Below are positions 1 to 64,000 of a stretch of 64,000 nt of DNA, piece by piece. Position 1 is the stretch's first letter, and the number at the start of each line of letters is the position of its first letter. A model generated the notes under the pieces. That model worked only from the letters and a program-made list of their open reading frames with translations. It was not told the DNA's origin and searched no databases. The stretch comes from Verrucomicrobiota bacterium (GTDB lineage Bacteria; Verrucomicrobiota; Verrucomicrobiia; Limisphaerales; J093). The translations under genes and the position numbers were made by a program. Where the stretch lies: the NCBI GenBank assembly GCA_022710935.1, contig JAKLFY010000003.1, positions 1-64,000 on the forward strand, read 5' to 3'.

Positions 1-173
1 GCAGATGGCCCGGTGCCGCCCCGCCCCGCAGGGCTGGGGGGCTTTGGCTCGCTGGTCCCGCCGTCGCGGGATTGCTCCTCAGTCACAGAGGTCAAGGCTA
101 TGCTCCTTCGTCGCGCCTCGCCAGCGAACCAAATCCCCTCCAGCAAAATCGGATTTCATTTTTGCACAGACCC
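1..173. other. Left-edge non-coding stretch
   Basis: No convincing gene is visible here. It lies just past the stop codon of the LamG gene. A short hairpin (TCCCGC / GCGGGA, 56-71) is present, but no U-tract follows it in the direction of the upstream gene, so I do not call it a terminator. Confidence 0.4.
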
Positions 174-3100
174 TTAATTCCATCGCACACGATAGAAGCG
201 ATGCGAAGCGCCGCTTAAACCGGCATCGTAGAAGCCATTGGCCGGCGGCGGCTGAGTGGGAACGATGACAATCGAGGCGGTCGCGGCTGTGGCGGCATAG
301 TCATCAGCGACGACATCCGACCAATCCTCCAGATCGTTCGATGCCTCGATGTCATACTTGCGCCCGACAACCGCCTGCCATGTGAGGGTCCAACCGCCCT
401 GCGGGGACGCGGCTGGAGCAAACGCGATGATCCTGGGCGGTCCGCCCGTCAGCCAGGACTCCCCGGCGCTGCCCATCGCATACGCCTGCGCGACCGCCCC
501 CGGACTGAGCGTCCGCTGCCAGGCGGACACCTCGTCGATCCACCCCGCAAACCACCGTCCGTCCGCCGCGCGGTAGGTGCCGATATTGAGGCCCGAGTAA
601 TCCTGCAGGACGGAGTCCGGCCCGAGCGCAAGGGTGTGCGTCGGGCTCCCGTCGAGATAGCCCTTCATGACACCCGCGGCGGCATCGTAGGTGATCACGA
701 TGTGATGCCACTGATCGACCAGCGAATTGGCCAGGGGATAGGAAACAGCCGGCGCCCCGGCCGCTGACACTGTGAAGATCTGAAAGTCAGTGCGGGGATC
801 GCCGGTGTCCGGATCAGGCGTCCCGGCGCGGAGCCCGAACGAGAGCGTGTAGTTGGCGCCGGTCGATTCGAAAACGAACAGGCGGGCGGCATCGGTGACA
901 CCCAGGCCGCCGGTGTCGGGCTTGAACCAGGCCGCCGCCGACCAGTTCTGGTTGGGATCGAACGGGTCGCCAATGATATGCGCGTAGTCGTCTGTCCCAT
1001 CGCAGCTCAAGGCGCCCTGGCCGGCGCGCGCCAGGGCCGGGTCATTCGAGAGCGGGTAAATGCGCGCCGCGGGATCGATCGCCCCTCCGTACATCGTCAG
1101 TGCGTCATCGGGGAAGAAGCCCGTGCCGCCCACGGCCGGGGCGCGGTTGGCGACGACCCAGTCGGTGCGCGCGTCAAAATCATAGTAGGCGGTCAGTTCG
1201 CTCTTGTAGGAGTCGCCGCCCGGCAGACCGATTCGGGCAGCGAGGGTTTGGCTCTGATCCCCGGCTGTGAACAGGCCCGCAATCTCATCCGTCGAAAGCG
1301 CCCGCTGCCAGAGAGCCACCTCGTCGACCTGCCCCTTGAACCAGCGTCCATTGGCGCTCCGGTAGGTGCCGACGCGGAATCCGCTCCAGCTCGTGTTGAA
1401 CGCGCCTGACAAGGGGATCTGATGCGTCAGGGTGCCGTCCAAGTAGCCCTCGATGGCGGCGGCGGCTGACCGGTACACGATGGCGATGTGATGCCATCGG
1501 TCCACGTCCGCGTTGGGCACCTGAAAATCCCGGTACGGATCCGTCCCGCTCGCGTAATCGCTGTAGATCTGGAAGTTGCTGTTGCCGCTTGTGCCCGCGC
1601 GCAAGCCGAACGAGATGGGATACGCCGAGCCGGCCGTCTCAAACACGAAGGCCCGCGTCGTGCCACTCAACCCCGCGCCGCCGGTGTCCGGCTTGAACCA
1701 GGCGGACACCGTCCAGTCCCAATCGATGAGCACCGGGCTGCCGAGGATGTCGCCGTAATCCCCAATCCCATCGCAGTCAAGAGCGCCCGCGCCTGCGCGC
1801 GCCTTGCCCGGAGCGGTCGTGAAGGGCGGCATCAGGGCGGACGGATCCCCCTCGGCGCCGTTGAGAAGCGCCTCGTCGCGCGCAAAGCCGGCGTAACCCG
1901 CCGCGCGCGCCTCGTTGCCGACCACGCCGTCCACATGCGTCTCGAATGCGTAATGCGCGGTCACGTCGTTCAGCAAGCCCCCCAGCGGCAAGGCCGACAG
2001 CACGGTCAGCACCGCCACGGGCGAAGACACAGCCCCGCTGGGACTGCCAACCACCACGTCGTAGGCGCCGGCTTGCGCAACCGTGACGGCGCCCAGGGCA
2101 AGGACCGCGCTGGTCGCGTCGGCGATGGGCACGCCGTCGGCGCGCCACTGGTAGCTGAGCGGTTGCAGCCCCGCGGCGCGAACGCCCAGTGTCACGTCGT
2201 CGCCGACGGCCACGGTGGCTCCCGACGACATCCAGAGAATCACCGGCGCCGGTCCGGTGACGAAGCTCCATTCACGAACGGTCTCGTGGGGCGTGGGCGC
2301 CTGGTCCAGGTAGCGCACCCGGGCAGTGTTGGTGCTGGCCGGGATCAGCGGGCTGGTCGGCGCTCCGGCGATGAGAACCGTCTGGTCGGACCGTGTGGCT
2401 TGGGGCGCCAATGCCACGCCATTGAGGGTCAATTGCACGCTGGCCAGATCGACCGTGTTCGAGCTGAGGGATTCATCGATCTGCACCTCGATCGTTGGCG
2501 TGGCGCCCACGCCGGTCGCCCCCTCGGTCGGCGCCACCCGCGCGATCGGCGGAGCCGCAAACAAGTACTTCGGAAAATCGACACCCGCCGTGTACAGCCG
2601 GAAGACCTCGTTCGAGCCCAAGGCCCGCTCGAAGATCGCAATCTCATCGAGCGCGCCGCGAAACGGCTGGAAGCCCGACGCGCGGCGGTCTGAACCCACG
2701 TACGGCGCCTCGGCGGGCACAACCGAGGGACCGGCATTGGCCAGGACCGCGCCCAGGCGTCCGTTGCGGTAGTAATGGAAGCCATGAACCGGGTCCCGCA
2801 CGAAGGCCAGATGTTCCCATTGGCCCGTGCGCAGATCGTCGTTCACGATCCAATCCACCAATGCCCCGGACGAATACCCCCAGTAAACGCGTGGACGGCC
2901 GTTCGAGTGGATTTCCCAGTTGATTGCGTTTGCGACCGGGTAGGTGCCCACGATCACGCCCACGCGATCGCCAGCGGGGTAGTCCGATGCCACCTTCACC
3001 CACGCGGCGAACGTGTTGGGCGTCGCCCCGAAGCCATGCGTCAGCTCGACGTAGTTCTGAGGCAGTGTTCGGTTGATGCTGAGATCAATGCCGTACCCCG

Positions 3101-4364
3101 CCGGGCCAGCCACCTTCAGATCCCCCGTGTCTGGTTGCAGGCGGAAGATACCGTCATTGTCCGCCGGCGAACCGTCCGACACCGCGCCACCATCGAGAGT
3201 CGCCGGTTCCTCGAAACTCAGGGAGAGCAGCCCCTCGACCGCCGGATCGGGAGGCGCCAGGTGAAATGGGGACATGCGGAACGACCATTCGGCGTGCTGG
3301 ACGTCGGTCCCCACCACGGGGTCGACGTAACTCACCCGCACGGTGTGATGCGACTCGGGGGCGAGCACGCCCGGATCGTAGCTCACCCGCATCATGCCGG
3401 CCGACGGATACGCCAGCGCATGGCTCACGACTGTGCCGTCGATCGCCATCTGAATGGAGTCGGCCGGGATCGCTTGGCCGGCGGCAAGCAGATCCGCCTC
3501 GATGACCGTGCCGGGCAGGACAAAGGCATCGTTCGCCGCCGGGCGCACCGCACTGACGACCGCGACGGGCACCACGCTCGGCGGGATGGCATCCCCGGAC
3601 GGCGCGCCCAGAGCCGCCACGTAGCCCGGACTGAGGACGGCGTCATGGACCTGCACCGAGTTGATGTAGGCGACATCGAATCCGCCAGCGTTGTCGGTGA
3701 ACAACAAGGCTTGAGACGTGCCCAAAGCCCATCGCCCATCGAGACCATCGGCCAGAGTCTCCTCGCCGACTTTGACCCCATCGACATACTTGATCGCGAC
3801 GGGCGGTGACGCAGCCAGGTCCGCGGTGACGACCAGGCGATGCCAGGCGTCCGCCGCCACGATTCCGTGCGGATGGGCCAACGTGCCGAGGCCGTTGTTG
3901 GCGGCAACGTAGAATTCCCCCTCGTTGCTGTTGACCCACGGGTCATCGATCTGGATGAGGCAGCGGTTCTGGCCACTCGATGCCGCCGGGAAATAGACGT
4001 CGAACACGAGCGAGTACTGGTTGACAAGCCAGCCACCGCCGTTGCCCGCGGCGTTGGGGTTCATCAGGTAACCCATCGCAGGCGTCATCTTCGGTGTTCG
4101 GATTACGTGCACGGCCTGGCCGGCGACATCCGGGATGCCGAACGAGGCGCTCGTGCCGAACGTGGTGCCGCTCTCCGTGGCCGCCCCGACACCGTCGAAG
4201 TAATCGAGATCGATCCCGACACTGGCGCTCAACCCGTTGGTGAAATCCCACTGGCCCACAACGGCGGCGTCCAAAGGCGCCAATGGCGCCACCAGGCAGC
4301 CCCAGGCCGCGCACCAGGCAGCGACGGCGGGATGACGGGCACGGCGATGAATGATCGTTTGCAT
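174..4364 (-). CDS. Secreted multi-LamG / Ig-like domain protein
   Basis: A 1396-residue exported protein with ATG start at 4364 and a signal peptide over about the first 33 residues. In order it shows a LamG-like beta-sandwich (about 35-250), a second LamG (about 370-600), an Ig-like segment with 'SYQWRADG' (about 710-790), and two further LamG domains (about 800-1060 and 1070-1310). The last two share motifs such as 'AWFKPDTGG', 'SFGLRAGT', 'DQWHHI/DRWHHI' and 'GTYR(S/A)A(N/D)GRWF', so they look like a tandem duplication. The C-terminus ends 'HRFYRVRWN', a module also seen in the golvesin protein at 6.3-9.0 kb. No catalytic residues are recognisable. A surface carbohydrate-binding or adhesion role is inferred from the fold only. 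The pseudopilin gene lies upstream on the same strand, 78 bp away. Confidence 0.85.
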   Translation of the reverse strand: MQTIIHRRARHPAVAAWCAAWGCLVAPLAPLDAAVVGQWDFTNGLSASVGIDLDYFDGVGAATESGTTFGTSASFGIPDVAGQAVHVIRTPKMTPAMGYLMNPNAAGNGGGWLVNQYSLVFDVYFPAASSGQNRCLIQIDDPWVNSNEGEFYVAANNGLGTLAHPHGIVAADAWHRLVVTADLAASPPVAIKYVDGVKVGEETLADGLDGRWALGTSQALLFTDNAGGFDVAYINSVQVHDAVLSPGYVAALGAPSGDAIPPSVVPVAVVSAVRPAANDAFVLPGTVIEADLLAAGQAIPADSIQMAIDGTVVSHALAYPSAGMMRVSYDPGVLAPESHHTVRVSYVDPVVGTDVQHAEWSFRMSPFHLAPPDPAVEGLLSLSFEEPATLDGGAVSDGSPADNDGIFRLQPDTGDLKVAGPAGYGIDLSINRTLPQNYVELTHGFGATPNTFAAWVKVASDYPAGDRVGVIVGTYPVANAINWEIHSNGRPRVYWGYSSGALVDWIVNDDLRTGQWEHLAFVRDPVHGFHYYRNGRLGAVLANAGPSVVPAEAPYVGSDRRASGFQPFRGALDEIAIFERALGSNEVFRLYTAGVDFPKYLFAAPPIARVAPTEGATGVGATPTIEVQIDESLSSNTVDLASVQLTLNGVALAPQATRSDQTVLIAGAPTSPLIPASTNTARVRYLDQAPTPHETVREWSFVTGPAPVILWMSSGATVAVGDDVTLGVRAAGLQPLSYQWRADGVPIADATSAVLALGAVTVAQAGAYDVVVGSPSGAVSSPVAVLTVLSALPLGGLLNDVTAHYAFETHVDGVVGNEARAAGYAGFARDEALLNGAEGDPSALMPPFTTAPGKARAGAGALDCDGIGDYGDILGSPVLIDWDWTVSAWFKPDTGGAGLSGTTRAFVFETAGSAYPISFGLRAGTSGNSNFQIYSDYASGTDPYRDFQVPNADVDRWHHIAIVYRSAAAAIEGYLDGTLTHQIPLSGAFNTSWSGFRVGTYRSANGRWFKGQVDEVALWQRALSTDEIAGLFTAGDQSQTLAARIGLPGGDSYKSELTAYYDFDARTDWVVANRAPAVGGTGFFPDDALTMYGGAIDPAARIYPLSNDPALARAGQGALSCDGTDDYAHIIGDPFDPNQNWSAAAWFKPDTGGLGVTDAARLFVFESTGANYTLSFGLRAGTPDPDTGDPRTDFQIFTVSAAGAPAVSYPLANSLVDQWHHIVITYDAAAGVMKGYLDGSPTHTLALGPDSVLQDYSGLNIGTYRAADGRWFAGWIDEVSAWQRTLSPGAVAQAYAMGSAGESWLTGGPPRIIAFAPAASPQGGWTLTWQAVVGRKYDIEASNDLEDWSDVVADDYAATAATASIVIVPTQPPPANGFYDAGLSGASHRFYRVRWN

Positions 4365-4442
4365 AAGCGATGTCTTGGTTTCGATTCTTGCCTTCGAGTC
4401 AAATCATGAACCCGTTCGAGCACGCGCCCGCGCGCCGAGGCG

Positions 4443-5300
4443 TCAGCGCGTGCGCATCGGCTGGCCAAGGTACCAAGCCTCGTCCCAATGGGTCTTGCCG
4501 CGGCGAGCCGATGTGGCATGCCCATCGGCCCACATGATGTTGCCGCGTCCGTTGTGGCGGTAATACTCGTTCAAGCGCTCCGCCCAGTCCGTCCATTGAG
4601 ACAAGAGGATCGGCGTGTCTTCCACGCCGTCCAACATGGCCTCCCATGCGTCCTGAAACAGAATCGTGACCGCCGGAGCGCGCAGAGTCCCGCTGGGACG
4701 GGCTTGGACCGGGGCGCTTCCGCCCACGACACCCTCGAAAAGCGCAATCTCGAGGCCGATGGCCGCCGGATTAGGCGTTTCGTAATAACCGTTGAATCCG
4801 TAGGTGATGTAAACGTGGCCGTCCTTGAACGGGCCGTCGTTGTGCGTCCGCGGCGTGTACTGGTCGTCGGCGCTCCTGGCCTCCGGACAGAAGAAGACCT
4901 TCGGGCTATAGCCGAGATAAGGCGCGTAGGCAACCCCCCAGTAGGCCTCGGCATGATCCGCCGCAATCAGGTTCTCCCGTTCGAGCGATACCGGACGTCC
5001 GAAATCCCCCCCATCGCGAACCCAGCGCATCCAGTTTCGCCGGGGATGAGCGCGTCCCTGATGATCATCCTGGTAGAGCACGTAAGCCACCTGGATCTGT
5101 CGCATGTTGCTCTTGCACACCGCGGCGCGCGCCGTCATTTTCGCGCGCGCCAACGCCGGGAGGAGCAGGCCCGCCAGGATGGCGATGATGGCGATCACCA
5201 CCAGCAATTCGATCAGCGTGAACGCCCGCCCCGTCGAGCGGTCGGGAGAAAACGACGGCATGAATCCGGCATGTGACATTGGCGTCGCAAACGGCTTCAT
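4443..5300 (-). CDS. Prepilin-type N-methylation, DG-type pseudopilin
   Basis: An exported pseudopilin-like protein with a class III prepilin leader. The motif '[11 protein letters not shown]' is followed by a hydrophobic helix '[19 protein letters not shown]' and then a globular part. The C-terminal region holds the 'MWADGHA' motif typical of the large family of such proteins in Verrucomicrobiota and Planctomycetota. The frame is open back to a GTG at 5393. I chose the ATG at 5300 because the leader is then of ordinary length; ATGs at 5279 and 5261 also fit, and none has a strong Shine-Dalgarno sequence. These proteins are abundant in such genomes, and their partner secretion system and role are mostly unknown. 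No type II secretion genes are in the window. Confidence 0.85.
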
Positions 5301-5421
5301 CGAATCCCAATGCTGTCGAAAGGTGAATTTCGAGGAGACTCTACGCGGCGACGCCGTGGTGCGCAAACAAAACTCGCCCAACAAATCTCGCACTTTGCAG
5401 GCGGCCTCGGGAACAACGCAG

Positions 5422-5519
5422 GCGCCGGGTCAGGGGACCCGGCCTGCTCTGGACAGACACCGATGTTGTAGGCCCGGTGCCCTCACCGGGCGGCATCACA
5501 CCGACAACTGGCGGATGCA
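5422..5519 (+). repeat. Dispersed palindromic repeat family 1, degenerate copy
   Basis: The right half matches the copies at 21225-21355 and 28663-28780: 'GTTGTAGGCCCGGTGCCCTC' followed by ACCGGGCG, and a right end whose reverse complement starts TGCATCCGCCAGTTGTCGG. The internal stem reads GCCGGGT / ACCCGGC (5424-5430 and 5437-5443), where the other copies have GCCGCGTG / CACGCGGC. One base pair is therefore flipped while pairing is kept. The left end is blurred and may extend to about 5396. Confidence 0.6.
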
Positions 5520-5558
5520 CCGGTTGTGATTGCAGCGCTTTTCGCCCCGTTGACTTTA

Positions 5559-5600
5559 GCCCGGTTATTTCACACGCTTCGCGAGGAACCGTAACCGGGC
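5559..5600. repeat. Inverted repeat GCCCGGTTA / TAACCGGGC
   Basis: Perfect 9-base arms at 5559-5567 and 5592-5600 enclose a 24-base loop. It lies about 100 bp upstream of the methionine sulfoxide reductase gene. It could be an mRNA hairpin, an operator or another palindromic element. The flanking words AGCCCG and ATTTCAC recall repeat family 2, but the copies do not align. Confidence 0.5.
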
Positions 5601-5703
5601 GCGTGCCGGATAAATCTTCGGTCCAGAACGCAGAACCTGGCCGCCAAAGCCATCGGTCATTGAAGGTGATGGCGCGCGGCAACAGGACGCGCAGACCAAG
5701 CAC

Positions 5704-6192
5704 ATGTTCGAACTGAAACCGATTGTCGCCGCGGACAAGGCGGCCGCCTACAGAGAGCTCGAGACGCAGTTGCGCGCTCTGCTGACAGGCGAACGCGACT
5801 TCATCGCCAACGCCGCCAATACCGCCGCCCTCCTCTATCACACGGTGCCCGGATTGAACTGGGCCGGATTCTACCGCCTTGTCGGCGGGGTCCTGATCCT
5901 GGGGCCATTCCAGGGCAAACCGGCGTGCGTGCGGATTCCAATGGGCAGGGGCACCTGCGGAACGGCGGCGGAGCTGCGCACCACGGTCCGGGTGGCCGAT
6001 TGCCGCGCCTTCCCCGGCCACATCCCCTGCGACCCGGCGTCGAACTCGGAGCTGGTCGTCCCGCTGCTTCAAGACGGGCGCCTGCACGGCGTGCTCGACC
6101 TCGACAGCCCGGTCCGCAACCGCTTCGATGCCGCGGACCAGGCGGGTCTGGAGCGATTGGCGGCCGTATTCACAGCCGCGACCGAGTGGTGA
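5704..6192 (+). CDS. msrC: Free methionine-(R)-sulfoxide reductase (GAF fold)
   Basis: Reduces free L-methionine-(R)-sulfoxide in the cytoplasm, using thioredoxin as donor in characterised members. The 162-residue protein is the usual length for this single-GAF-domain family. It carries the signatures 'NWAGFY' (52-57), 'LGPFQGKPAC' (66-75), 'GTCGTAA' and 'FPGHIPCD' (103-110). The three redox cysteines are C75, C85 and C109, with spacing 10 and 24, the same as in the E. coli and yeast enzymes; C109 would be the catalytic one. An additional C100 is present. The start at 5704 gives the normal N-terminus. The gene is followed 62 bp later by an unrelated secreted protein. It likely serves oxidative damage repair. 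Confidence 0.93.
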   Translation: MFELKPIVAADKAAAYRELETQLRALLTGERDFIANAANTAALLYHTVPGLNWAGFYRLVGGVLILGPFQGKPACVRIPMGRGTCGTAAELRTTVRVADCRAFPGHIPCDPASNSELVVPLLQDGRLHGVLDLDSPVRNRFDAADQAGLERLAAVFTAATEW

Positions 6193-6254
6193 TCGCAATG
6201 CCACGGCTCAGTCCCAAGCTGCATCGTCGCCAAGAAACCCAGACGCCGACTCAG

Positions 6255-9017
6255 ATGAGTCTTCGTTGTGCTCTGCGCGCCCTTCTGTCTGTTCTCGGGT
6301 TTCTCGCCCTGGCGGCCAACCCGGTCGCACAGATGCCGGACGATGCGGCTTTCCATCCGTTCCAACAGTCGGCTGACCCGCCCGAGGCCGAGTTGGACGC
6401 GGCGCCGCGTCAATCCAGGCCCGCGCTGCCAGCGACCAGCGGCCTCGGGGCCGCAGCGGCGCAGCCGAACGGGTCGATGACCGGGCGCATTGTGTTCACC
6501 AGCGCCGGCCACGGCTGGACCTGGACGGCGAACGGGTGGCGGACCCAGCGAGGGGTGGCGCTCCAGATGAACGAGGACTATGGGAACCTCGATCAAATGA
6601 CCCTCTTCGTCGCCTACTGCTTCCATGCGGGCGCAACGGTCGTTCCGCTGCGACCCGTCGGATACCAGACCAACGAGGTGGTGTTGGACAACGACAGCCC
6701 GGGCGTGTCCTGGAACGGATCCTGGAGCGACAGCACCTCGGGCGTCTTCTTCGGCAACGCAGGCGCCGTGCCCTACCGTTTCGCGGCCGCGTCTCAGACC
6801 GAGACGGCCCTGGCCACCTACACGCCCGCCATCCCCGCGGCGGGCAGTTACCCGGTTTACTGCTGGGCAGCGCACGGCGCCAACCGCATTCGCCAGCTTT
6901 ATCGCATCTTTCACCTGGGCGGGGAAACCCGGGTCCGCATTCCCCACGATCTCGTCGGCAAGGGCTGGGTCTACCTGGGCACATACCAGTTCCGCGCCGG
7001 GGCGAACGCCGCTGTTGGGTCGGTCCGGATCTCGAACCTGGCTGAACCGGGAGTCACATCGGGTGTGGTGATTGCCGACGCCATCCGGTTCGGCAACGGA
7101 CGCGGCGATATCGACCGGGGCGGCGGCGTCTCGGCGTATCCCCGCGAGGAGGAGTGCAGTCGGTATTGGGTCCAACGCATGACCGGCCAGGGACAGGACC
7201 CAGCCCTCTACGACGGGCCCGGCGACGACTCGAGCGACAACGTCGGCGCGCCGGCACGCATGGCAGCCGAGATGAACCGCAGCGAGAGTGGGACCACGTT
7301 CAAGCGGGTCTATGTCGGCTTCCACTCGAACGCAGGCGGCGGTCGCGGGGTGATCGGCCTCTACAACAACGAATCCCTTTTCCCAGGCACACAGACCTCG
7401 GCCAACCAGATCACCCTCGCCCGATTGCTGGCCCGCGAGATCAATGACGATCTGGTCGGGCTCGACGCCTGGCTCGAGACCCCCTGGCACAACCGCGGCA
7501 GCAATCTCACCTACGCCCGCAGCGACTACGCGTTCGGCGAAATCCGCGGCGATGCCATCCGCTATGAAATGGATGCCACGATCGTCGAGGTCGCCTTCCA
7601 TGACAGCGAGGCCGACGCCCGGTTGCTGCGCGATCCCAAGGCGCGGACCTGGTGTGCGCGCGCCGCTTACCAGGGACTCGTGCGATACTTCGCCCAGTTC
7701 GACACAGCCCCTCTGGTCTTCCTCCCGGAGCCGCCGGCCAATCCCCGCGCCGCGGCTCTGCCTGGAGGAATCCTCGTTTCGTGGTCCCCCCCGGCGGCCC
7801 AGGGCGGCAGCGGGGCGGCAACGGGATACCAGGTCTATCGTTCAACCGACGGTTACGGGTTCGGCGAACCCGTGGCCACACCCGGCACATCGCTCCGGAT
7901 CACGGACCTGCCCGCTGACACCACCGTCTACTTCCGAGTCGCCGCGATCAATCCGGGCGGCGAATCGCTGCCATCGCCGACCGTCGGGGCCCGGCGCGGT
8001 TCCAACGCCGCTCAATCGCGCATCCTGTTCGTCAACGGTTTCACGCGATTCGACCGCACACTCAACCTGCGCCAAAACCTCGCTCCCTCGGCCTATCGCC
8101 CGCCCGGCCACGACCAGAACACCGGCGCCGCGGACCGCGTGATCCCGGCGCGGGTCAACAGTTTCGACTACGTCGTGCCGCATGGTGAAGCGATTGGCGG
8201 GTTTGGGTGGCCCTTCGATTCCTGCCAGCGCGCCCACGTGCCGAACGGAACGGTCCGCCTCGATGACTACCAGGTTGTCATGTGGGCCGCCGGAAACCAG
8301 TCCACCGTCGACCGCGCCTTCAATCCATCCGAACAGGCCGCGATCTCCGCCTTCCGCGCCGCTGGGGGACATCTCTTCGTCAGCGGCTCTGAGATTGCCT
8401 GGGATCTGGATCGCGATGCGGGCCCGAGCTCGAGTGATCGGACCTTTCTCGAGACGCAACTGCATGCCCGCCTGGGCGGCAATGCCAACGACAACGCGGG
8501 CAGCTACACCGTGCTGCCGGCAGCCGGTTCGATCTTCGCAGGGAGCGGATCGGGCGTCTTTGACGACGGCAGCCGCGGCATCTATTGGGTCGGCTACCCC
8601 GACCTGCTGACGCCGGAAGGCCCGCAAACGACCGCGGCGCTCCTCTACGCCGGCCTGACGCGCGGCGCGGCGGCGGTGACTCACCCGGGAGGCATCGGCG
8701 GGACGGGCAAGGTGATCTATTTCGGCTTTCCATTCGAGACGTTGACCAGCACCGCCGTGCGGCGGGCTTACATGGCCGACGCGCTCCGTTTCCTCAGCCA
8801 GCCTTTCAGTCTCGATGTCGCGGGCCTCGATCCCGGCGGCCGCATTCAACTCCGGCTGCAGGGGGAACCAGGACTCACTTACGTCGTTCAACGATCTGTC
8901 AGCGCCGGGTCATGGGTCCATGTGGCCAACGTCCTGAACACCTCGGGCACAACGGAATTCACGGACACGTGGTTGCCCGAGACGATCGTGTTTTATCGCG
9001 CCTCACTCGCCCCGTAA
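6255..9017 (+). CDS. Secreted N-acetylmuramoyl-L-alanine amidase-like protein with inserted golvesin domain
   Basis: A 920-residue exported protein whose signal peptide begins at the ATG at 6255; an ATG at 6198 would add 19 residues. Amidase_3-type zinc and catalytic positions can be read as H86 ('TSAGHGW'), E107, H357 ('GFHSNAGGG') and E445 ('IVEVAFHDSEADARLL'). Between E107 and H357 a golvesin-like domain is inserted ('DNDSPGVSWNGSW' to 'VIADAIRFG'). A fibronectin type III domain follows ('ATGYQVYRS'), then a beta-rich region with 'GGHLFVSGSEIAWDLD', and a C-terminal module ending 'FYRASLAP' like that of the LamG protein. It may cleave peptidoglycan stem peptides or act on extracellular polymer. 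Activity is inferred from motif conservation only. Confidence 0.8.
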   Translation: MSLRCALRALLSVLGFLALAANPVAQMPDDAAFHPFQQSADPPEAELDAAPRQSRPALPATSGLGAAAAQPNGSMTGRIVFTSAGHGWTWTANGWRTQRGVALQMNEDYGNLDQMTLFVAYCFHAGATVVPLRPVGYQTNEVVLDNDSPGVSWNGSWSDSTSGVFFGNAGAVPYRFAAASQTETALATYTPAIPAAGSYPVYCWAAHGANRIRQLYRIFHLGGETRVRIPHDLVGKGWVYLGTYQFRAGANAAVGSVRISNLAEPGVTSGVVIADAIRFGNGRGDIDRGGGVSAYPREEECSRYWVQRMTGQGQDPALYDGPGDDSSDNVGAPARMAAEMNRSESGTTFKRVYVGFHSNAGGGRGVIGLYNNESLFPGTQTSANQITLARLLAREINDDLVGLDAWLETPWHNRGSNLTYARSDYAFGEIRGDAIRYEMDATIVEVAFHDSEADARLLRDPKARTWCARAAYQGLVRYFAQFDTAPLVFLPEPPANPRAAALPGGILVSWSPPAAQGGSGAATGYQVYRSTDGYGFGEPVATPGTSLRITDLPADTTVYFRVAAINPGGESLPSPTVGARRGSNAAQSRILFVNGFTRFDRTLNLRQNLAPSAYRPPGHDQNTGAADRVIPARVNSFDYVVPHGEAIGGFGWPFDSCQRAHVPNGTVRLDDYQVVMWAAGNQSTVDRAFNPSEQAAISAFRAAGGHLFVSGSEIAWDLDRDAGPSSSDRTFLETQLHARLGGNANDNAGSYTVLPAAGSIFAGSGSGVFDDGSRGIYWVGYPDLLTPEGPQTTAALLYAGLTRGAAAVTHPGGIGGTGKVIYFGFPFETLTSTAVRRAYMADALRFLSQPFSLDVAGLDPGGRIQLRLQGEPGLTYVVQRSVSAGSWVHVANVLNTSGTTEFTDTWLPETIVFYRASLAP

Positions 9018-9108
9018 ACCACAAGGCAGGTCCCAAACCAACATCCGACCTCAAGAAACCAACCCGAGTTCAGACTCCCAAAGCCACAACAGCCGGATTC
9101 CTAGCCCT

Positions 9109-10401
9109 ATGCAAATCTCTCGATCATCTTCGCCGGCGCGGGGCGGTGCCAAACCCCACCCAGCCTGCCCGCTCGCCGCATGCGCACTGGCTCTTCTGAT
9201 CAGCGACGCCAGCCCCCGCGCCGCCGACTCCTCCTGGAGTGTCGGCACGCCAATCGTCACTTACTGGGCAGGGCCGCCCATGACCGACGCCGTGGCTCGG
9301 CAGATGAAGGATGGCGGTTGGAATCTGGTCTGGTGCGCGGAGAATGAACTCGAGGTGGCGCAGCGGCACGGCTTGCGCGCGCAACTCACGGATGCCCTGC
9401 TCTCCCCCAAGTCAATCGAGAACCCGGCACAGAGGGAAAAACTCGATGCGCTCGTGGCGCGAGTCCGCTCGCACCCGGCCCTTTACGCCTACTTTCTGAC
9501 CGACGAGCCGAACGCCTCTCAGTTCCCGGCCCTGGGCAAGTTGGTGGCTTACTTGCGGGAGCGCGATCCCGATCATCTTGCCTATATCAACCTCTTTCCC
9601 ACCTACGCCTCGAACGAACAACTCGGCAACCAGGGCGACACCGTGACCGCCTATCGGGCGCACTTGCGTCAGTATGTGGAGATCGTGAAGCCCGCGCTGA
9701 TCAGCTACGACCACTACCAGTTCACGGTGAAAGGCGACACGGAGAACTACTTCCTCAATCTGTCCCTGGTCCGCCGCGCCGCCCTCGATGCCGGTTTGCC
9801 TTTTCTCAACATCGTCCAGGCCTGCACCTGGACCCCTTCGATGCGCGTGCCGACAGGCGACGAAATGCGCTACCTGATCTACACCACGCTCGCGTACGGC
9901 GCACAGGGCGTCAGTTACTATGTCTATTGCCATCCCGGCCACACCGGCGGCATCGCGCTCGCCGACGGCACGCCCACGCCCCTCTACGAGGCGCTGAAGT
10001 CGCTCAATCGCCAATTCGTCGCCATCGCCTCCCAACTCCAGGCATTGCGCTCGATTGGCGTCTACCATGAAGGGGTCGAGACGCCGGGCACCGAACCGCT
10101 GCCGGAGGATGCCGCCTTCCGCCTGTTCGCTCCGCCGCCCAACCGCATGCCTCCGCGGCCACAGAAGGGCGTGGCCATGGGCCTGTTCGGACCGCAGGCC
10201 GCCTCCGGCGCCGCACAGGCGAGCCACGTTGTCCTGATCAACCTGGATTATGGCGCCGCAGTGACCGTCGGCCTGAGCGCGCGCGCGCCGTTCGAAGTGC
10301 TCGACGCCATCGGCAGCGGCACCTGGATGCCAACAGGCGCAACCAGGGGTGAACTCCGCTTCGAGCCGGGCGGCGGGCGCTTGGTCCGTGTCCAGCCGTG
10401 A
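9109..10401 (+). CDS. Putative secreted glycoside hydrolase-like TIM-barrel protein
   Basis: A 430-residue exported protein with a signal peptide ending near residue 39 (ATG at 9109). The body has the alternating pattern of a (beta/alpha)8 barrel. Examples are 'GGWNLVWCAENEL' early on, 'AYFLTDEP' with E133 as a plausible acid/base, 'LISYDHYQF', and 'YGAQGVSYYVYCHPGH' late. The last 100 residues look like a beta-sandwich ('VVLINLDYGAAVTV'). This resembles hypothetical glycosidase-like proteins of Verrucomicrobiota and Planctomycetota, but I cannot assign a GH family or substrate. The gene overlaps the next one (GTGA), so the two may be co-translated although their functions look unrelated. Confidence 0.65.
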   Translation: MQISRSSSPARGGAKPHPACPLAACALALLISDASPRAADSSWSVGTPIVTYWAGPPMTDAVARQMKDGGWNLVWCAENELEVAQRHGLRAQLTDALLSPKSIENPAQREKLDALVARVRSHPALYAYFLTDEPNASQFPALGKLVAYLRERDPDHLAYINLFPTYASNEQLGNQGDTVTAYRAHLRQYVEIVKPALISYDHYQFTVKGDTENYFLNLSLVRRAALDAGLPFLNIVQACTWTPSMRVPTGDEMRYLIYTTLAYGAQGVSYYVYCHPGHTGGIALADGTPTPLYEALKSLNRQFVAIASQLQALRSIGVYHEGVETPGTEPLPEDAAFRLFAPPPNRMPPRPQKGVAMGLFGPQAASGAAQASHVVLINLDYGAAVTVGLSARAPFEVLDAIGSGTWMPTGATRGELRFEPGGGRLVRVQP

Positions 10402-10820
10402 GTGCTGCAACCGTCAGCGAGGAACGGCAGGCGGCCTTGGCCCGGCGACTGGCCGAGGTCGGCGTGCGGGAGGCAGACCTCGACGAAACGTTTGTACGTT
10501 CCGGCGGGCCGGGCGGGCAGAACGTCAACAAGACAGCCACCTGTGTCATGTTGCACCATCGTCCGACTGGCATCCAGGTCAAGTGCCAGGCGAGCCGTCA
10601 ACAGGGGCTCAACCGGTTCCTCGCCCGTCACCTTCTGCTCGCCAAGATCGAGAACCTGCGTCGGCAGAAAGCGGCCCAGCAGCGGGCCGAGCGCGAGAAA
10701 GCCCGCCGCCAAAAACGCGGCCGAAGTCGCGCCGCCAAGGAACGCATATTGGCCGACAAAGCGCATCGCGCGGCACGCAAGGAAGCGCGGCGTCCGACCC
10801 GCGTCGAGCCCGAGTCCTGA
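10398..10820 (+). CDS. Peptide chain release factor-like protein (RF-1 domain, GGQ)
   Basis: A 140-residue protein with the release-factor catalytic loop 'RSGGPGGQNVNKT' (GGQ at 39-41) and a basic C-terminal tail rich in R and K. It lacks the codon-recognition domains of RF1/RF2. This is the architecture of stalled-ribosome rescue proteins such as ArfB and mitochondrial MTRFR. The C-terminal basic helix would enter the empty mRNA channel. The GTG start at 10398 overlaps the TGA of the upstream gene, indicating translational coupling. Family membership is clear; the exact subgroup is not. Confidence 0.9.
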   Translation: MSAATVSEERQAALARRLAEVGVREADLDETFVRSGGPGGQNVNKTATCVMLHHRPTGIQVKCQASRQQGLNRFLARHLLLAKIENLRRQKAAQQRAEREKARRQKRGRSRAAKERILADKAHRAARKEARRPTRVEPES

Positions 10821-10937
10821 CAGGCCATCGCGCTCGATGGGACCGTATGATTTCCTCCGGCGTTCGGCGCCACGCGAAGGGCCTCGCATCGCCAACGCCG
10901 GCAAGCGGTCCTTCGCGAAAGGCGACTGAATGCGCGG

Positions 10938-13091
10938 TCAGAACGGAAAGCCGACGGAAAAATGCAGTGATCCGGCGGGATCGCCGTGGCGCCTGTTGAG
11001 ATTGTGGCCGTATTCGAGCCGCACCGGGCCGATGGGAGTGCGCCAGCGAATACCGGCTCCGACGGACGCCACCACCTCGCTGGCGGGATGCTCGGCGATG
11101 TCGCGCGCGAGACCGGCGACGTCGAGGAATCCGACCAAGGACCAGCGCGGAGTGAGGCGCTGTTCGATCTCTGCCTGGCCCAACAGGTAGCTTTCGTCAC
11201 CCACAAGCCTGCCGGCCGGATCGTAGGATGCGGCTTCCCCCTGGACATAGCCCCGGACCGAACTCGCACCGCCGAGGAAGAAGCGCTTGTTGAACGGCAA
11301 GTCGTCCCCCACCGGACCGGGCGTGGTCACACAGGCGTGGGAAGCGCCAAGGTGCGCGATCAGAGTCCGCGACAACGGTCGGTGCCAGCTTCCGCCCAGC
11401 TCGAAGCGGGTGTAATTGGCCGCGCCCCCGAACGTGTCGGTGGCCATCTCCGTTGTGACGAAAAGCCGATAGCCTCGAGCCGGATAAAGGGCATTGTCCG
11501 TGCGATTATGATCGAGCGTCAGGCCGACGGATGACGCGCTGGCACGTTTCCGCCCGTAATCGGGATCGAAATGGCTGTCGTCGGCCGAAAGCTCCTCGAA
11601 TGTGAAACGGAGGCCGATGGTACTGTGCAACGAGGGAACCAGCCGCTGATAGCCCAGGCTGGCCCCGGAGTCTTGACGGATGAACGTGGTCTCCTCCCGC
11701 CGCCGGGAGAAACCGAGCCCCGTCACTTCTCCCAGAGGACTGAACACTTGGGGGATGGTGTAGGCGTATTCGAGCTTGGTGCTCTTGAGCGATTGCGCGG
11801 CCACCAAACGCTGCCTGTGAGCGAGGCCGAAGAGGTTGACCTGTTCGAGCTCGAGACCGCCCCAGAGCAGGTCGTAACTCCCCCAACCAGCCAGCAGGCT
11901 GGCCTCGATCGGCCTGGCCTCGCGCACCTGAAAGCGGACGTCACGCGCGTCCTCAGCCGTTGCAGCCGCGATCTCGGCCTCCGCGCGGTCAAAGACCCCC
12001 AGCCGCAGCAACTGCAGGCGCGCCTCGTCGACAGCCAGCCGATCGAGCGGCTCGCCCGGAACCAGCGCCACTCGCTTGCGAACCAGAGATTCCCGGGTGC
12101 GGTTCAGACCGTCGAACGTGACCTCGCCGACCCGGAACGGAGCCCCTCGTTCCACACAGGCCAGCACCCGGACCTCGACTTCGTCCGCGGTTTTCCGGAG
12201 CGTCTCCGTCTCGAGCGTCACCCGCGCCTCGGGGAATCCCTTCGCGTACTCGGCGTTGCGAAGCGATCGGATGCACTCCTGCTCCCACGCCGGCGAAAAC
12301 GGCTCGCGCAGCAGGGTGGTTTGGACGGGACCGACGGGGCCCTGCGGCCGATCCTGGTGACGCGTTTCCAACTGCGTCACCCACCAGCGCCGGTCTTCCT
12401 CGACACGCACGGTGACGCTCACCTTGCCGGTGAGGGGGTCGGCTTCGACAGACTCCTGTTCGACCAGAGCGTCCCGATAGCCCAGACGGCGCAGTTCCTC
12501 GCGGAGACTTCTCAGCCCGCGATCGAGCCGGGCGGGTGTGTACACCTTCGGCTTCTTCTGAGGCACCAGCATGTCGGGCACGAGGAAGTAGCCTGCCGCT
12601 TTCGCTTTGGACAGGGCAGTCAACCCGGTGAAATCCAGTCGCGCGTAGTAATGAAACGCGCCGCGATCGAGCAGGAAAACCGCGCGTCGTGCGCGCCAGT
12701 GGGCCGGCGCCTCGATGGGAGTCTCCGGCTTGGCGGATAACAACGATTCGGTCCCGTCGTCGCAAAGCACCTGCAACTCGATGGCGGGGTCGAGGTAGCC
12801 CTCGCGCTGCAAGGCGGAAAGCAAGAGCAGGGCCGCATCCTCGAGGATGCGCGAATCCAGGAATTCCGGGGGGCCCGAGTCTGGCTGCAGCACCCGCAAC
12901 TGCTGTTTGAGGCGCAGGTTCCCGAAGAAACCGTGGCCTCGCACAATCAACTGAGCCGGCTTGATCTTGGGCTCGGGTGGCGAATTCGGTGCGGTCAGAG
13001 GACTGGTCCCGGCCCGGTTTGGACTGCCGAGGAGGAGGGCCAAGGCGAGACAAGCCATCCAAATCCACGTCTTGCCTCTGAGATGGTTCAT
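10938..13091 (-). CDS. tamA: Omp85-family outer membrane protein, TamA-like
   Basis: An outer-membrane insertase-type protein of 717 residues: signal peptide, about three POTRA domains (first near 'KPAQLIVRGHGFFGNLRL'), then a 16-strand-type barrel. The barrel carries the lid-loop motif 'GASSVRGYVQGEA' and ends in an aromatic residue ('HFSVGFPF'). I chose the ATG at 13091 because it forms an ATGA overlap with the TGA of tamB; an upstream in-frame start at 13109 would lie inside tamB. With TamB it would form a channel assembling autotransporters or moving lipid between membranes. The gene order is tamB then tamA, the reverse of E. coli. Confidence 0.88.
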   Translation of the reverse strand: MNHLRGKTWIWMACLALALLLGSPNRAGTSPLTAPNSPPEPKIKPAQLIVRGHGFFGNLRLKQQLRVLQPDSGPPEFLDSRILEDAALLLLSALQREGYLDPAIELQVLCDDGTESLLSAKPETPIEAPAHWRARRAVFLLDRGAFHYYARLDFTGLTALSKAKAAGYFLVPDMLVPQKKPKVYTPARLDRGLRSLREELRRLGYRDALVEQESVEADPLTGKVSVTVRVEEDRRWWVTQLETRHQDRPQGPVGPVQTTLLREPFSPAWEQECIRSLRNAEYAKGFPEARVTLETETLRKTADEVEVRVLACVERGAPFRVGEVTFDGLNRTRESLVRKRVALVPGEPLDRLAVDEARLQLLRLGVFDRAEAEIAAATAEDARDVRFQVREARPIEASLLAGWGSYDLLWGGLELEQVNLFGLAHRQRLVAAQSLKSTKLEYAYTIPQVFSPLGEVTGLGFSRRREETTFIRQDSGASLGYQRLVPSLHSTIGLRFTFEELSADDSHFDPDYGRKRASASSVGLTLDHNRTDNALYPARGYRLFVTTEMATDTFGGAANYTRFELGGSWHRPLSRTLIAHLGASHACVTTPGPVGDDLPFNKRFFLGGASSVRGYVQGEAASYDPAGRLVGDESYLLGQAEIEQRLTPRWSLVGFLDVAGLARDIAEHPASEVVASVGAGIRWRTPIGPVRLEYGHNLNRRHGDPAGSLHFSVGFPF

Positions 13092-16000
13092 CGGCGCAGG
13101 ACTCTCCACTTGACCCCGGCGTTCAGCTCATCGAACTCATCATACTCAGCCACCAGCGACCACGTGTCGGTCAACCTGTATTCGAGATGGCGAGTCACCT
13201 TGCCGCGGGCGGAGACACGCTCGCCGGCGCGATAGATGATCTGCCCCTCGCCGGATCCCGGTTTTCCCAGCTTGTTCATCAGATCCCTGCCGAGGAGGAT
13301 GGCGAGCTTCGAGAGGCGGTCGGCAGCCGTGGTGTCCATTTGCTGGCGGGGGAGTTCGCCGGCAGTGACCATCAACAGGATGTCCTCGGAACTCAGCGGT
13401 GGGCTCGATGAAAACCGAATCGCAGGGTCTGTCAGAGTGCCGCTCGCATCGAGAAGGAGATCGTATCCAAACGCCCGCGCGCCGGCCGATGCCTGCACGC
13501 GCGGCCGCGTTGGATCGGTCTCGGTGAAAGTCACCAGTCCCTGGCGTACCGGCAGTGTCGCATACGGGAAGGTCAGGTTGCCGCGCACCACGCGCGCGTC
13601 GCCAAGCAACACCGGGTCGCGCAGTGTGCCGCGCAGCTTGAGATGCACCGAGTGCACGCCGGTGTAGAACGGGCTGCGCGCATGGATGCATTCCTCGCCC
13701 TGGATGTCGACATCGAGCCCCCACCCGGCGAACGGCTCCTGCTCGACGCTGAAGAAGGGGGGCGGTCGGTCCGGCGCCCGCACGCGGTTGCCCACCACGG
13801 CCTCGAGATCGCTGAGCACAAAACTGCGCCCCAACACAACCGCCCCCGCCAGACTGGGCGCGTTGGTCGGCCCGTGCTGCAAACGCAAATCGAGGTCGCC
13901 GCGCACGATCAAGTCGGCCTGCCGAACCAGAGCGAGTTGCGTCCCGCCCAGGCGGATGTCGAACGCCGGTGTTCTCCATTCGGTCCAGGGGACTGCGGGC
14001 AAGTCGAACCAGCCTTCGATCCGAGCGGTGGTGCCCCCGATGTCGGCGGCGATCCCTTCCAACCGCGCCCGCCGATCACGCAGCGCGATGCGGCCTTGAA
14101 CGTCCCGCAGCGGTCCGATGAACGGCAATGGACGAGTCCCGAAGCCGCCAAACTCGACATTGCCGCTCCAGCGCCAGCCTGCCAGAAGCTGCACGTCGGC
14201 GCTGAGAGAGCCCTCGGGCCGCAGTTCGGGGACGAATCTCGAGGCCAATCGAGCCAGCGGCAGCGCATCGAGACGCGCGGAACCGCTCAGGTTTGCAGGG
14301 TCAACCTCGAACGCCCCGCGCAAAGCCGCGATCCAAAAGTCTCTCGGCACCGGCAGCGCGATCGAAACGTCGAGGGGCGCGCCTTCCACCTCGAATCGTC
14401 CCGTGTCCAGGCGCACATGGTCCGCATCCGCGCGCAGAATCAGGTCCACGCCGTCGATCCGAGGCAGCCAGCCCGCCAACGGGGAACTGGCCAAAGTCAG
14501 CAGGTTGGACGCGCGCAGACGCACTTGACCGACGGGCGCAGCCGGCGTGCCGGACACCGAACCCTCGCAACGCACGTTGGCCGCGGCGAAGCCCAGCCGC
14601 TCCAAGCCAATCCTCTCGAGCGTCGGTGTCGGCGCCAGCGAGAAATCCAATTCGAGCCCCCGGTTCGAGGCAAGGCGCCAGAGCTGCCCGGTCTCGAGGA
14701 AACCGCAGACGAGGGGAACGCGCCCCTCGATGCGCAGGGCCTCGGCCTCGCGCTCGAACATTCGGAACTCGGCGATTTGCAGGCCGCTGGCATCGCCCTG
14801 CAACCTGGCGTTCATCCGGATCGGGAAATCCGGAGCCGCCTGCCACCAACCGTTCGCCGCTACGGTGAGCATCGCCGGACCGCGCCCGCCGCTGACCTCG
14901 ACAACCAGCGACTCGAGGGAGGCCGTCGGGAGCGGGCGTGCAAGAAAAGCGTCGAGAAACCGAGTGTTGAGATTTGTCACTGCAAGGGTTGCCTGGACGC
15001 GCGCGGGCCATTCAATGAGCCCTTCGAGGGCGATCTGCCGCTGGCCATTCGCGAGCCCCAGCGGGCTGGTCTGGACGCCCCACTGCGGACCGGGCAGTGG
15101 CGCTGGATCGAGAATCTGCAGGCGCACCGGTTCACGCAAAACCAGCGGCGGCTCGTCGAACGCGCGCAGGCTCAAGGCGGTGAGCGTGAGGGTTGACAGG
15201 TCATCGATTGTGCCGCCAAGCGCCGCCTCGCCACCATCGGTCGTCAGCATGAGTGAGGACGCAATCCTCTCTGCATGATCCCCTTCCCAACGCCCTGTCA
15301 GCTCGAACGTTTTCAGGCCGTGGACGGATCCGCCGGACACCGTCACTGTCCCGCGATGCTGCAGATTGGGCCATGCACCGGAGACGGTCGCGCGAGCGGT
15401 GGCGGATTGGAATGTCAGTGGCCACTGTGCCAGGACAGGCAGACCGGGTTGGATGGCGGCATCGAGTTGGGCATCGGACAGCGTTCGGCCAGCGGGGTCC
15501 AATCCGCGTCCAAGCACGCGGAGTTCGGAGCCATTCTCCCAGCGCGCGGTGACGGCGCACCGTTCAATCAACCGCCCCGCGGTTTGTCCGCTCAACTCCA
15601 GAGTCGGAACATCGATCCAGCGGCTGGTCAGAGCCTTCCCGGTGAGCTGGAATTCCGCATGAGGTTCGAGTCCCTCGCCCAGCGTCAGCAGCACCTCGCC
15701 CTGAATCCGGCCCCGCACGTCGATCCAGGACTGCGCATCCAGATCCGCCCGCAGCGTGAGTCGCGCCGGGCGGTCGATCTGCCGGCTTGCCCAATGCCAG
15801 GTCACCGGATTTGACAGCACGGCATCGATGGTCGCGATCCGGGCTTCGAAGCCCGTCACGGTGATTTCGTCCGGATTGACCAAAGCCGCGATGTTCAGCC
15901 GACCGGGTGGCAGGGCCACGCTGGCCGGTTCCGTGCGACTGTTGACGCGCAACTCGAACCGGCCCTCTGTTCCGAACAGGCGGACCTGTCCGAGCACATT

Positions 16001-16849
16001 CGAGCACCCCGGCACCCCGAGAAAGCGCCCCGACAGCCTGACCTGCGGCGCTTCGAGTTCGATGCGGTCCGGCCACAACCCCTTGCTGTTGCGTCCATGC
16101 CCCGCCCGGAGGCGGAAGACGTTGTCGAGCCAGACTCCGCTGCCTGTCAGATCCCATTCCGATTCCCCAGCGCGCAATTCGGCTCTCAACTCGACCTGCC
16201 GCGCCAGGTCCTGAAGCCGAAGTGCGAGCCGGTCCGGCGCAAGCGCTGCGATGCTGATCTGCGTGTCGAGTCCAAGTCGGGCGATTTCCGCCGCGGCCTT
16301 CAGCTCGCCCGACCGCCAACGCAGGTCGGGTACGAGGATCTCATGATCCGAAAGCACGATGCGACCTTCATTCAAGTCGAGGGGGGGCAGCCATTTCTTG
16401 AGTCTGGGAATCAGTTCGCTCGCCGCATCGAGCAACCCGGACAATCGCGCCGGCGGCTTGCTCCCCGTCTTCTCGGGGGGATCAGCGGTCTTTGGCAAGA
16501 CGACGCAGCCTGTGAGGCGGACGATCGCATTGGTATCGGGAGCTGGGTTGAACCAGCTTCGCCAAGCCCAGGCGATGGGCTGCGTCAGGCGCATGTCGCG
16601 GAGCGTGATATCCACCGTATCCGATTGAAAATGAACCTCCTGCAACCGAAAGGCAGCATATCCAATCCGGTCGATCGCGCCGACCTGAACCCCGAGTCGC
16701 GGGAGCGCCAACTTGAGCACCGGGGGAAGCCAGAACGGCAGCAGCGCCAGAGCCACCAGAGTGACCGCCGCAGCCGCGCCCAACACGCGCAACGCTCGGA
16801 CAACGCGTTGCGATGTCGTGAGTTTGGCGGCGCGGCGATTCACAGACAC
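13088..16849 (-). CDS. tamB: TamB-type translocation/assembly module, DUF490 C-terminal domain
   Basis: A 1253-residue AsmA/TamB-superfamily protein with a single N-terminal membrane anchor (about 20-45) and a long repetitive beta-strand region expected to span the periplasm as a hydrophobic groove. The C-terminal conserved domain has 'SSPPLSSEDILLMVTAGE' and 'LTDTWSLVAEYDEFDELN'. It starts at a GTG (16849); a second GTG two codons in is possible. It overlaps tamA by four bases, so the pair is coupled. It is divergently arranged with the exopolysaccharide export genes across a 243-bp gap in which I see no firm promoter. Confidence 0.88.
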   Translation of the reverse strand: MSVNRRAAKLTTSQRVVRALRVLGAAAAVTLVALALLPFWLPPVLKLALPRLGVQVGAIDRIGYAAFRLQEVHFQSDTVDITLRDMRLTQPIAWAWRSWFNPAPDTNAIVRLTGCVVLPKTADPPEKTGSKPPARLSGLLDAASELIPRLKKWLPPLDLNEGRIVLSDHEILVPDLRWRSGELKAAAEIARLGLDTQISIAALAPDRLALRLQDLARQVELRAELRAGESEWDLTGSGVWLDNVFRLRAGHGRNSKGLWPDRIELEAPQVRLSGRFLGVPGCSNVLGQVRLFGTEGRFELRVNSRTEPASVALPPGRLNIAALVNPDEITVTGFEARIATIDAVLSNPVTWHWASRQIDRPARLTLRADLDAQSWIDVRGRIQGEVLLTLGEGLEPHAEFQLTGKALTSRWIDVPTLELSGQTAGRLIERCAVTARWENGSELRVLGRGLDPAGRTLSDAQLDAAIQPGLPVLAQWPLTFQSATARATVSGAWPNLQHRGTVTVSGGSVHGLKTFELTGRWEGDHAERIASSLMLTTDGGEAALGGTIDDLSTLTLTALSLRAFDEPPLVLREPVRLQILDPAPLPGPQWGVQTSPLGLANGQRQIALEGLIEWPARVQATLAVTNLNTRFLDAFLARPLPTASLESLVVEVSGGRGPAMLTVAANGWWQAAPDFPIRMNARLQGDASGLQIAEFRMFEREAEALRIEGRVPLVCGFLETGQLWRLASNRGLELDFSLAPTPTLERIGLERLGFAAANVRCEGSVSGTPAAPVGQVRLRASNLLTLASSPLAGWLPRIDGVDLILRADADHVRLDTGRFEVEGAPLDVSIALPVPRDFWIAALRGAFEVDPANLSGSARLDALPLARLASRFVPELRPEGSLSADVQLLAGWRWSGNVEFGGFGTRPLPFIGPLRDVQGRIALRDRRARLEGIAADIGGTTARIEGWFDLPAVPWTEWRTPAFDIRLGGTQLALVRQADLIVRGDLDLRLQHGPTNAPSLAGAVVLGRSFVLSDLEAVVGNRVRAPDRPPPFFSVEQEPFAGWGLDVDIQGEECIHARSPFYTGVHSVHLKLRGTLRDPVLLGDARVVRGNLTFPYATLPVRQGLVTFTETDPTRPRVQASAGARAFGYDLLLDASGTLTDPAIRFSSSPPLSSEDILLMVTAGELPRQQMDTTAADRLSKLAILLGRDLMNKLGKPGSGEGQIIYRAGERVSARGKVTRHLEYRLTDTWSLVAEYDEFDELNAGVKWRVLRR

Positions 16850-17092
16850 ACCGCATTAAGGGGACGCGGCAGGCACCGTGTCAAAGCGATATGGAAATCG
16901 CGCTTGCCACAGTGTGTCGGTTCGTGGATTCTGCGTGAAACGCAACCGGAAACGCGCGGCCATATCGGGATCGGCAGTCACGCGATCACGAGGGGCGGGC
17001 ATCGGGGCTTGCGAGTTGGCTTCGCAGCCTGCGTCGGGCGTAGGATTGGCACCACACCGGAGAGTCGCGCGAGGGGTAACAGGACCACAATC

Positions 17093-18397
17093 ATGAAAAA
17101 ACACAAATCGGCTTCAGGAAGGGTGATACGCCGTGGCGCTTCGCGGCGGGCTGGGAACAATTTGGCGCCCGCGATGATGTGCGCTTTGTTGGCTCCGACG
17201 CAGGGTTACGGCTTCGAAGCCAAGGACTTGCTGGCCTTCAGCGTTGGACCTTTGGTGGTGCGACCGAGGGTGGGTGTGAGCGAGACTTACAACGACAACC
17301 TGTTTTACAATTCCGGGGCTGAGGAGTCCGCGTTCATCACGGGCGTCACGCCTGCTGTCGATGTGCGGCTGGGCCGGTTGGATGGCGACCGGATTCTCCA
17401 CTTCAAATACGACTTCAACCAATACTGGTACCACGGGGTGGACATGATCGACACGGCGGTCGCCCATAATCTGGCGCTGACCGGAACCTGGCGCGGGAGC
17501 CGATTCCTCTCGGACACGGCGTTTTCCTTCGGGTTCATGGACACCGTCTATGGCGGTTATGAGAGTTTCGAACAGGGAGCTGTCGGAAGCGGATCGAATG
17601 TCGAGCGAACAACGTTGAACCTCAGTCAACGATTGCGCTATCAGATCAGCCAGAAGACCGCTGCGTACGGACGATTCACCCTGAACGACCTCGATTTCGA
17701 CGAGTCCCAATACAGCTCCTTTTACGATCGGAATGAGTGGCGGATCACGGGCGGATTCGGGTACCAGGTCCGCCCCAAAGTCGAGGCGATCGGCGAGGTC
17801 CATTACGGCCAGACGTCGCGGGATCCCAACATGCCATTGGTCGACAAGCCGCCTCATCAGGAGACCATCGGCGGCTTCCTGGGGGCGAATCTGAGCTTCA
17901 CCACGAAATTGAGCGGCACAGCCAAAGTGGGTTACGAGCAGGTGAATGCGGAGCCCAACGAGGTGGGAGCGGATCTCGATTACGGTGCGCCCATCGCGCA
18001 CGTCTCCCTGACCTCGGCCCTGACCGAGCGCAGCAGCGCCACTCTGTCGTACGACCGGAGGACAGGAGCCTCGGTGTCATCGACCGCCTCGGCCTACACG
18101 AGCGACTACTTGAGACTCCAATATCGCCACGCTTTGGGGACCGCCCACCCGGTGATATGCACCGTCGGCGGGAGTTACGGATTGAACTCCTACGAGTCGC
18201 GCATCACGGCCGCGGGCCGTCAACCCGGGTATGATCGGGACATTCTCGGAGCGAATGCCAGCATCGCTTATCAACCTCGACCGTGGTTTACGGTTGGCTT
18301 GTACTACAAGTACACTCAATCGGACGGATCGTCACCGTGGGCGGGTGTTGACTACGCGGTGAATGAGGTTACTTTGGCCCTATCATTGGGGTATTAG
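17093..18397 (+). CDS. Outer-membrane beta-barrel protein of exopolysaccharide export locus
   Basis: A 434-residue protein with a basic signal region ('MKKHKSASGRVIRRG'), a hydrophobic stretch, and alternating amphipathic strands ('RPRVGVSETYNDNLFYNSG', 'YGRFTLNDLDFDES', 'VGLYYKYTQSDGS') ending 'LALSLGY'. It resembles the beta-barrel proteins that precede Wza/Wzc-like genes in Gram-negative polysaccharide clusters. The open frame extends far upstream across the tamB start region, but ATG 17093 gives the first signal-like N-terminus. It ends two bases before the Wza-like gene, so it heads a three-gene operon. It probably forms part of the outer-membrane exit route; that role is inferred from context. 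Confidence 0.75.
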   Translation: MKKHKSASGRVIRRGASRRAGNNLAPAMMCALLAPTQGYGFEAKDLLAFSVGPLVVRPRVGVSETYNDNLFYNSGAEESAFITGVTPAVDVRLGRLDGDRILHFKYDFNQYWYHGVDMIDTAVAHNLALTGTWRGSRFLSDTAFSFGFMDTVYGGYESFEQGAVGSGSNVERTTLNLSQRLRYQISQKTAAYGRFTLNDLDFDESQYSSFYDRNEWRITGGFGYQVRPKVEAIGEVHYGQTSRDPNMPLVDKPPHQETIGGFLGANLSFTTKLSGTAKVGYEQVNAEPNEVGADLDYGAPIAHVSLTSALTERSSATLSYDRRTGASVSSTASAYTSDYLRLQYRHALGTAHPVICTVGGSYGLNSYESRITAAGRQPGYDRDILGANASIAYQPRPWFTVGLYYKYTQSDGSSPWAGVDYAVNEVTLALSLGY

Positions 18398-18399
18398 CG

Positions 18400-18990
18400 A
18401 TGAGACACATTCGATTGCATGGGTTGGCTTTGGCGACTTTGGCGCTTTGGATTGGAACGGTGATCTGCACTGAGCCGATCGCCCAGGTCGCCGGCACGGA
18501 ACCTGAACGCAGGGTCGCCGCGAACGATCTGCTCTTCATCACCATCGTGGGCGAACGCGACCTGCAGACCGAGTTCCGCGTCTCCTCGGCGGGCACGATT
18601 CAGTTCCCGTTCCTCGAAGAGGTCAGCGTCGGCGGCCTGACTCCGGCCGAACTCCGCGCGCGCCTGCGCGACCTGCTGATGAAGGACTATTTCGTCGATC
18701 CGCAGGTGATCGTGACGGTTAAGGATTACCGTTCCGAGTTCGTGCGAGTGGTCGGACAGGTGAATCGGCCGGGGCCCATCCCGCACACGGGTGAACAGAA
18801 ACTCGATGTTTACGACATCATCACCATGGCGGGCGGGGTTACGCCCCGCGCCCGCAATTCGGTCGAGTATACCCGTAACGGCGTGACCCGCACGCTCAAG
18901 CTGGACGATCTCAAGAAGGAAACCGATCCGGCCAAGAAGATCTGGGTGCAACCCGGCGACATCATCGAAGTCAAGGAGAGCGTCCTCTAA
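18400..18990 (+). CDS. Polysaccharide export protein, Wza-like (Poly_export/SLBB)
   Basis: A 196-residue periplasmic/outer-membrane protein with the Poly_export start ('VAANDLLFITIVGERDLQ', about 38-56), the 'DYFVDPQVIVTVKDY' strand region, an SLBB-type domain ('VVGQVNRPGPI', about 125-135) and the terminal 'VQPGDIIEV'. It is about half the length of E. coli Wza and has no C-terminal amphipathic helix. It also lacks a canonical lipobox (the signal region ends 'GTVICTEP'). It would form the secretion channel for exopolysaccharide together with the neighbouring barrel and the BY-kinase. Start ATG 18400 lies two bases after the upstream stop; the next gene begins 9 bp downstream. Confidence 0.88.
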   Translation: MRHIRLHGLALATLALWIGTVICTEPIAQVAGTEPERRVAANDLLFITIVGERDLQTEFRVSSAGTIQFPFLEEVSVGGLTPAELRARLRDLLMKDYFVDPQVIVTVKDYRSEFVRVVGQVNRPGPIPHTGEQKLDVYDIITMAGGVTPRARNSVEYTRNGVTRTLKLDDLKKETDPAKKIWVQPGDIIEVKESVL

Positions 18991-18999
18991 TCGCGCCTC

Positions 19000-21174
19000 A
19001 TGTCCTATTCCTACTATACTTCCCAGGCAGCCCCCCCCGAGGCCTCCGAAACGTCATCGAGCAATCTGAATCTGCGGCACTATTGGAATATCGTGCTGCA
19101 GCGTCGCTGGCTCGTGATTGCGACGTTCGTCTCGGTGTTTGTTCTGTGTCTGGTCTACCTGTTCAAGGCGCCGCGGATCTATTCCGCGTCCGCCCGTCTT
19201 CAGATCGACCGGGAATCCGCGGCGAGCCTCAACCTGAACGAGGTCGTCATGTCGATGACCGATCAGGACTATCTCCAGACGCAGTATCGGAATCTCCTGA
19301 GCCGCAGCCTGCTCGAGATCGTCATCAAGCGCGAGAAAATCAACGAGGACCCCCGCTATCGCGACAACCCGGACGTTGCCCGCGCTCTGGCGCAGGACAT
19401 CCGCATCACTCCAATCCGTCTCAGCCGCCTGGTGGATGTCGTGGTCGAGCATCCGAATGCGTCCAAGGCCGCGGGCATCGCGAACGCGCTCGTGGACGAG
19501 TTCATCGAGCAGAATCTTGTTCAGAAGCAAAAGCGGACCATGGACATGCTCTTCTTCCTGAGAAGCCAGGCCAATGGCCTCGAGGTGGACGTGGCCAAGG
19601 CGGAGGAGGACATTCAGAATTACCGGGCTCAGGTGAAGTTCGTGTCCCTGGACAGCAGCTACAACATCGTGGCGGAGGCGCTCAGCCAGTCCCAGGCGCA
19701 ATACGCGATGGCCAAAGCGCAGGCCCAAACCACTCAAACCACCGTCGAGGAATTGGATCGTCACACCCAGGCGGGGAAGCCCCTCGAGACCTTCCCCAAA
19801 ATCGCTGCCGACGGAAAAGTGAACTCGCTTCAACTCCAGCTTTCCGGCCAGGAAAACGAGTTGGCAGGGATGCTCAAACGCTACAAGGACAAGCACCCGG
19901 CCGTAATCCAAGCGCGGTCGAAGATCGAAGAAACCCACCGCTCGGTGCAAGGCGCAGCCCAACAGGTTGCGGAGATCCTCCGCTCCGAAGCGCGCCTGGC
20001 GAAGGCTTCGGAACAGATTCTTGCTGCCAACGTGAAGGAATGGGAAGACCAGCAGATGGAGTGGAACAAGGCCAAGATGCAATACGATGTCTTGATGCGG
20101 AAGGCGCAGAGCAGCAAGGCGTTGTTCGACACGGTCCTGGCCAAGATGAAGGAAATCGAGCTGGTCCAGAGAGACAAGGGGAACAACATCCGGGTTGTCG
20201 ACTATGCATATCCCGCGACCATGCCGGTCAAGCCGCGAGTGCTGTTGACCCTGTTCCTGGGGGCGTTTGGCGGGTTAGGACTCGCGATCGGGTTGGCGTT
20301 CTTCGTCAACTTCCTGGACGACTCGATCAAGAGCCAGGATGACGTCGAGTCGTATCTCCATCTGCCGTTCCTCGGGTACATCCCCAATATCAAGACCAAC
20401 AGCGTCGTCGAGAGCGGCTTGCAGGCCCACCTGCATCCGCAGTCAAATGCCGCCGAGAGCTTCCGCACCGTCCGAGCCGCCATCGCTCTGGGGGCCAAAG
20501 CCGAGAAGATGCGGGTCTTCACTGTGACCAGCACCATCCCCTCGGAAGGCAAGTCCCTCGTCGCATCGAACCTGGCTGTGGTCGTTGCCCAGACCGGTTT
20601 ACGCACGGTGCTTGTCGACGCCGACCTGCGCCGACCTTCACTCCACAAGGCCTTCCAGCTTCACAGTCCCACGGGTTTGTCGGCTTACCTCACCGAACAG
20701 ACCAACCGAGTCGATGATGTCATCCAAACCACCGAGGTGACCAATCTGGATGTGGCCTGCTGCGGACAGATTCCCTCTCAGCCATCGGAATTGCTCGGAT
20801 CCCAAAGGATGGTTCAGTTCATGCAGGAACTGAGCAAGCGCTACGACCGGGTGATCCTCGATTGCCCGCCTGTTTCAGCCGTCAGCGATCCCCTGATCCT
20901 CTCGGCCATGGCCGACGCGGTCGTCTTCGTCACCAAGTTCAACAAAGTCCGGCGCGATCACGCGCGCCGAACCATCCAGCGCATCCAGGATGCCGGCATT
21001 CACATCTGTGGCGTCGTTTTGAATGACATTGATTTCGAGGGGCGCGATTCCTACTACTACTCCTACACTTACTATCAGAATCGTTACTACTCGAGTTACC
21101 ACCGGGAGCGGGCTGAATCGCGGCGGCAGGCCCCCGTGGAAACTACAGGATCGACCCCTGCACCACACGCTTGA
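19000..21174 (+). CDS. Polysaccharide co-polymerase with BY-type tyrosine autokinase (Wzc/ExoP-like)
   Basis: A 724-residue inner-membrane protein: Wzz domain with a first TM ('WLVIATFVSVFVLCLVYLF', about 38-56), a long periplasmic coiled coil, a second TM ('PRVLLTLFLGAFGGLGLAIG', about 411-430), and a cytoplasmic P-loop tyrosine kinase. The kinase has Walker A 'PSEGKS' (K518), Walker A' 'VDADLRRP' (D540, D542), Walker B 'VILDCPP' and a C-terminal tyrosine cluster with about ten Tyr in 'SYYYSYTYYQNRYYSSY'. Autophosphorylation of that tail typically controls chain length and export. No glycosyltransferase, polymerase or flippase is adjacent, so the polymer must be made elsewhere. Confidence 0.93.
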   Translation: MSYSYYTSQAAPPEASETSSSNLNLRHYWNIVLQRRWLVIATFVSVFVLCLVYLFKAPRIYSASARLQIDRESAASLNLNEVVMSMTDQDYLQTQYRNLLSRSLLEIVIKREKINEDPRYRDNPDVARALAQDIRITPIRLSRLVDVVVEHPNASKAAGIANALVDEFIEQNLVQKQKRTMDMLFFLRSQANGLEVDVAKAEEDIQNYRAQVKFVSLDSSYNIVAEALSQSQAQYAMAKAQAQTTQTTVEELDRHTQAGKPLETFPKIAADGKVNSLQLQLSGQENELAGMLKRYKDKHPAVIQARSKIEETHRSVQGAAQQVAEILRSEARLAKASEQILAANVKEWEDQQMEWNKAKMQYDVLMRKAQSSKALFDTVLAKMKEIELVQRDKGNNIRVVDYAYPATMPVKPRVLLTLFLGAFGGLGLAIGLAFFVNFLDDSIKSQDDVESYLHLPFLGYIPNIKTNSVVESGLQAHLHPQSNAAESFRTVRAAIALGAKAEKMRVFTVTSTIPSEGKSLVASNLAVVVAQTGLRTVLVDADLRRPSLHKAFQLHSPTGLSAYLTEQTNRVDDVIQTTEVTNLDVACCGQIPSQPSELLGSQRMVQFMQELSKRYDRVILDCPPVSAVSDPLILSAMADAVVFVTKFNKVRRDHARRTIQRIQDAGIHICGVVLNDIDFEGRDSYYYSYTYYQNRYYSSYHRERAESRRQAPVETTGSTPAPHA

Positions 21175-21491
21175 TGCCGCCTGGCCCGCATGGTTCGTCG
21201 AGCCTTGACCGCCCCGAAGACCAGTGCATCCGGAGGTTGTCGGTGGGAATCGAGTATGCGCCGCGTGGGGGCACGCGGCCTACACCGGTAATCTCCATCC
21301 GTTGCAGGCCCGGTGCCCTCACCGGGCGAAAGATCACCGGCAACAACCAGATGCACCGCGCGAAGACCGAGACCTCGAGAAGCGCGTGCCTCGCCAACCG
21401 ATACGACTCTCATCAGCCCCTGTCGCCGCGAAGACGCGAAGACGCTGAGAGTCCCTGAAACGGGCAGACCTATCGACTCGGGGACTTGGCC
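21175..21491. other. Intergenic region with repeat family 1 copy
   Basis: About 317 bases follow the BY-kinase gene and precede the ROK kinase. Most of it is the 131-bp dispersed repeat (21225-21355). Beyond it is a weak inverted repeat ACTCTCA / TGAGAGT (21406-21412 and 21446-21452) with the tandem word GAAGACGC twice in its loop. No promoter was confidently found. Confidence 0.5.
21225..21355 (+). repeat. Dispersed palindromic repeat family 1, full copy
   Basis: A 131-bp element with imperfect terminal inverted repeats: the left end TGCATCCGGAGGTTGTCGG and the reverse complement of the right end TGCATCTGGTTGTTGCCGG match at 15 of 19 positions by eye. Internal hairpins are GCCGCGTG / CACGCGGC with a GGGG loop (21260-21279), and a CCCGGTG / CACCGGG-type stem near 21309-21326. 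A close copy lies at 28663-28780 and a degenerate one at about 5422-5519. It encodes nothing recognisable. It may be a MITE-like or REP-like element. Confidence 0.8.
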
Positions 21492-22442
21492 ATGGGCATC
21501 GCGCGCGAAGTGGTTGGAATCGAGATCGGCGGAACCAAACTGCAAATCGTCATCGGGACTGACCGCGGGCGCATTCTCGATCGCTTTCGGTTCGATGTGG
21601 ATCCAGGGCAAGGGGCGGCGGCCATCCGGCGTCAGATCGAGATCACAATCGGACACCTGCGTTCCCCAAAGGCGCAGTCCGCTATCGGTGTCGGTTTTGG
21701 AGGCCCGGTGGACTGGCGCACCGGGCGCATTTGTTGTTCCCATCATGTCGAGGGTTGGTCGGGTTTTCCCTTCGGCGCGTGGCTCCGCGAGCAGTCCGGA
21801 CTGCCCGTCGTGGTCGACAACGACGCGAATGTGGCGGCATTGGCGGAGTCCCACCTGGGGGCTGGCCAAGGAGCGAATCCGGTCTTTTACGTCACGCTTG
21901 GGAGCGGCGTGGGCGGAGGTTTGGTGGTGGACGGTCGGGTCTATCACGGCGCGACGCCGGGCGAAGCCGAGATCGGTCACGTGCGCCTCGATCAATCGGG
22001 GGCAACTGTCGAGTCGCGCTGTGCGGGTTGGGCTGTCGATCGCAAAGTGCGGGCTGTCAAGGCGGCGCAACCGCACGGGTTGCTCGCCCGCTTGGTGGGT
22101 CAGGCGACATGCGGCGAGGCAAAGTATCTGAAGGCGGCCATCGAACAAGGGGACGCGCCGGCGAACACCATCCTTCGGGAGACAGCCTCCGATCTCGCGT
22201 TTGCCCTCTCCCATGTCATCCATCTGTTTCATCCGGAAGTCATCGTGCTGGGAGGCGGCCTGTCGCTGATCGGCGAGCCGTTGCGAAAGGCGGTGCTCGC
22301 CGCCCTGCCGCCGTGCGTCATGGCCGCTTTCCAACCCGGACCCGACGTGCGTTTGGCACAATTAAGTGAAGACGCGGTGCCGATCGGAGCGCTGGTCCTG
22401 GGAAGCGCGATGCCCGAATTGCCCCCCCCCGCAACCCCATGA
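21492..22442 (+). CDS. ROK-family protein (sugar kinase-like)
   Basis: A 316-residue cytoplasmic protein of the ROK family. It shows the ATP-binding 'GIEIGGTKLQI' (9-19), 'GVGFGGPVDW', the catalytic-region 'VDNDANVAALAE', and 'TLGSGVGGGLVVDG' followed by 'GEAEIGHVRLD'. The usual zinc-binding C-x-C-G-x-x-G-C-x-E segment after the GH motif is degenerate; only one Cys is left ('ESRCAGWAVD'). Substrate could be glucose, N-acetylglucosamine or another hexose. A phosphoryl-transfer role is likely, but loss of the zinc site makes classic glucokinase function less certain. The ATG at 21492 is preferred over the TTG at 21486. Confidence 0.85.
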   Translation: MGIAREVVGIEIGGTKLQIVIGTDRGRILDRFRFDVDPGQGAAAIRRQIEITIGHLRSPKAQSAIGVGFGGPVDWRTGRICCSHHVEGWSGFPFGAWLREQSGLPVVVDNDANVAALAESHLGAGQGANPVFYVTLGSGVGGGLVVDGRVYHGATPGEAEIGHVRLDQSGATVESRCAGWAVDRKVRAVKAAQPHGLLARLVGQATCGEAKYLKAAIEQGDAPANTILRETASDLAFALSHVIHLFHPEVIVLGGGLSLIGEPLRKAVLAALPPCVMAAFQPGPDVRLAQLSEDAVPIGALVLGSAMPELPPPATP

Positions 22443-22473
22443 GATGGTTGGACGCGAAAAGAAGCGCCTGACA

Positions 22474-23256
22474 ATGAACAGAACATCGGCCACACAATCC
22501 GTCCAAAGCGAGGCAGCCCCAGTCAATTCCGCCCCGCGCTCGAATCCTGAGAATCTCTGGCTGAACCTCCTGTTCAGCGCCGTCATCCCGGCACTCCTGT
22601 TGGCCTACGGCAGCAGGGAGAAGTACCTCGGCCCGGCATGGGGCATGATCGTGGCCCTGTCGTTTCCGCTCGGCTATGCCATCTACGATCTGGTCCGGCG
22701 CCGCACCTGGAACGTGATCTCGATTGTCGGATTCGTCGGAACACTGCTCACGGGCAGCCTCGGTCTGCTCAAGATGAGCGGTTTCTGGTTCGCCGTGAAG
22801 GAAGCCGCCGTGCCGATGGTTCTCGGTTTGGCGATTCCGGCCTCCCTGCGCACGCGCCAACCGCTTGTCCGCACATTGCTCTACAACGATCAACTGCTGG
22901 ACACCAAGCGCATCCACCGCGCTCTCGAGCAACGGCGCAACATCGCGGCCTTCGATCAGTTGCTGAGATGGGCCTCGTGGATCCTGGCTGGCGCGTTCCT
23001 GATCAGTGCCGTCATCAATTTCGGGCTGGCCTGGTGGCTTCTCCCGGCGCAATCGGGTACCGAGGAGTTCAACAGCCAATTGGGGAAACTCCAGTTCTGG
23101 AGCTGGCCGGGCGTTGTGATCCCAAGTTCCGCGATGGTCTTCTACGCCATGTTCCGCCTCGTCAAAGGCCTCGAACAAATGACGGGACTCAAGGGAGACG
23201 AACTGTTCCATCCGAAGCCGGCCAAACCGCCGCGCGCCGACAAGGCCCGGGCGTGA
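22474..23256 (+). CDS. VC0807-family integral membrane protein
   Basis: A 260-residue membrane protein with about five to six hydrophobic segments ('NLLFSAVIPALLLAYGS', 'WGMIVALSFPLGYAIYDLV', 'WNVISIVGFVGTLLTG', 'AAVPMVLGLAIPASL', 'WILAGAFLISAVINFGLAWW', 'PGVVIPSSAMVFYAMF'). The charged stretch 'RRRTWN' between TM2 and TM3 is typical of the VC0807 family. The function of this family is unknown. The frame is open further upstream into the ROK gene. ATG 22474 gives a normal N-terminus, ATG 22444 is possible. The C-terminus is convergent with the ceramidase-like gene, 96 bp away. Confidence 0.75.
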   Translation: MNRTSATQSVQSEAAPVNSAPRSNPENLWLNLLFSAVIPALLLAYGSREKYLGPAWGMIVALSFPLGYAIYDLVRRRTWNVISIVGFVGTLLTGSLGLLKMSGFWFAVKEAAVPMVLGLAIPASLRTRQPLVRTLLYNDQLLDTKRIHRALEQRRNIAAFDQLLRWASWILAGAFLISAVINFGLAWWLLPAQSGTEEFNSQLGKLQFWSWPGVVIPSSAMVFYAMFRLVKGLEQMTGLKGDELFHPKPAKPPRADKARA

Positions 23257-23352
23257 CCTGACACCCGGCGCCACCGCGGGTGGACTGGGGATGCCGCGCT
23301 TCCACCGCGGCTGCAATCGGCCACTGTTCCGATCTGATGCCCGCTCGATCCG

Positions 23353-24699
23353 TCAACGGGCGCCGGCCTTGCGCATCACCCGCCGGATCGTGGCGAACAC
23401 CTGCTCCTCCGACGTCGGTGCAAGCGGCCCCGGCTGGGCGTAGTAGATCATGCTGTCGACCGGTTCATATCCGCCCTCGCTCAGCACCCTGTTCGAGACA
23501 ATGTAGCAACTGACATCGTTGCAGTACCCAGCCACCGTCAGGTTCTCCTTCGGGTATTCGGTCTTCGCGCGATGCGCGTAGTCCACGACGACCTCGCCGC
23601 CCAATCCCAGAAGAGTCCAGTCGTTTCCCAACCGGATGGCCTGGACGGGATAAGTCAGTTTGCGGATTGGGCGCTTGCCATCGTATGTATCAAGCATCAG
23701 CCGCGCGCGCCGCTGGCGGAATTTGTCGGGACTCCGCGCTTCCTCCTCGAAGGTCGCGCGTGTATGCGGGGCAAAATCGAGTTGGGTCTGCCGCCACGCG
23801 CTGCGGATGGGCGGGCGCACAGGCTTGAGCCCCGCGGAAAGAGCGCCCTCGACGGCGTCGGCCAGAGCCCGACCGTATTGCTCGACATGTTCGTACGTTC
23901 CGCGCGGATTGGGATTCTGGTCGCCGCCGCAGAGCATGAGGAACAGCGCGGTGGCGCCCGGATGCGCCTTCTCGAGTTCGCGCTGGGCGCACCCGGCGTA
24001 GTCGCCGTCGACGTGATAAAAGTTCCCACCCAGCGTGGTGTTGTGACAGGCATAGCCGAACACAACCGCCCGCAGCGTCCCGTCGTCCCCGGTGATGCTC
24101 AGCACCGGCACATCGTGATCCACGGGCCCAGAGCGGTTTTGCCCGATCCGAACGCCGTTGGACGCGGGCTGGCGTCGGTTGATGGCGAAGTGGGCGGCAC
24201 CGTGCCCGGAGGCGATATGGGCAGGGGCGAGATCGTCCAGCGCAGCATCGATCACCGCTGTGAGATCGTCGCAAAGCCGGCGCGTGTAATCGACGACGCG
24301 CGCCTCCTCGGCCTCGTCGAAATCAAACAAGACGCGCAGGTTGGGCCAGATCACGGGCCCGGCATGCGTGTGAGACGCGTTGAGCAAGACCTGTGATCGC
24401 TTCAGACCGTGACGTTTCCCGGCCCGCTCCGCAACGGTATCGCTGATTTCCAGCGGCAGGCCAATCACATCGCTCGTCACGAGAACCGCCCGGCCTCCGC
24501 GGGAATCCTCGAGAGCCAGGGCCTTCGCCCAGAGTTCCGTCCGCACCGACGCCGCGGCATTGGTGCGCGCGGCGTAACCGGTCAGCCAGAACGGCATGGG
24601 AGGCGTAATGGAAACGCGGGCGACACCCGCTTGGAAATCGACTGCGGCCGCCAACAGAGGAGCAGCCAAAGCCAGAGACAACGCGTATAAGGCCTTCAT
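23353..24699 (-). CDS. Secreted neutral/alkaline ceramidase-like hydrolase
   Basis: A 448-residue exported protein with signal peptide 'MKALYALSLALAAPLLAAAV' starting at ATG 24699 (upstream in-frame ATGs at 24783 and 24732 lack a signal shape). It has the ceramidase N-terminal features 'AGVARVSITPP' (24-34), 'LALEDSRGGRAVLVTSDVIG', and the metal-binding 'NASHTHAGP' with H110 and H112. Neutral ceramidases hydrolyse the N-acyl bond of sphingolipids. In Verrucomicrobiota and Planctomycetota such proteins are numerous and their substrates are mostly unproven, so amide hydrolysis of an unknown lipid or glycoconjugate is the safe reading. It stands alone on the minus strand. Confidence 0.82.
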   Translation of the reverse strand: MKALYALSLALAAPLLAAAVDFQAGVARVSITPPMPFWLTGYAARTNAAASVRTELWAKALALEDSRGGRAVLVTSDVIGLPLEISDTVAERAGKRHGLKRSQVLLNASHTHAGPVIWPNLRVLFDFDEAEEARVVDYTRRLCDDLTAVIDAALDDLAPAHIASGHGAAHFAINRRQPASNGVRIGQNRSGPVDHDVPVLSITGDDGTLRAVVFGYACHNTTLGGNFYHVDGDYAGCAQRELEKAHPGATALFLMLCGGDQNPNPRGTYEHVEQYGRALADAVEGALSAGLKPVRPPIRSAWRQTQLDFAPHTRATFEEEARSPDKFRQRRARLMLDTYDGKRPIRKLTYPVQAIRLGNDWTLLGLGGEVVVDYAHRAKTEYPKENLTVAGYCNDVSCYIVSNRVLSEGGYEPVDSMIYYAQPGPLAPTSEEQVFATIRRVMRKAGAR

Positions 24700-25058
24700 T
24701 TGAAACACGAGGGACCGTCCCAGGTTTTCCATGAAAGTCGAGTTCAGAGTGCCGGATCGCAGGACCCGGCAGCGCCAATTCACGAAGACGAAAAGGCCGG
24801 AGGGGGGACGGCTCGTCCCCCGCCATCGCGAGTGAACACGGTGTTTCTCGGCGACGGGCCGTCGCCGCTCCGCTTCATGAATTGGCCCCGGGGGACCCGG
24901 CCTGGAGTTTGCGCATTATTCGGATTGGACTTCATCGCGCACTTCATCGCGCACTTCATCGATCCGTGGCGAGCAGCACTAACCCGGAAATCTCACCAGT
25001 GGGGCGGTCTCGGCATTCCTGACGGTCCGTGGGTGAGATCTCCAGGTCTATTCTGATG
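24700..25058. other. Intergenic hairpin cluster
   Basis: The first part of a 611-bp gene-free gap between the ceramidase-like gene and the FmdB gene. It holds several GC-rich hairpins: GGGGGACG / CGTCCCCC (24803-24821), GGCGAC / GTCGCC (24850-24866) and GGACCCGGC words near 24762 and 24892 like those in repeat family 1. Short open frames here merely translate these palindromes and are not called as genes. Confidence 0.55.
24929..24961 (+). repeat. 12-bp tandem repeat ACTTCATCGCGC
   Basis: Two full copies and a partial third copy of ACTTCATCGCGC in direct tandem. Short and non-coding; it may be a slippage product. Confidence 0.7.
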
Positions 25059-25129
25059 AGCCCGCATTTCAGGTGAAATGTGACGGTGACCGGTCAGATG
25101 ACATCAAAAGCTGGTGAGCAATGCGGGCT
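25059..25129 (+). repeat. Dispersed palindromic repeat family 2, copy A
   Basis: A 71-bp element bounded by the 12-base inverted repeat AGCCCGCATTTC / GAAATGCGGGCT in slightly degenerate form. It contains the perfect palindrome TGACCGGTCA and the stem CATTTCA-GG-TGAAATG. Its reverse complement recurs at 46967-47037 with the same length and only a handful of mismatches. No coding potential. Confidence 0.85.
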
Positions 25130-25255
25130 AAGAGGCACGGACATTCTCCCTGGATAAACTGAAGGTGTACGTCAAGGCCCTGCACGCGAAGTCATCACTG
25201 CCGCCCAGAATTGGCGTGCTTTGGGCGACTATTCTGGTTGAATGGCAGCCGCGGT

Positions 25256-25283
25256 TTGACGAAGCCGGATGCGACGACACAAT
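25256..25283 (+). promoter_or_regulatory. Possible sigma70-type promoter for the FmdB gene
   Basis: TTGACG (25256-25261) and CACAAT (25278-25283) are separated by 16 bases, about 28 bp upstream of the FmdB start codon. The match is only fair and is supported by position alone. Confidence 0.3.
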
Positions 25284-25310
25284 CATTACAGATGAGAATG
25301 GAGGAAGAGA

Positions 25311-25565
25311 ATGCCGACGTATGACTATGAATGCGGCCATTGCGGCCACCGCTTCGAGCGAAGGCAACGGATGTCCGATCCGCCCCTGCAAACATGCCCT
25401 GCATGCGGCAAAGAGGTTCGCCGGCAGTTCGGTGCCGGCGCCGGTGTCATCCTCAAGGGCGGCAGGAAATCGCACGGTTCAGGAGCGCCCTGCGCGTGGG
25501 AATCGACCGGCCAGACCTGTTGCGGACGCAGCTCACGCTGCAATTCCGCGGGTTGCGAGTTCTAA
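25311..25565 (+). CDS. FmdB-family zinc-ribbon protein
   Basis: An 84-residue protein starting 'MPTYDYECGHCGHRFE', the standard opening of the FmdB/CxxC_CxxC_SSSS regulatory-protein family. Four cysteines (C8, C11, C29, C32) form a zinc ribbon. The C-terminal half adds five more cysteines ('CAWESTGQTCCGRSSRCN' and a final C). A strong Shine-Dalgarno GGAGGA at 25300-25305 fixes the start. The original FmdB was linked to formamidase/amidase regulation in Methylophilus, but most family members have no proven role. It stands alone, transcribed away from the ceramidase-like gene. Confidence 0.92.
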   Translation: MPTYDYECGHCGHRFERRQRMSDPPLQTCPACGKEVRRQFGAGAGVILKGGRKSHGSGAPCAWESTGQTCCGRSSRCNSAGCEF

Positions 25566-25719
25566 CCCGCATATTTCGAACCTCCTGCCGGAATTCGATC
25601 GTCGTGCGCGCGTGGAATTTTCTCGCGGTCGCAGCCGGGAGACGGTAGACTGCGCCCATCGTCACAATGCTGGTTGAGATTCCACTTCTCGGCTCTGCCG
25701 AGCAACTGAAAGAGACCCC

Positions 25720-27063
25720 ATGACACGATGGCTCTGCGCGATGGCTTCTGTTGTTTTGTGTGCGACGGCGGTGCTCGCCCAGGAAACGCCTGCCCAAAAA
25801 GCCGAGCGGATGGCCTGGTTCAACAACGATCGTTTCGGTCTGTTCATCCACTGGGGCGTCTATTCGGTGCCTGCCGGTGAATGGCAGGGCAAGACCAACT
25901 ACGGCGAGTGGTTTCTCGAGGAGACAAAGATGCCGGTCTCCCAATACATGCAGTACGCGAAGGAGTTCAATCCGGTCAAATTCGACGCCCGGCAGTGGGT
26001 GCGCATGGCCAAGGATGCGGGGATGAAGTACATCGTCATCACATCGAAGCACCACGACGGTTTCGGGATCTTCCGTTCGGATCTGACCGACTGGTGCATG
26101 AAAGCAACGCCGTTCCCACGCGACCCGCTCGCCGAGTTGGCGGCGGCCTGCCGGGCCGAGGGTCTGCGCCTCTGCTTCTACTACTCGATCATGGACTGGC
26201 ATCACCCGGACTGGGAAACCCGTCGGGCCTGGAACGACACGGCGCCGGCAACGCCCCCCGACATGGAGCGTTACATCCGGTTCATGAAAGGCCAACTCAA
26301 GGAACTCATCACCCGTTACGGCCCGCTGGGAATCCTCTGGTTCGACGGCGAATGGGAGAATCCGTGGACGGTCGAGCGCGGGCGTGACCTCTACAACTAT
26401 GTTCGCAGCCTCCAACCCGACATCATCATCAACAATCGCATCGGCAAGGGCCGCGCCGGCATGGATGGAATGGACAAGGGCGCGGGCGGCGTGGGCGACT
26501 ATGGCACGCCCGAGCAGGAAATCCCCTCAACCGGCTTTGGTCCGGGCGTCTCCTGGGAGTCATGCATGACGATGAACAACCACTGGGGCTACAACAAGCG
26601 TGATCAGAATTGGAAAAGCACAAAAACGCTGGTGCGCAACCTCATCGACTGCGCCAGCAAAGGCGGCAACTACCTGCTCAATGTGGGCCCGACCAGCGAA
26701 GGCCTCTTTCCCGAACCGAGCGTTCAGCGCCTGGCAGAGATCGGACGTTGGATGAAAGTCCATCGCGAGGCGATTTACGGCACGAGCGCCAGCCCTTTCA
26801 AGGATCTGCCTTGGGGACGATGTACCCAGAAAGCCGCACCGGACGGCACGACTCGGCTTTACCTGCACGTGTTCGACTGGCCTGCGGACGGAAACCTGCT
26901 CGTGCCGGGTCTGAAGAACACCGTCGATTCCGCCGCCCTGCTCGGAAGCGAGGCCACCGTGCGCTTTGCGCAGACACCCGAAGGCGTCGCGCTGACGCTG
27001 CCTCGGGTCGCGACGGACGCTGTGTCTTCGACCGTGGTGCTGAGAATTCAGGGCAAGCCCTGA
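25720..27063 (+). CDS. Secreted alpha-L-fucosidase, GH29
   Basis: A 447-residue exported glycosidase with signal peptide ending near 'VLAQ' (residue 21). It has the GH29 hallmarks 'RFGLFIHWGVYSVPAGEW' (38-55), 'AKDAGMKYIVITSKHHDGF' (97-115) and 'GILWFDGEW' (204-212), where D209 is the likely nucleophile. The C-terminal domain is the usual beta-sandwich. It would release terminal fucose from host, algal or mucin-type glycans in the periplasm or outside. It is followed 9 bp later by a small membrane-protein gene. It complements the GH2-containing enzyme at 28.8 kb and fits a polysaccharide-degrading lifestyle. Confidence 0.95.
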   Translation: MTRWLCAMASVVLCATAVLAQETPAQKAERMAWFNNDRFGLFIHWGVYSVPAGEWQGKTNYGEWFLEETKMPVSQYMQYAKEFNPVKFDARQWVRMAKDAGMKYIVITSKHHDGFGIFRSDLTDWCMKATPFPRDPLAELAAACRAEGLRLCFYYSIMDWHHPDWETRRAWNDTAPATPPDMERYIRFMKGQLKELITRYGPLGILWFDGEWENPWTVERGRDLYNYVRSLQPDIIINNRIGKGRAGMDGMDKGAGGVGDYGTPEQEIPSTGFGPGVSWESCMTMNNHWGYNKRDQNWKSTKTLVRNLIDCASKGGNYLLNVGPTSEGLFPEPSVQRLAEIGRWMKVHREAIYGTSASPFKDLPWGRCTQKAAPDGTTRLYLHVFDWPADGNLLVPGLKNTVDSAALLGSEATVRFAQTPEGVALTLPRVATDAVSSTVVLRIQGKP

Positions 27064-27072
27064 CCACGCTCG

Positions 27073-27495
27073 ATGAGCCAACTGCAGACTCCGCGTCACA
27101 CGGCAACCCGCACATTCCTGCGGGTGGCAGGCCTGCTGCTCGGGGCGACGGGTCTCGTCTTCCTCATCATCGGCCTCGCCAGTTTCTTTGCGGCCTTTGG
27201 GGGGGATGGACCGCCCCGCTTGTTCTGGTGCTGCTGGGTTGGGATGCCGCTGCTCTTCGTCGGCAGTGTCCTGTGCCGTTTCGGCTTCATGGGCGCGGTC
27301 GCCCGCTACACCGCCGCGGAACAGGTGCCCGTCGCCGCCGCCGCCATTTCCGATCTGGCCTCGGGGACTCAGGATGCTGTCAGGACTGTCAGCCGTGCTG
27401 TGGCCGAGGGTGTCCGCGAAGCGCAGAGCGACGCGAAGTCGTGCGGCTGTTCGAAGAACGGAGCCTGTCAAGACACCCCTGATCGGGGACACTGA
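27073..27495 (+). CDS. Small two-TM membrane protein, unknown function
   Basis: A 140-residue protein with two hydrophobic helices ('VAGLLLGATGLVFLIIGLAS' and 'LFWCCWVGMPLLFVGSVLC'). An amphipathic region follows ('GTQDAVRTVSRAVAEGVREA'), then a short Cys-containing tail ('CGCSKNGAC'). Similar proteins with a C-terminal zinc-ribbon-like tail are seen as uncharacterised genes elsewhere. It lies 9 bp after the fucosidase and converges with the glycosyltransferase. Confidence 0.65.
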   Translation: MSQLQTPRHTATRTFLRVAGLLLGATGLVFLIIGLASFFAAFGGDGPPRLFWCCWVGMPLLFVGSVLCRFGFMGAVARYTAAEQVPVAAAAISDLASGTQDAVRTVSRAVAEGVREAQSDAKSCGCSKNGACQDTPDRGH

Positions 27496-27510
27496 GCGGC
27501 GCCGCACTCC

Positions 27511-28605
27511 TCAGCCCCTGGCCCGTGCCTCGAGCCAATCGCATGCCCTGGGCAGCACTTGGCTCCAGTGAAAGGTCCTAGCCCGCTCCCACGCGCAACG
27601 GCGATACCGCTGATAATCCGCCGGTTCCTCGACGCACCGCTGCACCGCATCCGCGAGCGCCTCCGGGCATTCCGAGTCCGCCACGCGCCCCGTCTGATCC
27701 TGCACCGTGGCCTCGATCAGCCCGGCGACAGGATAGACGACGGCGGGTGTGCCCATGGCGTTGGCTTCGATGATATTCAGCCCCCACCCCTCGCGCAGTG
27801 AAGCGTGCAAGAGCAAATGGGCCTCTCGCAACGCAGCATCCTTCGCCGCTTCGGACAGCGGCCCTGAGAAACGCACCATCCCGCCCACGCTCAGCTCCAA
27901 GGTCAGAGCCCGCAACGCCGGTTCCATGTCGCCCGCCCCCACGATATTCAGCGTCGCCCGGATGCCCCGGTCGGCCAGGCATCGCAAAGCCCGAATGCCA
28001 TGGTCGACCCGCTTATTCGGTGCGAGCCGTGACACCATGACGAGGCGGACAGGTTGCTCGATCGGTTTCGATTCGAGTTCCGGGATGGCTGTCGTATGAA
28101 CGCCGTAGGGAATGAGCTGAACGTGCCGAACGCCGATTTCGGACAGAATGGTCCTGGTCGAGGCCGAGGCCGTCCAGAATTGCACATTCCGGTAGAGCCA
28201 GAGCGTCCGACGTTCCTGCCACTTGCCGATGGCCGACCATGGCCAGTTGTAGAACACGTCCCAGATCGGCCCGAGCACCTCGTGGATGTACGCCACACAC
28301 CGCGTGCCCGACCACCACGGCGCGTACCACGGAATCCCGTGATGCTGGTCGATCACCAGGTCAAACGGACGCTGCCGCCGATACCAGCGCCGGGCGGCCA
28401 GAACCGAACTCCCCTTGCCGCCTCCCCGCACGACCGGGATGCCCTCGACGGTCTCCTCGAGCGCCGCGCCAGGGAAAAGGTTGGCAAACCAGAAGACCTC
28501 GTGCCCGCGCTGCTTCAATGCGGAGAGGTACCCGGCAGTGACGCGCTCGGCACCCCCCGCCAGCGGGTTTTTCGGATCCCGCCAATTCAACATCAGAAAC
28601 CGCAT
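27511..28605 (-). CDS. Glycosyltransferase family 4
   Basis: A 364-residue cytoplasmic GT-B glycosyltransferase. The N-domain starts 'MRFLMLNWRDPKNPLAGGAE', with the acceptor-side glycine-rich loop, and includes 'VIDQHHGIPWYAPWW'. The C-domain has 'RLVMVSRLAPNKRVD', 'NIVGAGD' and the E-x7-E motif 'EGWGLNIIE', then 'AMGTPAVVYPVAGLIEA'. ATG 28605 is chosen because it begins at the first beta-strand; the frame extends 19 codons upstream. The substrate is unknown, probably a nucleotide sugar for an exopolysaccharide or glycolipid. It is isolated from the export operon at 17-21 kb but could supply it. Confidence 0.9.
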   Translation of the reverse strand: MRFLMLNWRDPKNPLAGGAERVTAGYLSALKQRGHEVFWFANLFPGAALEETVEGIPVVRGGGKGSSVLAARRWYRRQRPFDLVIDQHHGIPWYAPWWSGTRCVAYIHEVLGPIWDVFYNWPWSAIGKWQERRTLWLYRNVQFWTASASTRTILSEIGVRHVQLIPYGVHTTAIPELESKPIEQPVRLVMVSRLAPNKRVDHGIRALRCLADRGIRATLNIVGAGDMEPALRALTLELSVGGMVRFSGPLSEAAKDAALREAHLLLHASLREGWGLNIIEANAMGTPAVVYPVAGLIEATVQDQTGRVADSECPEALADAVQRCVEEPADYQRYRRCAWERARTFHWSQVLPRACDWLEARARG

Positions 28606-28662
28606 CGGCGCGACACGGTGCGCCAGAAAGGCGTTTCCGGGCAAGAACAACCCTGCGGGCAA

Positions 28663-28780
28663 TGCATCTGGAGGTTGTCGGTGGGGATCGAGTTTGCGCC
28701 GCGTGGGGGCACGCGGCCTCCACCGACAATCTCCATCCGTTGTAGGCCCGGTGACCTCACCGGGCGAACAACCAAATGCA
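28663..28780 (+). repeat. Dispersed palindromic repeat family 1, second full copy
   Basis: A 118-bp copy, strongly similar to 21225-21355. The left end is TGCATCTGGAGGTTGTCGG; the reverse complement of the right end is TGCATTTGGTTGTTCG. Here the outer segments also pair: GGAGGTTGTCGGTGG (from about 28670) with CCACCGACAATCTCC (from about 28720), enclosing the GCCGCGTG / CACGCGGC hairpin. It lies between the divergent GT4 and GH2-containing genes. Confidence 0.8.
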
Positions 28781-28843
28781 CCACCCTACGGGGGCAGTGG
28801 ATTCGCGCTCGACGAACGCCCCCGGCAAAGCGAAACTGCGCCC

Positions 28844-31800
28844 ATGATAAAGCTCGCCACTGTGTTTCTGCTCACGCTCGGTTCCCTGGCCGGCCTGATC
28901 ACACCGCACGCCGCGGATTGGCAGCCAGCGCGCGGCCCGTTGATGACGCGTTGGGCCAAGGATGTATCGCCCCAAAACGCCTTGCCGGAATACCCCCGTC
29001 CGCAATTAAAGCGCGCGGATTGGCTCAATCTCAACGGCCTCTGGGATTATGCGATCGTCGACAAGGACGCGTCGCAACCCGCCGCATGGGATGGCCGGAT
29101 TCTCGTCCCCTATCCGCTCGAATCGGCGCTGTCGGGCGTCATGAAGCGCCTGGGCGAGAATCAGCGGCTCTGGTATCGCCGGACGTTCCAGGTGCCGGAC
29201 GCCTGGAAAGGCAAGCAGGTGCTGCTCCACTTTGGCGCCGTGGATTGGGAAGCAACCGTGTGGGTCAACGGCCAGGAATTGGGGCGCCACCGCGGCGGAT
29301 ACGACGCATTCAAGTTCGACATGACCTCCGCCCTCAAGCCGGGTGCGGAGCAGGAAATCGTGGTTGCAGTCTGGGACCCAACCGACGCCGGCTACCAACC
29401 GCGCGGCAAACAGATCCGCAACCCGCACGGCATTTGGTACACGCCCACCAGCGGCATCTGGCAGACGGTCTGGATCGAGCCGGTCTCCGCCACGCATCTC
29501 GATGCGGTCCGGATCACTCCCGATGTCGATGCCGGCGCGGTCCGGCTTGACTTCAAGCTCGCTGGCGGCACAGGCGACGTGTCGGTCAAGGCGGAAATCC
29601 AGGATGGCACCCAAACCGTCGCCAGCGGCGCGATCGGGGAGAAGAACCGCGCCGCCGCCGGTCCATTCTCGGCGATTCTCGAACTCGGGGTCAAAGACGC
29701 CAGGCTCTGGACCCCAGACACGCCTTTTCTCTACGGCCTGGTTCTCACAGTGACGCACAACGGCACCACGACCGACCAGGTCGAGTCCTACTTCGGAATG
29801 CGCAAGAGTTCGCTGGTCAAGGATGCCAACGGCACGCTCCGACTCGGTCTCAACAACAAGCCGTTGTTCCAGTTCGGCCCGCTCGATCAGGGATTCTGGC
29901 CCGATGGATTGTACACCGCGCCGACGGACGAGGCGCTCCGCTACGACATCGAGATGACGAAACGGCTCGGGTTCAACATGGCCCGCAAACACGTCAAAAT
30001 CGAGCCCGCTCGCTGGTACTACTGGTGTGACAAACTCGGCCTCCTCGTCTGGCAGGACATGCCCAGCGGCGACAAGTATATCGGCGGATCGGATCCCGAC
30101 ATCACCCGCTCGCCCGAATCGGCTCGGAACTTCGAAACCGAACTCAAGGCGCTCGTCGACGGATTCTGCAACCACCCGAGCATCGTCATGTGGGTGCCCT
30201 ACAACGAAGGTTGGGGCCAGTGGGACACGCCCCGCATCGTCGATCTGATCAGGTCCTGGGATCCAACCCGCCTCATCAACAACGCCAGCGGCTGGACAGA
30301 CCGCAAGGTCGGCGACGTCATGGACATCCACAGTTACCCGGGTCCGGCCGCACCGCGGATCGAGGAGAAGCGCGCCGGTGTCCTGGGGGAGTTTGGCGGC
30401 CTGGGCCTGCCGCTCAAGGGGCACACGTGGCAGGACGAAAAGAACTGGGGTTACCGCAGCTACAAAAACTCCGATGATCTCACCGACGCCTACATCGCAC
30501 TCATCCGCAGACTCCGCCCACTGACAGGCGAGCCGGGCCTCGCCGCCGCCGTCTATACGCAAACCACCGATGTCGAGATCGAGGTCAACGGCCTCATGAC
30601 CTATGACCGTGCCGTCGTCAAGCTCGACGAAGCCGCCATCCGCGCCGCGAACCTGACGGTCTACACGCCGCCGCCGCCGCGCCGCGCCCAAGGCTCCGCC
30701 CTGGTCCCGCCAGCCACGCCGCTTGTCGCCTGCGACCCTTACTTCAGCATCTGGTCCCCCGCCGATCGGCTGACGGATGAGGACACGACCCACTGGACCG
30801 GCAAGCCGCATCGGCTCACCAGCATGATCCGGATCGATGGCAAGCCTTACCGAGTCATGGGCGCAAGCCCGGCCGCCGTGCCTGCACTCGATCAGGTTGA
30901 CCTGGCGGTCCTGCCGACGCGCACCGCCTACACATTCCAGGGCGGCGGCGTCGAGCTTGTGCTGATGTTCCTCACGCCCGCGCTGCCGCACACCATTGAC
31001 GTGCTCTCGCGCCCGGTCACGTACCTGGTCTGGGGCGTCAAGTCGCTCGATGGCCAGAAGCACGACGTCGCGATCTACTTCGACGCCTCCGCCGAGTTGA
31101 CGGTCAACGACCCGGCTCAAGCCGTCGTTTGGTCAAAGGAAACGTTCGGTCCGCTTGTCGCGCTCAAGCTCGGCTCGAAGGACCAACCCGTCCTGGCCAA
31201 GAAAGGCGACGACCTCCGCATTGACTGGGGTTACCTGTTCACCGCGGCGGACTCCGGACGCGTCCAGCAGGCCGTCGTCGCCCCGGCCTCGGCGACGCGC
31301 GCCACCTTTGTGCAGAGCGGGTCGCTCCCCGAGGCCATGGATGCGCGCCAACCGCGCCCCGCCAACGACGACCAACCCGTCGCCGCCATGACCTTCCGGT
31401 TGCGCGGCGTCGGGACCCAAGGCGACGCCGAGCGCCTGATTCTCGCGTACGACGACCTCTACTCGATCCAGTACATGAAGAAGAACCTCCGTCCGTATTG
31501 GCGGCGGAACGGCTGGGAGGCGTCCGACCTGCTGCAGGCCGCCGCCCGCGAATTCGAGAGCCTCGGCGCCCAATGCGACGAGTTCGACCGCGAATTGATG
31601 GCTGATCTCGAACACGCCGGCGGCGAAAAGTACGCGAAGCTGTGCGCGCTCGCCTATCGCCAGTGCTTTGCCGCCGGTAAGTTCGTCGCGGACGCCAATG
31701 GCCAGCCGCTGCAATTCAGCAAGGAAAACCACTCGAATGGCTGCATCGGCACTTCGGATGTCTTCTACCCGATGTCCCCGCAGTTCTTGCTCTTCGGGCC

Positions 31801-33199
31801 CTCGCTGGCGAAGTCGTTCCTCGTGCCGTTCATGAATTACGCGGCGAGTGAGCGCTGGAAGTTCCCCTTCGCGCCGCACGATCTCGGCACCTACCCGCAC
31901 GCCAACGGCCAGGTGTACGGCGACGGCGAGCGAGGCGAGAACAATCAGATGCCGGTCGAGGAAAGCGGGAACCTGCTGCTGCTCTTCGGCGCCGTCGCCC
32001 ACATGGAGGGCAACGCCGACTTCGCCGGTCTCTACTGGCCCCAGCTCGAACGGTGGGCCGCCTACCTCAAAGACAAGGGCTTCGACCCGGAGAACCAGCT
32101 TTGCACCGATGATTTCGCCGGACATCTCGCCCACAACGTCAATCTCAGCGCCAAAGCCATCTGCGGCTTGGGTGCCTTCGCCAAACTCTGCGCGGCCCGC
32201 GGCGACAACGCCAAGGCCGACGAATACCTCAAGCTGGCCAGGGAGTTCGCGGCGCGCTGGGTCAAGGAAGCCGACGACGGCGAGAAGTTCCGACTCGCTT
32301 TCGATCGCCCCGGCACCTGGAGCCAGAAGTACAATCTCGTGTGGGACCGCATCCTTGGCCTCGGCCTGTTCCCACAGGAGGTGCTGCGCAAGGAAATGGA
32401 CTATTACAGGAAGATCCAGAATCGCTACGGTTTGCCGCTCGATAATCGTCAGACTTACACCAAACTCGATTGGATCACCTGGACCGCGACGCTCACCCAG
32501 AACCGCGCCGACTTCGAGGCTCTGACCGACCCGATCTTCCTCTTCATGAACGAAACGCCGGACCGATCGCCTCTGACCGACTGGTATCAAACCAAAACAG
32601 CGCGCAAGGTCGGTTTTACCGCCCGCCCCGTGATCGGCGGCGTGTTCGCCCAGATGCTCTACGACAAAGCCGTCTGGGGGAAACATGCCGGACGCGACAC
32701 AACCAAGGCGTCCAACTGGGCGCCCATGCCCAAGGCGCCCATTGTGACGGAAGCCGTGCCGACCGGCGAGCGAACGGGCCAGCCGTGGCGCTACACAACA
32801 TCACGTCCGGGACAAGGCTGGGAGAGGCCGGACTTCGACGATTCCGCCTGGAAACAGGGACAGAGCGGGTTCGGCACGCGCGGCACCCCGGGCACCCGGG
32901 TGCGGACCGAGTGGAACAGCCCGAACGTCTGGCTGCGACGCCAATTCACGCTGCCCGACATCGCGGGTCAGGACGTGCAGTTCCTCATCCACCATGACGA
33001 GGATGCCGAGGTCTATCTCAACGGCGTGCTGGCGCTACAACTCTCGGGTTTCACCACCGAGTACGAGACCGCGCCGCTCACGCCGAGCGCCAAGGCTGCC
33101 CTCAAAACCGGCGCCAACACCATCGCCGTCCACTGCCGCCAGACCGGCGGTGGCCAGTACATCGACGTGGGCTTGGTGACGGTCAAAGAAGTCAAGTAA
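28844..33199 (+). CDS. Secreted GH2 glycosidase fused to glutaminase-A-like (DUF4965-type) enzyme
   Basis: A 1451-residue exported protein starting at ATG 28844 (signal 'MIKLATVFLLTLGSLAGLI'); an upstream extension of the frame crosses the repeat and is rejected. Residues about 45-610 are a complete GH2 enzyme: sugar-binding jelly roll ('WYRRTFQVPDAW'), immunoglobulin-like domain and TIM barrel. The acid/base is E455 ('VPYNEGW') and the nucleophile E516 ('GVLGEFGG'). Residues about 617-1280 match the glutaminase-A/DUF4964-DUF4965-DUF1793 type ('ACDPYFSIWSPADRLTDEDT', 'KENHSNGCIGTSDVFYPMSP', 'WDRILGL'). The last 160 residues form another jelly roll ('NVWLRRQFTLPD', 'YLNGVLALQL'). Either enzyme normally stands alone. 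Substrates are unknown. Confidence 0.88.
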   Translation: MIKLATVFLLTLGSLAGLITPHAADWQPARGPLMTRWAKDVSPQNALPEYPRPQLKRADWLNLNGLWDYAIVDKDASQPAAWDGRILVPYPLESALSGVMKRLGENQRLWYRRTFQVPDAWKGKQVLLHFGAVDWEATVWVNGQELGRHRGGYDAFKFDMTSALKPGAEQEIVVAVWDPTDAGYQPRGKQIRNPHGIWYTPTSGIWQTVWIEPVSATHLDAVRITPDVDAGAVRLDFKLAGGTGDVSVKAEIQDGTQTVASGAIGEKNRAAAGPFSAILELGVKDARLWTPDTPFLYGLVLTVTHNGTTTDQVESYFGMRKSSLVKDANGTLRLGLNNKPLFQFGPLDQGFWPDGLYTAPTDEALRYDIEMTKRLGFNMARKHVKIEPARWYYWCDKLGLLVWQDMPSGDKYIGGSDPDITRSPESARNFETELKALVDGFCNHPSIVMWVPYNEGWGQWDTPRIVDLIRSWDPTRLINNASGWTDRKVGDVMDIHSYPGPAAPRIEEKRAGVLGEFGGLGLPLKGHTWQDEKNWGYRSYKNSDDLTDAYIALIRRLRPLTGEPGLAAAVYTQTTDVEIEVNGLMTYDRAVVKLDEAAIRAANLTVYTPPPPRRAQGSALVPPATPLVACDPYFSIWSPADRLTDEDTTHWTGKPHRLTSMIRIDGKPYRVMGASPAAVPALDQVDLAVLPTRTAYTFQGGGVELVLMFLTPALPHTIDVLSRPVTYLVWGVKSLDGQKHDVAIYFDASAELTVNDPAQAVVWSKETFGPLVALKLGSKDQPVLAKKGDDLRIDWGYLFTAADSGRVQQAVVAPASATRATFVQSGSLPEAMDARQPRPANDDQPVAAMTFRLRGVGTQGDAERLILAYDDLYSIQYMKKNLRPYWRRNGWEASDLLQAAAREFESLGAQCDEFDRELMADLEHAGGEKYAKLCALAYRQCFAAGKFVADANGQPLQFSKENHSNGCIGTSDVFYPMSPQFLLFGPSLAKSFLVPFMNYAASERWKFPFAPHDLGTYPHANGQVYGDGERGENNQMPVEESGNLLLLFGAVAHMEGNADFAGLYWPQLERWAAYLKDKGFDPENQLCTDDFAGHLAHNVNLSAKAICGLGAFAKLCAARGDNAKADEYLKLAREFAARWVKEADDGEKFRLAFDRPGTWSQKYNLVWDRILGLGLFPQEVLRKEMDYYRKIQNRYGLPLDNRQTYTKLDWITWTATLTQNRADFEALTDPIFLFMNETPDRSPLTDWYQTKTARKVGFTARPVIGGVFAQMLYDKAVWGKHAGRDTTKASNWAPMPKAPIVTEAVPTGERTGQPWRYTTSRPGQGWERPDFDDSAWKQGQSGFGTRGTPGTRVRTEWNSPNVWLRRQFTLPDIAGQDVQFLIHHDEDAEVYLNGVLALQLSGFTTEYETAPLTPSAKAALKTGANTIAVHCRQTGGGQYIDVGLVTVKEVK

Positions 33200-33230
33200 C
33201 CGTCACCCAGCGGATCCTCAGCAAGAACCC

Positions 33231-36200
33231 GTGAAGCGACCGGAGCGTCTGGACTGCTGGACACCGCGCTCGAGTACCGCCCTCGGCAAGTCACAGGACT
33301 TGAACCTGCGCGCCAGGGAGTTCGCCCGCGGCCTCGCCCGCGTTCTCGCGGCTAAGACGGGCGTGGTGCTCCCAACCGTTGCGCTCACCTTCCTCGCCTT
33401 CTGCGCTCCGTCGGCCAGCGCAGAGCCTGGCGCCGAGCTCGCTGATTCCGGGTATCTCCTCCACGCCTGGGGCGTCGAGGACGGTCTGCCTGAAAACTCG
33501 GCAACGGCCATCGTCCAAACTCAGGATGGCTACCTTTGGGTCGGTACCTTCAACGGCCTGGTGCGCTTCAGCGGGGTTGCGTTTACGGTCTTCAATCCGG
33601 CGAACACACCGCCCCTGCCCAACGCCGGAATTGTGAATCTCCATGCGGACAAGCGCAACCGACTCTGGGTCAGCACCTTCGCCGGATTGGTGATGAAGGA
33701 CGGCACCCAGTGGCGCGCCCTGGGAACGAACGAAGGCTGGGCCGGAGACTATGTCCGCACCTTTACGGAGCGAGCCAACGGTGACCTGCTGATCACGACC
33801 TTTGACGGACACGTGATGACGTTTGAGAATGACCGTCTGACCGAGCTTCCGTCGCCTCCGGGTGAGCGGGGTCAGGGCTATCTTGGCACGGTGGATGGGG
33901 AGGGTCACTGGTGGCTGACACAGCGAGGTTTCGTGGGATTCTGGAACGGCCAACAATGGGTCCAGGCAGTCGCTCCCCGCCCATCGGTAGGTCGGTCGGC
34001 GATGGCCTGCGCCCCCGCGCGCGACGGCGGTGTCTGGGTCCTGCTGGCGAAGGAACTCGTGAAGTTCCGCGGGGGCAGTGAGGTGTCGCGGCGATTCTTG
34101 CCCCAGTTGAGGGGGGGCATCTGGTCGATGTCCGAAGACAGCCGAACGAACCTTTGGATCTGCAGTTACGATTCCGGGCTGTACCAGTTGACTGCCGGCG
34201 GCAATGTGCATCATTGGACAACGACGAATGGATTGGAGACTCTGTCCACACGTGTCGTCTTCGAGGACCGGGAGGAGAACCTGTGGCTGGGCTCGAGCGG
34301 CGGTGGGCTGCGGAGGCTCACGCCGCGACGGTTTCTCGAAGTGGGCCTCGGGAGCGCGCTGTCGCCGAATGTCGCCCGATCCGTCTGGCCCGCTCGCGAT
34401 CAGGCCATCTGGATCGCCTTGTTCGACTCGGGGCTCTTCCGACACAGCGAGACCGGAATCGTGCGCGTGCCAGTCCCAGGACCGAGGAACGAGAGCGCCT
34501 ATGGATTATCCGTGCTGGAAGACCGGGCTGGACGGCTCTGGTACGGTGACGCCGATTACTGCTGGTGGCGCAACGATCAGGAAAGGTTCGAGAAGGTCCC
34601 GCTCAAACCGGCGGTCGGCGCCAATGTCACGGCCTTGTTCGAGGATTCCACAGGGCGCATCTGGATTGCCACCCGGGAGGGCGTTGTGGTCCGCGACGAC
34701 GGAGGGGTTCGTCAGTTTGGGCCCGAGGCCGGCTGGCCGGGCAGCGACATCGCCGGGTTCGGGCAAGATGCTTCTGGCGCGGTCTGGGTGGCGGGATCGG
34801 AAGGGGTCTATCGGGAGGAGAACACCGGTTTCATTGGAGTCCGGACTGCCGACGGCCAACCCTTGCGAGGAGTTCTTTGTCTCAAAGCCGATGCGAACGG
34901 TGCGATGTGGATGGGCACGCGTGCCGCCGGCCTGATGCGCTGGCAGCGCGAGGGACTGGACCGAGTCGGAGCGGAGCACGGACTGCCGGCTCAGGAAGTG
35001 CGCGCCATCATTGAGGACGAGCAGGGTTACTTCTGGATGCCGTCAAACCGCGGCATCATCCGCGCGAGGCGGGAACAACTCCACGCGGTGGCTGACGGCA
35101 TCGTGGCGCGCGTGGACTGTCAAGTCCTCGATCAGGACGATGGGCTGCCCAGCGCTGAATGTCCCCTCGGGCAGCCCACCTGTGCGCGCGACGCCGGAGG
35201 CCGGATGTGGTTTGCCACGCAGAAAGGGGTGGCGGTCATTGACCCGGCCCGGTTCCGCCGCAACTCACAACCGCCCCCGGTTCGCGTGGAGCAATTGACC
35301 TATCGCGTGCCGCTGACCACACCTGAGCAAAGGGGGCGCGGGATCTCCGGCGCCTCGAGCCGCGACGAGCTTCGCTTGACGGCGCCGTTCCCACAGCCGC
35401 TGCGACTGCCGCCGGGAAGCTACGGGCTGGAGATTGAATACGCGGCCCTGAGTTACAGCGCTCCGGAGAAGGCCCGCTTTGAGTTCAAGTTGGAGGGACA
35501 GGATCCGTCTGGCTGGGAGGACGTTCGAAATCGCCGCATTGTCCGCTTTTACCAGATCCGGCCAGGGGAGTACCTCTTCCGGGTCCGAGCCGCGAACAAC
35601 GATGGCGTCTGGAACGAAGCCGGGGCGAGTCTGGCCTTCTCGGTTCTGCCTTTCTACTGGCAGACCATATGGTTTCGCGCGGCGATCGCCCTGCTGCTTG
35701 TCGGCCTGGGGGCCATTGGGGTCGGTTTGTGGTCCCGGAGCCATGTTCGCCGGGCTGGGGAGCGGGAGCGCGCCGCCGCCCAGATCCGGGAACTGGCAGG
35801 CCGACTCATCGGAGCACAGGAGAAGGAGCGCGCCCGTCTGGCGCGCGAGTTGCACGACGACATCACCCAGCGACTGGCCCGACTGGCCATCGACGTCGGT
35901 CGGTGCGAGCTGGGGACCTCCGACGTTCCGCCGGCGGAGACGGCGCGCGGCGTGCGGGAGGGATTGGTCAAATTGAGCGAAGACGTCCACGCCCTGTCCT
36001 ACCGGCTGCATCCCTCGATTCTGGAAGACTTGGGCTTAGCCGCGGCCTTGCGGGCGGAAAGCGAGCACTTCACCCGGCAGGAGTCCGTCGCGGTGGACGT
36101 GAAGTTAGGCGAGCTGCCCGAGAAGATCTCGCGCGAGCCGGCCCTCTGTCTCTTTCGCGTGGCTCAGGAAGCGTTGCGGAACGTCGCACGCCACGCGCGT

Positions 36201-36437
36201 GCCCGCGTCGTCGAGATCTCGCTGCGCGGCCTGGACAACGGGCTGCAACTGGTCGTCCGCGATGATGGCTGCGGCTTCGATCCCGCGAGTCAGAGGGCTC
36301 GCGGCAGTCTCGGTTTGGCGAGCATGCGCGAACGAGTTCACTTGACTGGCGGCGAACTCGATGTCGAGAGCGCGCCTGGCCAGGGCACAACCATCCTGGC
36401 GTGGGTGCCGCTGGGGGAAAGGCCAAAGGCAAGATGA
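33231..36437 (+). CDS. Hybrid-type sensor histidine kinase with beta-propeller sensor (HisKA_3)
   Basis: A 1068-residue membrane sensor. After a signal/anchor (about 40-64, GTG start at 33231 uncertain) the periplasmic part is a two-bladed array of Reg_prop repeats ('TQDGYLWVGTFNGLVRFSG', 'DSTGRIWIATREGV', 'DEQGYFWMPSNRGI') and a Y_Y_Y domain ('RFEFKLEGQDPSGWEDV'). A TM ('TIWFRAAIALLLVGLGAIGV', about 810-830) leads to a HisKA_3 dimerisation helix with H875 ('RLARELHDDITQRLARL') and a HATPase_c domain ('DDGCGFD', 'GLASMRERV'). This is the NarX/LiaS kinase class paired with NarL-type regulators; glycan-sensing propeller kinases have this outer architecture. Its ATGA overlap leads into a truncated regulator, so its original partner is broken. 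Confidence 0.9.
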   Translation: MKRPERLDCWTPRSSTALGKSQDLNLRAREFARGLARVLAAKTGVVLPTVALTFLAFCAPSASAEPGAELADSGYLLHAWGVEDGLPENSATAIVQTQDGYLWVGTFNGLVRFSGVAFTVFNPANTPPLPNAGIVNLHADKRNRLWVSTFAGLVMKDGTQWRALGTNEGWAGDYVRTFTERANGDLLITTFDGHVMTFENDRLTELPSPPGERGQGYLGTVDGEGHWWLTQRGFVGFWNGQQWVQAVAPRPSVGRSAMACAPARDGGVWVLLAKELVKFRGGSEVSRRFLPQLRGGIWSMSEDSRTNLWICSYDSGLYQLTAGGNVHHWTTTNGLETLSTRVVFEDREENLWLGSSGGGLRRLTPRRFLEVGLGSALSPNVARSVWPARDQAIWIALFDSGLFRHSETGIVRVPVPGPRNESAYGLSVLEDRAGRLWYGDADYCWWRNDQERFEKVPLKPAVGANVTALFEDSTGRIWIATREGVVVRDDGGVRQFGPEAGWPGSDIAGFGQDASGAVWVAGSEGVYREENTGFIGVRTADGQPLRGVLCLKADANGAMWMGTRAAGLMRWQREGLDRVGAEHGLPAQEVRAIIEDEQGYFWMPSNRGIIRARREQLHAVADGIVARVDCQVLDQDDGLPSAECPLGQPTCARDAGGRMWFATQKGVAVIDPARFRRNSQPPPVRVEQLTYRVPLTTPEQRGRGISGASSRDELRLTAPFPQPLRLPPGSYGLEIEYAALSYSAPEKARFEFKLEGQDPSGWEDVRNRRIVRFYQIRPGEYLFRVRAANNDGVWNEAGASLAFSVLPFYWQTIWFRAAIALLLVGLGAIGVGLWSRSHVRRAGERERAAAQIRELAGRLIGAQEKERARLARELHDDITQRLARLAIDVGRCELGTSDVPPAETARGVREGLVKLSEDVHALSYRLHPSILEDLGLAAALRAESEHFTRQESVAVDVKLGELPEKISREPALCLFRVAQEALRNVARHARARVVEISLRGLDNGLQLVVRDDGCGFDPASQRARGSLGLASMRERVHLTGGELDVESAPGQGTTILAWVPLGERPKAR

Positions 36438-36682
36438 AGCGCCCGCGTGTCCTGTTGGCTGACGACCACCGCTTGGTGGCCGAAGGCCTGAAGAGCCTGT
36501 TGAGTCCGGAGTTCGAACTTCTGGACATTGTCGAGGACGGCCGCACTCTGGTGGCCGTGGCGAAGAAGCTCCGGCCGGATGCGCACGACGAGGATTTTGC
36601 GCTTTCTCCGGCCTTGCCGACCGGGTACAGTCGCAACAGGTTGTTGGTGTGCGTTCCGCTGTCAGTGATTGCCGGAAACTGA
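36434..36682 (+). pseudogene. Truncated NarL-type response regulator (receiver cut before phospho-Asp)
   Basis: Begins with ATGA overlap at the kinase stop and encodes 'MKRPRVLLADDHRLVAEGLK' and about 30 further residues closely matching the intact regulator at 39601. After 'AKKLRPDA' (near 36586) the similarity ends abruptly. The intact paralogue continues into the phosphorylation site ('DVIVADVTMP'). The remaining 30 residues are unrelated sequence. Phospho-Asp, the rest of the receiver and the LuxR-type HTH are absent. A deletion or insertion junction near 36580-36590 is the simplest reading. Confidence 0.85.
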
Positions 36683-36891
36683 TGCTCAGGTGCCGTCGTG
36701 AAAGCCTGTGTGCAGGGGCCTCACGGAGCACCGTTCAACGTCCAACGATGAAGATCGTCGTCCCGATGCGTTCGACGAAGAGTCTGGTTGGCGTCTGTTG
36801 TGTCCGTGTCACCCAGACCAGGGGCCGGACACCGTCGGGCGCAACGTTTCTGGGTATCGTCGCGCCGCGCGCCGGCGCCTGGCGAGCGGTG

Positions 36892-39591
36892 ATGGGCCGA
36901 GCCAATAGGCACGGGCGAGTGTCCTGCGTGCGAGTAAGCCTTCAGGCGCTCTTGGGATGGTTGACGCTCGCCTTGGCGATCGCGAGCGCAACCGCAGCCG
37001 AACCCAAGCGGGTGATGCTCATCCACTCGTTTGGCCGCGACTTTCCCCCCTTCGACACCTTCTCGGGAATCCTCCGCGCCGAGCTGGTCAGCCATTTTCC
37101 CGGACCGCTGGACATCTTCGAGGTTTCTCTCGAGTCCGCTCGCTTCGGGGGCACGGTGCAGGAAGGACCGTTCGTAGACTATCTGCAAGCCCTAGTCTCC
37201 GGACGCCGGTTGGATTTGGTGGTGCCGATCGGCGGGCCGGCTGCGCAGTTTGCTCAGCGTCATCGGCAGGCGCTCTTCCCAGGCACCCCGATGCTGATCG
37301 CCGCGCCCGACCAGCGGCATGTCCAACAGAACGCTCTCACGACTCAGGACAGCGCAGTGCTGGTGCAGAACGAACTGTCCTGGATGTTCCAGACCATCCT
37401 CGATCTGCTCCCTCAAACCACGAATATCGCGGTGGTCATTGGCAACAGCCCGCTCGAAAGATTCTGGATCAACGAAATCCAGGGCGCCTCTCAACGGTTC
37501 ACCAATCAAGTCGGTTTGCTATGGCTGAACGAACTCTCCTTCGCGGAAATGCTCAAACGCTGTGCCGCGCTTCCCCCACGCTCCGCCATTTTCTACCCGA
37601 TTTTGGTCGTGGATGCGGACGGTGTTCCGCTCTGGCAAGAGGGCGTTTTGACCCGCTTGCGTGATGTTGCCAGTGCGCCCCTGTTCGGCCTCTACGATAC
37701 CCAACTGGGTCGGGGGATCGTAGGTGGTCCGCTCATGAACGTCGGGGAGTTGAGCCGGAGCACGGCGAGTGTTGCCGCGCGCATCCTTCACGGAGAGGCG
37801 CCGGGCAACATCCGGCCCCCGCCGCAGGAGCCGGGGCCCCCGCAATTCGACTGGCGGGAACTCCGGCGCTGGGGCATCAGCGAAGCGCGGCTGCCTGCCG
37901 GCAGCGCGGTGCGTTTCCGCCAGCCTGGCCTTTGGGAGCGTTATTGGTGGCTAGTCTGCGGAGGAACGCTGTTCGGTGCCATGCAAGCCGCGTTGATCGT
38001 CGGTCTGCTGCTTAATCGGGCCAGACGCCGTCAAGGGGAGGCGGTGGCGGCGCTGATCGCTGATCTGTCGTCGAGGTTTGTCAACCTGCCCGCGGGCGAA
38101 GTTGGCCGCGTGATCGAGGACGCCCAACGCCGGGTCTGCGAGTGCCTCGGATTGGACATATCCACGCTGTGGCAATGGGCGCCTGACGAGTCGGACACCC
38201 TGGTCATGACGCACATCTACCGGCGCCTCCCCGGTCCAGCCACCCCCGAACGGTTCGAGGCCCGGGAGCATTTCCCCTGGGCACTGGGGCAGCTCAAGGC
38301 GGGCCGAGTTGTGGCCTTGTCCATGAACAACGTCCCGGCGGAGGCAGCCCGCGATTTGGAGGCGTGGCGCCATTTTGGCCTGAAGACGGTATTGCACCTC
38401 CCGTTGTCGGTGGGCGGCGCACCGCCCGTCGGGCTCCTTGCCTTCAACGACACCCAGGCGGACCGCGAGTGGACGCCCACGCTTGTGCAGCACCTGCAAC
38501 TGGCCGCACAGATCTTTGCCAATGCTCTGGAGCGGCAGCAGGCGGAAGAGAAGTTGCGCGCGAGCGAACGCCGGTACCGGACTCTGCATGAGAGCATGCG
38601 GGAGGCGTTTGTGAGCGTTGACATGACCGGGCGGATCCAGGACTTCAACGCCGTTTTCAAAGAGATGTTGGGTTATTCGGACGAAGAGCTGCGACGGCTC
38701 ACGTACCCGGACTTGACGCCCGAACGATGGCATACGACGGAGGCTGGCATCATTCGCGACCAAGTCCTGGCTCGGGGATACTCCGTGGTCTACGAGAAGG
38801 AGTATCGGCGCAAGGACGGGGCCGTGTTCCCGGTGGAGTTGCGCACGTTTCTCATCCGCGATGGGTCCGGCCGGCCCGAAGCGATGTGGGCCATTGTGCG
38901 CGACGTGACCGACCGGAAGCGGGACCAGGAGGCGCTGCGTGGGTTCAGCGCACGCCTGATCCGCACGCAGGAAGAAGAGCGCTCACGACTGGCGCGCGAG
39001 TTGCACGACGACATCACGCAGCGCCTGGCCCGCTTGGCCATCGATGTCGGGCGAGCCGAGGCCGGGACTTCGGGGTCGCCGTCCATGGAAACGGTTCGAT
39101 CGGTGCGCGAGGAACTGATCCGGTTAAGCGAGGATGTGCACGCCCTTTCCTATCGGCTGCACCCTTCGATCATCGAGGACCTTGGCGTCGCGGTGGCGAT
39201 CAAAGCGGAGGCCGAGCGCTTCGAGCGCCAGCATTCCATCCCCATCGAAGTCACGGTGCGGGACGTCCCCGAATCGGTTTCGCCTCAGGCGGCGCTCTGC
39301 GTGTTTCGGGTCGTCCAGGAAGCGTTGCGAAATGTCGTGCGCCACGCCCGCGCCAGCGTCGTGAAGATCGCGCTGCGCGGTTTGGATGGGGGGCTGCAGT
39401 TGGCGGTCCAGGATGATGGCTGCGGCTTTAATCAGGTCGCCCAACGCAATCACCCCAGACTCGGTTTGGCGAGCATGCGCGAACGAGTTCACTTGATTGG
39501 CGGCGAACTCGACGTCGAGAGCGCGCCTGGCCGGGGCACAACCGTCATGGCGTGGGTGGCGGCGGGGGAAAGGCTGATGGCTAGCCCTTAG
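36892..39591 (+). CDS. Sensor histidine kinase with ABC-substrate-binding-like, GAF and PAS domains
   Basis: An 899-residue membrane sensor. The signal/anchor ends near residue 40, the ATG at 36892 is chosen, and GTG codons at 36919 and 36928 are alternatives. The periplasmic domain ('KRVMLIHSFGRDFPPFDTF', 'LDLVVPIGGPAAQFAQRH') is of the ABC_sub_bind type. A TM follows ('YWWLVCGGTLFGAMQAALIV', about 350-370), then a GAF-like domain (about 385-550), a PAS domain ('MREAFVSVDMTGRIQDFN', about 560-680), and a HisKA_3 with H705 ('LARELHDDITQRLARLAIDV') plus HATPase_c. The kinase region is a close paralogue of the upstream kinase. It lies 9 bp before its regulator. Confidence 0.9.
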   Translation: MGRANRHGRVSCVRVSLQALLGWLTLALAIASATAAEPKRVMLIHSFGRDFPPFDTFSGILRAELVSHFPGPLDIFEVSLESARFGGTVQEGPFVDYLQALVSGRRLDLVVPIGGPAAQFAQRHRQALFPGTPMLIAAPDQRHVQQNALTTQDSAVLVQNELSWMFQTILDLLPQTTNIAVVIGNSPLERFWINEIQGASQRFTNQVGLLWLNELSFAEMLKRCAALPPRSAIFYPILVVDADGVPLWQEGVLTRLRDVASAPLFGLYDTQLGRGIVGGPLMNVGELSRSTASVAARILHGEAPGNIRPPPQEPGPPQFDWRELRRWGISEARLPAGSAVRFRQPGLWERYWWLVCGGTLFGAMQAALIVGLLLNRARRRQGEAVAALIADLSSRFVNLPAGEVGRVIEDAQRRVCECLGLDISTLWQWAPDESDTLVMTHIYRRLPGPATPERFEAREHFPWALGQLKAGRVVALSMNNVPAEAARDLEAWRHFGLKTVLHLPLSVGGAPPVGLLAFNDTQADREWTPTLVQHLQLAAQIFANALERQQAEEKLRASERRYRTLHESMREAFVSVDMTGRIQDFNAVFKEMLGYSDEELRRLTYPDLTPERWHTTEAGIIRDQVLARGYSVVYEKEYRRKDGAVFPVELRTFLIRDGSGRPEAMWAIVRDVTDRKRDQEALRGFSARLIRTQEEERSRLARELHDDITQRLARLAIDVGRAEAGTSGSPSMETVRSVREELIRLSEDVHALSYRLHPSIIEDLGVAVAIKAEAERFERQHSIPIEVTVRDVPESVSPQAALCVFRVVQEALRNVVRHARASVVKIALRGLDGGLQLAVQDDGCGFNQVAQRNHPRLGLASMRERVHLIGGELDVESAPGRGTTVMAWVAAGERLMASP

Positions 39592-39600
39592 CCTTTGCTT

Positions 39601-40239
39601 ATGAAGCCGCGTGTCTTGCTTGCCGATGATCACCGCATGGTGGCCGAGGGTTTGAGGAGCCTGCTGAGCCACGATTTCGATCTCGTGGAGGTGGTGGAGG
39701 ACGGCCGCGCCCTCGTCGACACCGCCAAGAAAACCAATCCGGATGTGATCGTCGCGGACGTCACCATGCCGCTCCTCAACGGCATCGACGCTCTGGTGCA
39801 GTTGAAGGCATACAATCCGCATGTGAAGGTGGTCTTCCTGACGATGCACCGAGAGGTAGCCTACGCCCGACGCGCGCTGGAAGCTGGCGCCCTGGGGTTT
39901 GTGCTGAAGCACTCGGCTCCGACTGAGCTGATCACTGCCATTCGCGCGGCTCTGAACGGACAGACCTACATCACCCCCTCCATGGCTGGGGACGTGATCC
40001 GCGCCATTCGGGACGAGCCGCGGGGCACCACTGATCCGGTGGCCAAGTTAACACCGCGTCAGCGGGAGATCCTGCAACTCTTGGCTGAAGGAGGCTCCGC
40101 CAAACAAGTGGCCGACAAACTGCAAATTTCCACCCGCACAGTCGAGTTCCACAAGTACCAGATGATGGAAGAGCTCGGCCTGCACAACAGCGCTGAGTTG
40201 CTTCACTTCGCCATCAAGCACGGCCTCGTGGAGATCTGA
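39601..40239 (+). CDS. NarL/FixJ-type response regulator (receiver + LuxR HTH)
   Basis: A 212-residue DNA-binding response regulator. The receiver has the acidic pair D9/D10 ('LLADDH'), phosphorylation Asp D53 ('DVIVADVTMP') and a conserved Lys ('FVLKHSA'). The C-terminal LuxR-type HTH starts 'LTPRQREILQLLAEGGSAKQ' and includes 'VEFHKYQMMEELGLHNSAEL'. The sensor at 36892 ends 9 bp upstream, so the two form a cognate pair. The ATG at 39601 matches the usual start two residues before the first strand; the frame has a TTG at 39595. Targets are not visible; the following receiver-only gene and the decarboxylase island are candidates. Confidence 0.95.
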   Translation: MKPRVLLADDHRMVAEGLRSLLSHDFDLVEVVEDGRALVDTAKKTNPDVIVADVTMPLLNGIDALVQLKAYNPHVKVVFLTMHREVAYARRALEAGALGFVLKHSAPTELITAIRAALNGQTYITPSMAGDVIRAIRDEPRGTTDPVAKLTPRQREILQLLAEGGSAKQVADKLQISTRTVEFHKYQMMEELGLHNSAELLHFAIKHGLVEI

Positions 40240-40436
40240 GGGCGAGGCCTGAAGTTGTGCAGATGCCGTATTCGCCTTCAGTCTGCGGTGCTCTTCCGGG
40301 CCCCTCGTAGTTCTTCTGGGGGTAACCCCGTACTTTTCCGAGGTCACAGCGGATCGCATCGAGAGCAGTCTGCTGCCTGTCGAGTGTCGTGTTGCCCTGT
40401 GGCAACCAGCTCACTCGGCAGACAGATCGGACGGCA

Positions 40437-40913
40437 ATGAGCGCCGAGCGAATCAAGTGCGTACTGCTAGCGGACCGACACCACGGTTTGAGCGAAGGCC
40501 TGCGGTCATTGCTGGAGACCATCTTCGAGGCCGTCGTGATGGTGGCGGACGAGCATTCCCTGTTTGAAACTGCACGGCGGCTGCGACCGACCCTGGCGGT
40601 CGTGGACCTTTCCCTGGCCCGTGGCGAGAACCTCCGGTGGTTGGAGCAACTCCGGGCAATGTGCCCGGATCTGAAGATCATGGCGCTGAGCGTCCACGAC
40701 GAACCGAGCGTGCGGGAGGCCGCCTTGCAGGCCGGCGCGGATGCATTCGTCCTCAAACGCGCCATGGCGACGGACCTGTTACCCGCCGTCGATGCCGTTC
40801 TAGCTGGAGAACGGCAGGCCTGGCAAAGGCCAACCGCGCCTCACGCGATCACGCGAGGCAGTGGCAGTCAAACCACGGAAGGGATTCAGGAAGTTCCCGA
40901 TTCGTTACTATGA
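40437..40913 (+). CDS. Receiver-only response regulator-like protein
   Basis: A 158-residue protein of one receiver domain plus a short tail and no output domain. It resembles the RR above ('KCVLLADRHHGLSEGLRSLL') and keeps the phosphorylatable D57 ('LAVVDLSLA') and the Lys near the end ('FVLKRAM'). The first acidic pair is reduced to 'AD' (the second acid replaced by R), which would weaken Mg2+ binding. It may be a phosphate sink or a diverged regulator. Upstream (40240-40436) are two small hairpins, GGGG-TAA-CCCC near 40319 and GTTGCC-CTGT-GGCAAC at 40391-40406, which might be regulatory. Its position just before the decarboxylase suggests a link but no proof. Confidence 0.75.
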   Translation: MSAERIKCVLLADRHHGLSEGLRSLLETIFEAVVMVADEHSLFETARRLRPTLAVVDLSLARGENLRWLEQLRAMCPDLKIMALSVHDEPSVREAALQAGADAFVLKRAMATDLLPAVDAVLAGERQAWQRPTAPHAITRGSGSQTTEGIQEVPDSLL

Positions 40914-41044
40914 GCCATCCGAATTGGCAAAGGCACGAGCGTGGCTTGTCGAGACTCCCGATGCGGACCCTTCATCCGCGCCCCGGCCATGAGCACGTTC
41001 CAGGACAGCCCGACACTCCAACAGGAAAGAACGAATTCGACACC

Positions 41045-43816
41045 ATGAAAACAAATGAAAGAGCAGACTCGATCAAACCTCAGAACCAGACGCTGACCCC
41101 GATCTTCGCCGCCGCGGTGAACCGGACGGACCAATGGCGCGAGTTGCATGCGCTGAGCCGCGGGTGGGCGACGGCTCAGGGGGCCCAGGCGGAAGACTTG
41201 CGGGCCGAGGCCGCGAAACTCTTGCAGACCATCACCCGGTTGGAGCAATGCTGGGCCTACCCAGGTCCGCGTCTGCTGACCGCCATCGGTGCGGCCATCG
41301 CACAGCGGGATGCCGCGACCTTCGTGCGTCTCGTCCAGAAAGTCTCCGGCGCGCTGCTTTCGGGCGACTACCGGCGGGGTGAAGCCGCCTGGGATCCGGC
41401 GACCGAAAGCGCCATCCGCCCGCTCGAATCGGCGCTGCCTCCCGAGGTGGAAGTGGGCGAAACGCCGAAGCCGAGCTTCGAGGTGCTGGTTGTCACGCCG
41501 ACCGACCCGGCCACCTGGGAGCGGGGCAGAGCCGATCTGAAGCGCCTGCGACGACCCGAAGACCCTTTCCAATACGAGGTGGTTCAGGCGGGCAGCTTCG
41601 AGGACGCCGCCCTTGCGGTGTTGGTCAATGACAGCCTCCAGGCTGTGGTTCTCATCGACGGATTTCAGTACCGGTCGCGCCTCGAGATGCCGGACCTGCA
41701 GGCGTTTCTCGCGCGCTACCTGCCGACGGACCAAACGGCGATCGAACCGGGGGCGCTGGCCACGGTGTTGGCGAAGGCGATCAAGAAGTGCCGGCCCGAA
41801 CTGGACATCTATCTGCTCTCGGATCGCACGGCGGAAGCTCTGGCTGGCAGCGACGCCCTCGCCTCCGTGCGGCGGGTGTTTCATCACATCGAAGAGCCAA
41901 TGGAGATTCACCTGTCCATCCTCGACGGCGTCAAAGACCGCTTCGAGACCCCATACTTCGACAATCTCAAAAAGTACGCGCAGCGCCCCATCGGCACTTT
42001 CCATGCGCTGCCGATCGCCCGTGGAAAGTCCGTGTTCCGGTCGAACTGGATCCGGGACTTCGGTCAGTTCTACGGAACGAACATCTTCTTCGCGGAATCG
42101 TCGGCCACGACTGGCGGGCTGGACAGCCTGTTGGAGCCGACCGGCAACATCAAGAGGGCCCAGGAGATGGCCGCACGCGCGTTCGGGGCGAAGCGCGCCT
42201 ACCTCGGAACCAACGGCACCTCGACTTCGAACAAGATTGTCGTCCAGGCGGTGTGCAAGCCGGGCGACATCGTGATCGTGGATCGCAACTGTCACAAGTC
42301 GCACCACTACGGGATGGTGTTGAGCGGGGCCCAACCGTTCTACGTCGAGGCGTTTCCGCTCACCCAGTACTCGATGTACGGCGGCGTGCCGCTGCGGACG
42401 ATCAAGAAGGCACTGTTCGACTGCATGGCCGGGGGCAAGCTGGACCGCGTCAAGGTCATCGACATGACCAACTGCACCTTCGATGGGCACATGTACAATC
42501 CGCGACGGCTGATGGAGGAGTGCCTGGCGATCAAGCCCGATCTGATTTTCCTCTGGGACGAGGCCTGGTTTGGGTTCGCGCGTTTCAACCCGTTCCATCG
42601 ACGCCGCACGGCCATGGGCGCTGCCGCCGCCTTGACCGAGCGCTATCATGACCCGGCCTACCGCGAGGAGTACAAGTCCTGGGCGTCGAAAGTGGGCAAA
42701 CTCGATCCGAAGAACCCGAAGTTGCTGGACCTGCACCTGTTGCCCGATCCCGAGAAGGTTCGCATCCGGGTGTACCAGACCAACTCGACCCACAAGTCCA
42801 TGTCGGCATTCCGGCAGGGTTCGATGATGCTGATTTGGGACGAAGACTTCCACCAGGTCGAGGGTCCATTCGAAGAAGCATTCTTCGCTCACACGTCCAC
42901 CTCGCCCAACCTGCAGTTGATCGCGTCACTTGACGTGGCGCGCCGACAAATGGAGCTGGAAGGTTATGGCCTGACCTTGCGCATGACCGACATTGCGTTA
43001 CGCATCCGGCGCGCGGTCAACTCGCATCCGCTCGTCTCGAAGTACTTCCGAGTGGCCACGCCGGAGGACATGATTCCGGCCGAGTTCCGCGCCTCCGGAT
43101 TGAAGGACTACGGCCCGCCCTATTCCACCTGGACCGATGTCGTCAAGGCATGGGACGAGGATGAGTTCGCGCTCGACCCCACGCGGCTCACCCTGGTCTG
43201 CGGCGCCGCCGGGTTTGACGGCACGCAATTCAAGGGTCTGCTGGCGGACCGGTTCGACATCCAGATCAACAAGACGTCGCGCAATAGCGTGCTGGTGCAG
43301 ACGAACATCAACAACACGCACAGCGACGCCGCCCTGCTGATCAAAGCACTCGTCGATCTGTCGCGCGAGATCGAGCAGAAACTCGCCCAAGGCGGCCGCA
43401 CTGCGCTTGACGCCAGGGTCAAGTCGCTGATGACGGACGTGCCCGACCTGCCCAACTTCAGCCGGTTCCACGACGCCTTCCGCGATGACCCCAAGGCAGT
43501 GAGCAACGAGGGACATATGCGGCCCGCGTTCTTCATGGCCTACGATGAGTCCAACTGCGAGTACATCAAGCTGGCCAGCAAGGAAGTGGACGAGCGCCTC
43601 AAGAAAGGGCCGGAGATGGTGTCGGCGAACTTCGTCATTCCGTATCCGCCCGGCTTCCCAATCATGGTGCCAGGCCAAGTCATCACGGAAGACACAATCA
43701 CCTTCATGCGCAAGCTCGATGTGAAGGAGATCCACGGCTACCACGCGGCTCACGGTTTGAAACTCATCAAGCCCGACAAGTTGCGTGCCCCCAGTGCCAA
43801 GAAGGCCGCCAAGTAA
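41045..43816 (+). CDS. PLP-dependent Orn/Lys/Arg decarboxylase family enzyme
   Basis: A 923-residue fold-type I decarboxylase, longer than the usual 710-755 residues of biodegradative enzymes. The N-terminal part includes a wing-type domain ('FEVLVVTPTDPATWERG', 'LQAVVLIDGFQY'). The PLP domain has 'TNGTSTSNK', 'DRNCHKSHHYG', 'LIFLWDEAWFGFA' and the PLP lysine K584 in 'NSTHKSMSAFRQGSMM'. The C-terminal domain is typical. It removes CO2 from a basic or acidic amino acid, consuming a proton. Substrate cannot be fixed from motifs, but the two AspT-type exchangers immediately downstream suggest an amino acid/amine or Asp/Ala exchange cycle for acid resistance. The ATG at 41045 gives the normal start; the open frame reaches into the preceding gene. 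Confidence 0.88.
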   Translation: MKTNERADSIKPQNQTLTPIFAAAVNRTDQWRELHALSRGWATAQGAQAEDLRAEAAKLLQTITRLEQCWAYPGPRLLTAIGAAIAQRDAATFVRLVQKVSGALLSGDYRRGEAAWDPATESAIRPLESALPPEVEVGETPKPSFEVLVVTPTDPATWERGRADLKRLRRPEDPFQYEVVQAGSFEDAALAVLVNDSLQAVVLIDGFQYRSRLEMPDLQAFLARYLPTDQTAIEPGALATVLAKAIKKCRPELDIYLLSDRTAEALAGSDALASVRRVFHHIEEPMEIHLSILDGVKDRFETPYFDNLKKYAQRPIGTFHALPIARGKSVFRSNWIRDFGQFYGTNIFFAESSATTGGLDSLLEPTGNIKRAQEMAARAFGAKRAYLGTNGTSTSNKIVVQAVCKPGDIVIVDRNCHKSHHYGMVLSGAQPFYVEAFPLTQYSMYGGVPLRTIKKALFDCMAGGKLDRVKVIDMTNCTFDGHMYNPRRLMEECLAIKPDLIFLWDEAWFGFARFNPFHRRRTAMGAAAALTERYHDPAYREEYKSWASKVGKLDPKNPKLLDLHLLPDPEKVRIRVYQTNSTHKSMSAFRQGSMMLIWDEDFHQVEGPFEEAFFAHTSTSPNLQLIASLDVARRQMELEGYGLTLRMTDIALRIRRAVNSHPLVSKYFRVATPEDMIPAEFRASGLKDYGPPYSTWTDVVKAWDEDEFALDPTRLTLVCGAAGFDGTQFKGLLADRFDIQINKTSRNSVLVQTNINNTHSDAALLIKALVDLSREIEQKLAQGGRTALDARVKSLMTDVPDLPNFSRFHDAFRDDPKAVSNEGHMRPAFFMAYDESNCEYIKLASKEVDERLKKGPEMVSANFVIPYPPGFPIMVPGQVITEDTITFMRKLDVKEIHGYHAAHGLKLIKPDKLRAPSAKKAAK

Positions 43817-43856
43817 ACCGTCGATCATTCGCCTCGAGCAAGAAAGGACTCCGCCG

Positions 43857-45557
43857 ATGCAAGCATTCTTCGAATTCCTCAAAGCGAACCCCTACATCCT
43901 CCTGTTCTTCACGATCGGGATGGCGGTGTATGTGGGGAAGTTCAACATTAAAGGTTACGGGTTGGGCATGGTTGCCGCGGCAGTCGTCGTCGGTTGCGCG
44001 CTGGCTACGTGGGCCTCGACCTATGGTGTCAAACTCCAGCTCGATAACTTCGCCAAGTCGCTCTTCTACTACCTGTTCATGTATGGGGTCGGTTTGCGCG
44101 TCGGGCCTTCGTTCTTCAACAGCCTGAAGAAGGACGGGTTGAAGTTCACGATCCTGGCCGTCATATGCAGCGTGCTCGGCCTGGTGCTCGTGGTGCTCGG
44201 GGCGAGGCTGTTCGGCCTGCCCCCTGGTGCGGCAGGCGGCATTCTCGCCGGCTCGCAAACCATGTCCGCCGCCATCGGCACGGCGGAAATGGCGGTGACG
44301 CAGGGCGCTTACAAGGTTCCGGCCGGCAGCACTGCCGAGGCGGTGTCGGCCATGATCGCGCTCGGCTACGGAGTGACCTATATCTGGGGCACGGTCGGGA
44401 TCATTCTCATCTGCAAATACCTGCCGCGCTGGTGGGGCCTGGACGCGAAGACGGCAGCCAAGGAATATGAACAGGCCCACGGCGTTGCCAACGTAGACGA
44501 CGCCGGCCTCAGCGGCTACCGGCCGGTCGGGCTCCGCGCTTACAGGCTCGAAAATCCGGCTTCGGCGGGCAAGACCATTGCCCAGTTGCGCAGCGGCTAC
44601 CCTCAATACCGCGTCCTGAACGTGGTCCGGGCGGGTGAGTCGCTCGGCGCCGACGCCGGGCTGCGCCTGGAGAAGGGCGATATCGTGGCGTTCGCGGGCA
44701 AAGTCGAGGATTTAACCTCGAACATGGGCCTGCTCGGACCCGAAGTGCCGGACGCAAGGGCACTGAGCATCCCGCTCGATCAGGCCGAGATCCTGATCAC
44801 CGAGAAGGCCGTGGAAGGCCGCGCGCTGAAGGAATTCCGCGACGAGGATTTTGCCGGACAATTACAGGTCGTGAAACTGGAGCGCGGCGGTGTGCCCGTG
44901 CCCGTCGGCGCGGACACGCAGCTCAAGCGCTTCGACGTCTTGTTTGTGGTGGGCCTCAAGGCGGCGGTGAACAAGGTGGTCGAGAGAATCGGCAAGGTCG
45001 CGCGACCGAGCACGGCCACGGACCTCTTGACCTTGTCCGTCGGCATGGTCGCCGGCCTCCTCATCGGGCAGATCAACGTGCCAATCGGCAGCTTCTCCGT
45101 CGGCCTCGGCAACGCGGGCGGCCTGCTGCTGTCGGGCATCTTCGTCTCGTCGATTGTTTCGCGTCTGCGGTTCTTTGGCAGCACGCCCAACGCGGCCCGG
45201 AATGTCCTCGAAGACCTGGGCTTGGTGACGTTCATCGCGATTGTCGGCATCAATGCGGGTGCGACGCTGTTGGCCCAACTGACAGGCAAGATCGCGTTGT
45301 TCATCTTCCTGGCAGGTTTCATCGCCAGCACGATCCCGCCCATTCTCACTTGGGCCATTGGCTATCACCTGATGAAGATCAACCCGGCCGTGCTCATGGG
45401 CGGTGTCGCCGGCGCGCGTTCGCACTCGGGCCCGTGCCGGGAGGCGGCCAAGGAAATCCAGAGCAGTGTTCCGTGGGTGGGCTTCCCGGTGGGGTATGCC
45501 GTGTCCGGGGTGCTGCTGACGGTCTTTGGCTACTTCGCGATGGTGCTCTCGAAGTGA
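43857..45557 (+). CDS. aspT: Aspartate:alanine exchanger family transporter (AspT-like)
   Basis: A 566-residue inner-membrane antiporter. Two five- to six-helix Asp-Al_Ex repeats (about 10-185 and 395-565) flank two TrkA-C-like cytoplasmic domains (e.g. 'VVRAGESLGADAGLRLEKGD'). Repeat motifs include 'GAAGGILAGSQTMSAAIG' and 'GVAGARSHSGPC'. The strong Shine-Dalgarno AAGGA at 43844-43848 supports ATG 43857. With the decarboxylase it can generate a proton-motive cycle: import substrate, decarboxylate, export product. In Tetragenococcus the aspD-aspT pair does this with Asp and Ala. Here the decarboxylase class differs, so the actual substrates are open. Confidence 0.9.
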   Translation: MQAFFEFLKANPYILLFFTIGMAVYVGKFNIKGYGLGMVAAAVVVGCALATWASTYGVKLQLDNFAKSLFYYLFMYGVGLRVGPSFFNSLKKDGLKFTILAVICSVLGLVLVVLGARLFGLPPGAAGGILAGSQTMSAAIGTAEMAVTQGAYKVPAGSTAEAVSAMIALGYGVTYIWGTVGIILICKYLPRWWGLDAKTAAKEYEQAHGVANVDDAGLSGYRPVGLRAYRLENPASAGKTIAQLRSGYPQYRVLNVVRAGESLGADAGLRLEKGDIVAFAGKVEDLTSNMGLLGPEVPDARALSIPLDQAEILITEKAVEGRALKEFRDEDFAGQLQVVKLERGGVPVPVGADTQLKRFDVLFVVGLKAAVNKVVERIGKVARPSTATDLLTLSVGMVAGLLIGQINVPIGSFSVGLGNAGGLLLSGIFVSSIVSRLRFFGSTPNAARNVLEDLGLVTFIAIVGINAGATLLAQLTGKIALFIFLAGFIASTIPPILTWAIGYHLMKINPAVLMGGVAGARSHSGPCREAAKEIQSSVPWVGFPVGYAVSGVLLTVFGYFAMVLSK

Positions 45558-45567
45558 TGATCCGATT

Positions 45568-46959
45568 ATGCCCTGGCTCACCCAACTGTTCACCAAGAAC
45601 CCCGAGTTGGCGGTCTATCTCGCACTCGGACTCGGTTATGCGATCGGGAACCTGAAGTTCCGCGGGTTCAGCTTGGGTGGGGCGACCGGCTCGCTGCTCG
45701 CAGGTATCCTGATCGGCGCCCTCGTGAAAGTGCCGGTCGCCGCGATGGCCAAATCGGTCGTGTTTCTCCTGTTCATGTTCGGCATCGGCTACTCGGTCGG
45801 GCCGAAGTTCTTCAAGGCCATGAAAGGCCAAGGGTGGCGGTTCGGTGTCCTCGGGGCCTTCGTGCCGGTCGTCGGTCTGGTCACCGCGTGGGTGGTGGCC
45901 AGCGTCCTGAAGCTGGACCTCGGCTTTGCTGGCGGCCTCGTCTCGGGGGCGCTGACCGAATCGCCTGCGATCGGCACCGCCAGTGAGGCCATCCAGGCGC
46001 TCACGAACATCCCGGACGAGACCAAGCAGAAACTGATCAGCCACGTCGCGGTGGCGGACGCGCTCTGCTATGTGTTCGGCGCGTTCGGCGTCATTTATGT
46101 CTGTGGCACACTGGGGCCCAAGCTGTTGGGCATCGACCTTCGGGCCGAGGCCGAGAAAGTCGAGGCGGACTACGGTGTCGTGCGCACGAAAGCGGGCACC
46201 GTCGGGCAGACCTGGAGTACCTTCTACGATCCGGATTCGTTTCCGGACACGTTGGACTTCGAAGGGCCTGGGGTGTTGCCCGTCGTCCGTCAACCCGAAC
46301 TCCGTTACACGCTCCCGCTCATCAAGCAGAAGATGTACGCGGCGGTTGCCATCGAGCAGCCCAAGAGCGATCTGAGCAACCTTCCTGAGGGCGCCGACGG
46401 ACGCAACACGATGCCGGATTTCGCTGGCAATTGGCGCTGGGAAGGCAAGCCGGGCCACATCCAAGTCGGTGGAATCCTGCGCAGCCTCTCCTACGATAAC
46501 AACGCCGGCCCCGACGATTCCGCGATGGGGTGGGGACTGAACGTCTCCGGCGGGCTGAAGACGTTCGGCTCGGACAGCCTCGTCGCCACCCTCAGCTACG
46601 GCGACGGCATTGGCCGGTACATCCAGGATCTCCCCAGCGGCAGTGCTGGCGTGGTGGATGCGTTGGGCGATCTGCATTTGCTCAGGGCGTGGGGAGCGAT
46701 GCTCGGCTACCGGCACCAATGGAGCGAGAAGTGGCGATCCACCGTCAGCTATGGATACGTGCAGTTGGATAGCAGCTCGGAACAGGGCGACTTCGCCTAC
46801 GACCAGACCCACTATGCCCAGGCTAATCTTATCTGGGCGCCCACGAAGAACTTCTACGTGGGCCTCGAATATCTGTACGGGCGCAAAGAGGCCCAGAACG
46901 GCAACAGCGGTGACGATCATCGCGTGCAACTCAGCCTCCAGTACAAGCTGGTGCGATGA
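45568..46959 (+). CDS. AspT N-terminal half fused in frame to DcaP-like outer-membrane porin C-terminal half
   Basis: A 463-residue chimera. Residues 1 to about 206 are the first membrane repeat of an AspT-type exchanger ('ELAVYLALGLGYAIGNLKFR', 'GALTESPAIGTASEA', 'LGIDLRAEAEKVEADYG'). From about residue 210 the sequence is a DcaP-like porin: 'VGQTWSTFYDPDSFPDTLDF', 'LRYT', 'GNWRWEGKPGHIQVGGILRS', and a barrel end 'QLSLQYKLVR'. The join is near 46190-46205. Missing are the TrkA-C and second repeat of AspT, and the signal peptide and N-terminal strands of the porin. A single protein cannot sit in both membranes, so this is probably a non-functional deletion fusion. ATG 45568 follows the upstream stop by 10 bp. 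Confidence 0.88.
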   Translation: MPWLTQLFTKNPELAVYLALGLGYAIGNLKFRGFSLGGATGSLLAGILIGALVKVPVAAMAKSVVFLLFMFGIGYSVGPKFFKAMKGQGWRFGVLGAFVPVVGLVTAWVVASVLKLDLGFAGGLVSGALTESPAIGTASEAIQALTNIPDETKQKLISHVAVADALCYVFGAFGVIYVCGTLGPKLLGIDLRAEAEKVEADYGVVRTKAGTVGQTWSTFYDPDSFPDTLDFEGPGVLPVVRQPELRYTLPLIKQKMYAAVAIEQPKSDLSNLPEGADGRNTMPDFAGNWRWEGKPGHIQVGGILRSLSYDNNAGPDDSAMGWGLNVSGGLKTFGSDSLVATLSYGDGIGRYIQDLPSGSAGVVDALGDLHLLRAWGAMLGYRHQWSEKWRSTVSYGYVQLDSSSEQGDFAYDQTHYAQANLIWAPTKNFYVGLEYLYGRKEAQNGNSGDDHRVQLSLQYKLVR

Positions 46960-46966
46960 ACCCCTT

Positions 46967-47037
46967 AGCCCGCATTTCTCACCAACTTCTGATGTTATCT
47001 GACCGGTCACCGACACATTTCACCTGAAATGCGGGCT
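46967..47037 (-). repeat. Dispersed palindromic repeat family 2, copy B (opposite orientation)
   Basis: 71 bp, equal in length to copy A (25059-25129) and matching its reverse complement except at a few positions (for example GATAACATCAGAAGTTGGTGAG here versus a similar stretch there with three or four changes). Ends: AGCCCGCATTTC and GAAATGCGGGCT. It begins 8 bases after the stop of the fusion ORF and may also act as a transcript-end hairpin. Confidence 0.85.
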
Positions 47038-47148
47038 CTCAGCCATTTTCTCAAACGTCGGCGGTGGACGCGTCAGCGAAGCTCCGCAAGATGGATACGA
47101 TCTGGACGGAACGACAAGGCCGCGGTCCGTTGAAGTCGAATTTGCCTC

Positions 47149-47883
47149 ATGCCTCCCAGCCAATTCAACTTGCCGATTCAGATCGATCTGGCCGCCACCC
47201 TGTTCTTTGGCCTGACCGGCGCGTTGGTCGCGTTGAAGCGCCAATATGATGTGATCGGCTTGTTTGCGCTGACCTTCGTCACAGGTGTCGGCGGCGGCTT
47301 GATCCGAGACGGCCTCTTCATCCAGCAGGGCCCGCCCGCGGTCACGTCGGATTCACGCTACATGCTGATGATCCTGTTGGCCGGGTGCTGCGCTCTGCTA
47401 TTCCGCCCCAGGTTGATAGTCTGGTTCAGGATGATCGCCTGGTTCGACTCGCTGGGGGTGCGCATCGAATACTTCCTGTCCCGGGTCTCGCGTCTCAACC
47501 AAGTCATCGCCTGTCTCGATGCCTTGGGGCTGGGCGCCTATGCGGTCGTGGGAGTGCAGAAATCGTTGAACGCAGGCCTGAGTGTCGCCGCGGCCGTGCT
47601 CGTGGGCGTGATCAACGCGTCAGGCGGCGGCTTGTTGCGGGACGTCCTGGTGAGGGATGAACCGTTGCTGTTTAAGCCGGGCCAGTTCTACGTTCTGGCC
47701 GCGTTTGCCGGTTGCCTGCTGTTCGCTTTGCTGGTCGTGCGCATCGAGATGGAGGCAACCCCAGCCGCCCTGCTCGCCATTCTTGTCACCTTTGTGTTGC
47801 GGATGCTGGCGATCCAGTACAATTGGGTGTCGCCTTCCCTCTGGCAGGAACCCGCCACAAAGGCACCGACACAACAAACCTGA
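47149..47883 (+). CDS. TRIC-family (UPF0126) cation channel
   Basis: A 244-residue integral membrane protein with seven predicted helices and the paired signature loops 'GVGGGLIRD' (about 46-54) and 'ASGGGLLRDVL' (about 160-170). These define the prokaryotic trimeric intracellular cation channel/UPF0126 family. Characterised bacterial TRIC homologues conduct monovalent cations; a physiological role in charge balance is plausible near acid-stress transporters. A C-terminal tail after 'NWVSPSLW' is short and polar. It starts about 110 bp after repeat copy B. Confidence 0.88.
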   Translation: MPPSQFNLPIQIDLAATLFFGLTGALVALKRQYDVIGLFALTFVTGVGGGLIRDGLFIQQGPPAVTSDSRYMLMILLAGCCALLFRPRLIVWFRMIAWFDSLGVRIEYFLSRVSRLNQVIACLDALGLGAYAVVGVQKSLNAGLSVAAAVLVGVINASGGGLLRDVLVRDEPLLFKPGQFYVLAAFAGCLLFALLVVRIEMEATPAALLAILVTFVLRMLAIQYNWVSPSLWQEPATKAPTQQT

Positions 47884-47936
47884 AGATGACGGTCCCCGCA
47901 AAGATTGATGCCCGACCGACGCACAAAAATCGCGCC

Positions 47937-48434
47937 ATGATCAACCTCAATGTGTTGGCCTTCGACAACGCCACCCAAGCCTTCCGGCTACGGGATGCAA
48001 TGGTCGACTTACAGGGCGAGTCCCTGTTCGACCTGGTAGATGCCGTCGTTGTGACCCGTGATGCGAGTGGCAAGGTGCAATTGCACCAGTCGGCGAGTGT
48101 CGTGGCGGGCTGTGCGTCCGCCGGCTCGGTGGCGGGCCTGATCCTGGGTGCGATCTTCATGCTCCCCTGGGCGGGCAGCGCGGTGGGCGCAGGCGTGGGC
48201 GCCGTTTTCGGGGCGCTTTCCGATCTCGGCGTGAACGATCGTTTCGCAAAGGATCTCGGCGCGGCCCTCAGACCAGGCACCTCCGCCCTGGCTTTGCTCG
48301 GAAGCAAGACGCAACTCGACCGGCTTGGAGAGAAGATTGGGCCGTTGCTGAGGGGATGTACGCTCCTCCATACTACGGTGGACACCGACCGGGAAGTTGA
48401 GATCCGCAAGCTTCTGGAAACCCACCGCACCTGA
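47937..48434 (+). CDS. DUF1269 family membrane-associated protein
   Basis: A 165-residue protein starting 'MINLNVLAFDNATQAFRLRD' (ATG 47937; an ATG at 47886 would give a non-homologous extension). It has the glycine-rich central hydrophobic segment 'GSVAGLILGAIFMLPWAGSA' to 'GAVFGALSDLGVNDRFAKDL' and 'LRPGTSALALLG', all typical of DUF1269. The function of the family is unknown. It is often found near stress and ion-transport genes, as here. Confidence 0.87.
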   Translation: MINLNVLAFDNATQAFRLRDAMVDLQGESLFDLVDAVVVTRDASGKVQLHQSASVVAGCASAGSVAGLILGAIFMLPWAGSAVGAGVGAVFGALSDLGVNDRFAKDLGAALRPGTSALALLGSKTQLDRLGEKIGPLLRGCTLLHTTVDTDREVEIRKLLETHRT

Positions 48435-48465
48435 TTGCAGTTGGAGATACAACAAAGAGGATCCC

Positions 48466-48996
48466 ATGATACAATCGCGCAATGTTCGATGCCTCCCGCC
48501 GCCATCGGCCAGAGAACGATCTCGATCCACCCGATGGCGATCTGGCCTGCTGGTGGCGCTGCTGCTGGGAGCGCCTCAGGCCCACGCCTCGATGTTCAAA
48601 GGTGAGTCGCTCGACAAAGTGGCTGACGTGCTGACGTGGGTCGTGCTGGTCGTCGCCCCGCTCGTTGGCATCGCTGTCTTCTGGATCGTTCATATCCTGC
48701 CAGAAAAGATCGCCGAAAGGCGACAACATCCTCAGGCGCAAGCCATTCAAACGCTGTGCCTGCTGTCCCTCGTTTTCGGCGGGCTGCTCTGGCCGTTGGC
48801 CTGGCTGTGGGCCTACTCGAAGCCGGTTCTGTATCGGTTGGCCTACGGCACGGACAGAGTGCCCCACGGCCACGAGGAGCCGGAAGCGCCTCCGCGGGAA
48901 AAGGAACGGGAGGAGTTGATGCGATTGCGCCAACGCGTGGCGGAACTCGAGTCCAAACTGGCGGAAGAATCCACCACCCACCAAGGAAAGGCCTGA
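48466..48996 (+). CDS. DUF3302 (YiaW/YibI-like) membrane protein
   Basis: A 176-residue protein with a leader containing 'GLLVALLLGAPQAHAS', then the DUF3302 core of two TM helices ('VLTWVVLVVAPLVGIAVFWI' and 'CLLSLVFGGLLWPLAWLWAY') flanking 'LPEKIAERRQHPQAQAIQ'. The C-terminus is a charged coiled coil ('REELMRLRQRVAELESKL'). In enterobacteria DUF3302 genes (yiaW, yibI) precede an HlyD-type membrane fusion gene (yiaV, yibH). The same order is seen here with the remnant at 49000. GAGG at 48457-48460 supports ATG 48466. Confidence 0.87.
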   Translation: MIQSRNVRCLPPPSARERSRSTRWRSGLLVALLLGAPQAHASMFKGESLDKVADVLTWVVLVVAPLVGIAVFWIVHILPEKIAERRQHPQAQAIQTLCLLSLVFGGLLWPLAWLWAYSKPVLYRLAYGTDRVPHGHEEPEAPPREKEREELMRLRQRVAELESKLAEESTTHQGKA

Positions 48997-48999
48997 CCC

Positions 49000-49230
49000 A
49001 TGGAAATCCTGCTCCTCGGCATATACTCCTTCTTTGTCTGGCTGATCTTTTTCAAGTTTAAGTGGCTCCCCTGGAACATCGTTAGTCAGGTCATCACCAT
49101 CACCCTTCCGATTCTCGGGCTGACCGTGCTGATTCTGCTGTTGAATATTGTCGCGCCCTCCTCCCACGATGTGCGGGTGGTGAACTATGTTGGCGGCCAC
49201 AATCGCCAGGAGTTGGTTCACGGCGAGTGA
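49000..49230 (+). pseudogene. HlyD-family membrane fusion protein, N-terminal remnant
   Basis: Only 76 codons. The first 62 residues ('MEILLLGIYSFFVWLIFFKF', a second TM 'VITITLPILGLTVLILLLNI', then 'PSSHDVRVVNY') match the start of YiaV/YibH-like HlyD proteins. These normally continue for about 300 more residues with biotinyl-lipoyl and coiled-coil domains. From 'VGGHNRQELVHGE' it reads out of frame through the following NodT-like gene and stops. The break point is near 49187. It cannot be functional as an adaptor. Confidence 0.82.
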
Positions 49231-50161
49231 AACCTGGCTTCAGCTCCGGATCGCCGAGGACATGGTCCTGGCGGCACGGCAGTTGCTGACGCTCGCCGAG
49301 ACGCGGCGTCGAATCGGTCCCGGCAGCGAACAGGAAATTGCCCTGGCCCGCGCCGCCCTGGCCACCTACCAGGACACGGCCAGGCAAGTGCGATTCGCTC
49401 ATGAGCAGACCCTGCGCGCCCTGGAACTGCTGCTCGGCCGGTACCCTGCGGCAGAACTCGAGGCTCGCCGCGACCTGGCTGCCCTCCCGAGCGCGATTCC
49501 CGCCGGTCTGCCGCTTGACATGTTGGAACGGCGCCCCGACGTGGTCGCCGCGGAACGCCGGGTGGCCGCCGCCTTTCATCGCGTGGGGGAGGCGAAGGCC
49601 GCGCGGCTGCCGCGCCTCATCCTCAATGCCAATGTCGCGGCCATCGACAGCGACATTCTCCAGTTGAAGCAGGATTTCGAGAACCCGACCGGCGGCGCCG
49701 GAGCCAAGCTCCTCGCTCCCATCTACCAGGGCGGCGCCCTCAAGACACAGGTCGAGATCCGCTCGCTCGAGCAGGAGCAAGCGGTGGCCGAATACGCCCG
49801 CATCTCCCTCCGCGCGTTGAGCGAAGTCGAGAACTCGCTTTCGACCGCCCGGGCGTTAGGCGAACGCCAGCATTTCCTCGAGCAGGCGGCGACTGAGAAT
49901 CAGCGCGCGCTCGATCTGGCCCAGACCAACTACCGTATCGGCCAAGGGGATTTGCGGGCGGTAGAGCAACAGCAGCTCAACCTTCACGCGGCCCGGTTGG
50001 CCCTGCTGCGCGTGCAGAGCGAGCAACTGGCCCAGCGCGTGAATCTGCATTTGTCGCTCGGCGGCAGCTTCGAGCCAACCACGGTGGCAGAAGCAAACCG
50101 GACCATCGAGCAAACCGAACGACCAACACCACACGCGAACAGTCGCCATCAAGGGACCTGA
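49187..50161 (+). pseudogene. NodT/TolC-family outer-membrane efflux protein lacking its N-terminus
   Basis: A 324-codon frame beginning 'MLAATIARSWFTASETWLQL', which corresponds to an internal region of NodT-family proteins. It includes 'LPLDMLERRPDVVAAERRVA' and 'AEYARISLRALSEVENSLST', the canonical NodT motifs, and the helical tail to 'LSLGGSF'. The signal/lipobox and first roughly 180 residues are missing, so it cannot reach the outer membrane in normal form. Its start overlaps the HlyD remnant in another frame. A single deletion joining the middle of hlyD to the middle of the efflux gene explains both. Confidence 0.8.
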
Positions 50162-50176
50162 ACGCCACCGTGCCCC

Positions 50177-50992
50177 ATGAGCAAGAAACCAGACCCGAAC
50201 GACGGTGATCGCGGGAAGCTGAAGGCCAAGCGATACGAGAAGGAACTGCGCAAACTGCAAGCCAAGCTGTGCCGGCTCCAGGATTGGATCAGACACAGGG
50301 GCTTGCGGGTCATCATCCTCTTCGAGGGCCGCGACGCCGCGGGCAAAGGCGGCACCATCAAGGCCATCACCGAGCGTGTCAGCCCGCGCGTCTTTCGACT
50401 GGTGGCGCTCCCCGCGCCATCGGACCGCGAGAAGACCCAGATGTACTTCCAGCGTTACATGCAGCATTTCCCGGCGGCGGGCGAGGTCGTGATCTTCGAT
50501 CGCAGTTGGTACAACCGCGCCGGTGTCGAGTCTGTGATGGGTTTCTGCACGAAAGAACAGCATCGCCGCTTTCTCGAGCTGTGCCCGGAAATCGAAAAGT
50601 ACATCGTGAATGGAGGTATCCTGCTCATCAAAATCTGGCTCGAAGTCAGCGATAAGGAACAGAAACGGCGGTTCGAGGCGCGTCTGGCGGATCCGCTGCG
50701 TCAGTGGAAGCTCAGCCCGATGGACCTGCCCTCGCGCAGCAAGTGGTTCGAGTACTCGCGCGCCCGTGACCTGATGCTCAAGGCGACGGACACCAAATGG
50801 GCACCGTGGTACATCCTGCGTTCGGACGACAAGAGGCGCGCGCGGCTCAACTGTATTCGTCACATCTTGAGCTTGATCCCCTACAAGAAGGTGCCGCGTG
50901 AGAAGGTGAAGTTGCCGAGGCGTTCAATGAAAAGGGCCTACGATGATCAGGCCTCGCTCGAGGGTCGACGTTTCGTGCCGGAGAAGTACTGA
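50177..50992 (+). CDS. ppk2: Polyphosphate kinase 2
   Basis: A 271-residue cytoplasmic PPK2-type kinase that transfers phosphate between polyphosphate and nucleotides. It carries Walker A 'GRDAAGKGGTIK' (51-62, K57), the 'RYMQHFPAAGEVVIFDRSWY' Walker B region (D108), and the 'RFEARLADPLRQWKLSPMD' lid/helix. Length is normal for a one-domain PPK2; ADP versus GDP preference cannot be read. It starts 15 bp after the efflux remnant. PPK2 is widely tied to stress survival, matching its neighbours. Confidence 0.95.
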   Translation: MSKKPDPNDGDRGKLKAKRYEKELRKLQAKLCRLQDWIRHRGLRVIILFEGRDAAGKGGTIKAITERVSPRVFRLVALPAPSDREKTQMYFQRYMQHFPAAGEVVIFDRSWYNRAGVESVMGFCTKEQHRRFLELCPEIEKYIVNGGILLIKIWLEVSDKEQKRRFEARLADPLRQWKLSPMDLPSRSKWFEYSRARDLMLKATDTKWAPWYILRSDDKRRARLNCIRHILSLIPYKKVPREKVKLPRRSMKRAYDDQASLEGRRFVPEKY

Positions 50993-51047
50993 GCAACATC
51001 AAGTGCCTCCGAGACATGGTGTGATCACGCAATCGATCCAGTCTGTT

Positions 51048-51542
51048 ATGCGCCCATCCAGGTTCCGTTTGTCCTTCCTGCCTTGTCTGACCGCGTTCAT
51101 CGCCTGGATGGGAGTGATGCTCGTCCTCATGGGCGCCGGCTGTAGCACGCTGGGAGGGCCGGGCACCGAAAGCGTTGCGTCCGTGACAATTCGCAACCAC
51201 ACGGTCCAGGACATTGTCACCACGACCGCGCAGGTCTTTGCTGCCGACGGCTACCTGGGTGCCATGGCCGGGTCGGGGCAGTTGGTTTTCGAGAAGGCCG
51301 CTTCCGGCCTCACCACCTTGTCGCGTGATGGTCTCGTCGCCGCCCACTCGGGCGCGCGCACGATCAAGCGTGTCCGGGTGGACATTGTGAATCTGGGCGA
51401 TGGTTCCCATCAACTGCATGCCAAAGCCTACCTGGTGACTGGCGGCAGTGACCCGTTTTTTCAGGACGAAGTGCCCCTCTCGGTCACCCGCAGTGGGCCG
51501 TACTGGTCCCTGCTCAACAAAGTGGCGAACCAACTGAAGTGA
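51048..51542 (+). CDS. Probable lipoprotein, unknown function
   Basis: A 164-residue protein with a long hydrophobic leader (about 8-31) ending 'LMGAGCSTLG'. The Cys at 32 has an imperfect lipobox. The mature part ('VTIRNHTVQDIVTTTAQVFA', 'TIKRVRVDIVNLGDGSHQLH') is a compact mixed alpha/beta domain with no recognised family. ATG 51048 is the first start giving the leader. It lies between PPK2 and DUF2959. Confidence 0.65.
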   Translation: MRPSRFRLSFLPCLTAFIAWMGVMLVLMGAGCSTLGGPGTESVASVTIRNHTVQDIVTTTAQVFAADGYLGAMAGSGQLVFEKAASGLTTLSRDGLVAAHSGARTIKRVRVDIVNLGDGSHQLHAKAYLVTGGSDPFFQDEVPLSVTRSGPYWSLLNKVANQLK

Positions 51543-51662
51543 GCGTGAATCTCGGGATTCCGGCAGATTTGCCGCCACCGCACCTGCGAGATGACCGCGG
51601 TCGGTTGATGGCACGGAGACAGAATACAAAACAATGACGAAACAACAAAACGGACAACCACG

Positions 51663-52280
51663 ATGAAAGCGCACACCTTGTTAGCTATCGGGATCGTGAG
51701 CCTGCTGGCGATCACAGCGCAGGCCAGCCAGGAACAACTCGCCCAGAGCATCCGTGACGCCCACTCAGAAGCGACTCGGACGGACGCGCAACTCAAGGCC
51801 ACGCTCGACGCCATTAACGCCCTCACTAGACAGACCGAAGGCGATCTGCGCCCCGCCTACAACGCCTACTGCAAGCAGGTCAGTCAGACGCAGGCGGCCG
51901 CTGAGTGGACGAAGACGCGGGTGCTCTGGATGGCCGGTGATGGTCGCAAGTACTTCCAGGATTGGCAGAGCACCGTCAATAGCATTGGCAACGGGTCCCT
52001 GCGAAAGAAGGCCCAGAAGCGCCTGGATGCTGTCCAAGTGAGCTACGACAAAGTCGAGGCGTCGCTCAAGCTGGCAGGCGAGAAGTTCAAACCCTTTCTT
52101 TCCGACCTGGCGGACATCCAGAAAGCCCTCGCCTCGGACGTGACGCCCGGAGGGGTGAAGGCGATCAAGAGCACCGTCAGCAGCGCCAACTGGAATCGCC
52201 AATTCGTGGACAAGGCCGTCAAGTCCGCCCTCAAAGAAATGGACAAAATGGAGAGTGCGCTCTCTTCGGAAGCCAAGTAG
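51663..52280 (+). CDS. DUF2959-family periplasmic coiled-coil protein
   Basis: A 205-residue exported protein with signal 'MKAHTLLAIGIVSLLAITAQA'. The body is almost all helix: 'EGDLRPAYNAYCKQV', 'SLRKKAQKRLDAVQVSYDKV', 'KFKPFLSDLADIQKAL', 'KSTVSSANWNRQF'. This pattern matches the uncharacterised DUF2959 family. Role unknown; an envelope protein by its signal. Confidence 0.8.
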   Translation: MKAHTLLAIGIVSLLAITAQASQEQLAQSIRDAHSEATRTDAQLKATLDAINALTRQTEGDLRPAYNAYCKQVSQTQAAAEWTKTRVLWMAGDGRKYFQDWQSTVNSIGNGSLRKKAQKRLDAVQVSYDKVEASLKLAGEKFKPFLSDLADIQKALASDVTPGGVKAIKSTVSSANWNRQFVDKAVKSALKEMDKMESALSSEAK

Positions 52281-52317
52281 ACTGCGACCCATAGGGGTGA
52301 CGGGTCAGGGGTCAGGT

Positions 52318-53022
52318 ATGAAAACTAACACAAACCACACGATTCGTTTGGGGTTGGCGCTGCTCGCCTGCGCCGCGATGCTGCTGCCGCAAGCGGTGCA
52401 GGCCGCCCTCTTTGGCCCCAAAGGCGACAGCCCGGAGGAAAAGCGGCAAGTCGTCCGTCAGCAGCGCGACGAAACGCTCGCTGAACTCTACAATACCAAA
52501 CCGGAACTGAAGGACCGTATCGCCAAAGCTCCCGGCTATGCGACGTTCAAGCAGACCGACGTGAACCTCTTCATGCTCGCCTCCGGGCGAGGCTACGGCG
52601 TGGTCAGAAACAACCAGACTGCCAAGGACACGTTTATGTGCGTGGCCTCGCTCGGCGGGGGTGTTGGTCTGGGCGTCAAGGATCTGCGCGTCATCTTCGT
52701 GTTCAACGACGCGAAAGTGATGCAGCAGTTCGTCGAGCAAGGCTGGCAGTTCGGCGGCAAGGGCGACGCCTCTGCGAAGTACAAGGACAGCGGCCTGTCC
52801 GTCGAGGGTGGTGCCAAGGCCAACGTGGACTTCAAAGAAGGCACCGTCGCGGCCGGAGCCACGACCGATGCCCGCGCCGGCAGCACAGCCGCAGACAAGA
52901 TCTCCGCGGCTGTCAGCACCCCTGGCGGAATGGAAGTCTACCAGTTCACTGAAAGCGGCCTGTCTCTGCAGGCGACGGTCCAAGGAACCAAGTATTGGAA
53001 AGACCCGAAACTCAACCAGTAA
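52318..53022 (+). CDS. SYLF/YSC84-domain exported protein
   Basis: A 234-residue exported protein (signal 'IRLGLALLACAAMLLPQAVQA') with the SYLF features 'PELKDRIAKAPGYATFKQTD', 'ASGRGYGVV', 'ASLGGGVGLGVKDLRVIFVF' and 'STPGGMEVYQFTESGLSL'. SYLF domains bind lipids in eukaryotes. Bacterial secreted versions are poorly studied. ATG 52318 is chosen for its leader; the frame is open upstream. Confidence 0.87.
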   Translation: MKTNTNHTIRLGLALLACAAMLLPQAVQAALFGPKGDSPEEKRQVVRQQRDETLAELYNTKPELKDRIAKAPGYATFKQTDVNLFMLASGRGYGVVRNNQTAKDTFMCVASLGGGVGLGVKDLRVIFVFNDAKVMQQFVEQGWQFGGKGDASAKYKDSGLSVEGGAKANVDFKEGTVAAGATTDARAGSTAADKISAAVSTPGGMEVYQFTESGLSLQATVQGTKYWKDPKLNQ

Positions 53023-53062
53023 GTGCTTGCCCCGCAGGCTCCACCACCAACATCCTGAACCT

Positions 53063-53581
53063 ATGAAAACCACACTTCACCTTTCACTCGTCACCGCCGC
53101 GCTGGCCCTTGGCAGCGTGGCGAGCTCTGCTCAGACCCCTGCCGACGCAGATTCCGATGACTTGCGGGCTGTGTTCGAGACCTTCCGTTCGGACGTCAAC
53201 GCCTTCAAAGTGCGGACCCTGAACCAGGCCATGCAAATGACCGGCCCCGAAGCCGAGAGATTCTGGCCCGTGTACCGCCGGTACGAGAAGGAGCTGGCTG
53301 TCGTGGCCGACCAGAAGGTGGCCTTGCTGCGTGAGTTTGCCGAACGCTGCGCCACCGACAGCCTCGATGACGCCGCCGCGAACTCGATTGCCCGGCGGTG
53401 GTTGAAAAACGTTCAGGCCCGCCTCGATCTCTGGAAGAAATACCAGAAGAGAATCACCAAGGCGGTCTCCCCGGCTCGGGCAGCGCAATTCCTTCAGGTC
53501 GAGCATCAGATGGCGCTGTTTATGGATTTGAATATTGCCGCCGATATGCCGCCCCTTGGGAAAGTGATCAAAACCGAATAG
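53063..53581 (+). CDS. Periplasmic helical protein, unknown function
   Basis: A 172-residue exported protein with signal 'MKTTLHLSLVTAALALGSVA'. The mature part is helix-rich with charged repeats ('AVFETFRSDVNAFKVRTLNQ', 'FWPVYRRYEKELAVVADQKV', 'ARLDLWKKYQKRITKAVSPA', 'FLQVEHQMALFMDLNIA'). The pattern resembles Spy/CpxP-like periplasmic helical proteins but lacks their LTxxQ motif. Adjacent to the SYLF gene (40 bp) and probably in the same transcript. Confidence 0.65.
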   Translation: MKTTLHLSLVTAALALGSVASSAQTPADADSDDLRAVFETFRSDVNAFKVRTLNQAMQMTGPEAERFWPVYRRYEKELAVVADQKVALLREFAERCATDSLDDAAANSIARRWLKNVQARLDLWKKYQKRITKAVSPARAAQFLQVEHQMALFMDLNIAADMPPLGKVIKTE

Positions 53582-53664
53582 CGCTGCAACCAGCTTCAAC
53601 TGCATAGACTCAAACGGCTCGCATCCCTGCCAACCTGACCGTACACTTCGTCACCACACCAGCC

Positions 53665-54276
53665 ATGAACATACCCCACAAATACCACCTGTTTTCTTTA
53701 CGAGCGAAATGGCTCGAACTCACGTCCGCGGCTACTTGGTTCCGGGCGAGCCTGGCCAGCGCCGGGTTGGCGATTGTGCTGGCGGGCTGTTCCTCGACTC
53801 CGGCCAAGGTTGACCGCGGGCCGATTCCCGCGCGGACCTTCAGCTTCGTCAACCCTGCCAGCCCTCCCGCGGCTCGCTGGAAACCGGTCCATGCCATGAT
53901 TCAAGAAGCCATCACGACGAACCTGGCCAAGCAAGGCATCGCGAAAGCGGATGGGGGCGGCGATGTCACGGTGGGCTACTTGCTTGTCGTCGGTAACAAC
54001 GCCTCGATCGTGTCGGTCAGTGACTACCTGGCCAACAGCGAGGACCCTGACAAACTGGTGGACAAGGCGCACGCCGCCTACACCGGGAGCAAGAACCCGA
54101 ATTACTTCGAGGCCGGCACACTCGTCATCGACGTCATCGACGCAAGGAGCTTCAAGCTGCTCAAACGCGGATACACCACGCGCCCCGTCCTTCGCAATCC
54201 CTCCGCCGACGCCCGGGCGGCCAACATCCAGGCGGCGGTGGACGACATCTTGCGCGACCTGCGCGTCACACCATAG
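53665..54276 (+). CDS. DUF4136-like lipoprotein
   Basis: A 203-residue lipoprotein with lipobox 'VLAGCSST' (C42) after an unusually long N-region. The mature domain ('RTFSFVNPASPPAARWKPVH', 'DGGGDVTVGYLLVVGNN', 'AGTLVIDVIDARSFKLLKRG', 'NIQAAVDDILRDL') fits the DUF4136 pattern. Function unknown; an envelope protein. Followed 26 bp later by the FNR remnant. Confidence 0.78.
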   Translation: MNIPHKYHLFSLRAKWLELTSAATWFRASLASAGLAIVLAGCSSTPAKVDRGPIPARTFSFVNPASPPAARWKPVHAMIQEAITTNLAKQGIAKADGGGDVTVGYLLVVGNNASIVSVSDYLANSEDPDKLVDKAHAAYTGSKNPNYFEAGTLVIDVIDARSFKLLKRGYTTRPVLRNPSADARAANIQAAVDDILRDLRVTP

Positions 54277-54302
54277 CAGTTCAAAGAGGAACAGGCCGGT
54301 TC

Positions 54303-54773
54303 GTGAGCATGCTTCAAACCGACTTCGAGCTTCAGGCCAAGCGCCGGGTCGCGTTTATCCACGGCGAGCGCCACTCCTGGGATTTGGGGTACCGTTTGAT
54401 CCTGATGGCCATGCAGCATCTCCGTCCGAACTTCACCTACCTGCCCGTCATCAGCCGTCCCGGGGAGGAGGTCGTTCCCTGGAAGGGGGCGATCGGTCAC
54501 GTCCAGGACGTGTGGACCGGCGGTGCGCTCGAGCGGGCATGGGGAAGGCGGTTGGCACGGGACAACACCCACGTTTTCCTCTGCGGAAGTCCACAGATGG
54601 CGGAAGGCATGATCGAGTTGTTTGCCCGGGACGGTTTCGTCGAGGGCACGAGACAATGGCCCGGTCAAATCCACGTCGAGAAATACTGGCAGTGTGCTGG
54701 CAACTGGAAGGATGTGATACCTGAGCGAGCGGCAATGGACAACCGTCTGCGAGGATTACAGCGAGGGCGGTGA
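54303..54773 (+). pseudogene. Ferredoxin-NADP reductase C-terminal fragment
   Basis: A GTG-started 156-codon frame. Residues from about 3 to 128 match the NAD(P)-binding half of ferredoxin-NADP+ reductases: 'VAFIHGERHSWDLGYR', 'LRPNFTYLPVISRPGEE', 'WKGAIGHVQDVW', 'NTHVFLCGSPQMAEGMIELF' and the terminal 'GQIHVEKYW'. The FAD-binding half (about 120-130 residues with RxYS and the FAD loop) is absent. After 'EKYW' a non-homologous tail of 27 residues follows. It is therefore a 5'-truncated gene, unlikely to act as an oxidoreductase. Confidence 0.82.
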
Positions 54774-54918
54774 TGCCTGGAATGTTCACGCTGACAACGG
54801 GGCAGGACTGCGCGCGAGCCACCCGACCGGCTGGACGGGAGACGTGGTCAAACTCATCAATCTTCGGTGATCTCTTTACGGAACTCGATGACCGGGTTCG
54901 AAACCGCCTCGACCAACT

Positions 54919-55629
54919 ATGAAACCGACGACCCTGACGGCCGGAGTTGCCCCTTCGGTGTGTCGTTGTCTGTTGCCTCTGGTGCTGATCGTCACCACCG
55001 CCCGGGCCCAGGCATCCGCCCCCTTCGCACAACTGGACCGGGCCGACACGACCAGCGGTTACCTGGCCCGGTTGCTCATCAATGAGGTGCCTTTCCCGGG
55101 TGAACGCGCCTACGAAAGCGAGGCCAAATCCCAAGCCGCCATGCTGCAGATTCTCTGGGTGCTGGAATCGCGCATTCGTCTGATCCCCAACGGCTATCAG
55201 CAGCAGCATGTCGCCGGAGTCCGCTCGACGAATATCATCGATGTCATCACGGGCACCGGCGGCCGGCGGCAGTGCGAAGGTTTCTATCGCGACGCCCAGG
55301 GACGTTTTGTCACCGCCCCGCGGGTGGAGGAACGCCTCGACTATTTGCTGAAGATCGCCAACACCGGGAGCAAACCCGGGCGCTTTGCGGGACTGCTGAA
55401 CTACGCCCAGGGCCTGGCGCGCGCTTATGTCAAAACAGGCATCCAGGGGGCTGACCGTTATGCCGGGCTCACGCGCGTCGGTCCAGTGCAAGTCACGGGT
55501 CGCGCTTACTCCTGGATGACCGACGTGGACTCCTACCACCCCGGCGGCAATTTTGTCTCGATTCCTGCCGACGAGGAGGGTTCCCTGGGCGGCAATCGCT
55601 TCTTCACTCTCAGAAAGACACCCAAATGA
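54919..55629 (+). CDS. Exported protein of unknown function
   Basis: A 236-residue protein with signal peptide ('LLPLVLIVTTARAQAS'). Readable features are 'DTTSGYLARLLINEVPFPGE', 'AAMLQILWVLESRIRLIPNG', 'GQCEGF'-like Cys and 'GNRFFTLRKTPK' at the end. I do not recognise the family. Its stop overlaps the ATG of the next gene (ATGA), so the two are translationally coupled. Confidence 0.65.
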   Translation: MKPTTLTAGVAPSVCRCLLPLVLIVTTARAQASAPFAQLDRADTTSGYLARLLINEVPFPGERAYESEAKSQAAMLQILWVLESRIRLIPNGYQQQHVAGVRSTNIIDVITGTGGRRQCEGFYRDAQGRFVTAPRVEERLDYLLKIANTGSKPGRFAGLLNYAQGLARAYVKTGIQGADRYAGLTRVGPVQVTGRAYSWMTDVDSYHPGGNFVSIPADEEGSLGGNRFFTLRKTPK

Positions 55630-56537
55630 GCATTTCGAAAACTGCCGGTTGCGCGCTATGCGTGGTTTTGGTGGTTCTGCTGCCGGCCTGCCAGAACTTG
55701 CAGAGCCCATCCTCCCAACGCCCTGTGGACGCGCCGCCGGAACTGTTGCAGCCTTCCTACCTCTATGAAGTGGTGCGTCACCTCTATCGCTGGCACCTGA
55801 ACGAATCCGAAGTGGAACGGATTGTCGGAGCCAAGCGCTTTGTGTTCTGGGCACGCCGCCTCGAAGCCAGGCTCGACGCGGGCGACCGGAGCGTTCTGGG
55901 CGAGATTCTCCTGCCGCAGTTGGACCTGCGGGTGAAAGTCAAGAAGTCCGATTACACGATCGAGGAGCTGGGCACCGAGGTGAAAAGCCAGAACTTCAGA
56001 ATCACCCAAGTCATCCGCGGCCAAATGCCCATTCGGCCGCCCCAGTCGTGCGCCGTCGTCGAAGTGGACATGCAAGAGATGCGGGACTACTTGTTCCGCA
56101 CGCGGAACCAACGCGACGAGCCGGACGCCGCCCTGATCGAGCGCCTCCGCACGGCGGTCCGGGAGCAGGCCGCCAAGGAAGGCCTTCTTCCGACCGGCAC
56201 GCCGGCGGAGGAACAGATCGTCCATATGGCCCCGCTCTCGCCCGTGGCCAACGAGACCTGGGTCTTCTGGGAAGCCGGACGCAAGCTCCTTCATTTTGCC
56301 TCGGACATCGACCTGGCCAATCCGGCGGTCTGGCAGCACCAAACCCTCATGGCCCGCATTTTCGATCTCGACCAGCAGGTGGTGGTCACGCACGAAGAAG
56401 CCCCCGGCAGCAACCGATTCCTGACGCGCTATCAAGTCAGCCGGGCCCTCTTCAACTGTGTGGTGCTCGGCCACCGCATTGTCGTGCCGCCTTACCAACC
56501 CCAGACGGGCGCCACGCCTGGGGTGCCTCCGCCTTGA
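55626..56537 (+). CDS. Lipoprotein of unknown function
   Basis: A 303-residue lipoprotein with lipobox 'LLPAC' (C22). The mature part starts 'LQPSYLYEVVRHLYRWHLNE' and has 'ILLPQLDLRVKVKKSDY', 'VHMAPLSPVANETWVFWEAG' and 'VVTHEEAPGSNRFLTRYQVS'. No known family recognised; it has no obvious catalytic signature. It is coupled to the preceding exported protein by a four-base overlap, suggesting a two-component envelope unit. Confidence 0.68.
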   Translation: MSISKTAGCALCVVLVVLLPACQNLQSPSSQRPVDAPPELLQPSYLYEVVRHLYRWHLNESEVERIVGAKRFVFWARRLEARLDAGDRSVLGEILLPQLDLRVKVKKSDYTIEELGTEVKSQNFRITQVIRGQMPIRPPQSCAVVEVDMQEMRDYLFRTRNQRDEPDAALIERLRTAVREQAAKEGLLPTGTPAEEQIVHMAPLSPVANETWVFWEAGRKLLHFASDIDLANPAVWQHQTLMARIFDLDQQVVVTHEEAPGSNRFLTRYQVSRALFNCVVLGHRIVVPPYQPQTGATPGVPPP

Positions 56538-56675
56538 CTGTGACGGCACGGTTCCCTCCGGTTTCAAACCGTCTTGCCACCCTGGACACCAGAAACCCGT
56601 GATCAACAGGAATGATCGACAAAGCGCGACATCGATAACCAGAGAGACCGTCGCGAAAGCTGAAAGGCCGGACAG

Positions 56676-57782
56676 ATGAACAAAGACGCGATCTACCGAG
56701 AACTCCAGGATGGCCGCAGTGTGCTGTCCACAGTCCTGGACAGCATTTTCGACGGCGTTTATATCGTGGATCAGGAGCGGCGGATTGTTTTCTGGAACCG
56801 CGCCGCCGAGGAGATCACCGGGCACCTCAAGAAGGACGTCATGGGGCGCTGCTGCCACGACAGCATGCTCAATCACATCGACGCCAACGGGACGATGCTC
56901 TGCTTCTCGGCCTGCCCGCTGCAGCGCTCGATCCAGACAGGGGAGAGCATCCGCGCGAAGGTGTACCCGACGCATCGCGACGGCCACAGGTTCCCCGTTT
57001 ACACGCATATCGGCGCCATCCGCGATGAACGCGGCGCCATCATCGCCGGCATCGAGGTGTTCCGCGACATCACCCTCGAGGAGGACTTTCGGTTGCTCCA
57101 GGAGAAGTTTAATGAGTTGATCAAACGCTACGTCTCGGCGGCAACCATGGAGGAAGTCATGGATAATCTCCAGAGCGGCGCGGAGGGCAAGGCGCGGGTC
57201 CGGGAACTGACGGTTCTCTACCTGGATGTGGTCGGCTTTACGAGCTTCTCGGAACGAAACTCGCCGGAGGTGGTCGCGACGATGTTGAACGAGCTGTTTG
57301 GGGTGTGCGAGGTGATCACCCGCGAATGCCACGGCGACATCGACAAGTTCATCGGCGACGCGATCATGGCGGTGTTCATCGACGCCAACGATGCGGTTGC
57401 CGCCGGCGGGAAGGTCCTTTCCGCTGTTGCGCGCCTGAACGAGATGCGGCGCGTGCGCGGGCTCGAGGGAGTCCACATCCGAATCGGTGTCAACTCCGGC
57501 TCCGTGATCCAGGGCGAGATCGGCACCTCCAGCCGCAAGGATGTGACGGTGATCGGCGACGTCGTCAACACCGCCGCTCGCATCGAATCGGTGACTGATC
57601 CAATGTGCCTGGGGATCTCCGAGGCGACCTACGCCCGGCTGCGCGAACCGAGCGACTCCTGGCAAAGCAAGACGGTCCTGGTCAAGAATCGGTCGGCGCC
57701 AGTGAAGATCTACATATCCGAATCAGCAGGCAAGTCGCCCGAAGAGCCACCACAGCCAGCACTCGGGCTGGAGCATTCATGA
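56676..57782 (+). CDS. PAS-domain class III adenylate/guanylate cyclase
   Basis: A 368-residue cytoplasmic signalling enzyme: PAS domain (about 15-135) and class III cyclase (about 176-345). Metal aspartates are D184 ('LYLDVVGFTSFSE') and D228 ('FIGDAIMAVF'). K224 and D295 sit at substrate-specifying positions and fit ATP use, while N298 and R302 ('VVNTAARIE') are catalytic. The PAS carries a C/H cluster, C59, C60, H67, C76, C80, suggesting metal or redox sensing. ATG 56676 gives a normal start. Its stop overlaps the start of the Hint lipoprotein gene (ATGA at 57779-57782). Confidence 0.92.
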   Translation: MNKDAIYRELQDGRSVLSTVLDSIFDGVYIVDQERRIVFWNRAAEEITGHLKKDVMGRCCHDSMLNHIDANGTMLCFSACPLQRSIQTGESIRAKVYPTHRDGHRFPVYTHIGAIRDERGAIIAGIEVFRDITLEEDFRLLQEKFNELIKRYVSAATMEEVMDNLQSGAEGKARVRELTVLYLDVVGFTSFSERNSPEVVATMLNELFGVCEVITRECHGDIDKFIGDAIMAVFIDANDAVAAGGKVLSAVARLNEMRRVRGLEGVHIRIGVNSGSVIQGEIGTSSRKDVTVIGDVVNTAARIESVTDPMCLGISEATYARLREPSDSWQSKTVLVKNRSAPVKIYISESAGKSPEEPPQPALGLEHS

Positions 57783-58567
57783 GACAGGCTTCGCAGTCTC
57801 TCCTGCTCGCCTTCCTTCTGGGAACGGCGGCTCTCAGCGGCTGCAATCTGATTGGCCCGTTGATCGGCGTCGCCATGCCCTACGCCGGAGTGAAATTGGC
57901 ATTCTCCTGTATTCCCGAGCGTACCCAGGTAGACACCCCATCCGGCCCGAAGCCCATTGACAAGTTGGAGCCGGGCGATGCAGTGATTGGCTTTTCCGGC
58001 AAGCCCGTATTGATCCTGCAGAAACACTCCTACCTGGAGAGTCTCGAAACCGTCTTTCTCCAGGTCACTTTTGCCGGCGGCAACGCGGTGGACCTCTGCG
58101 GCATGCACCGCCTGGCCGGGATTCGGGCCCGCGACATCCGAGTTGGGCACACCATCGCGGGCCGGAGAGTCATCGGCCTTAATTCTCGCCACGGCATCAC
58201 GCGCTCCTACGACCTGCTGACGGAGGATGCCGGCTACCGAATTCAGGGTGTCCCAGTGAATAGCATGATCGAGGAGATGACCGCCGCCGCGGCCTCGGGC
58301 AGGGCGGTGCGTCGTGTCAACCAGGACAGTGATCGATGGCGAACACCATCTCGCCGACCGGTCAACCGTCGTCGCGGATGCCCTCGAACCCGCCCCGAGC
58401 TCCAGCCTCAAGCGAGGGCTGAACGAGCCGACAGCGCCGACGAAAGGACACAAACCGCCAATCTCCGCTGCGCGCCCCGCCAGTCGTTGCCGAACAAGGT
58501 CGTGGCCGACTTCTGTCGGCTCGCAACTCCTCTCGAAGAACAAGAACCTCCCGAACCCTCACGATGA
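57779..58567 (+). CDS. Hint-domain (hedgehog/intein-like) lipoprotein
   Basis: A 262-residue lipoprotein with perfect lipobox 'LSGC' (C22), then from C44 a Hint fold: 'CIPERTQVDTPSGPKPIDKL' and 'EPGDAVIG' (block A), the block B-like 'DLCGMHRLAG' with H110, and block F/G-like 'YDLLTEDAGYRIQGVPV' ending N161-S162. Inteins end H-N followed by C/S/T; here it is V-N-S. No endonuclease segment is present. After 165 the tail is Arg-rich and low-complexity, but the frame runs to a TGA that overlaps the next ATG, supporting translation to the end. It is probably exported and may self-process or bind a partner. Its partner is unknown. Confidence 0.8.
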   Translation: MRQASQSLLLAFLLGTAALSGCNLIGPLIGVAMPYAGVKLAFSCIPERTQVDTPSGPKPIDKLEPGDAVIGFSGKPVLILQKHSYLESLETVFLQVTFAGGNAVDLCGMHRLAGIRARDIRVGHTIAGRRVIGLNSRHGITRSYDLLTEDAGYRIQGVPVNSMIEEMTAAAASGRAVRRVNQDSDRWRTPSRRPVNRRRGCPRTRPELQPQARAERADSADERTQTANLRCAPRQSLPNKVVADFCRLATPLEEQEPPEPSR

Positions 58568-59427
58568 ACCTCACCGATCCACTCGCAGAATTCCGCATCG
58601 AGTCGATTTTTCACCCGTCGGACTTTTCTGCGGCCAGCGAAGTCGCCTTCGCCCACGCACTCAAGATCGCGCTTCTGACCAAAGCCAGGCTGTCCATGCT
58701 GCACGTCGCGACGGAGGGGAGTGCTGACTGGAGCGATTTCCCTGGAGTGCGCGACACGCTCGAGCGTTGGCGCCTTATCCCGCCGGGCAGTCCCAAGAGC
58801 GCGGTCGGCAACCTCGGGCTCGAGGTGAGCAAAGTCATCGCCGCTGCCAAGGATCCGGTCCGAGCCTCCCTCGGCTTTCTGGCCGAGCACCCGGCCGACC
58901 TGGTCGTCTTGGCGGTGCACCAACACCAGGGGCGGATGCGTTGGTTCGAAAAATCCGTGGGCGAACCGATCGCGCGCGGCGCGGGCCAAATGACGCTTTT
59001 CATCCCGCACGGCATGGCAGGCTTCGTCTCGCAGACGGACGGCTCCGTGTCTCTTGGGAGCATCCTAATTCCCATAACGACGAAACCACGGCCGCAGCCC
59101 GCGGTGGAAGCTGCTACGCGAATTGTGCGCAGCCTGCGCCTGTCCGACGGCACCGTCACTCTGCTCCATGTCGGGCCGTCCGGCGAAATGCCCTCGGTGA
59201 AGCTGCCGGAGGGAACGGGCTGGACCTGGAATCGGGTCGCCCGGGAGGGCGATCCGGTGAACACGATTCTGGCGGCTGCGGCCGAACTCGCGGCTGACCT
59301 GATCGTCATGACCACGGACGGTCCGGACGGATTTCTCGACGGTCTGCGGGGGACCACCTCGGAACGCGTTTTGCGTCAGGCGCGCTGCCCAGTGGCCAAC
59401 CTGCCGGTCGGCTCGATGCTGGGCTAA
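58564..59427 (+). CDS. Tandem universal stress protein (UspA)
   Basis: A 287-residue cytoplasmic protein with two UspA-type domains. The first is 'SIFHPSDFSAASEVAFAHAL' to 'PADLVVLAVHQHQG' with 'RMRWFEKSVGEPIARGAGQM'; the second is 'SILIPITTKP' to 'ADLIVMTTDG' with 'GTTSERVLRQARCPVANLPV'. The ATP-loop G-2x-G-9x-G(S/T) is visible only in relaxed form. Its ATG overlaps the Hint gene stop (ATGA at 58564-58567). Expressed with the cyclase and Hint genes, it is likely a stress effector under shared control. Confidence 0.9.
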   Translation: MNLTDPLAEFRIESIFHPSDFSAASEVAFAHALKIALLTKARLSMLHVATEGSADWSDFPGVRDTLERWRLIPPGSPKSAVGNLGLEVSKVIAAAKDPVRASLGFLAEHPADLVVLAVHQHQGRMRWFEKSVGEPIARGAGQMTLFIPHGMAGFVSQTDGSVSLGSILIPITTKPRPQPAVEAATRIVRSLRLSDGTVTLLHVGPSGEMPSVKLPEGTGWTWNRVAREGDPVNTILAAAAELAADLIVMTTDGPDGFLDGLRGTTSERVLRQARCPVANLPVGSMLG

Positions 59428-59479
59428 GTTGCGATCATGAAAGACTGATCGGTGTCAACCACGAACGACCAATCGCCGA

Positions 59480-59507
59480 TTGCCAACTGCCAATTGCCAA
59501 TTGCCAA
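59480..59507 (+). repeat. Heptamer tandem repeat TTGCCAA
   Basis: Four tandem heptamers (TTGCCAA, CTGCCAA, TTGCCAA, TTGCCAA) immediately upstream of the SulP start at 59519. Copy-number change could alter spacing of a ribosome-binding or leader region. Short, no other sign of function. Confidence 0.75.
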
Positions 59508-59518
59508 CCGCACGCCTC

Positions 59519-61216
59519 ATGCCCATCCCACTCCCAGCCCTCACATGGCTCCGCACCTATGACAAGAGCTGGCTGCGAGGCGATGTGGTGGCGGGCATCA
59601 CGCTCGCCGCCTACCTGCTGCCTGCCGGCATCGCGGATGCCTCGCTGGCCAACCTGCCGCCGCAGGCGGGGCTTTACGCCTGCCTTTGCTCCGGGTTGGT
59701 CTTTTGGCTCTTTTGCAGCTCGCGCCACACGGCGATCACGGTCACCTCGGCCATCTCGCTGTTGGTGGGGGCATCGCTGGGAGAGCTGGCCGGCGGCAAC
59801 CCGGCGCGCTTCGGCGCGCTCGCCGCGGGCACAGCGTTCCTCGTCGCGCTCATCGCTTTCGTCGCGTGGTTGGCCAAGGCGGGTTCGATCGTCAACTTCA
59901 TCTCCGAGAGCGTGATGGTCGGGTTCAAGTGCGGCGTGGCGCTGTTCCTGGCGAGTACCCAATTGCCGAAGCTCTTTGGGTTCAAAGGTGGTCACGGCAG
60001 TTTCTGGGAACGAGCCGGCAGCTTCCTCTCGCACCTCGATGAAACCAACGCCGCTTCCCTGAGCCTTGGACTCGCCGCACTGGCGCTGCTGGTATTGGGG
60101 AAGGTGTATCTCAAGAACCGGCCGGTCGCCTTGTTCGTCGTCATCGGGAGTATCGTCGTCGCTGCTTGCACCGATCTGGGTCGACACGGGGTGAAACTGC
60201 TGGGCGAGGTGCCCCAGGGCCTGCCGCAACTCGGACTGCCCCACGCGTTAGACTGGGGCAACCCGGCCTCTGCGTGGCGGGACTTGAATAATCTCCTGCC
60301 GTTGGCCCTGGCGTGCTTTCTCCTCGGCGCCGTGGAGACTGCCGCCATCGGCCGCATGTTCGCGGCCAAACACGGGGGCCGGCTGGACGCCAACCAGGAA
60401 TTCCTGGCGCTCGCCGCCGCGAACCTGGCGACCGCGTTAGGCCGGGGCTTTCCCGTCAGTGGTGGCATGTCGCAATCGCTCGTGAACGAGAGCGGCGGCG
60501 CGCGCACGCCGCTTTCGGGCCTGGTCGCCTCGTTGATCATCCTGGTGGTTGTCCTGTTTCTCTCGGGCATGCTGCGTTACCTGCCCCAGCCGGTGCTGGC
60601 GGCCATTGTGCTGGTGGCGGTTACCGGCCTGTTCCAGATGTCTGTGCTTCGCCATCTCCGACGCACCAATCGCACCGAGTACATCGTGGCGAGCGGGGCG
60701 TTCCTCGGCGTCTTGTGCTTTGGGCTGCTGAAGGGCGTCCTGATCGGCGCCATTATTTCCCTGGTGCTGTTGATCCGGCGTGCTTCCCGCCCTAACGTGG
60801 CGCTGCTCGGACGCATCCCAGGCACGCGGCGGTTCTCGGACCGCGAGCGGCATCCGGACAACGAACTGATTCCCGGCGTCCTGATCTTCCGACCGGAGGC
60901 CAGCCTGATGTATTTCAACATCGAGCATGTATGCGACACCATCCAGGATCGCGTCCGCACCCAAGTTGCCCTGCCCCGGCTCGTGGTGCTGGACCTTTCG
61001 GCGGCGCCGTATGTGGACATGCAGAGCGCCCACGCGCTCGCGGGGTTGGCCGACGAGCTCCAAGCGGCAGGAGTGCGCCTGCACGTAGTCGAGGCCCGCT
61101 CCTCCGTGCGCGCTCGCTTGCGGACGGAGGGTGTGGACACTCGTTTGGGCGGAGTGAACCGTTTGACCACCGTCGCGGACGCGGTGGAGATTCATCAGCA
61201 AGCGAGCACAACGTGA
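59519..61216 (+). CDS. SulP-family anion transporter with STAS domain
   Basis: A 565-residue inner-membrane transporter starting 'MPIPLPALTWLRTYDKSWLR' at ATG 59519; an upstream TTG lies inside the heptamer repeat. It has about 10-12 TM segments with the SulP motif 'GITLAAYLLPAGIADASLAN' and 'GRGFPVSGGMSQSLVNESGG', and a C-terminal STAS domain ('LPRLVVLDLSAAPYVDMQSA'). SulP proteins move sulfate, bicarbonate or other anions; bicarbonate would fit an acid-stress island but is unproven. The next gene begins 6 bp after its stop. Confidence 0.93.
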   Translation: MPIPLPALTWLRTYDKSWLRGDVVAGITLAAYLLPAGIADASLANLPPQAGLYACLCSGLVFWLFCSSRHTAITVTSAISLLVGASLGELAGGNPARFGALAAGTAFLVALIAFVAWLAKAGSIVNFISESVMVGFKCGVALFLASTQLPKLFGFKGGHGSFWERAGSFLSHLDETNAASLSLGLAALALLVLGKVYLKNRPVALFVVIGSIVVAACTDLGRHGVKLLGEVPQGLPQLGLPHALDWGNPASAWRDLNNLLPLALACFLLGAVETAAIGRMFAAKHGGRLDANQEFLALAAANLATALGRGFPVSGGMSQSLVNESGGARTPLSGLVASLIILVVVLFLSGMLRYLPQPVLAAIVLVAVTGLFQMSVLRHLRRTNRTEYIVASGAFLGVLCFGLLKGVLIGAIISLVLLIRRASRPNVALLGRIPGTRRFSDRERHPDNELIPGVLIFRPEASLMYFNIEHVCDTIQDRVRTQVALPRLVVLDLSAAPYVDMQSAHALAGLADELQAAGVRLHVVEARSSVRARLRTEGVDTRLGGVNRLTTVADAVEIHQQASTT

Positions 61217-61222
61217 GTGACC

Positions 61223-62317
61223 ATGAACCACCTGCTCAAGGAAATCCGTCATAATCCGCTGCTCTGGCTGCTGGCGTTCGTGCCGGCGGTTTTCGCCGCG
61301 CAGCGACTCAAGCCGGAAGCGCATACCTTGCTTTTCGTGCTCTCCGTCCTCGCCATCGTGCCCCTGGCGGGGCTGCTCAGTCACGCCACCGAGTCGGTGG
61401 CGGCCAAGACGGGCGATGCGGTCGGCGGGCTGCTCAACGCCACGTTGGGGAATCTAACCGAACTGGTCATCGCGCTGGCGGCGTTGCGGGCCGGGCAATA
61501 CGCGCTGGTGAAAGCCTCCATCGCAGGGGCGATTGTCACCAACACGCTGTTTATGCTGGGCGCGTCGTTCCTCCTGGGCGGCCTGAAACACCACGTGCAG
61601 GAATACAACCGCGTCAGCGCCCGTTTCCAAGCGGCCCTGCTCTTCCTCGCCACCGTCGCGTTGTTGATTCCCTCAGCGGTGGCTCGCGGCGACAGTGCGG
61701 CGGTAGCGGAGACCACTCAGAAGTTGAGCGTGGGACTGGCGGTGCTGCTGCTCGTGACCTACGGGCTGGGCATGTTGCTTTCCCTGCAGACCCACCGCGA
61801 GCTGTTTGCCAGTGCCGAGGCTGGTGAGACTGGCGAAGCGCCGTGGCCAATCGGCCTGGCGCTGGCTACCCTGGCCGGCGTTACCGTCCTGGTAGCCCTG
61901 GTGAGCGAAGTGTTCGTCGAGTCCGTGCAGAAAGCGGCGGAAGCCTTCGGGATGACGCCGGCGTTCGTGGGCTTCATCGTGGTGGCGCTGGTCGGCGGCG
62001 CCGCGGAAATGGCCTCAGCGTTCTCCGGTGCTCGCAAGAACCGCCTCGACCTGAGCGTGGGCATCGCCTTGGGCAGCGCATCCCAGATCGCGCTGTTTGT
62101 CGCGCCGGTGCTGGTATTGCTCAGTTACGTCATCGGCCCGACGCCGATGGACCTGCAGTTTTGGCCGGGGGCCGTGGTCATGATCCTCATCGCTACGCTC
62201 ACCACGGCACTCGTCACGAACACCGGGCGCTCCGTTTGGTTCGTTGGCGTATTACTGCTGATGGTCTACGCCATCTTCGCCCTGACGCTTTACCTCCTGC
62301 CGCCGCGATCTCCATGA
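61223..62317 (+). CDS. cax: Ca2+/H+ exchanger (CaCA family)
   Basis: A 364-residue membrane antiporter with two homologous halves. The alpha1 region is 'GGLLNATLGNLTELVIALAA' (about 72-91). The alpha2 region is 'GGAAEMASAFSGARKNRLDL' with 'GIALGSASQIALF'. An acidic-poor loop joins them. It exports Ca2+ or other divalent cations in exchange for protons. ATG 61223 is preferred; a GTG at 61217 is also in frame. Together with SulP it forms a short operon. Confidence 0.92.
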   Translation: MNHLLKEIRHNPLLWLLAFVPAVFAAQRLKPEAHTLLFVLSVLAIVPLAGLLSHATESVAAKTGDAVGGLLNATLGNLTELVIALAALRAGQYALVKASIAGAIVTNTLFMLGASFLLGGLKHHVQEYNRVSARFQAALLFLATVALLIPSAVARGDSAAVAETTQKLSVGLAVLLLVTYGLGMLLSLQTHRELFASAEAGETGEAPWPIGLALATLAGVTVLVALVSEVFVESVQKAAEAFGMTPAFVGFIVVALVGGAAEMASAFSGARKNRLDLSVGIALGSASQIALFVAPVLVLLSYVIGPTPMDLQFWPGAVVMILIATLTTALVTNTGRSVWFVGVLLLMVYAIFALTLYLLPPRSP

Positions 62318-62362
62318 ACGCACACTCGCTTGCATCTCACCACTCCCCAACTCGCGCCGCCC

Positions 62363-63025
62363 ATGATGAACGAACCGATTCAGACCTCCAAGCGGGTTCT
62401 CGAACCGAACGAACGCATCTCCGAGGTCCTCTTCGGATTGATCATGGTCCTCACCTTCACCGGCTCGCTGAGCGTCGCCGACGCGGGGCGCGACGACGTG
62501 CGCACGATGCTCATCGGCGCCATCGGATGCAATCTGGCCTGGGGCATGATTGACGGCGTGTTCTATCTCATGGGGTGCTTGGCCGAAAAGGGGAAGAACC
62601 TGGACACCCTGCGCGCCGTGCGCCAAGCCGGCGATCCCCAGGCGGCACATCGGCTGATTGCCGACGCGGTTCCTTCGCCCCTGGCCGACGTTCTTGACGC
62701 GGCGGACCTCGAGCGGCTGCGCCAAAAGTTGAATCGGCTGCCCGAGCCGCCTGGCCGTCCGCGGTTACACCGGGACGAGTGGCTTGGGGCGTTGGCAGTG
62801 TTCTTCTGGGTGTTCGTCACGACCTTCCCCGTGGCCGTGCCGTTTCTCTTCCTGCGGAGCGCCCCGGTGGCAATGCGGGTTTCCAACGCCATCGCCATCG
62901 CCATGCTGTTCTTGGCCGGGTTTGCCTATGCTCACTGTGTCGGACGGTCGCCTTGGCTGGTGGGCCTGTCGATGGTGGGGTTGGGCGGTGTGCTCGTGGC
63001 CCTCACGATCGCGCTGGGAGGATAA
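62363..63025 (+). CDS. VIT1/CCC1-like membrane protein
   Basis: A 220-residue protein with an N-terminal TM pair ('ERISEVLFGLIMVLTFTGSL', 'IGAIGCNLAWGMIDGVFYLM'), a cytoplasmic helical segment with 'LPEPPGRPRLHRDEWLGALA', and three more TMs. The first part resembles the VIT1/CCC1 Fe/Mn transporter family ('VLFGLIMVLTFT'). It may sequester or export Fe2+/Mn2+. Start ATG 62363 (a second ATG is one codon later). Confidence 0.8.
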   Translation: MMNEPIQTSKRVLEPNERISEVLFGLIMVLTFTGSLSVADAGRDDVRTMLIGAIGCNLAWGMIDGVFYLMGCLAEKGKNLDTLRAVRQAGDPQAAHRLIADAVPSPLADVLDAADLERLRQKLNRLPEPPGRPRLHRDEWLGALAVFFWVFVTTFPVAVPFLFLRSAPVAMRVSNAIAIAMLFLAGFAYAHCVGRSPWLVGLSMVGLGGVLVALTIALGG

Positions 63026-63137
63026 GCCTCTGCATGCGTTGTAGATCATCTTGCTCGCTGTGGCGCTCGCCGGTTCGTTCGCCGTGGGCCATCCAAGTCG
63101 GCAGCGCCTGGGCCCGTCCGTGAAACCACTTCCGCCC

Positions 63138-63941
63138 ATGAACCGTCCATCTGCAGTGCGAACGCCCAAGGAAGTCCGAGGTGCGAAGCCCGCGCGGCCC
63201 GTCTGGTGGCATCCTGGGGAAGGCGCGGTACCCAACGTCGGATTGGCTTGGCTTCTCGGCCCTTGGCTCTGGCTCTCATGCTTTCTTCTTCCTTCTTCCT
63301 TCATCATTCCTCTTGCGTCGTGCCTGGTGGCGGCCCTCGCCTGCGCTCAGCCGCCGGGGACCGATGCCGCGCCTCCGGGCGTCGATCAGGAGGTGGACAA
63401 GCGATGGTCCTTTTCAGCCTCGGCCTACGCGTATTTCGTGCCGGACAGCCACGACTATGTGCAGCCCACGGTGACCGCCGACCGCGGCTGGCTGCATCTG
63501 GAGGGGCGCTACAACTACGAAGACCTCGAGACGGGCTCGGTCTGGGTAGGTTCCAACTTCGGCGGAGGCGGGAAGCTCGCATGGGAACTCACGCCCATGC
63601 TTGGCGGTGTGTTCGGTAACACCACTGGCATCGCCCCCGGTTACAAAGGGTCGTTGAGCTGGTGGAAGCTCGAACTGTACAGCGAAGGCGAGTATGTCAT
63701 CGACACCGGAGACACCTCGGCGAGTTTCTTCTACAACTGGTCCGAGTTGACGCTCGCCCCGGTCGAGTGGTTCCGGTTTGGTTTGGTAACGCAACGCACG
63801 CGTCTTTACGATTCGGACCGTGACATCCAACGCGGGGTCCTGGTCGAATTCACCTATCGCATGGCCAGCCTGACGACTTGCCTGTTCAATCCGGACGATT
63901 GCCGTCCGACGGTGGTCGTGGCCGTCAGCCTGGAGTTCTGA
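63138..63941 (+). CDS. Outer-membrane barrel-type protein
   Basis: A 267-residue protein. ATG 63138 is the best ATG but leaves a long N-terminal extension before the signal region ('LSCFLLPSSFIIPLASCLVA'); a later non-ATG start such as TTG near 63246 would suit a signal peptide better. The mature part has barrel-like strands ('FSASAYAYFVPDSHDYVQPT', 'LHLEGRYNYEDLETGSVWVG', 'WFRFGLVTQRTRLYDSDRD') and ends 'VVVAVSLEF'. Role unknown, probably a porin-like envelope protein. Confidence 0.75.
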   Translation: MNRPSAVRTPKEVRGAKPARPVWWHPGEGAVPNVGLAWLLGPWLWLSCFLLPSSFIIPLASCLVAALACAQPPGTDAAPPGVDQEVDKRWSFSASAYAYFVPDSHDYVQPTVTADRGWLHLEGRYNYEDLETGSVWVGSNFGGGGKLAWELTPMLGGVFGNTTGIAPGYKGSLSWWKLELYSEGEYVIDTGDTSASFFYNWSELTLAPVEWFRFGLVTQRTRLYDSDRDIQRGVLVEFTYRMASLTTCLFNPDDCRPTVVVAVSLEF

Positions 63942-63949
63942 AACGCGCT

Positions 63950-64000
63950 ATGAAACTGACGCGCCAGCGCTGGCTCAAGCTGAGTGGATGGACTGTCCCG
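63950..64000 (+). CDS. Partial gene at right edge
   Basis: An ATG at 63950 starts 'MKLTRQRWLKLSGWTVP', which runs off the window. It is 8 bases after the barrel gene stop. Too little remains to identify; the basic N-terminus followed by Trp and Leu residues could begin a membrane protein. Confidence 0.45.
   Translation, partial: MKLTRQRWLKLSGWTVP

Follow-up and report, generated by a model that had tools for sequence, protein, structure and literature searches.

An open frame joining an AspT-type exchanger to a DcaP-like porin in a Verrucomicrobiota draft genome is probably the scar of a recent 1887-bp deletion

Here we analyse a 463-aa open reading frame (45568-46959) that consists of the N-terminal repeat of an AspT-type exchanger followed, in frame, by the C-terminal part of a DcaP-like porin. 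By comparing this locus with relatives in which the two genes stand apart, we come to the view that it is probably the scar of a real, recent 1887-bp deletion within a conserved gene cluster, and that its product is most likely non-functional. Positions refer to the window, the whole 64,000-nt stretch of DNA that was analysed (1-64000 of a 164.6-kb contig), which belongs to a draft genome of 7.5 Mb in 259 contigs with an estimated contamination of 4.3%; the window contains no N. Features are collected in Table 1.

Results

The two parts of the open frame match different protein families at levels far beyond chance. The exchanger model TIGR03802 is matched by residues 3-202 (1.8e-64, 218.4 bits), within which Pfam Asp-Al_Ex hits residues 16-179 (4e-33). 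The match to the DcaP model PF19577 (3e-12) extends over residues 210-459; its score of 46.7 bits exceeds the gathering score of 27, although it covers only positions 163-408 of 410. By sequence, the exchanger half also aligns with chain residues 10-204 of AspT structures that have been solved (8xw5 and others), and residues 210-460 align with the DcaP structure 6eus (chain residues 136-379). At the amino acid level, each remnant is 83% identical to its intact counterpart in the relative G004, which for the porin is a frame of 508 aa.

Both halves are incomplete. A single Asp-Al_Ex repeat is present, against two in the intact AspT2 of G004, and the TrkA_C domains, of which G004 AspT2 and the adjoining AspT1 have two each, are absent. 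The open frame misses the TIGR03802 cut-off of 546.95, a threshold that alone cannot separate broken from complete exchangers, as AspT1 also falls below it (402.9) while covering positions 2-561 of 562 (2e-120) with two membrane repeats. Across the first repeat, AspT2 and AspT1 are only ~32% identical. The porin part lacks the N-terminal half of the 508-aa relative, and so has neither a signal peptide nor a complete barrel; the predicted structure of the product, too uncertain to rely on (mean pLDDT 51), contains helices followed by strands and no complete porin. These results agree with the original prediction, which had described the first repeat of an AspT exchanger fused in frame to the C-terminal half of a DcaP-like porin, both lacking essential parts, next to a complete aspT gene. 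The join that it placed near 46190-46205 maps within that range, at 46197/46198, and the two halves, for which it proposed separate profile searches, match TIGR03802 and Asp-Al_Ex on one side and PF19577 on the other.

Table 1. Features of the cluster and its surroundings, in window coordinates
Feature	Position	Strand	Basis or remark
Orn/Lys/Arg-type decarboxylase, first gene of the conserved cluster	41093..43816	+	PF01276, 3e-68
aspT1, complete AspT-type exchanger with two TrkA_C domains	43854..45557	+	Profile matches
aspT2 5' remnant, codons 1-210, first membrane repeat of an AspT-type exchanger	45568..46197	+	TIGR03802 positions 2-199 of 562
First junction, probable deletion	46197..46198	+	1887 bp missing against G004, G013 and G104/JAHCLO
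DcaP-like porin gene 3' remnant, ~254 C-terminal codons and stop	46198..46959	+	PF19577 positions 163-408
Short interspersed repeat copy, directly past the stop of the fused open frame	46963..47042	.	>15 copies in the same-genus genome G001
HlyD-type gene 5' remnant, 76-aa frame, last ~12 residues out of frame	49000..49230	+	Comparison with relatives
Second junction, probable deletion, HlyD-type gene joined out of frame to outer-membrane efflux gene	49190..49191	+	~1506 bp missing
Outer-membrane efflux protein (OEP family) 3' remnant, N-terminal part lost	49184..50161	+	Comparison with relatives

The ancestral gene order is seen in three Verrucomicrobiota MAGs of the same order, G004, G013 and G104 (L030, JAHCLO), in which the decarboxylase, aspT1, aspT2 and porin genes follow one another unfused, aspT2 (579-656 aa) and the porin (507-508 aa) both having complete open frames. 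In the window, the 5' boundary of the decarboxylase was set by homology, its open frame starting at 40637 and its DNA being 82% identical to that of G004 from 41094. The window aligns continuously with each relative up to ~46197 and resumes at 46198, leaving a gap of exactly 1887 bp (629 codons) in all three comparisons. Since aspT2 and the porin gene lie in the same frame modulo three in the relatives, and since 1887 is 3 x 629, the join stays open. Its edges share in the relatives at most 1-2 bp of possible microhomology and no common repeat, and a search of this draft assembly for the lost halves of aspT2 and of the porin gene located neither, whether on another contig or in any other copy.

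Either a deletion of at least 1 kb or a collapsed assembly had been put forward for this locus, together with a search of related genomes for the unfused genes. The 1887 bp absent against three relatives with aspT2 and porin side by side bear out both the expected size and the expected arrangement. Collapse in the strict, repeat-driven sense is disfavoured by edges that share no repeat, and it is as a faulty assembly more generally that the second alternative stands.

The fused architecture itself appears to be confined to this genome. No match crossing the join at residue 210 turned up among 320 genomes from the order or in a sample of 388 from the phylum. Of the relatives listed there, each matches on one side of the join, exchanger or porin, and not on both, and no family of fused homologues emerged there or among seven compared loci from other genomes.

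Exchanger and porin genes are found ~3-8 kb apart in several families of the phylum (G461:C86, G608:C91, G687:C17, G265:C767, G268:C16). This suggests a conserved uptake and exchange module of AspT-type exchangers and DcaP-like porins; because the two genes lie close together in several genomes and are fused in none of them, the association is old and the fusion private. AspT takes aspartate in and alanine out (PMC9527358), and Acinetobacter needs a DcaP porin to grow on di- and tricarboxylic acids (PMC12338516). Given these substrates, the pairing makes biological sense, and the porin of this cluster may have fed the exchangers.

A second gap lies 3 kb downstream of the first, measuring 1506 bp against G004 and G104 and 1503 bp against G013, and likewise has no repeat at its join. 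Codons 1 to ~64 of the HlyD-type gene are retained before this junction. The second deletion is plainly destructive, with both the HlyD-type and the efflux gene wrecked. Comparisons of G004, G013 and G104 with one another turned up a single such gap over comparable stretches.

The wider contig was compared with G001, a genome of the same genus with ~92% DNA identity to this one. G001 lacks a 42.8-kb block of contig C183 (33203-75968), with the whole cluster inside, and has 413 bp in its place; the block is possibly an accessory island, or possibly a loss in G001. More than 15 places in G001 also carry the repeat seen at 46963-47042, which argues that the block is native to the genus and not foreign contamination. 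The copy at 46963-47042 sits 766 bp from the first join and at neither of its edges. More short interspersed repeats of 75-150 bp, with many copies in G001, lie at 24763-25140 and 28660-28767, and some of these repeats mark insertions that differ between the two genomes. Elsewhere on the contig, the comparison with G001 yields clean gene-level gains and losses along with many short repeats; examples are a metallophosphoesterase-like gene missing near 133833 and a 4.1-kb stretch at 135184-139323.

Age and selection were addressed with a codon model that gives the window lineage a separate rate. On that lineage, the aspT2 part, for which the test lacks power, has a dN/dS of 0.04-0.05; the porin part has 0.09-0.10 and the broken efflux fragment 0.10, and none of the three differs from the background. 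In the porin part and the efflux fragment, neutral evolution along the whole branch is rejected, by 4.6 and 5.2 log units, respectively. A fragment that is certainly broken is thus as well preserved as the porin half, so the low values are not evidence of selection on the fusion; rather, they reflect the time before the deletion, and we set branch dN/dS aside as a test of function for either half. Private amino acid changes are few, with 3 in the aspT2 part on the window lineage against 9, 29 and 7 in the relatives, and 7 in the porin part against 9, 12 and 18, which fits a deletion that came long after these species diverged. At the sequence level, both fusion halves and the dead efflux fragment still look pristine, the open frame carrying no later damage, which means that the losses are either very recent or present only in the assembly.

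Discussion

We infer that the 1887 bp were lost in the cells themselves, and not merely from the assembly, and we hold this to be the probable origin of the fused open frame. A single event would have taken out the back half of aspT2, the front half of the porin gene and the intergenic DNA between them, and would have joined the remaining ends of the two genes into one open frame. It might have proceeded by replication slippage, or by the joining of ends that share little or no homology; a search of the genome for Ku gave no match, which leaves classical, Ku-dependent bacterial end joining a less than obvious route. The position of the locus inside the block that G001 lacks and the second gene-wrecking deletion just 3 kb away count in favour of a real deletion. 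Counting against it are the two blunt gaps within 3 kb, both multiples of three, a coincidence which a common artefact could also explain, and an open frame that has stayed undamaged since.

That artefact is the main rival: the cells would hold complete aspT2 and porin genes, and the assembly (or a mixture of strains) would have omitted 1.9 kb at this locus and a further 1.5 kb at 49190. Both halves and the efflux fragment are as well kept as intact genes, two clean gaps on one contig exceed what the three relatives show among themselves, and the genome is a fragmented draft with some estimated contamination, all of which would suit such a fault. Neither join, however, has a repeat, the window is free of N, and the missing pieces are not on other contigs. 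With no repeat at the first join to invite collapse, we favour the recent deletion and regard the artefact as the unlikelier account, albeit one to be taken seriously.

Under the deletion, the product is likely to be non-functional or unstable, as judged from the known anatomy of the AspT and DcaP families. AspT needs both inverted repeats, and a porin part deprived of its signal peptide and first strands would have no route to the outer membrane. A residual role for one half alone, such as regulation of AspT1 or a dimer contact with it, has in its favour that AspT is dimeric (PMC9527358) and that an intact aspT1 adjoins; the ~32% identity over the repeat and the lack of evidence of mixed dimers make it very improbable. 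Least probable of all is a selected, stably expressed chimera in which the exchanger repeat anchors the half barrel in the membrane as a strand domain, for although the frame is open across the join and the porin part has a low dN/dS, the certainly broken efflux fragment gives the same value, the aspT2 part offers no power, no spanning homologue was found in the genomes searched, and the porin part follows an inner-membrane repeat with no signal peptide of its own. The earlier suggestion of an unusual protein accordingly finds no support, given the incomplete halves, the solitary architecture and the out-of-frame deletion nearby.

A plausible-looking two-membrane "fusion protein" that would be annotated as one gene can thus arise from no more than an internal deletion, or from a fault in a draft assembly. 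If real, the deletion cost the genome one of two tandem exchangers as well as the only porin of the DcaP-like type found in the assembly, leaving the transport cluster with AspT1 alone at best.

Compared with known systems, the fused open frame resembles the AspT family (TC 2.A.81, TIGR03802; 8xw5, 8y1x, 9veb, 9oqy) in that residues 3-202 align with the N-terminal repeat, and differs from it in having neither of the TrkA_C domains and nothing of the second membrane repeat. Its likeness to the DcaP family (PF19577; 6eus) lies in residues 210-460, which align with 6eus positions 136-379 and with the C-terminal part of PF19577, whereas it has no signal peptide, no N-terminal extension and none of the first barrel strands. 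A third parallel is with in-frame deletion chimeras of adjacent genes, with which it shares co-directional neighbours, an internal deletion, intact relatives and an absence of spanning homologues; we found no difference from these, the locus here being accompanied by a second, out-of-frame deletion nearby.
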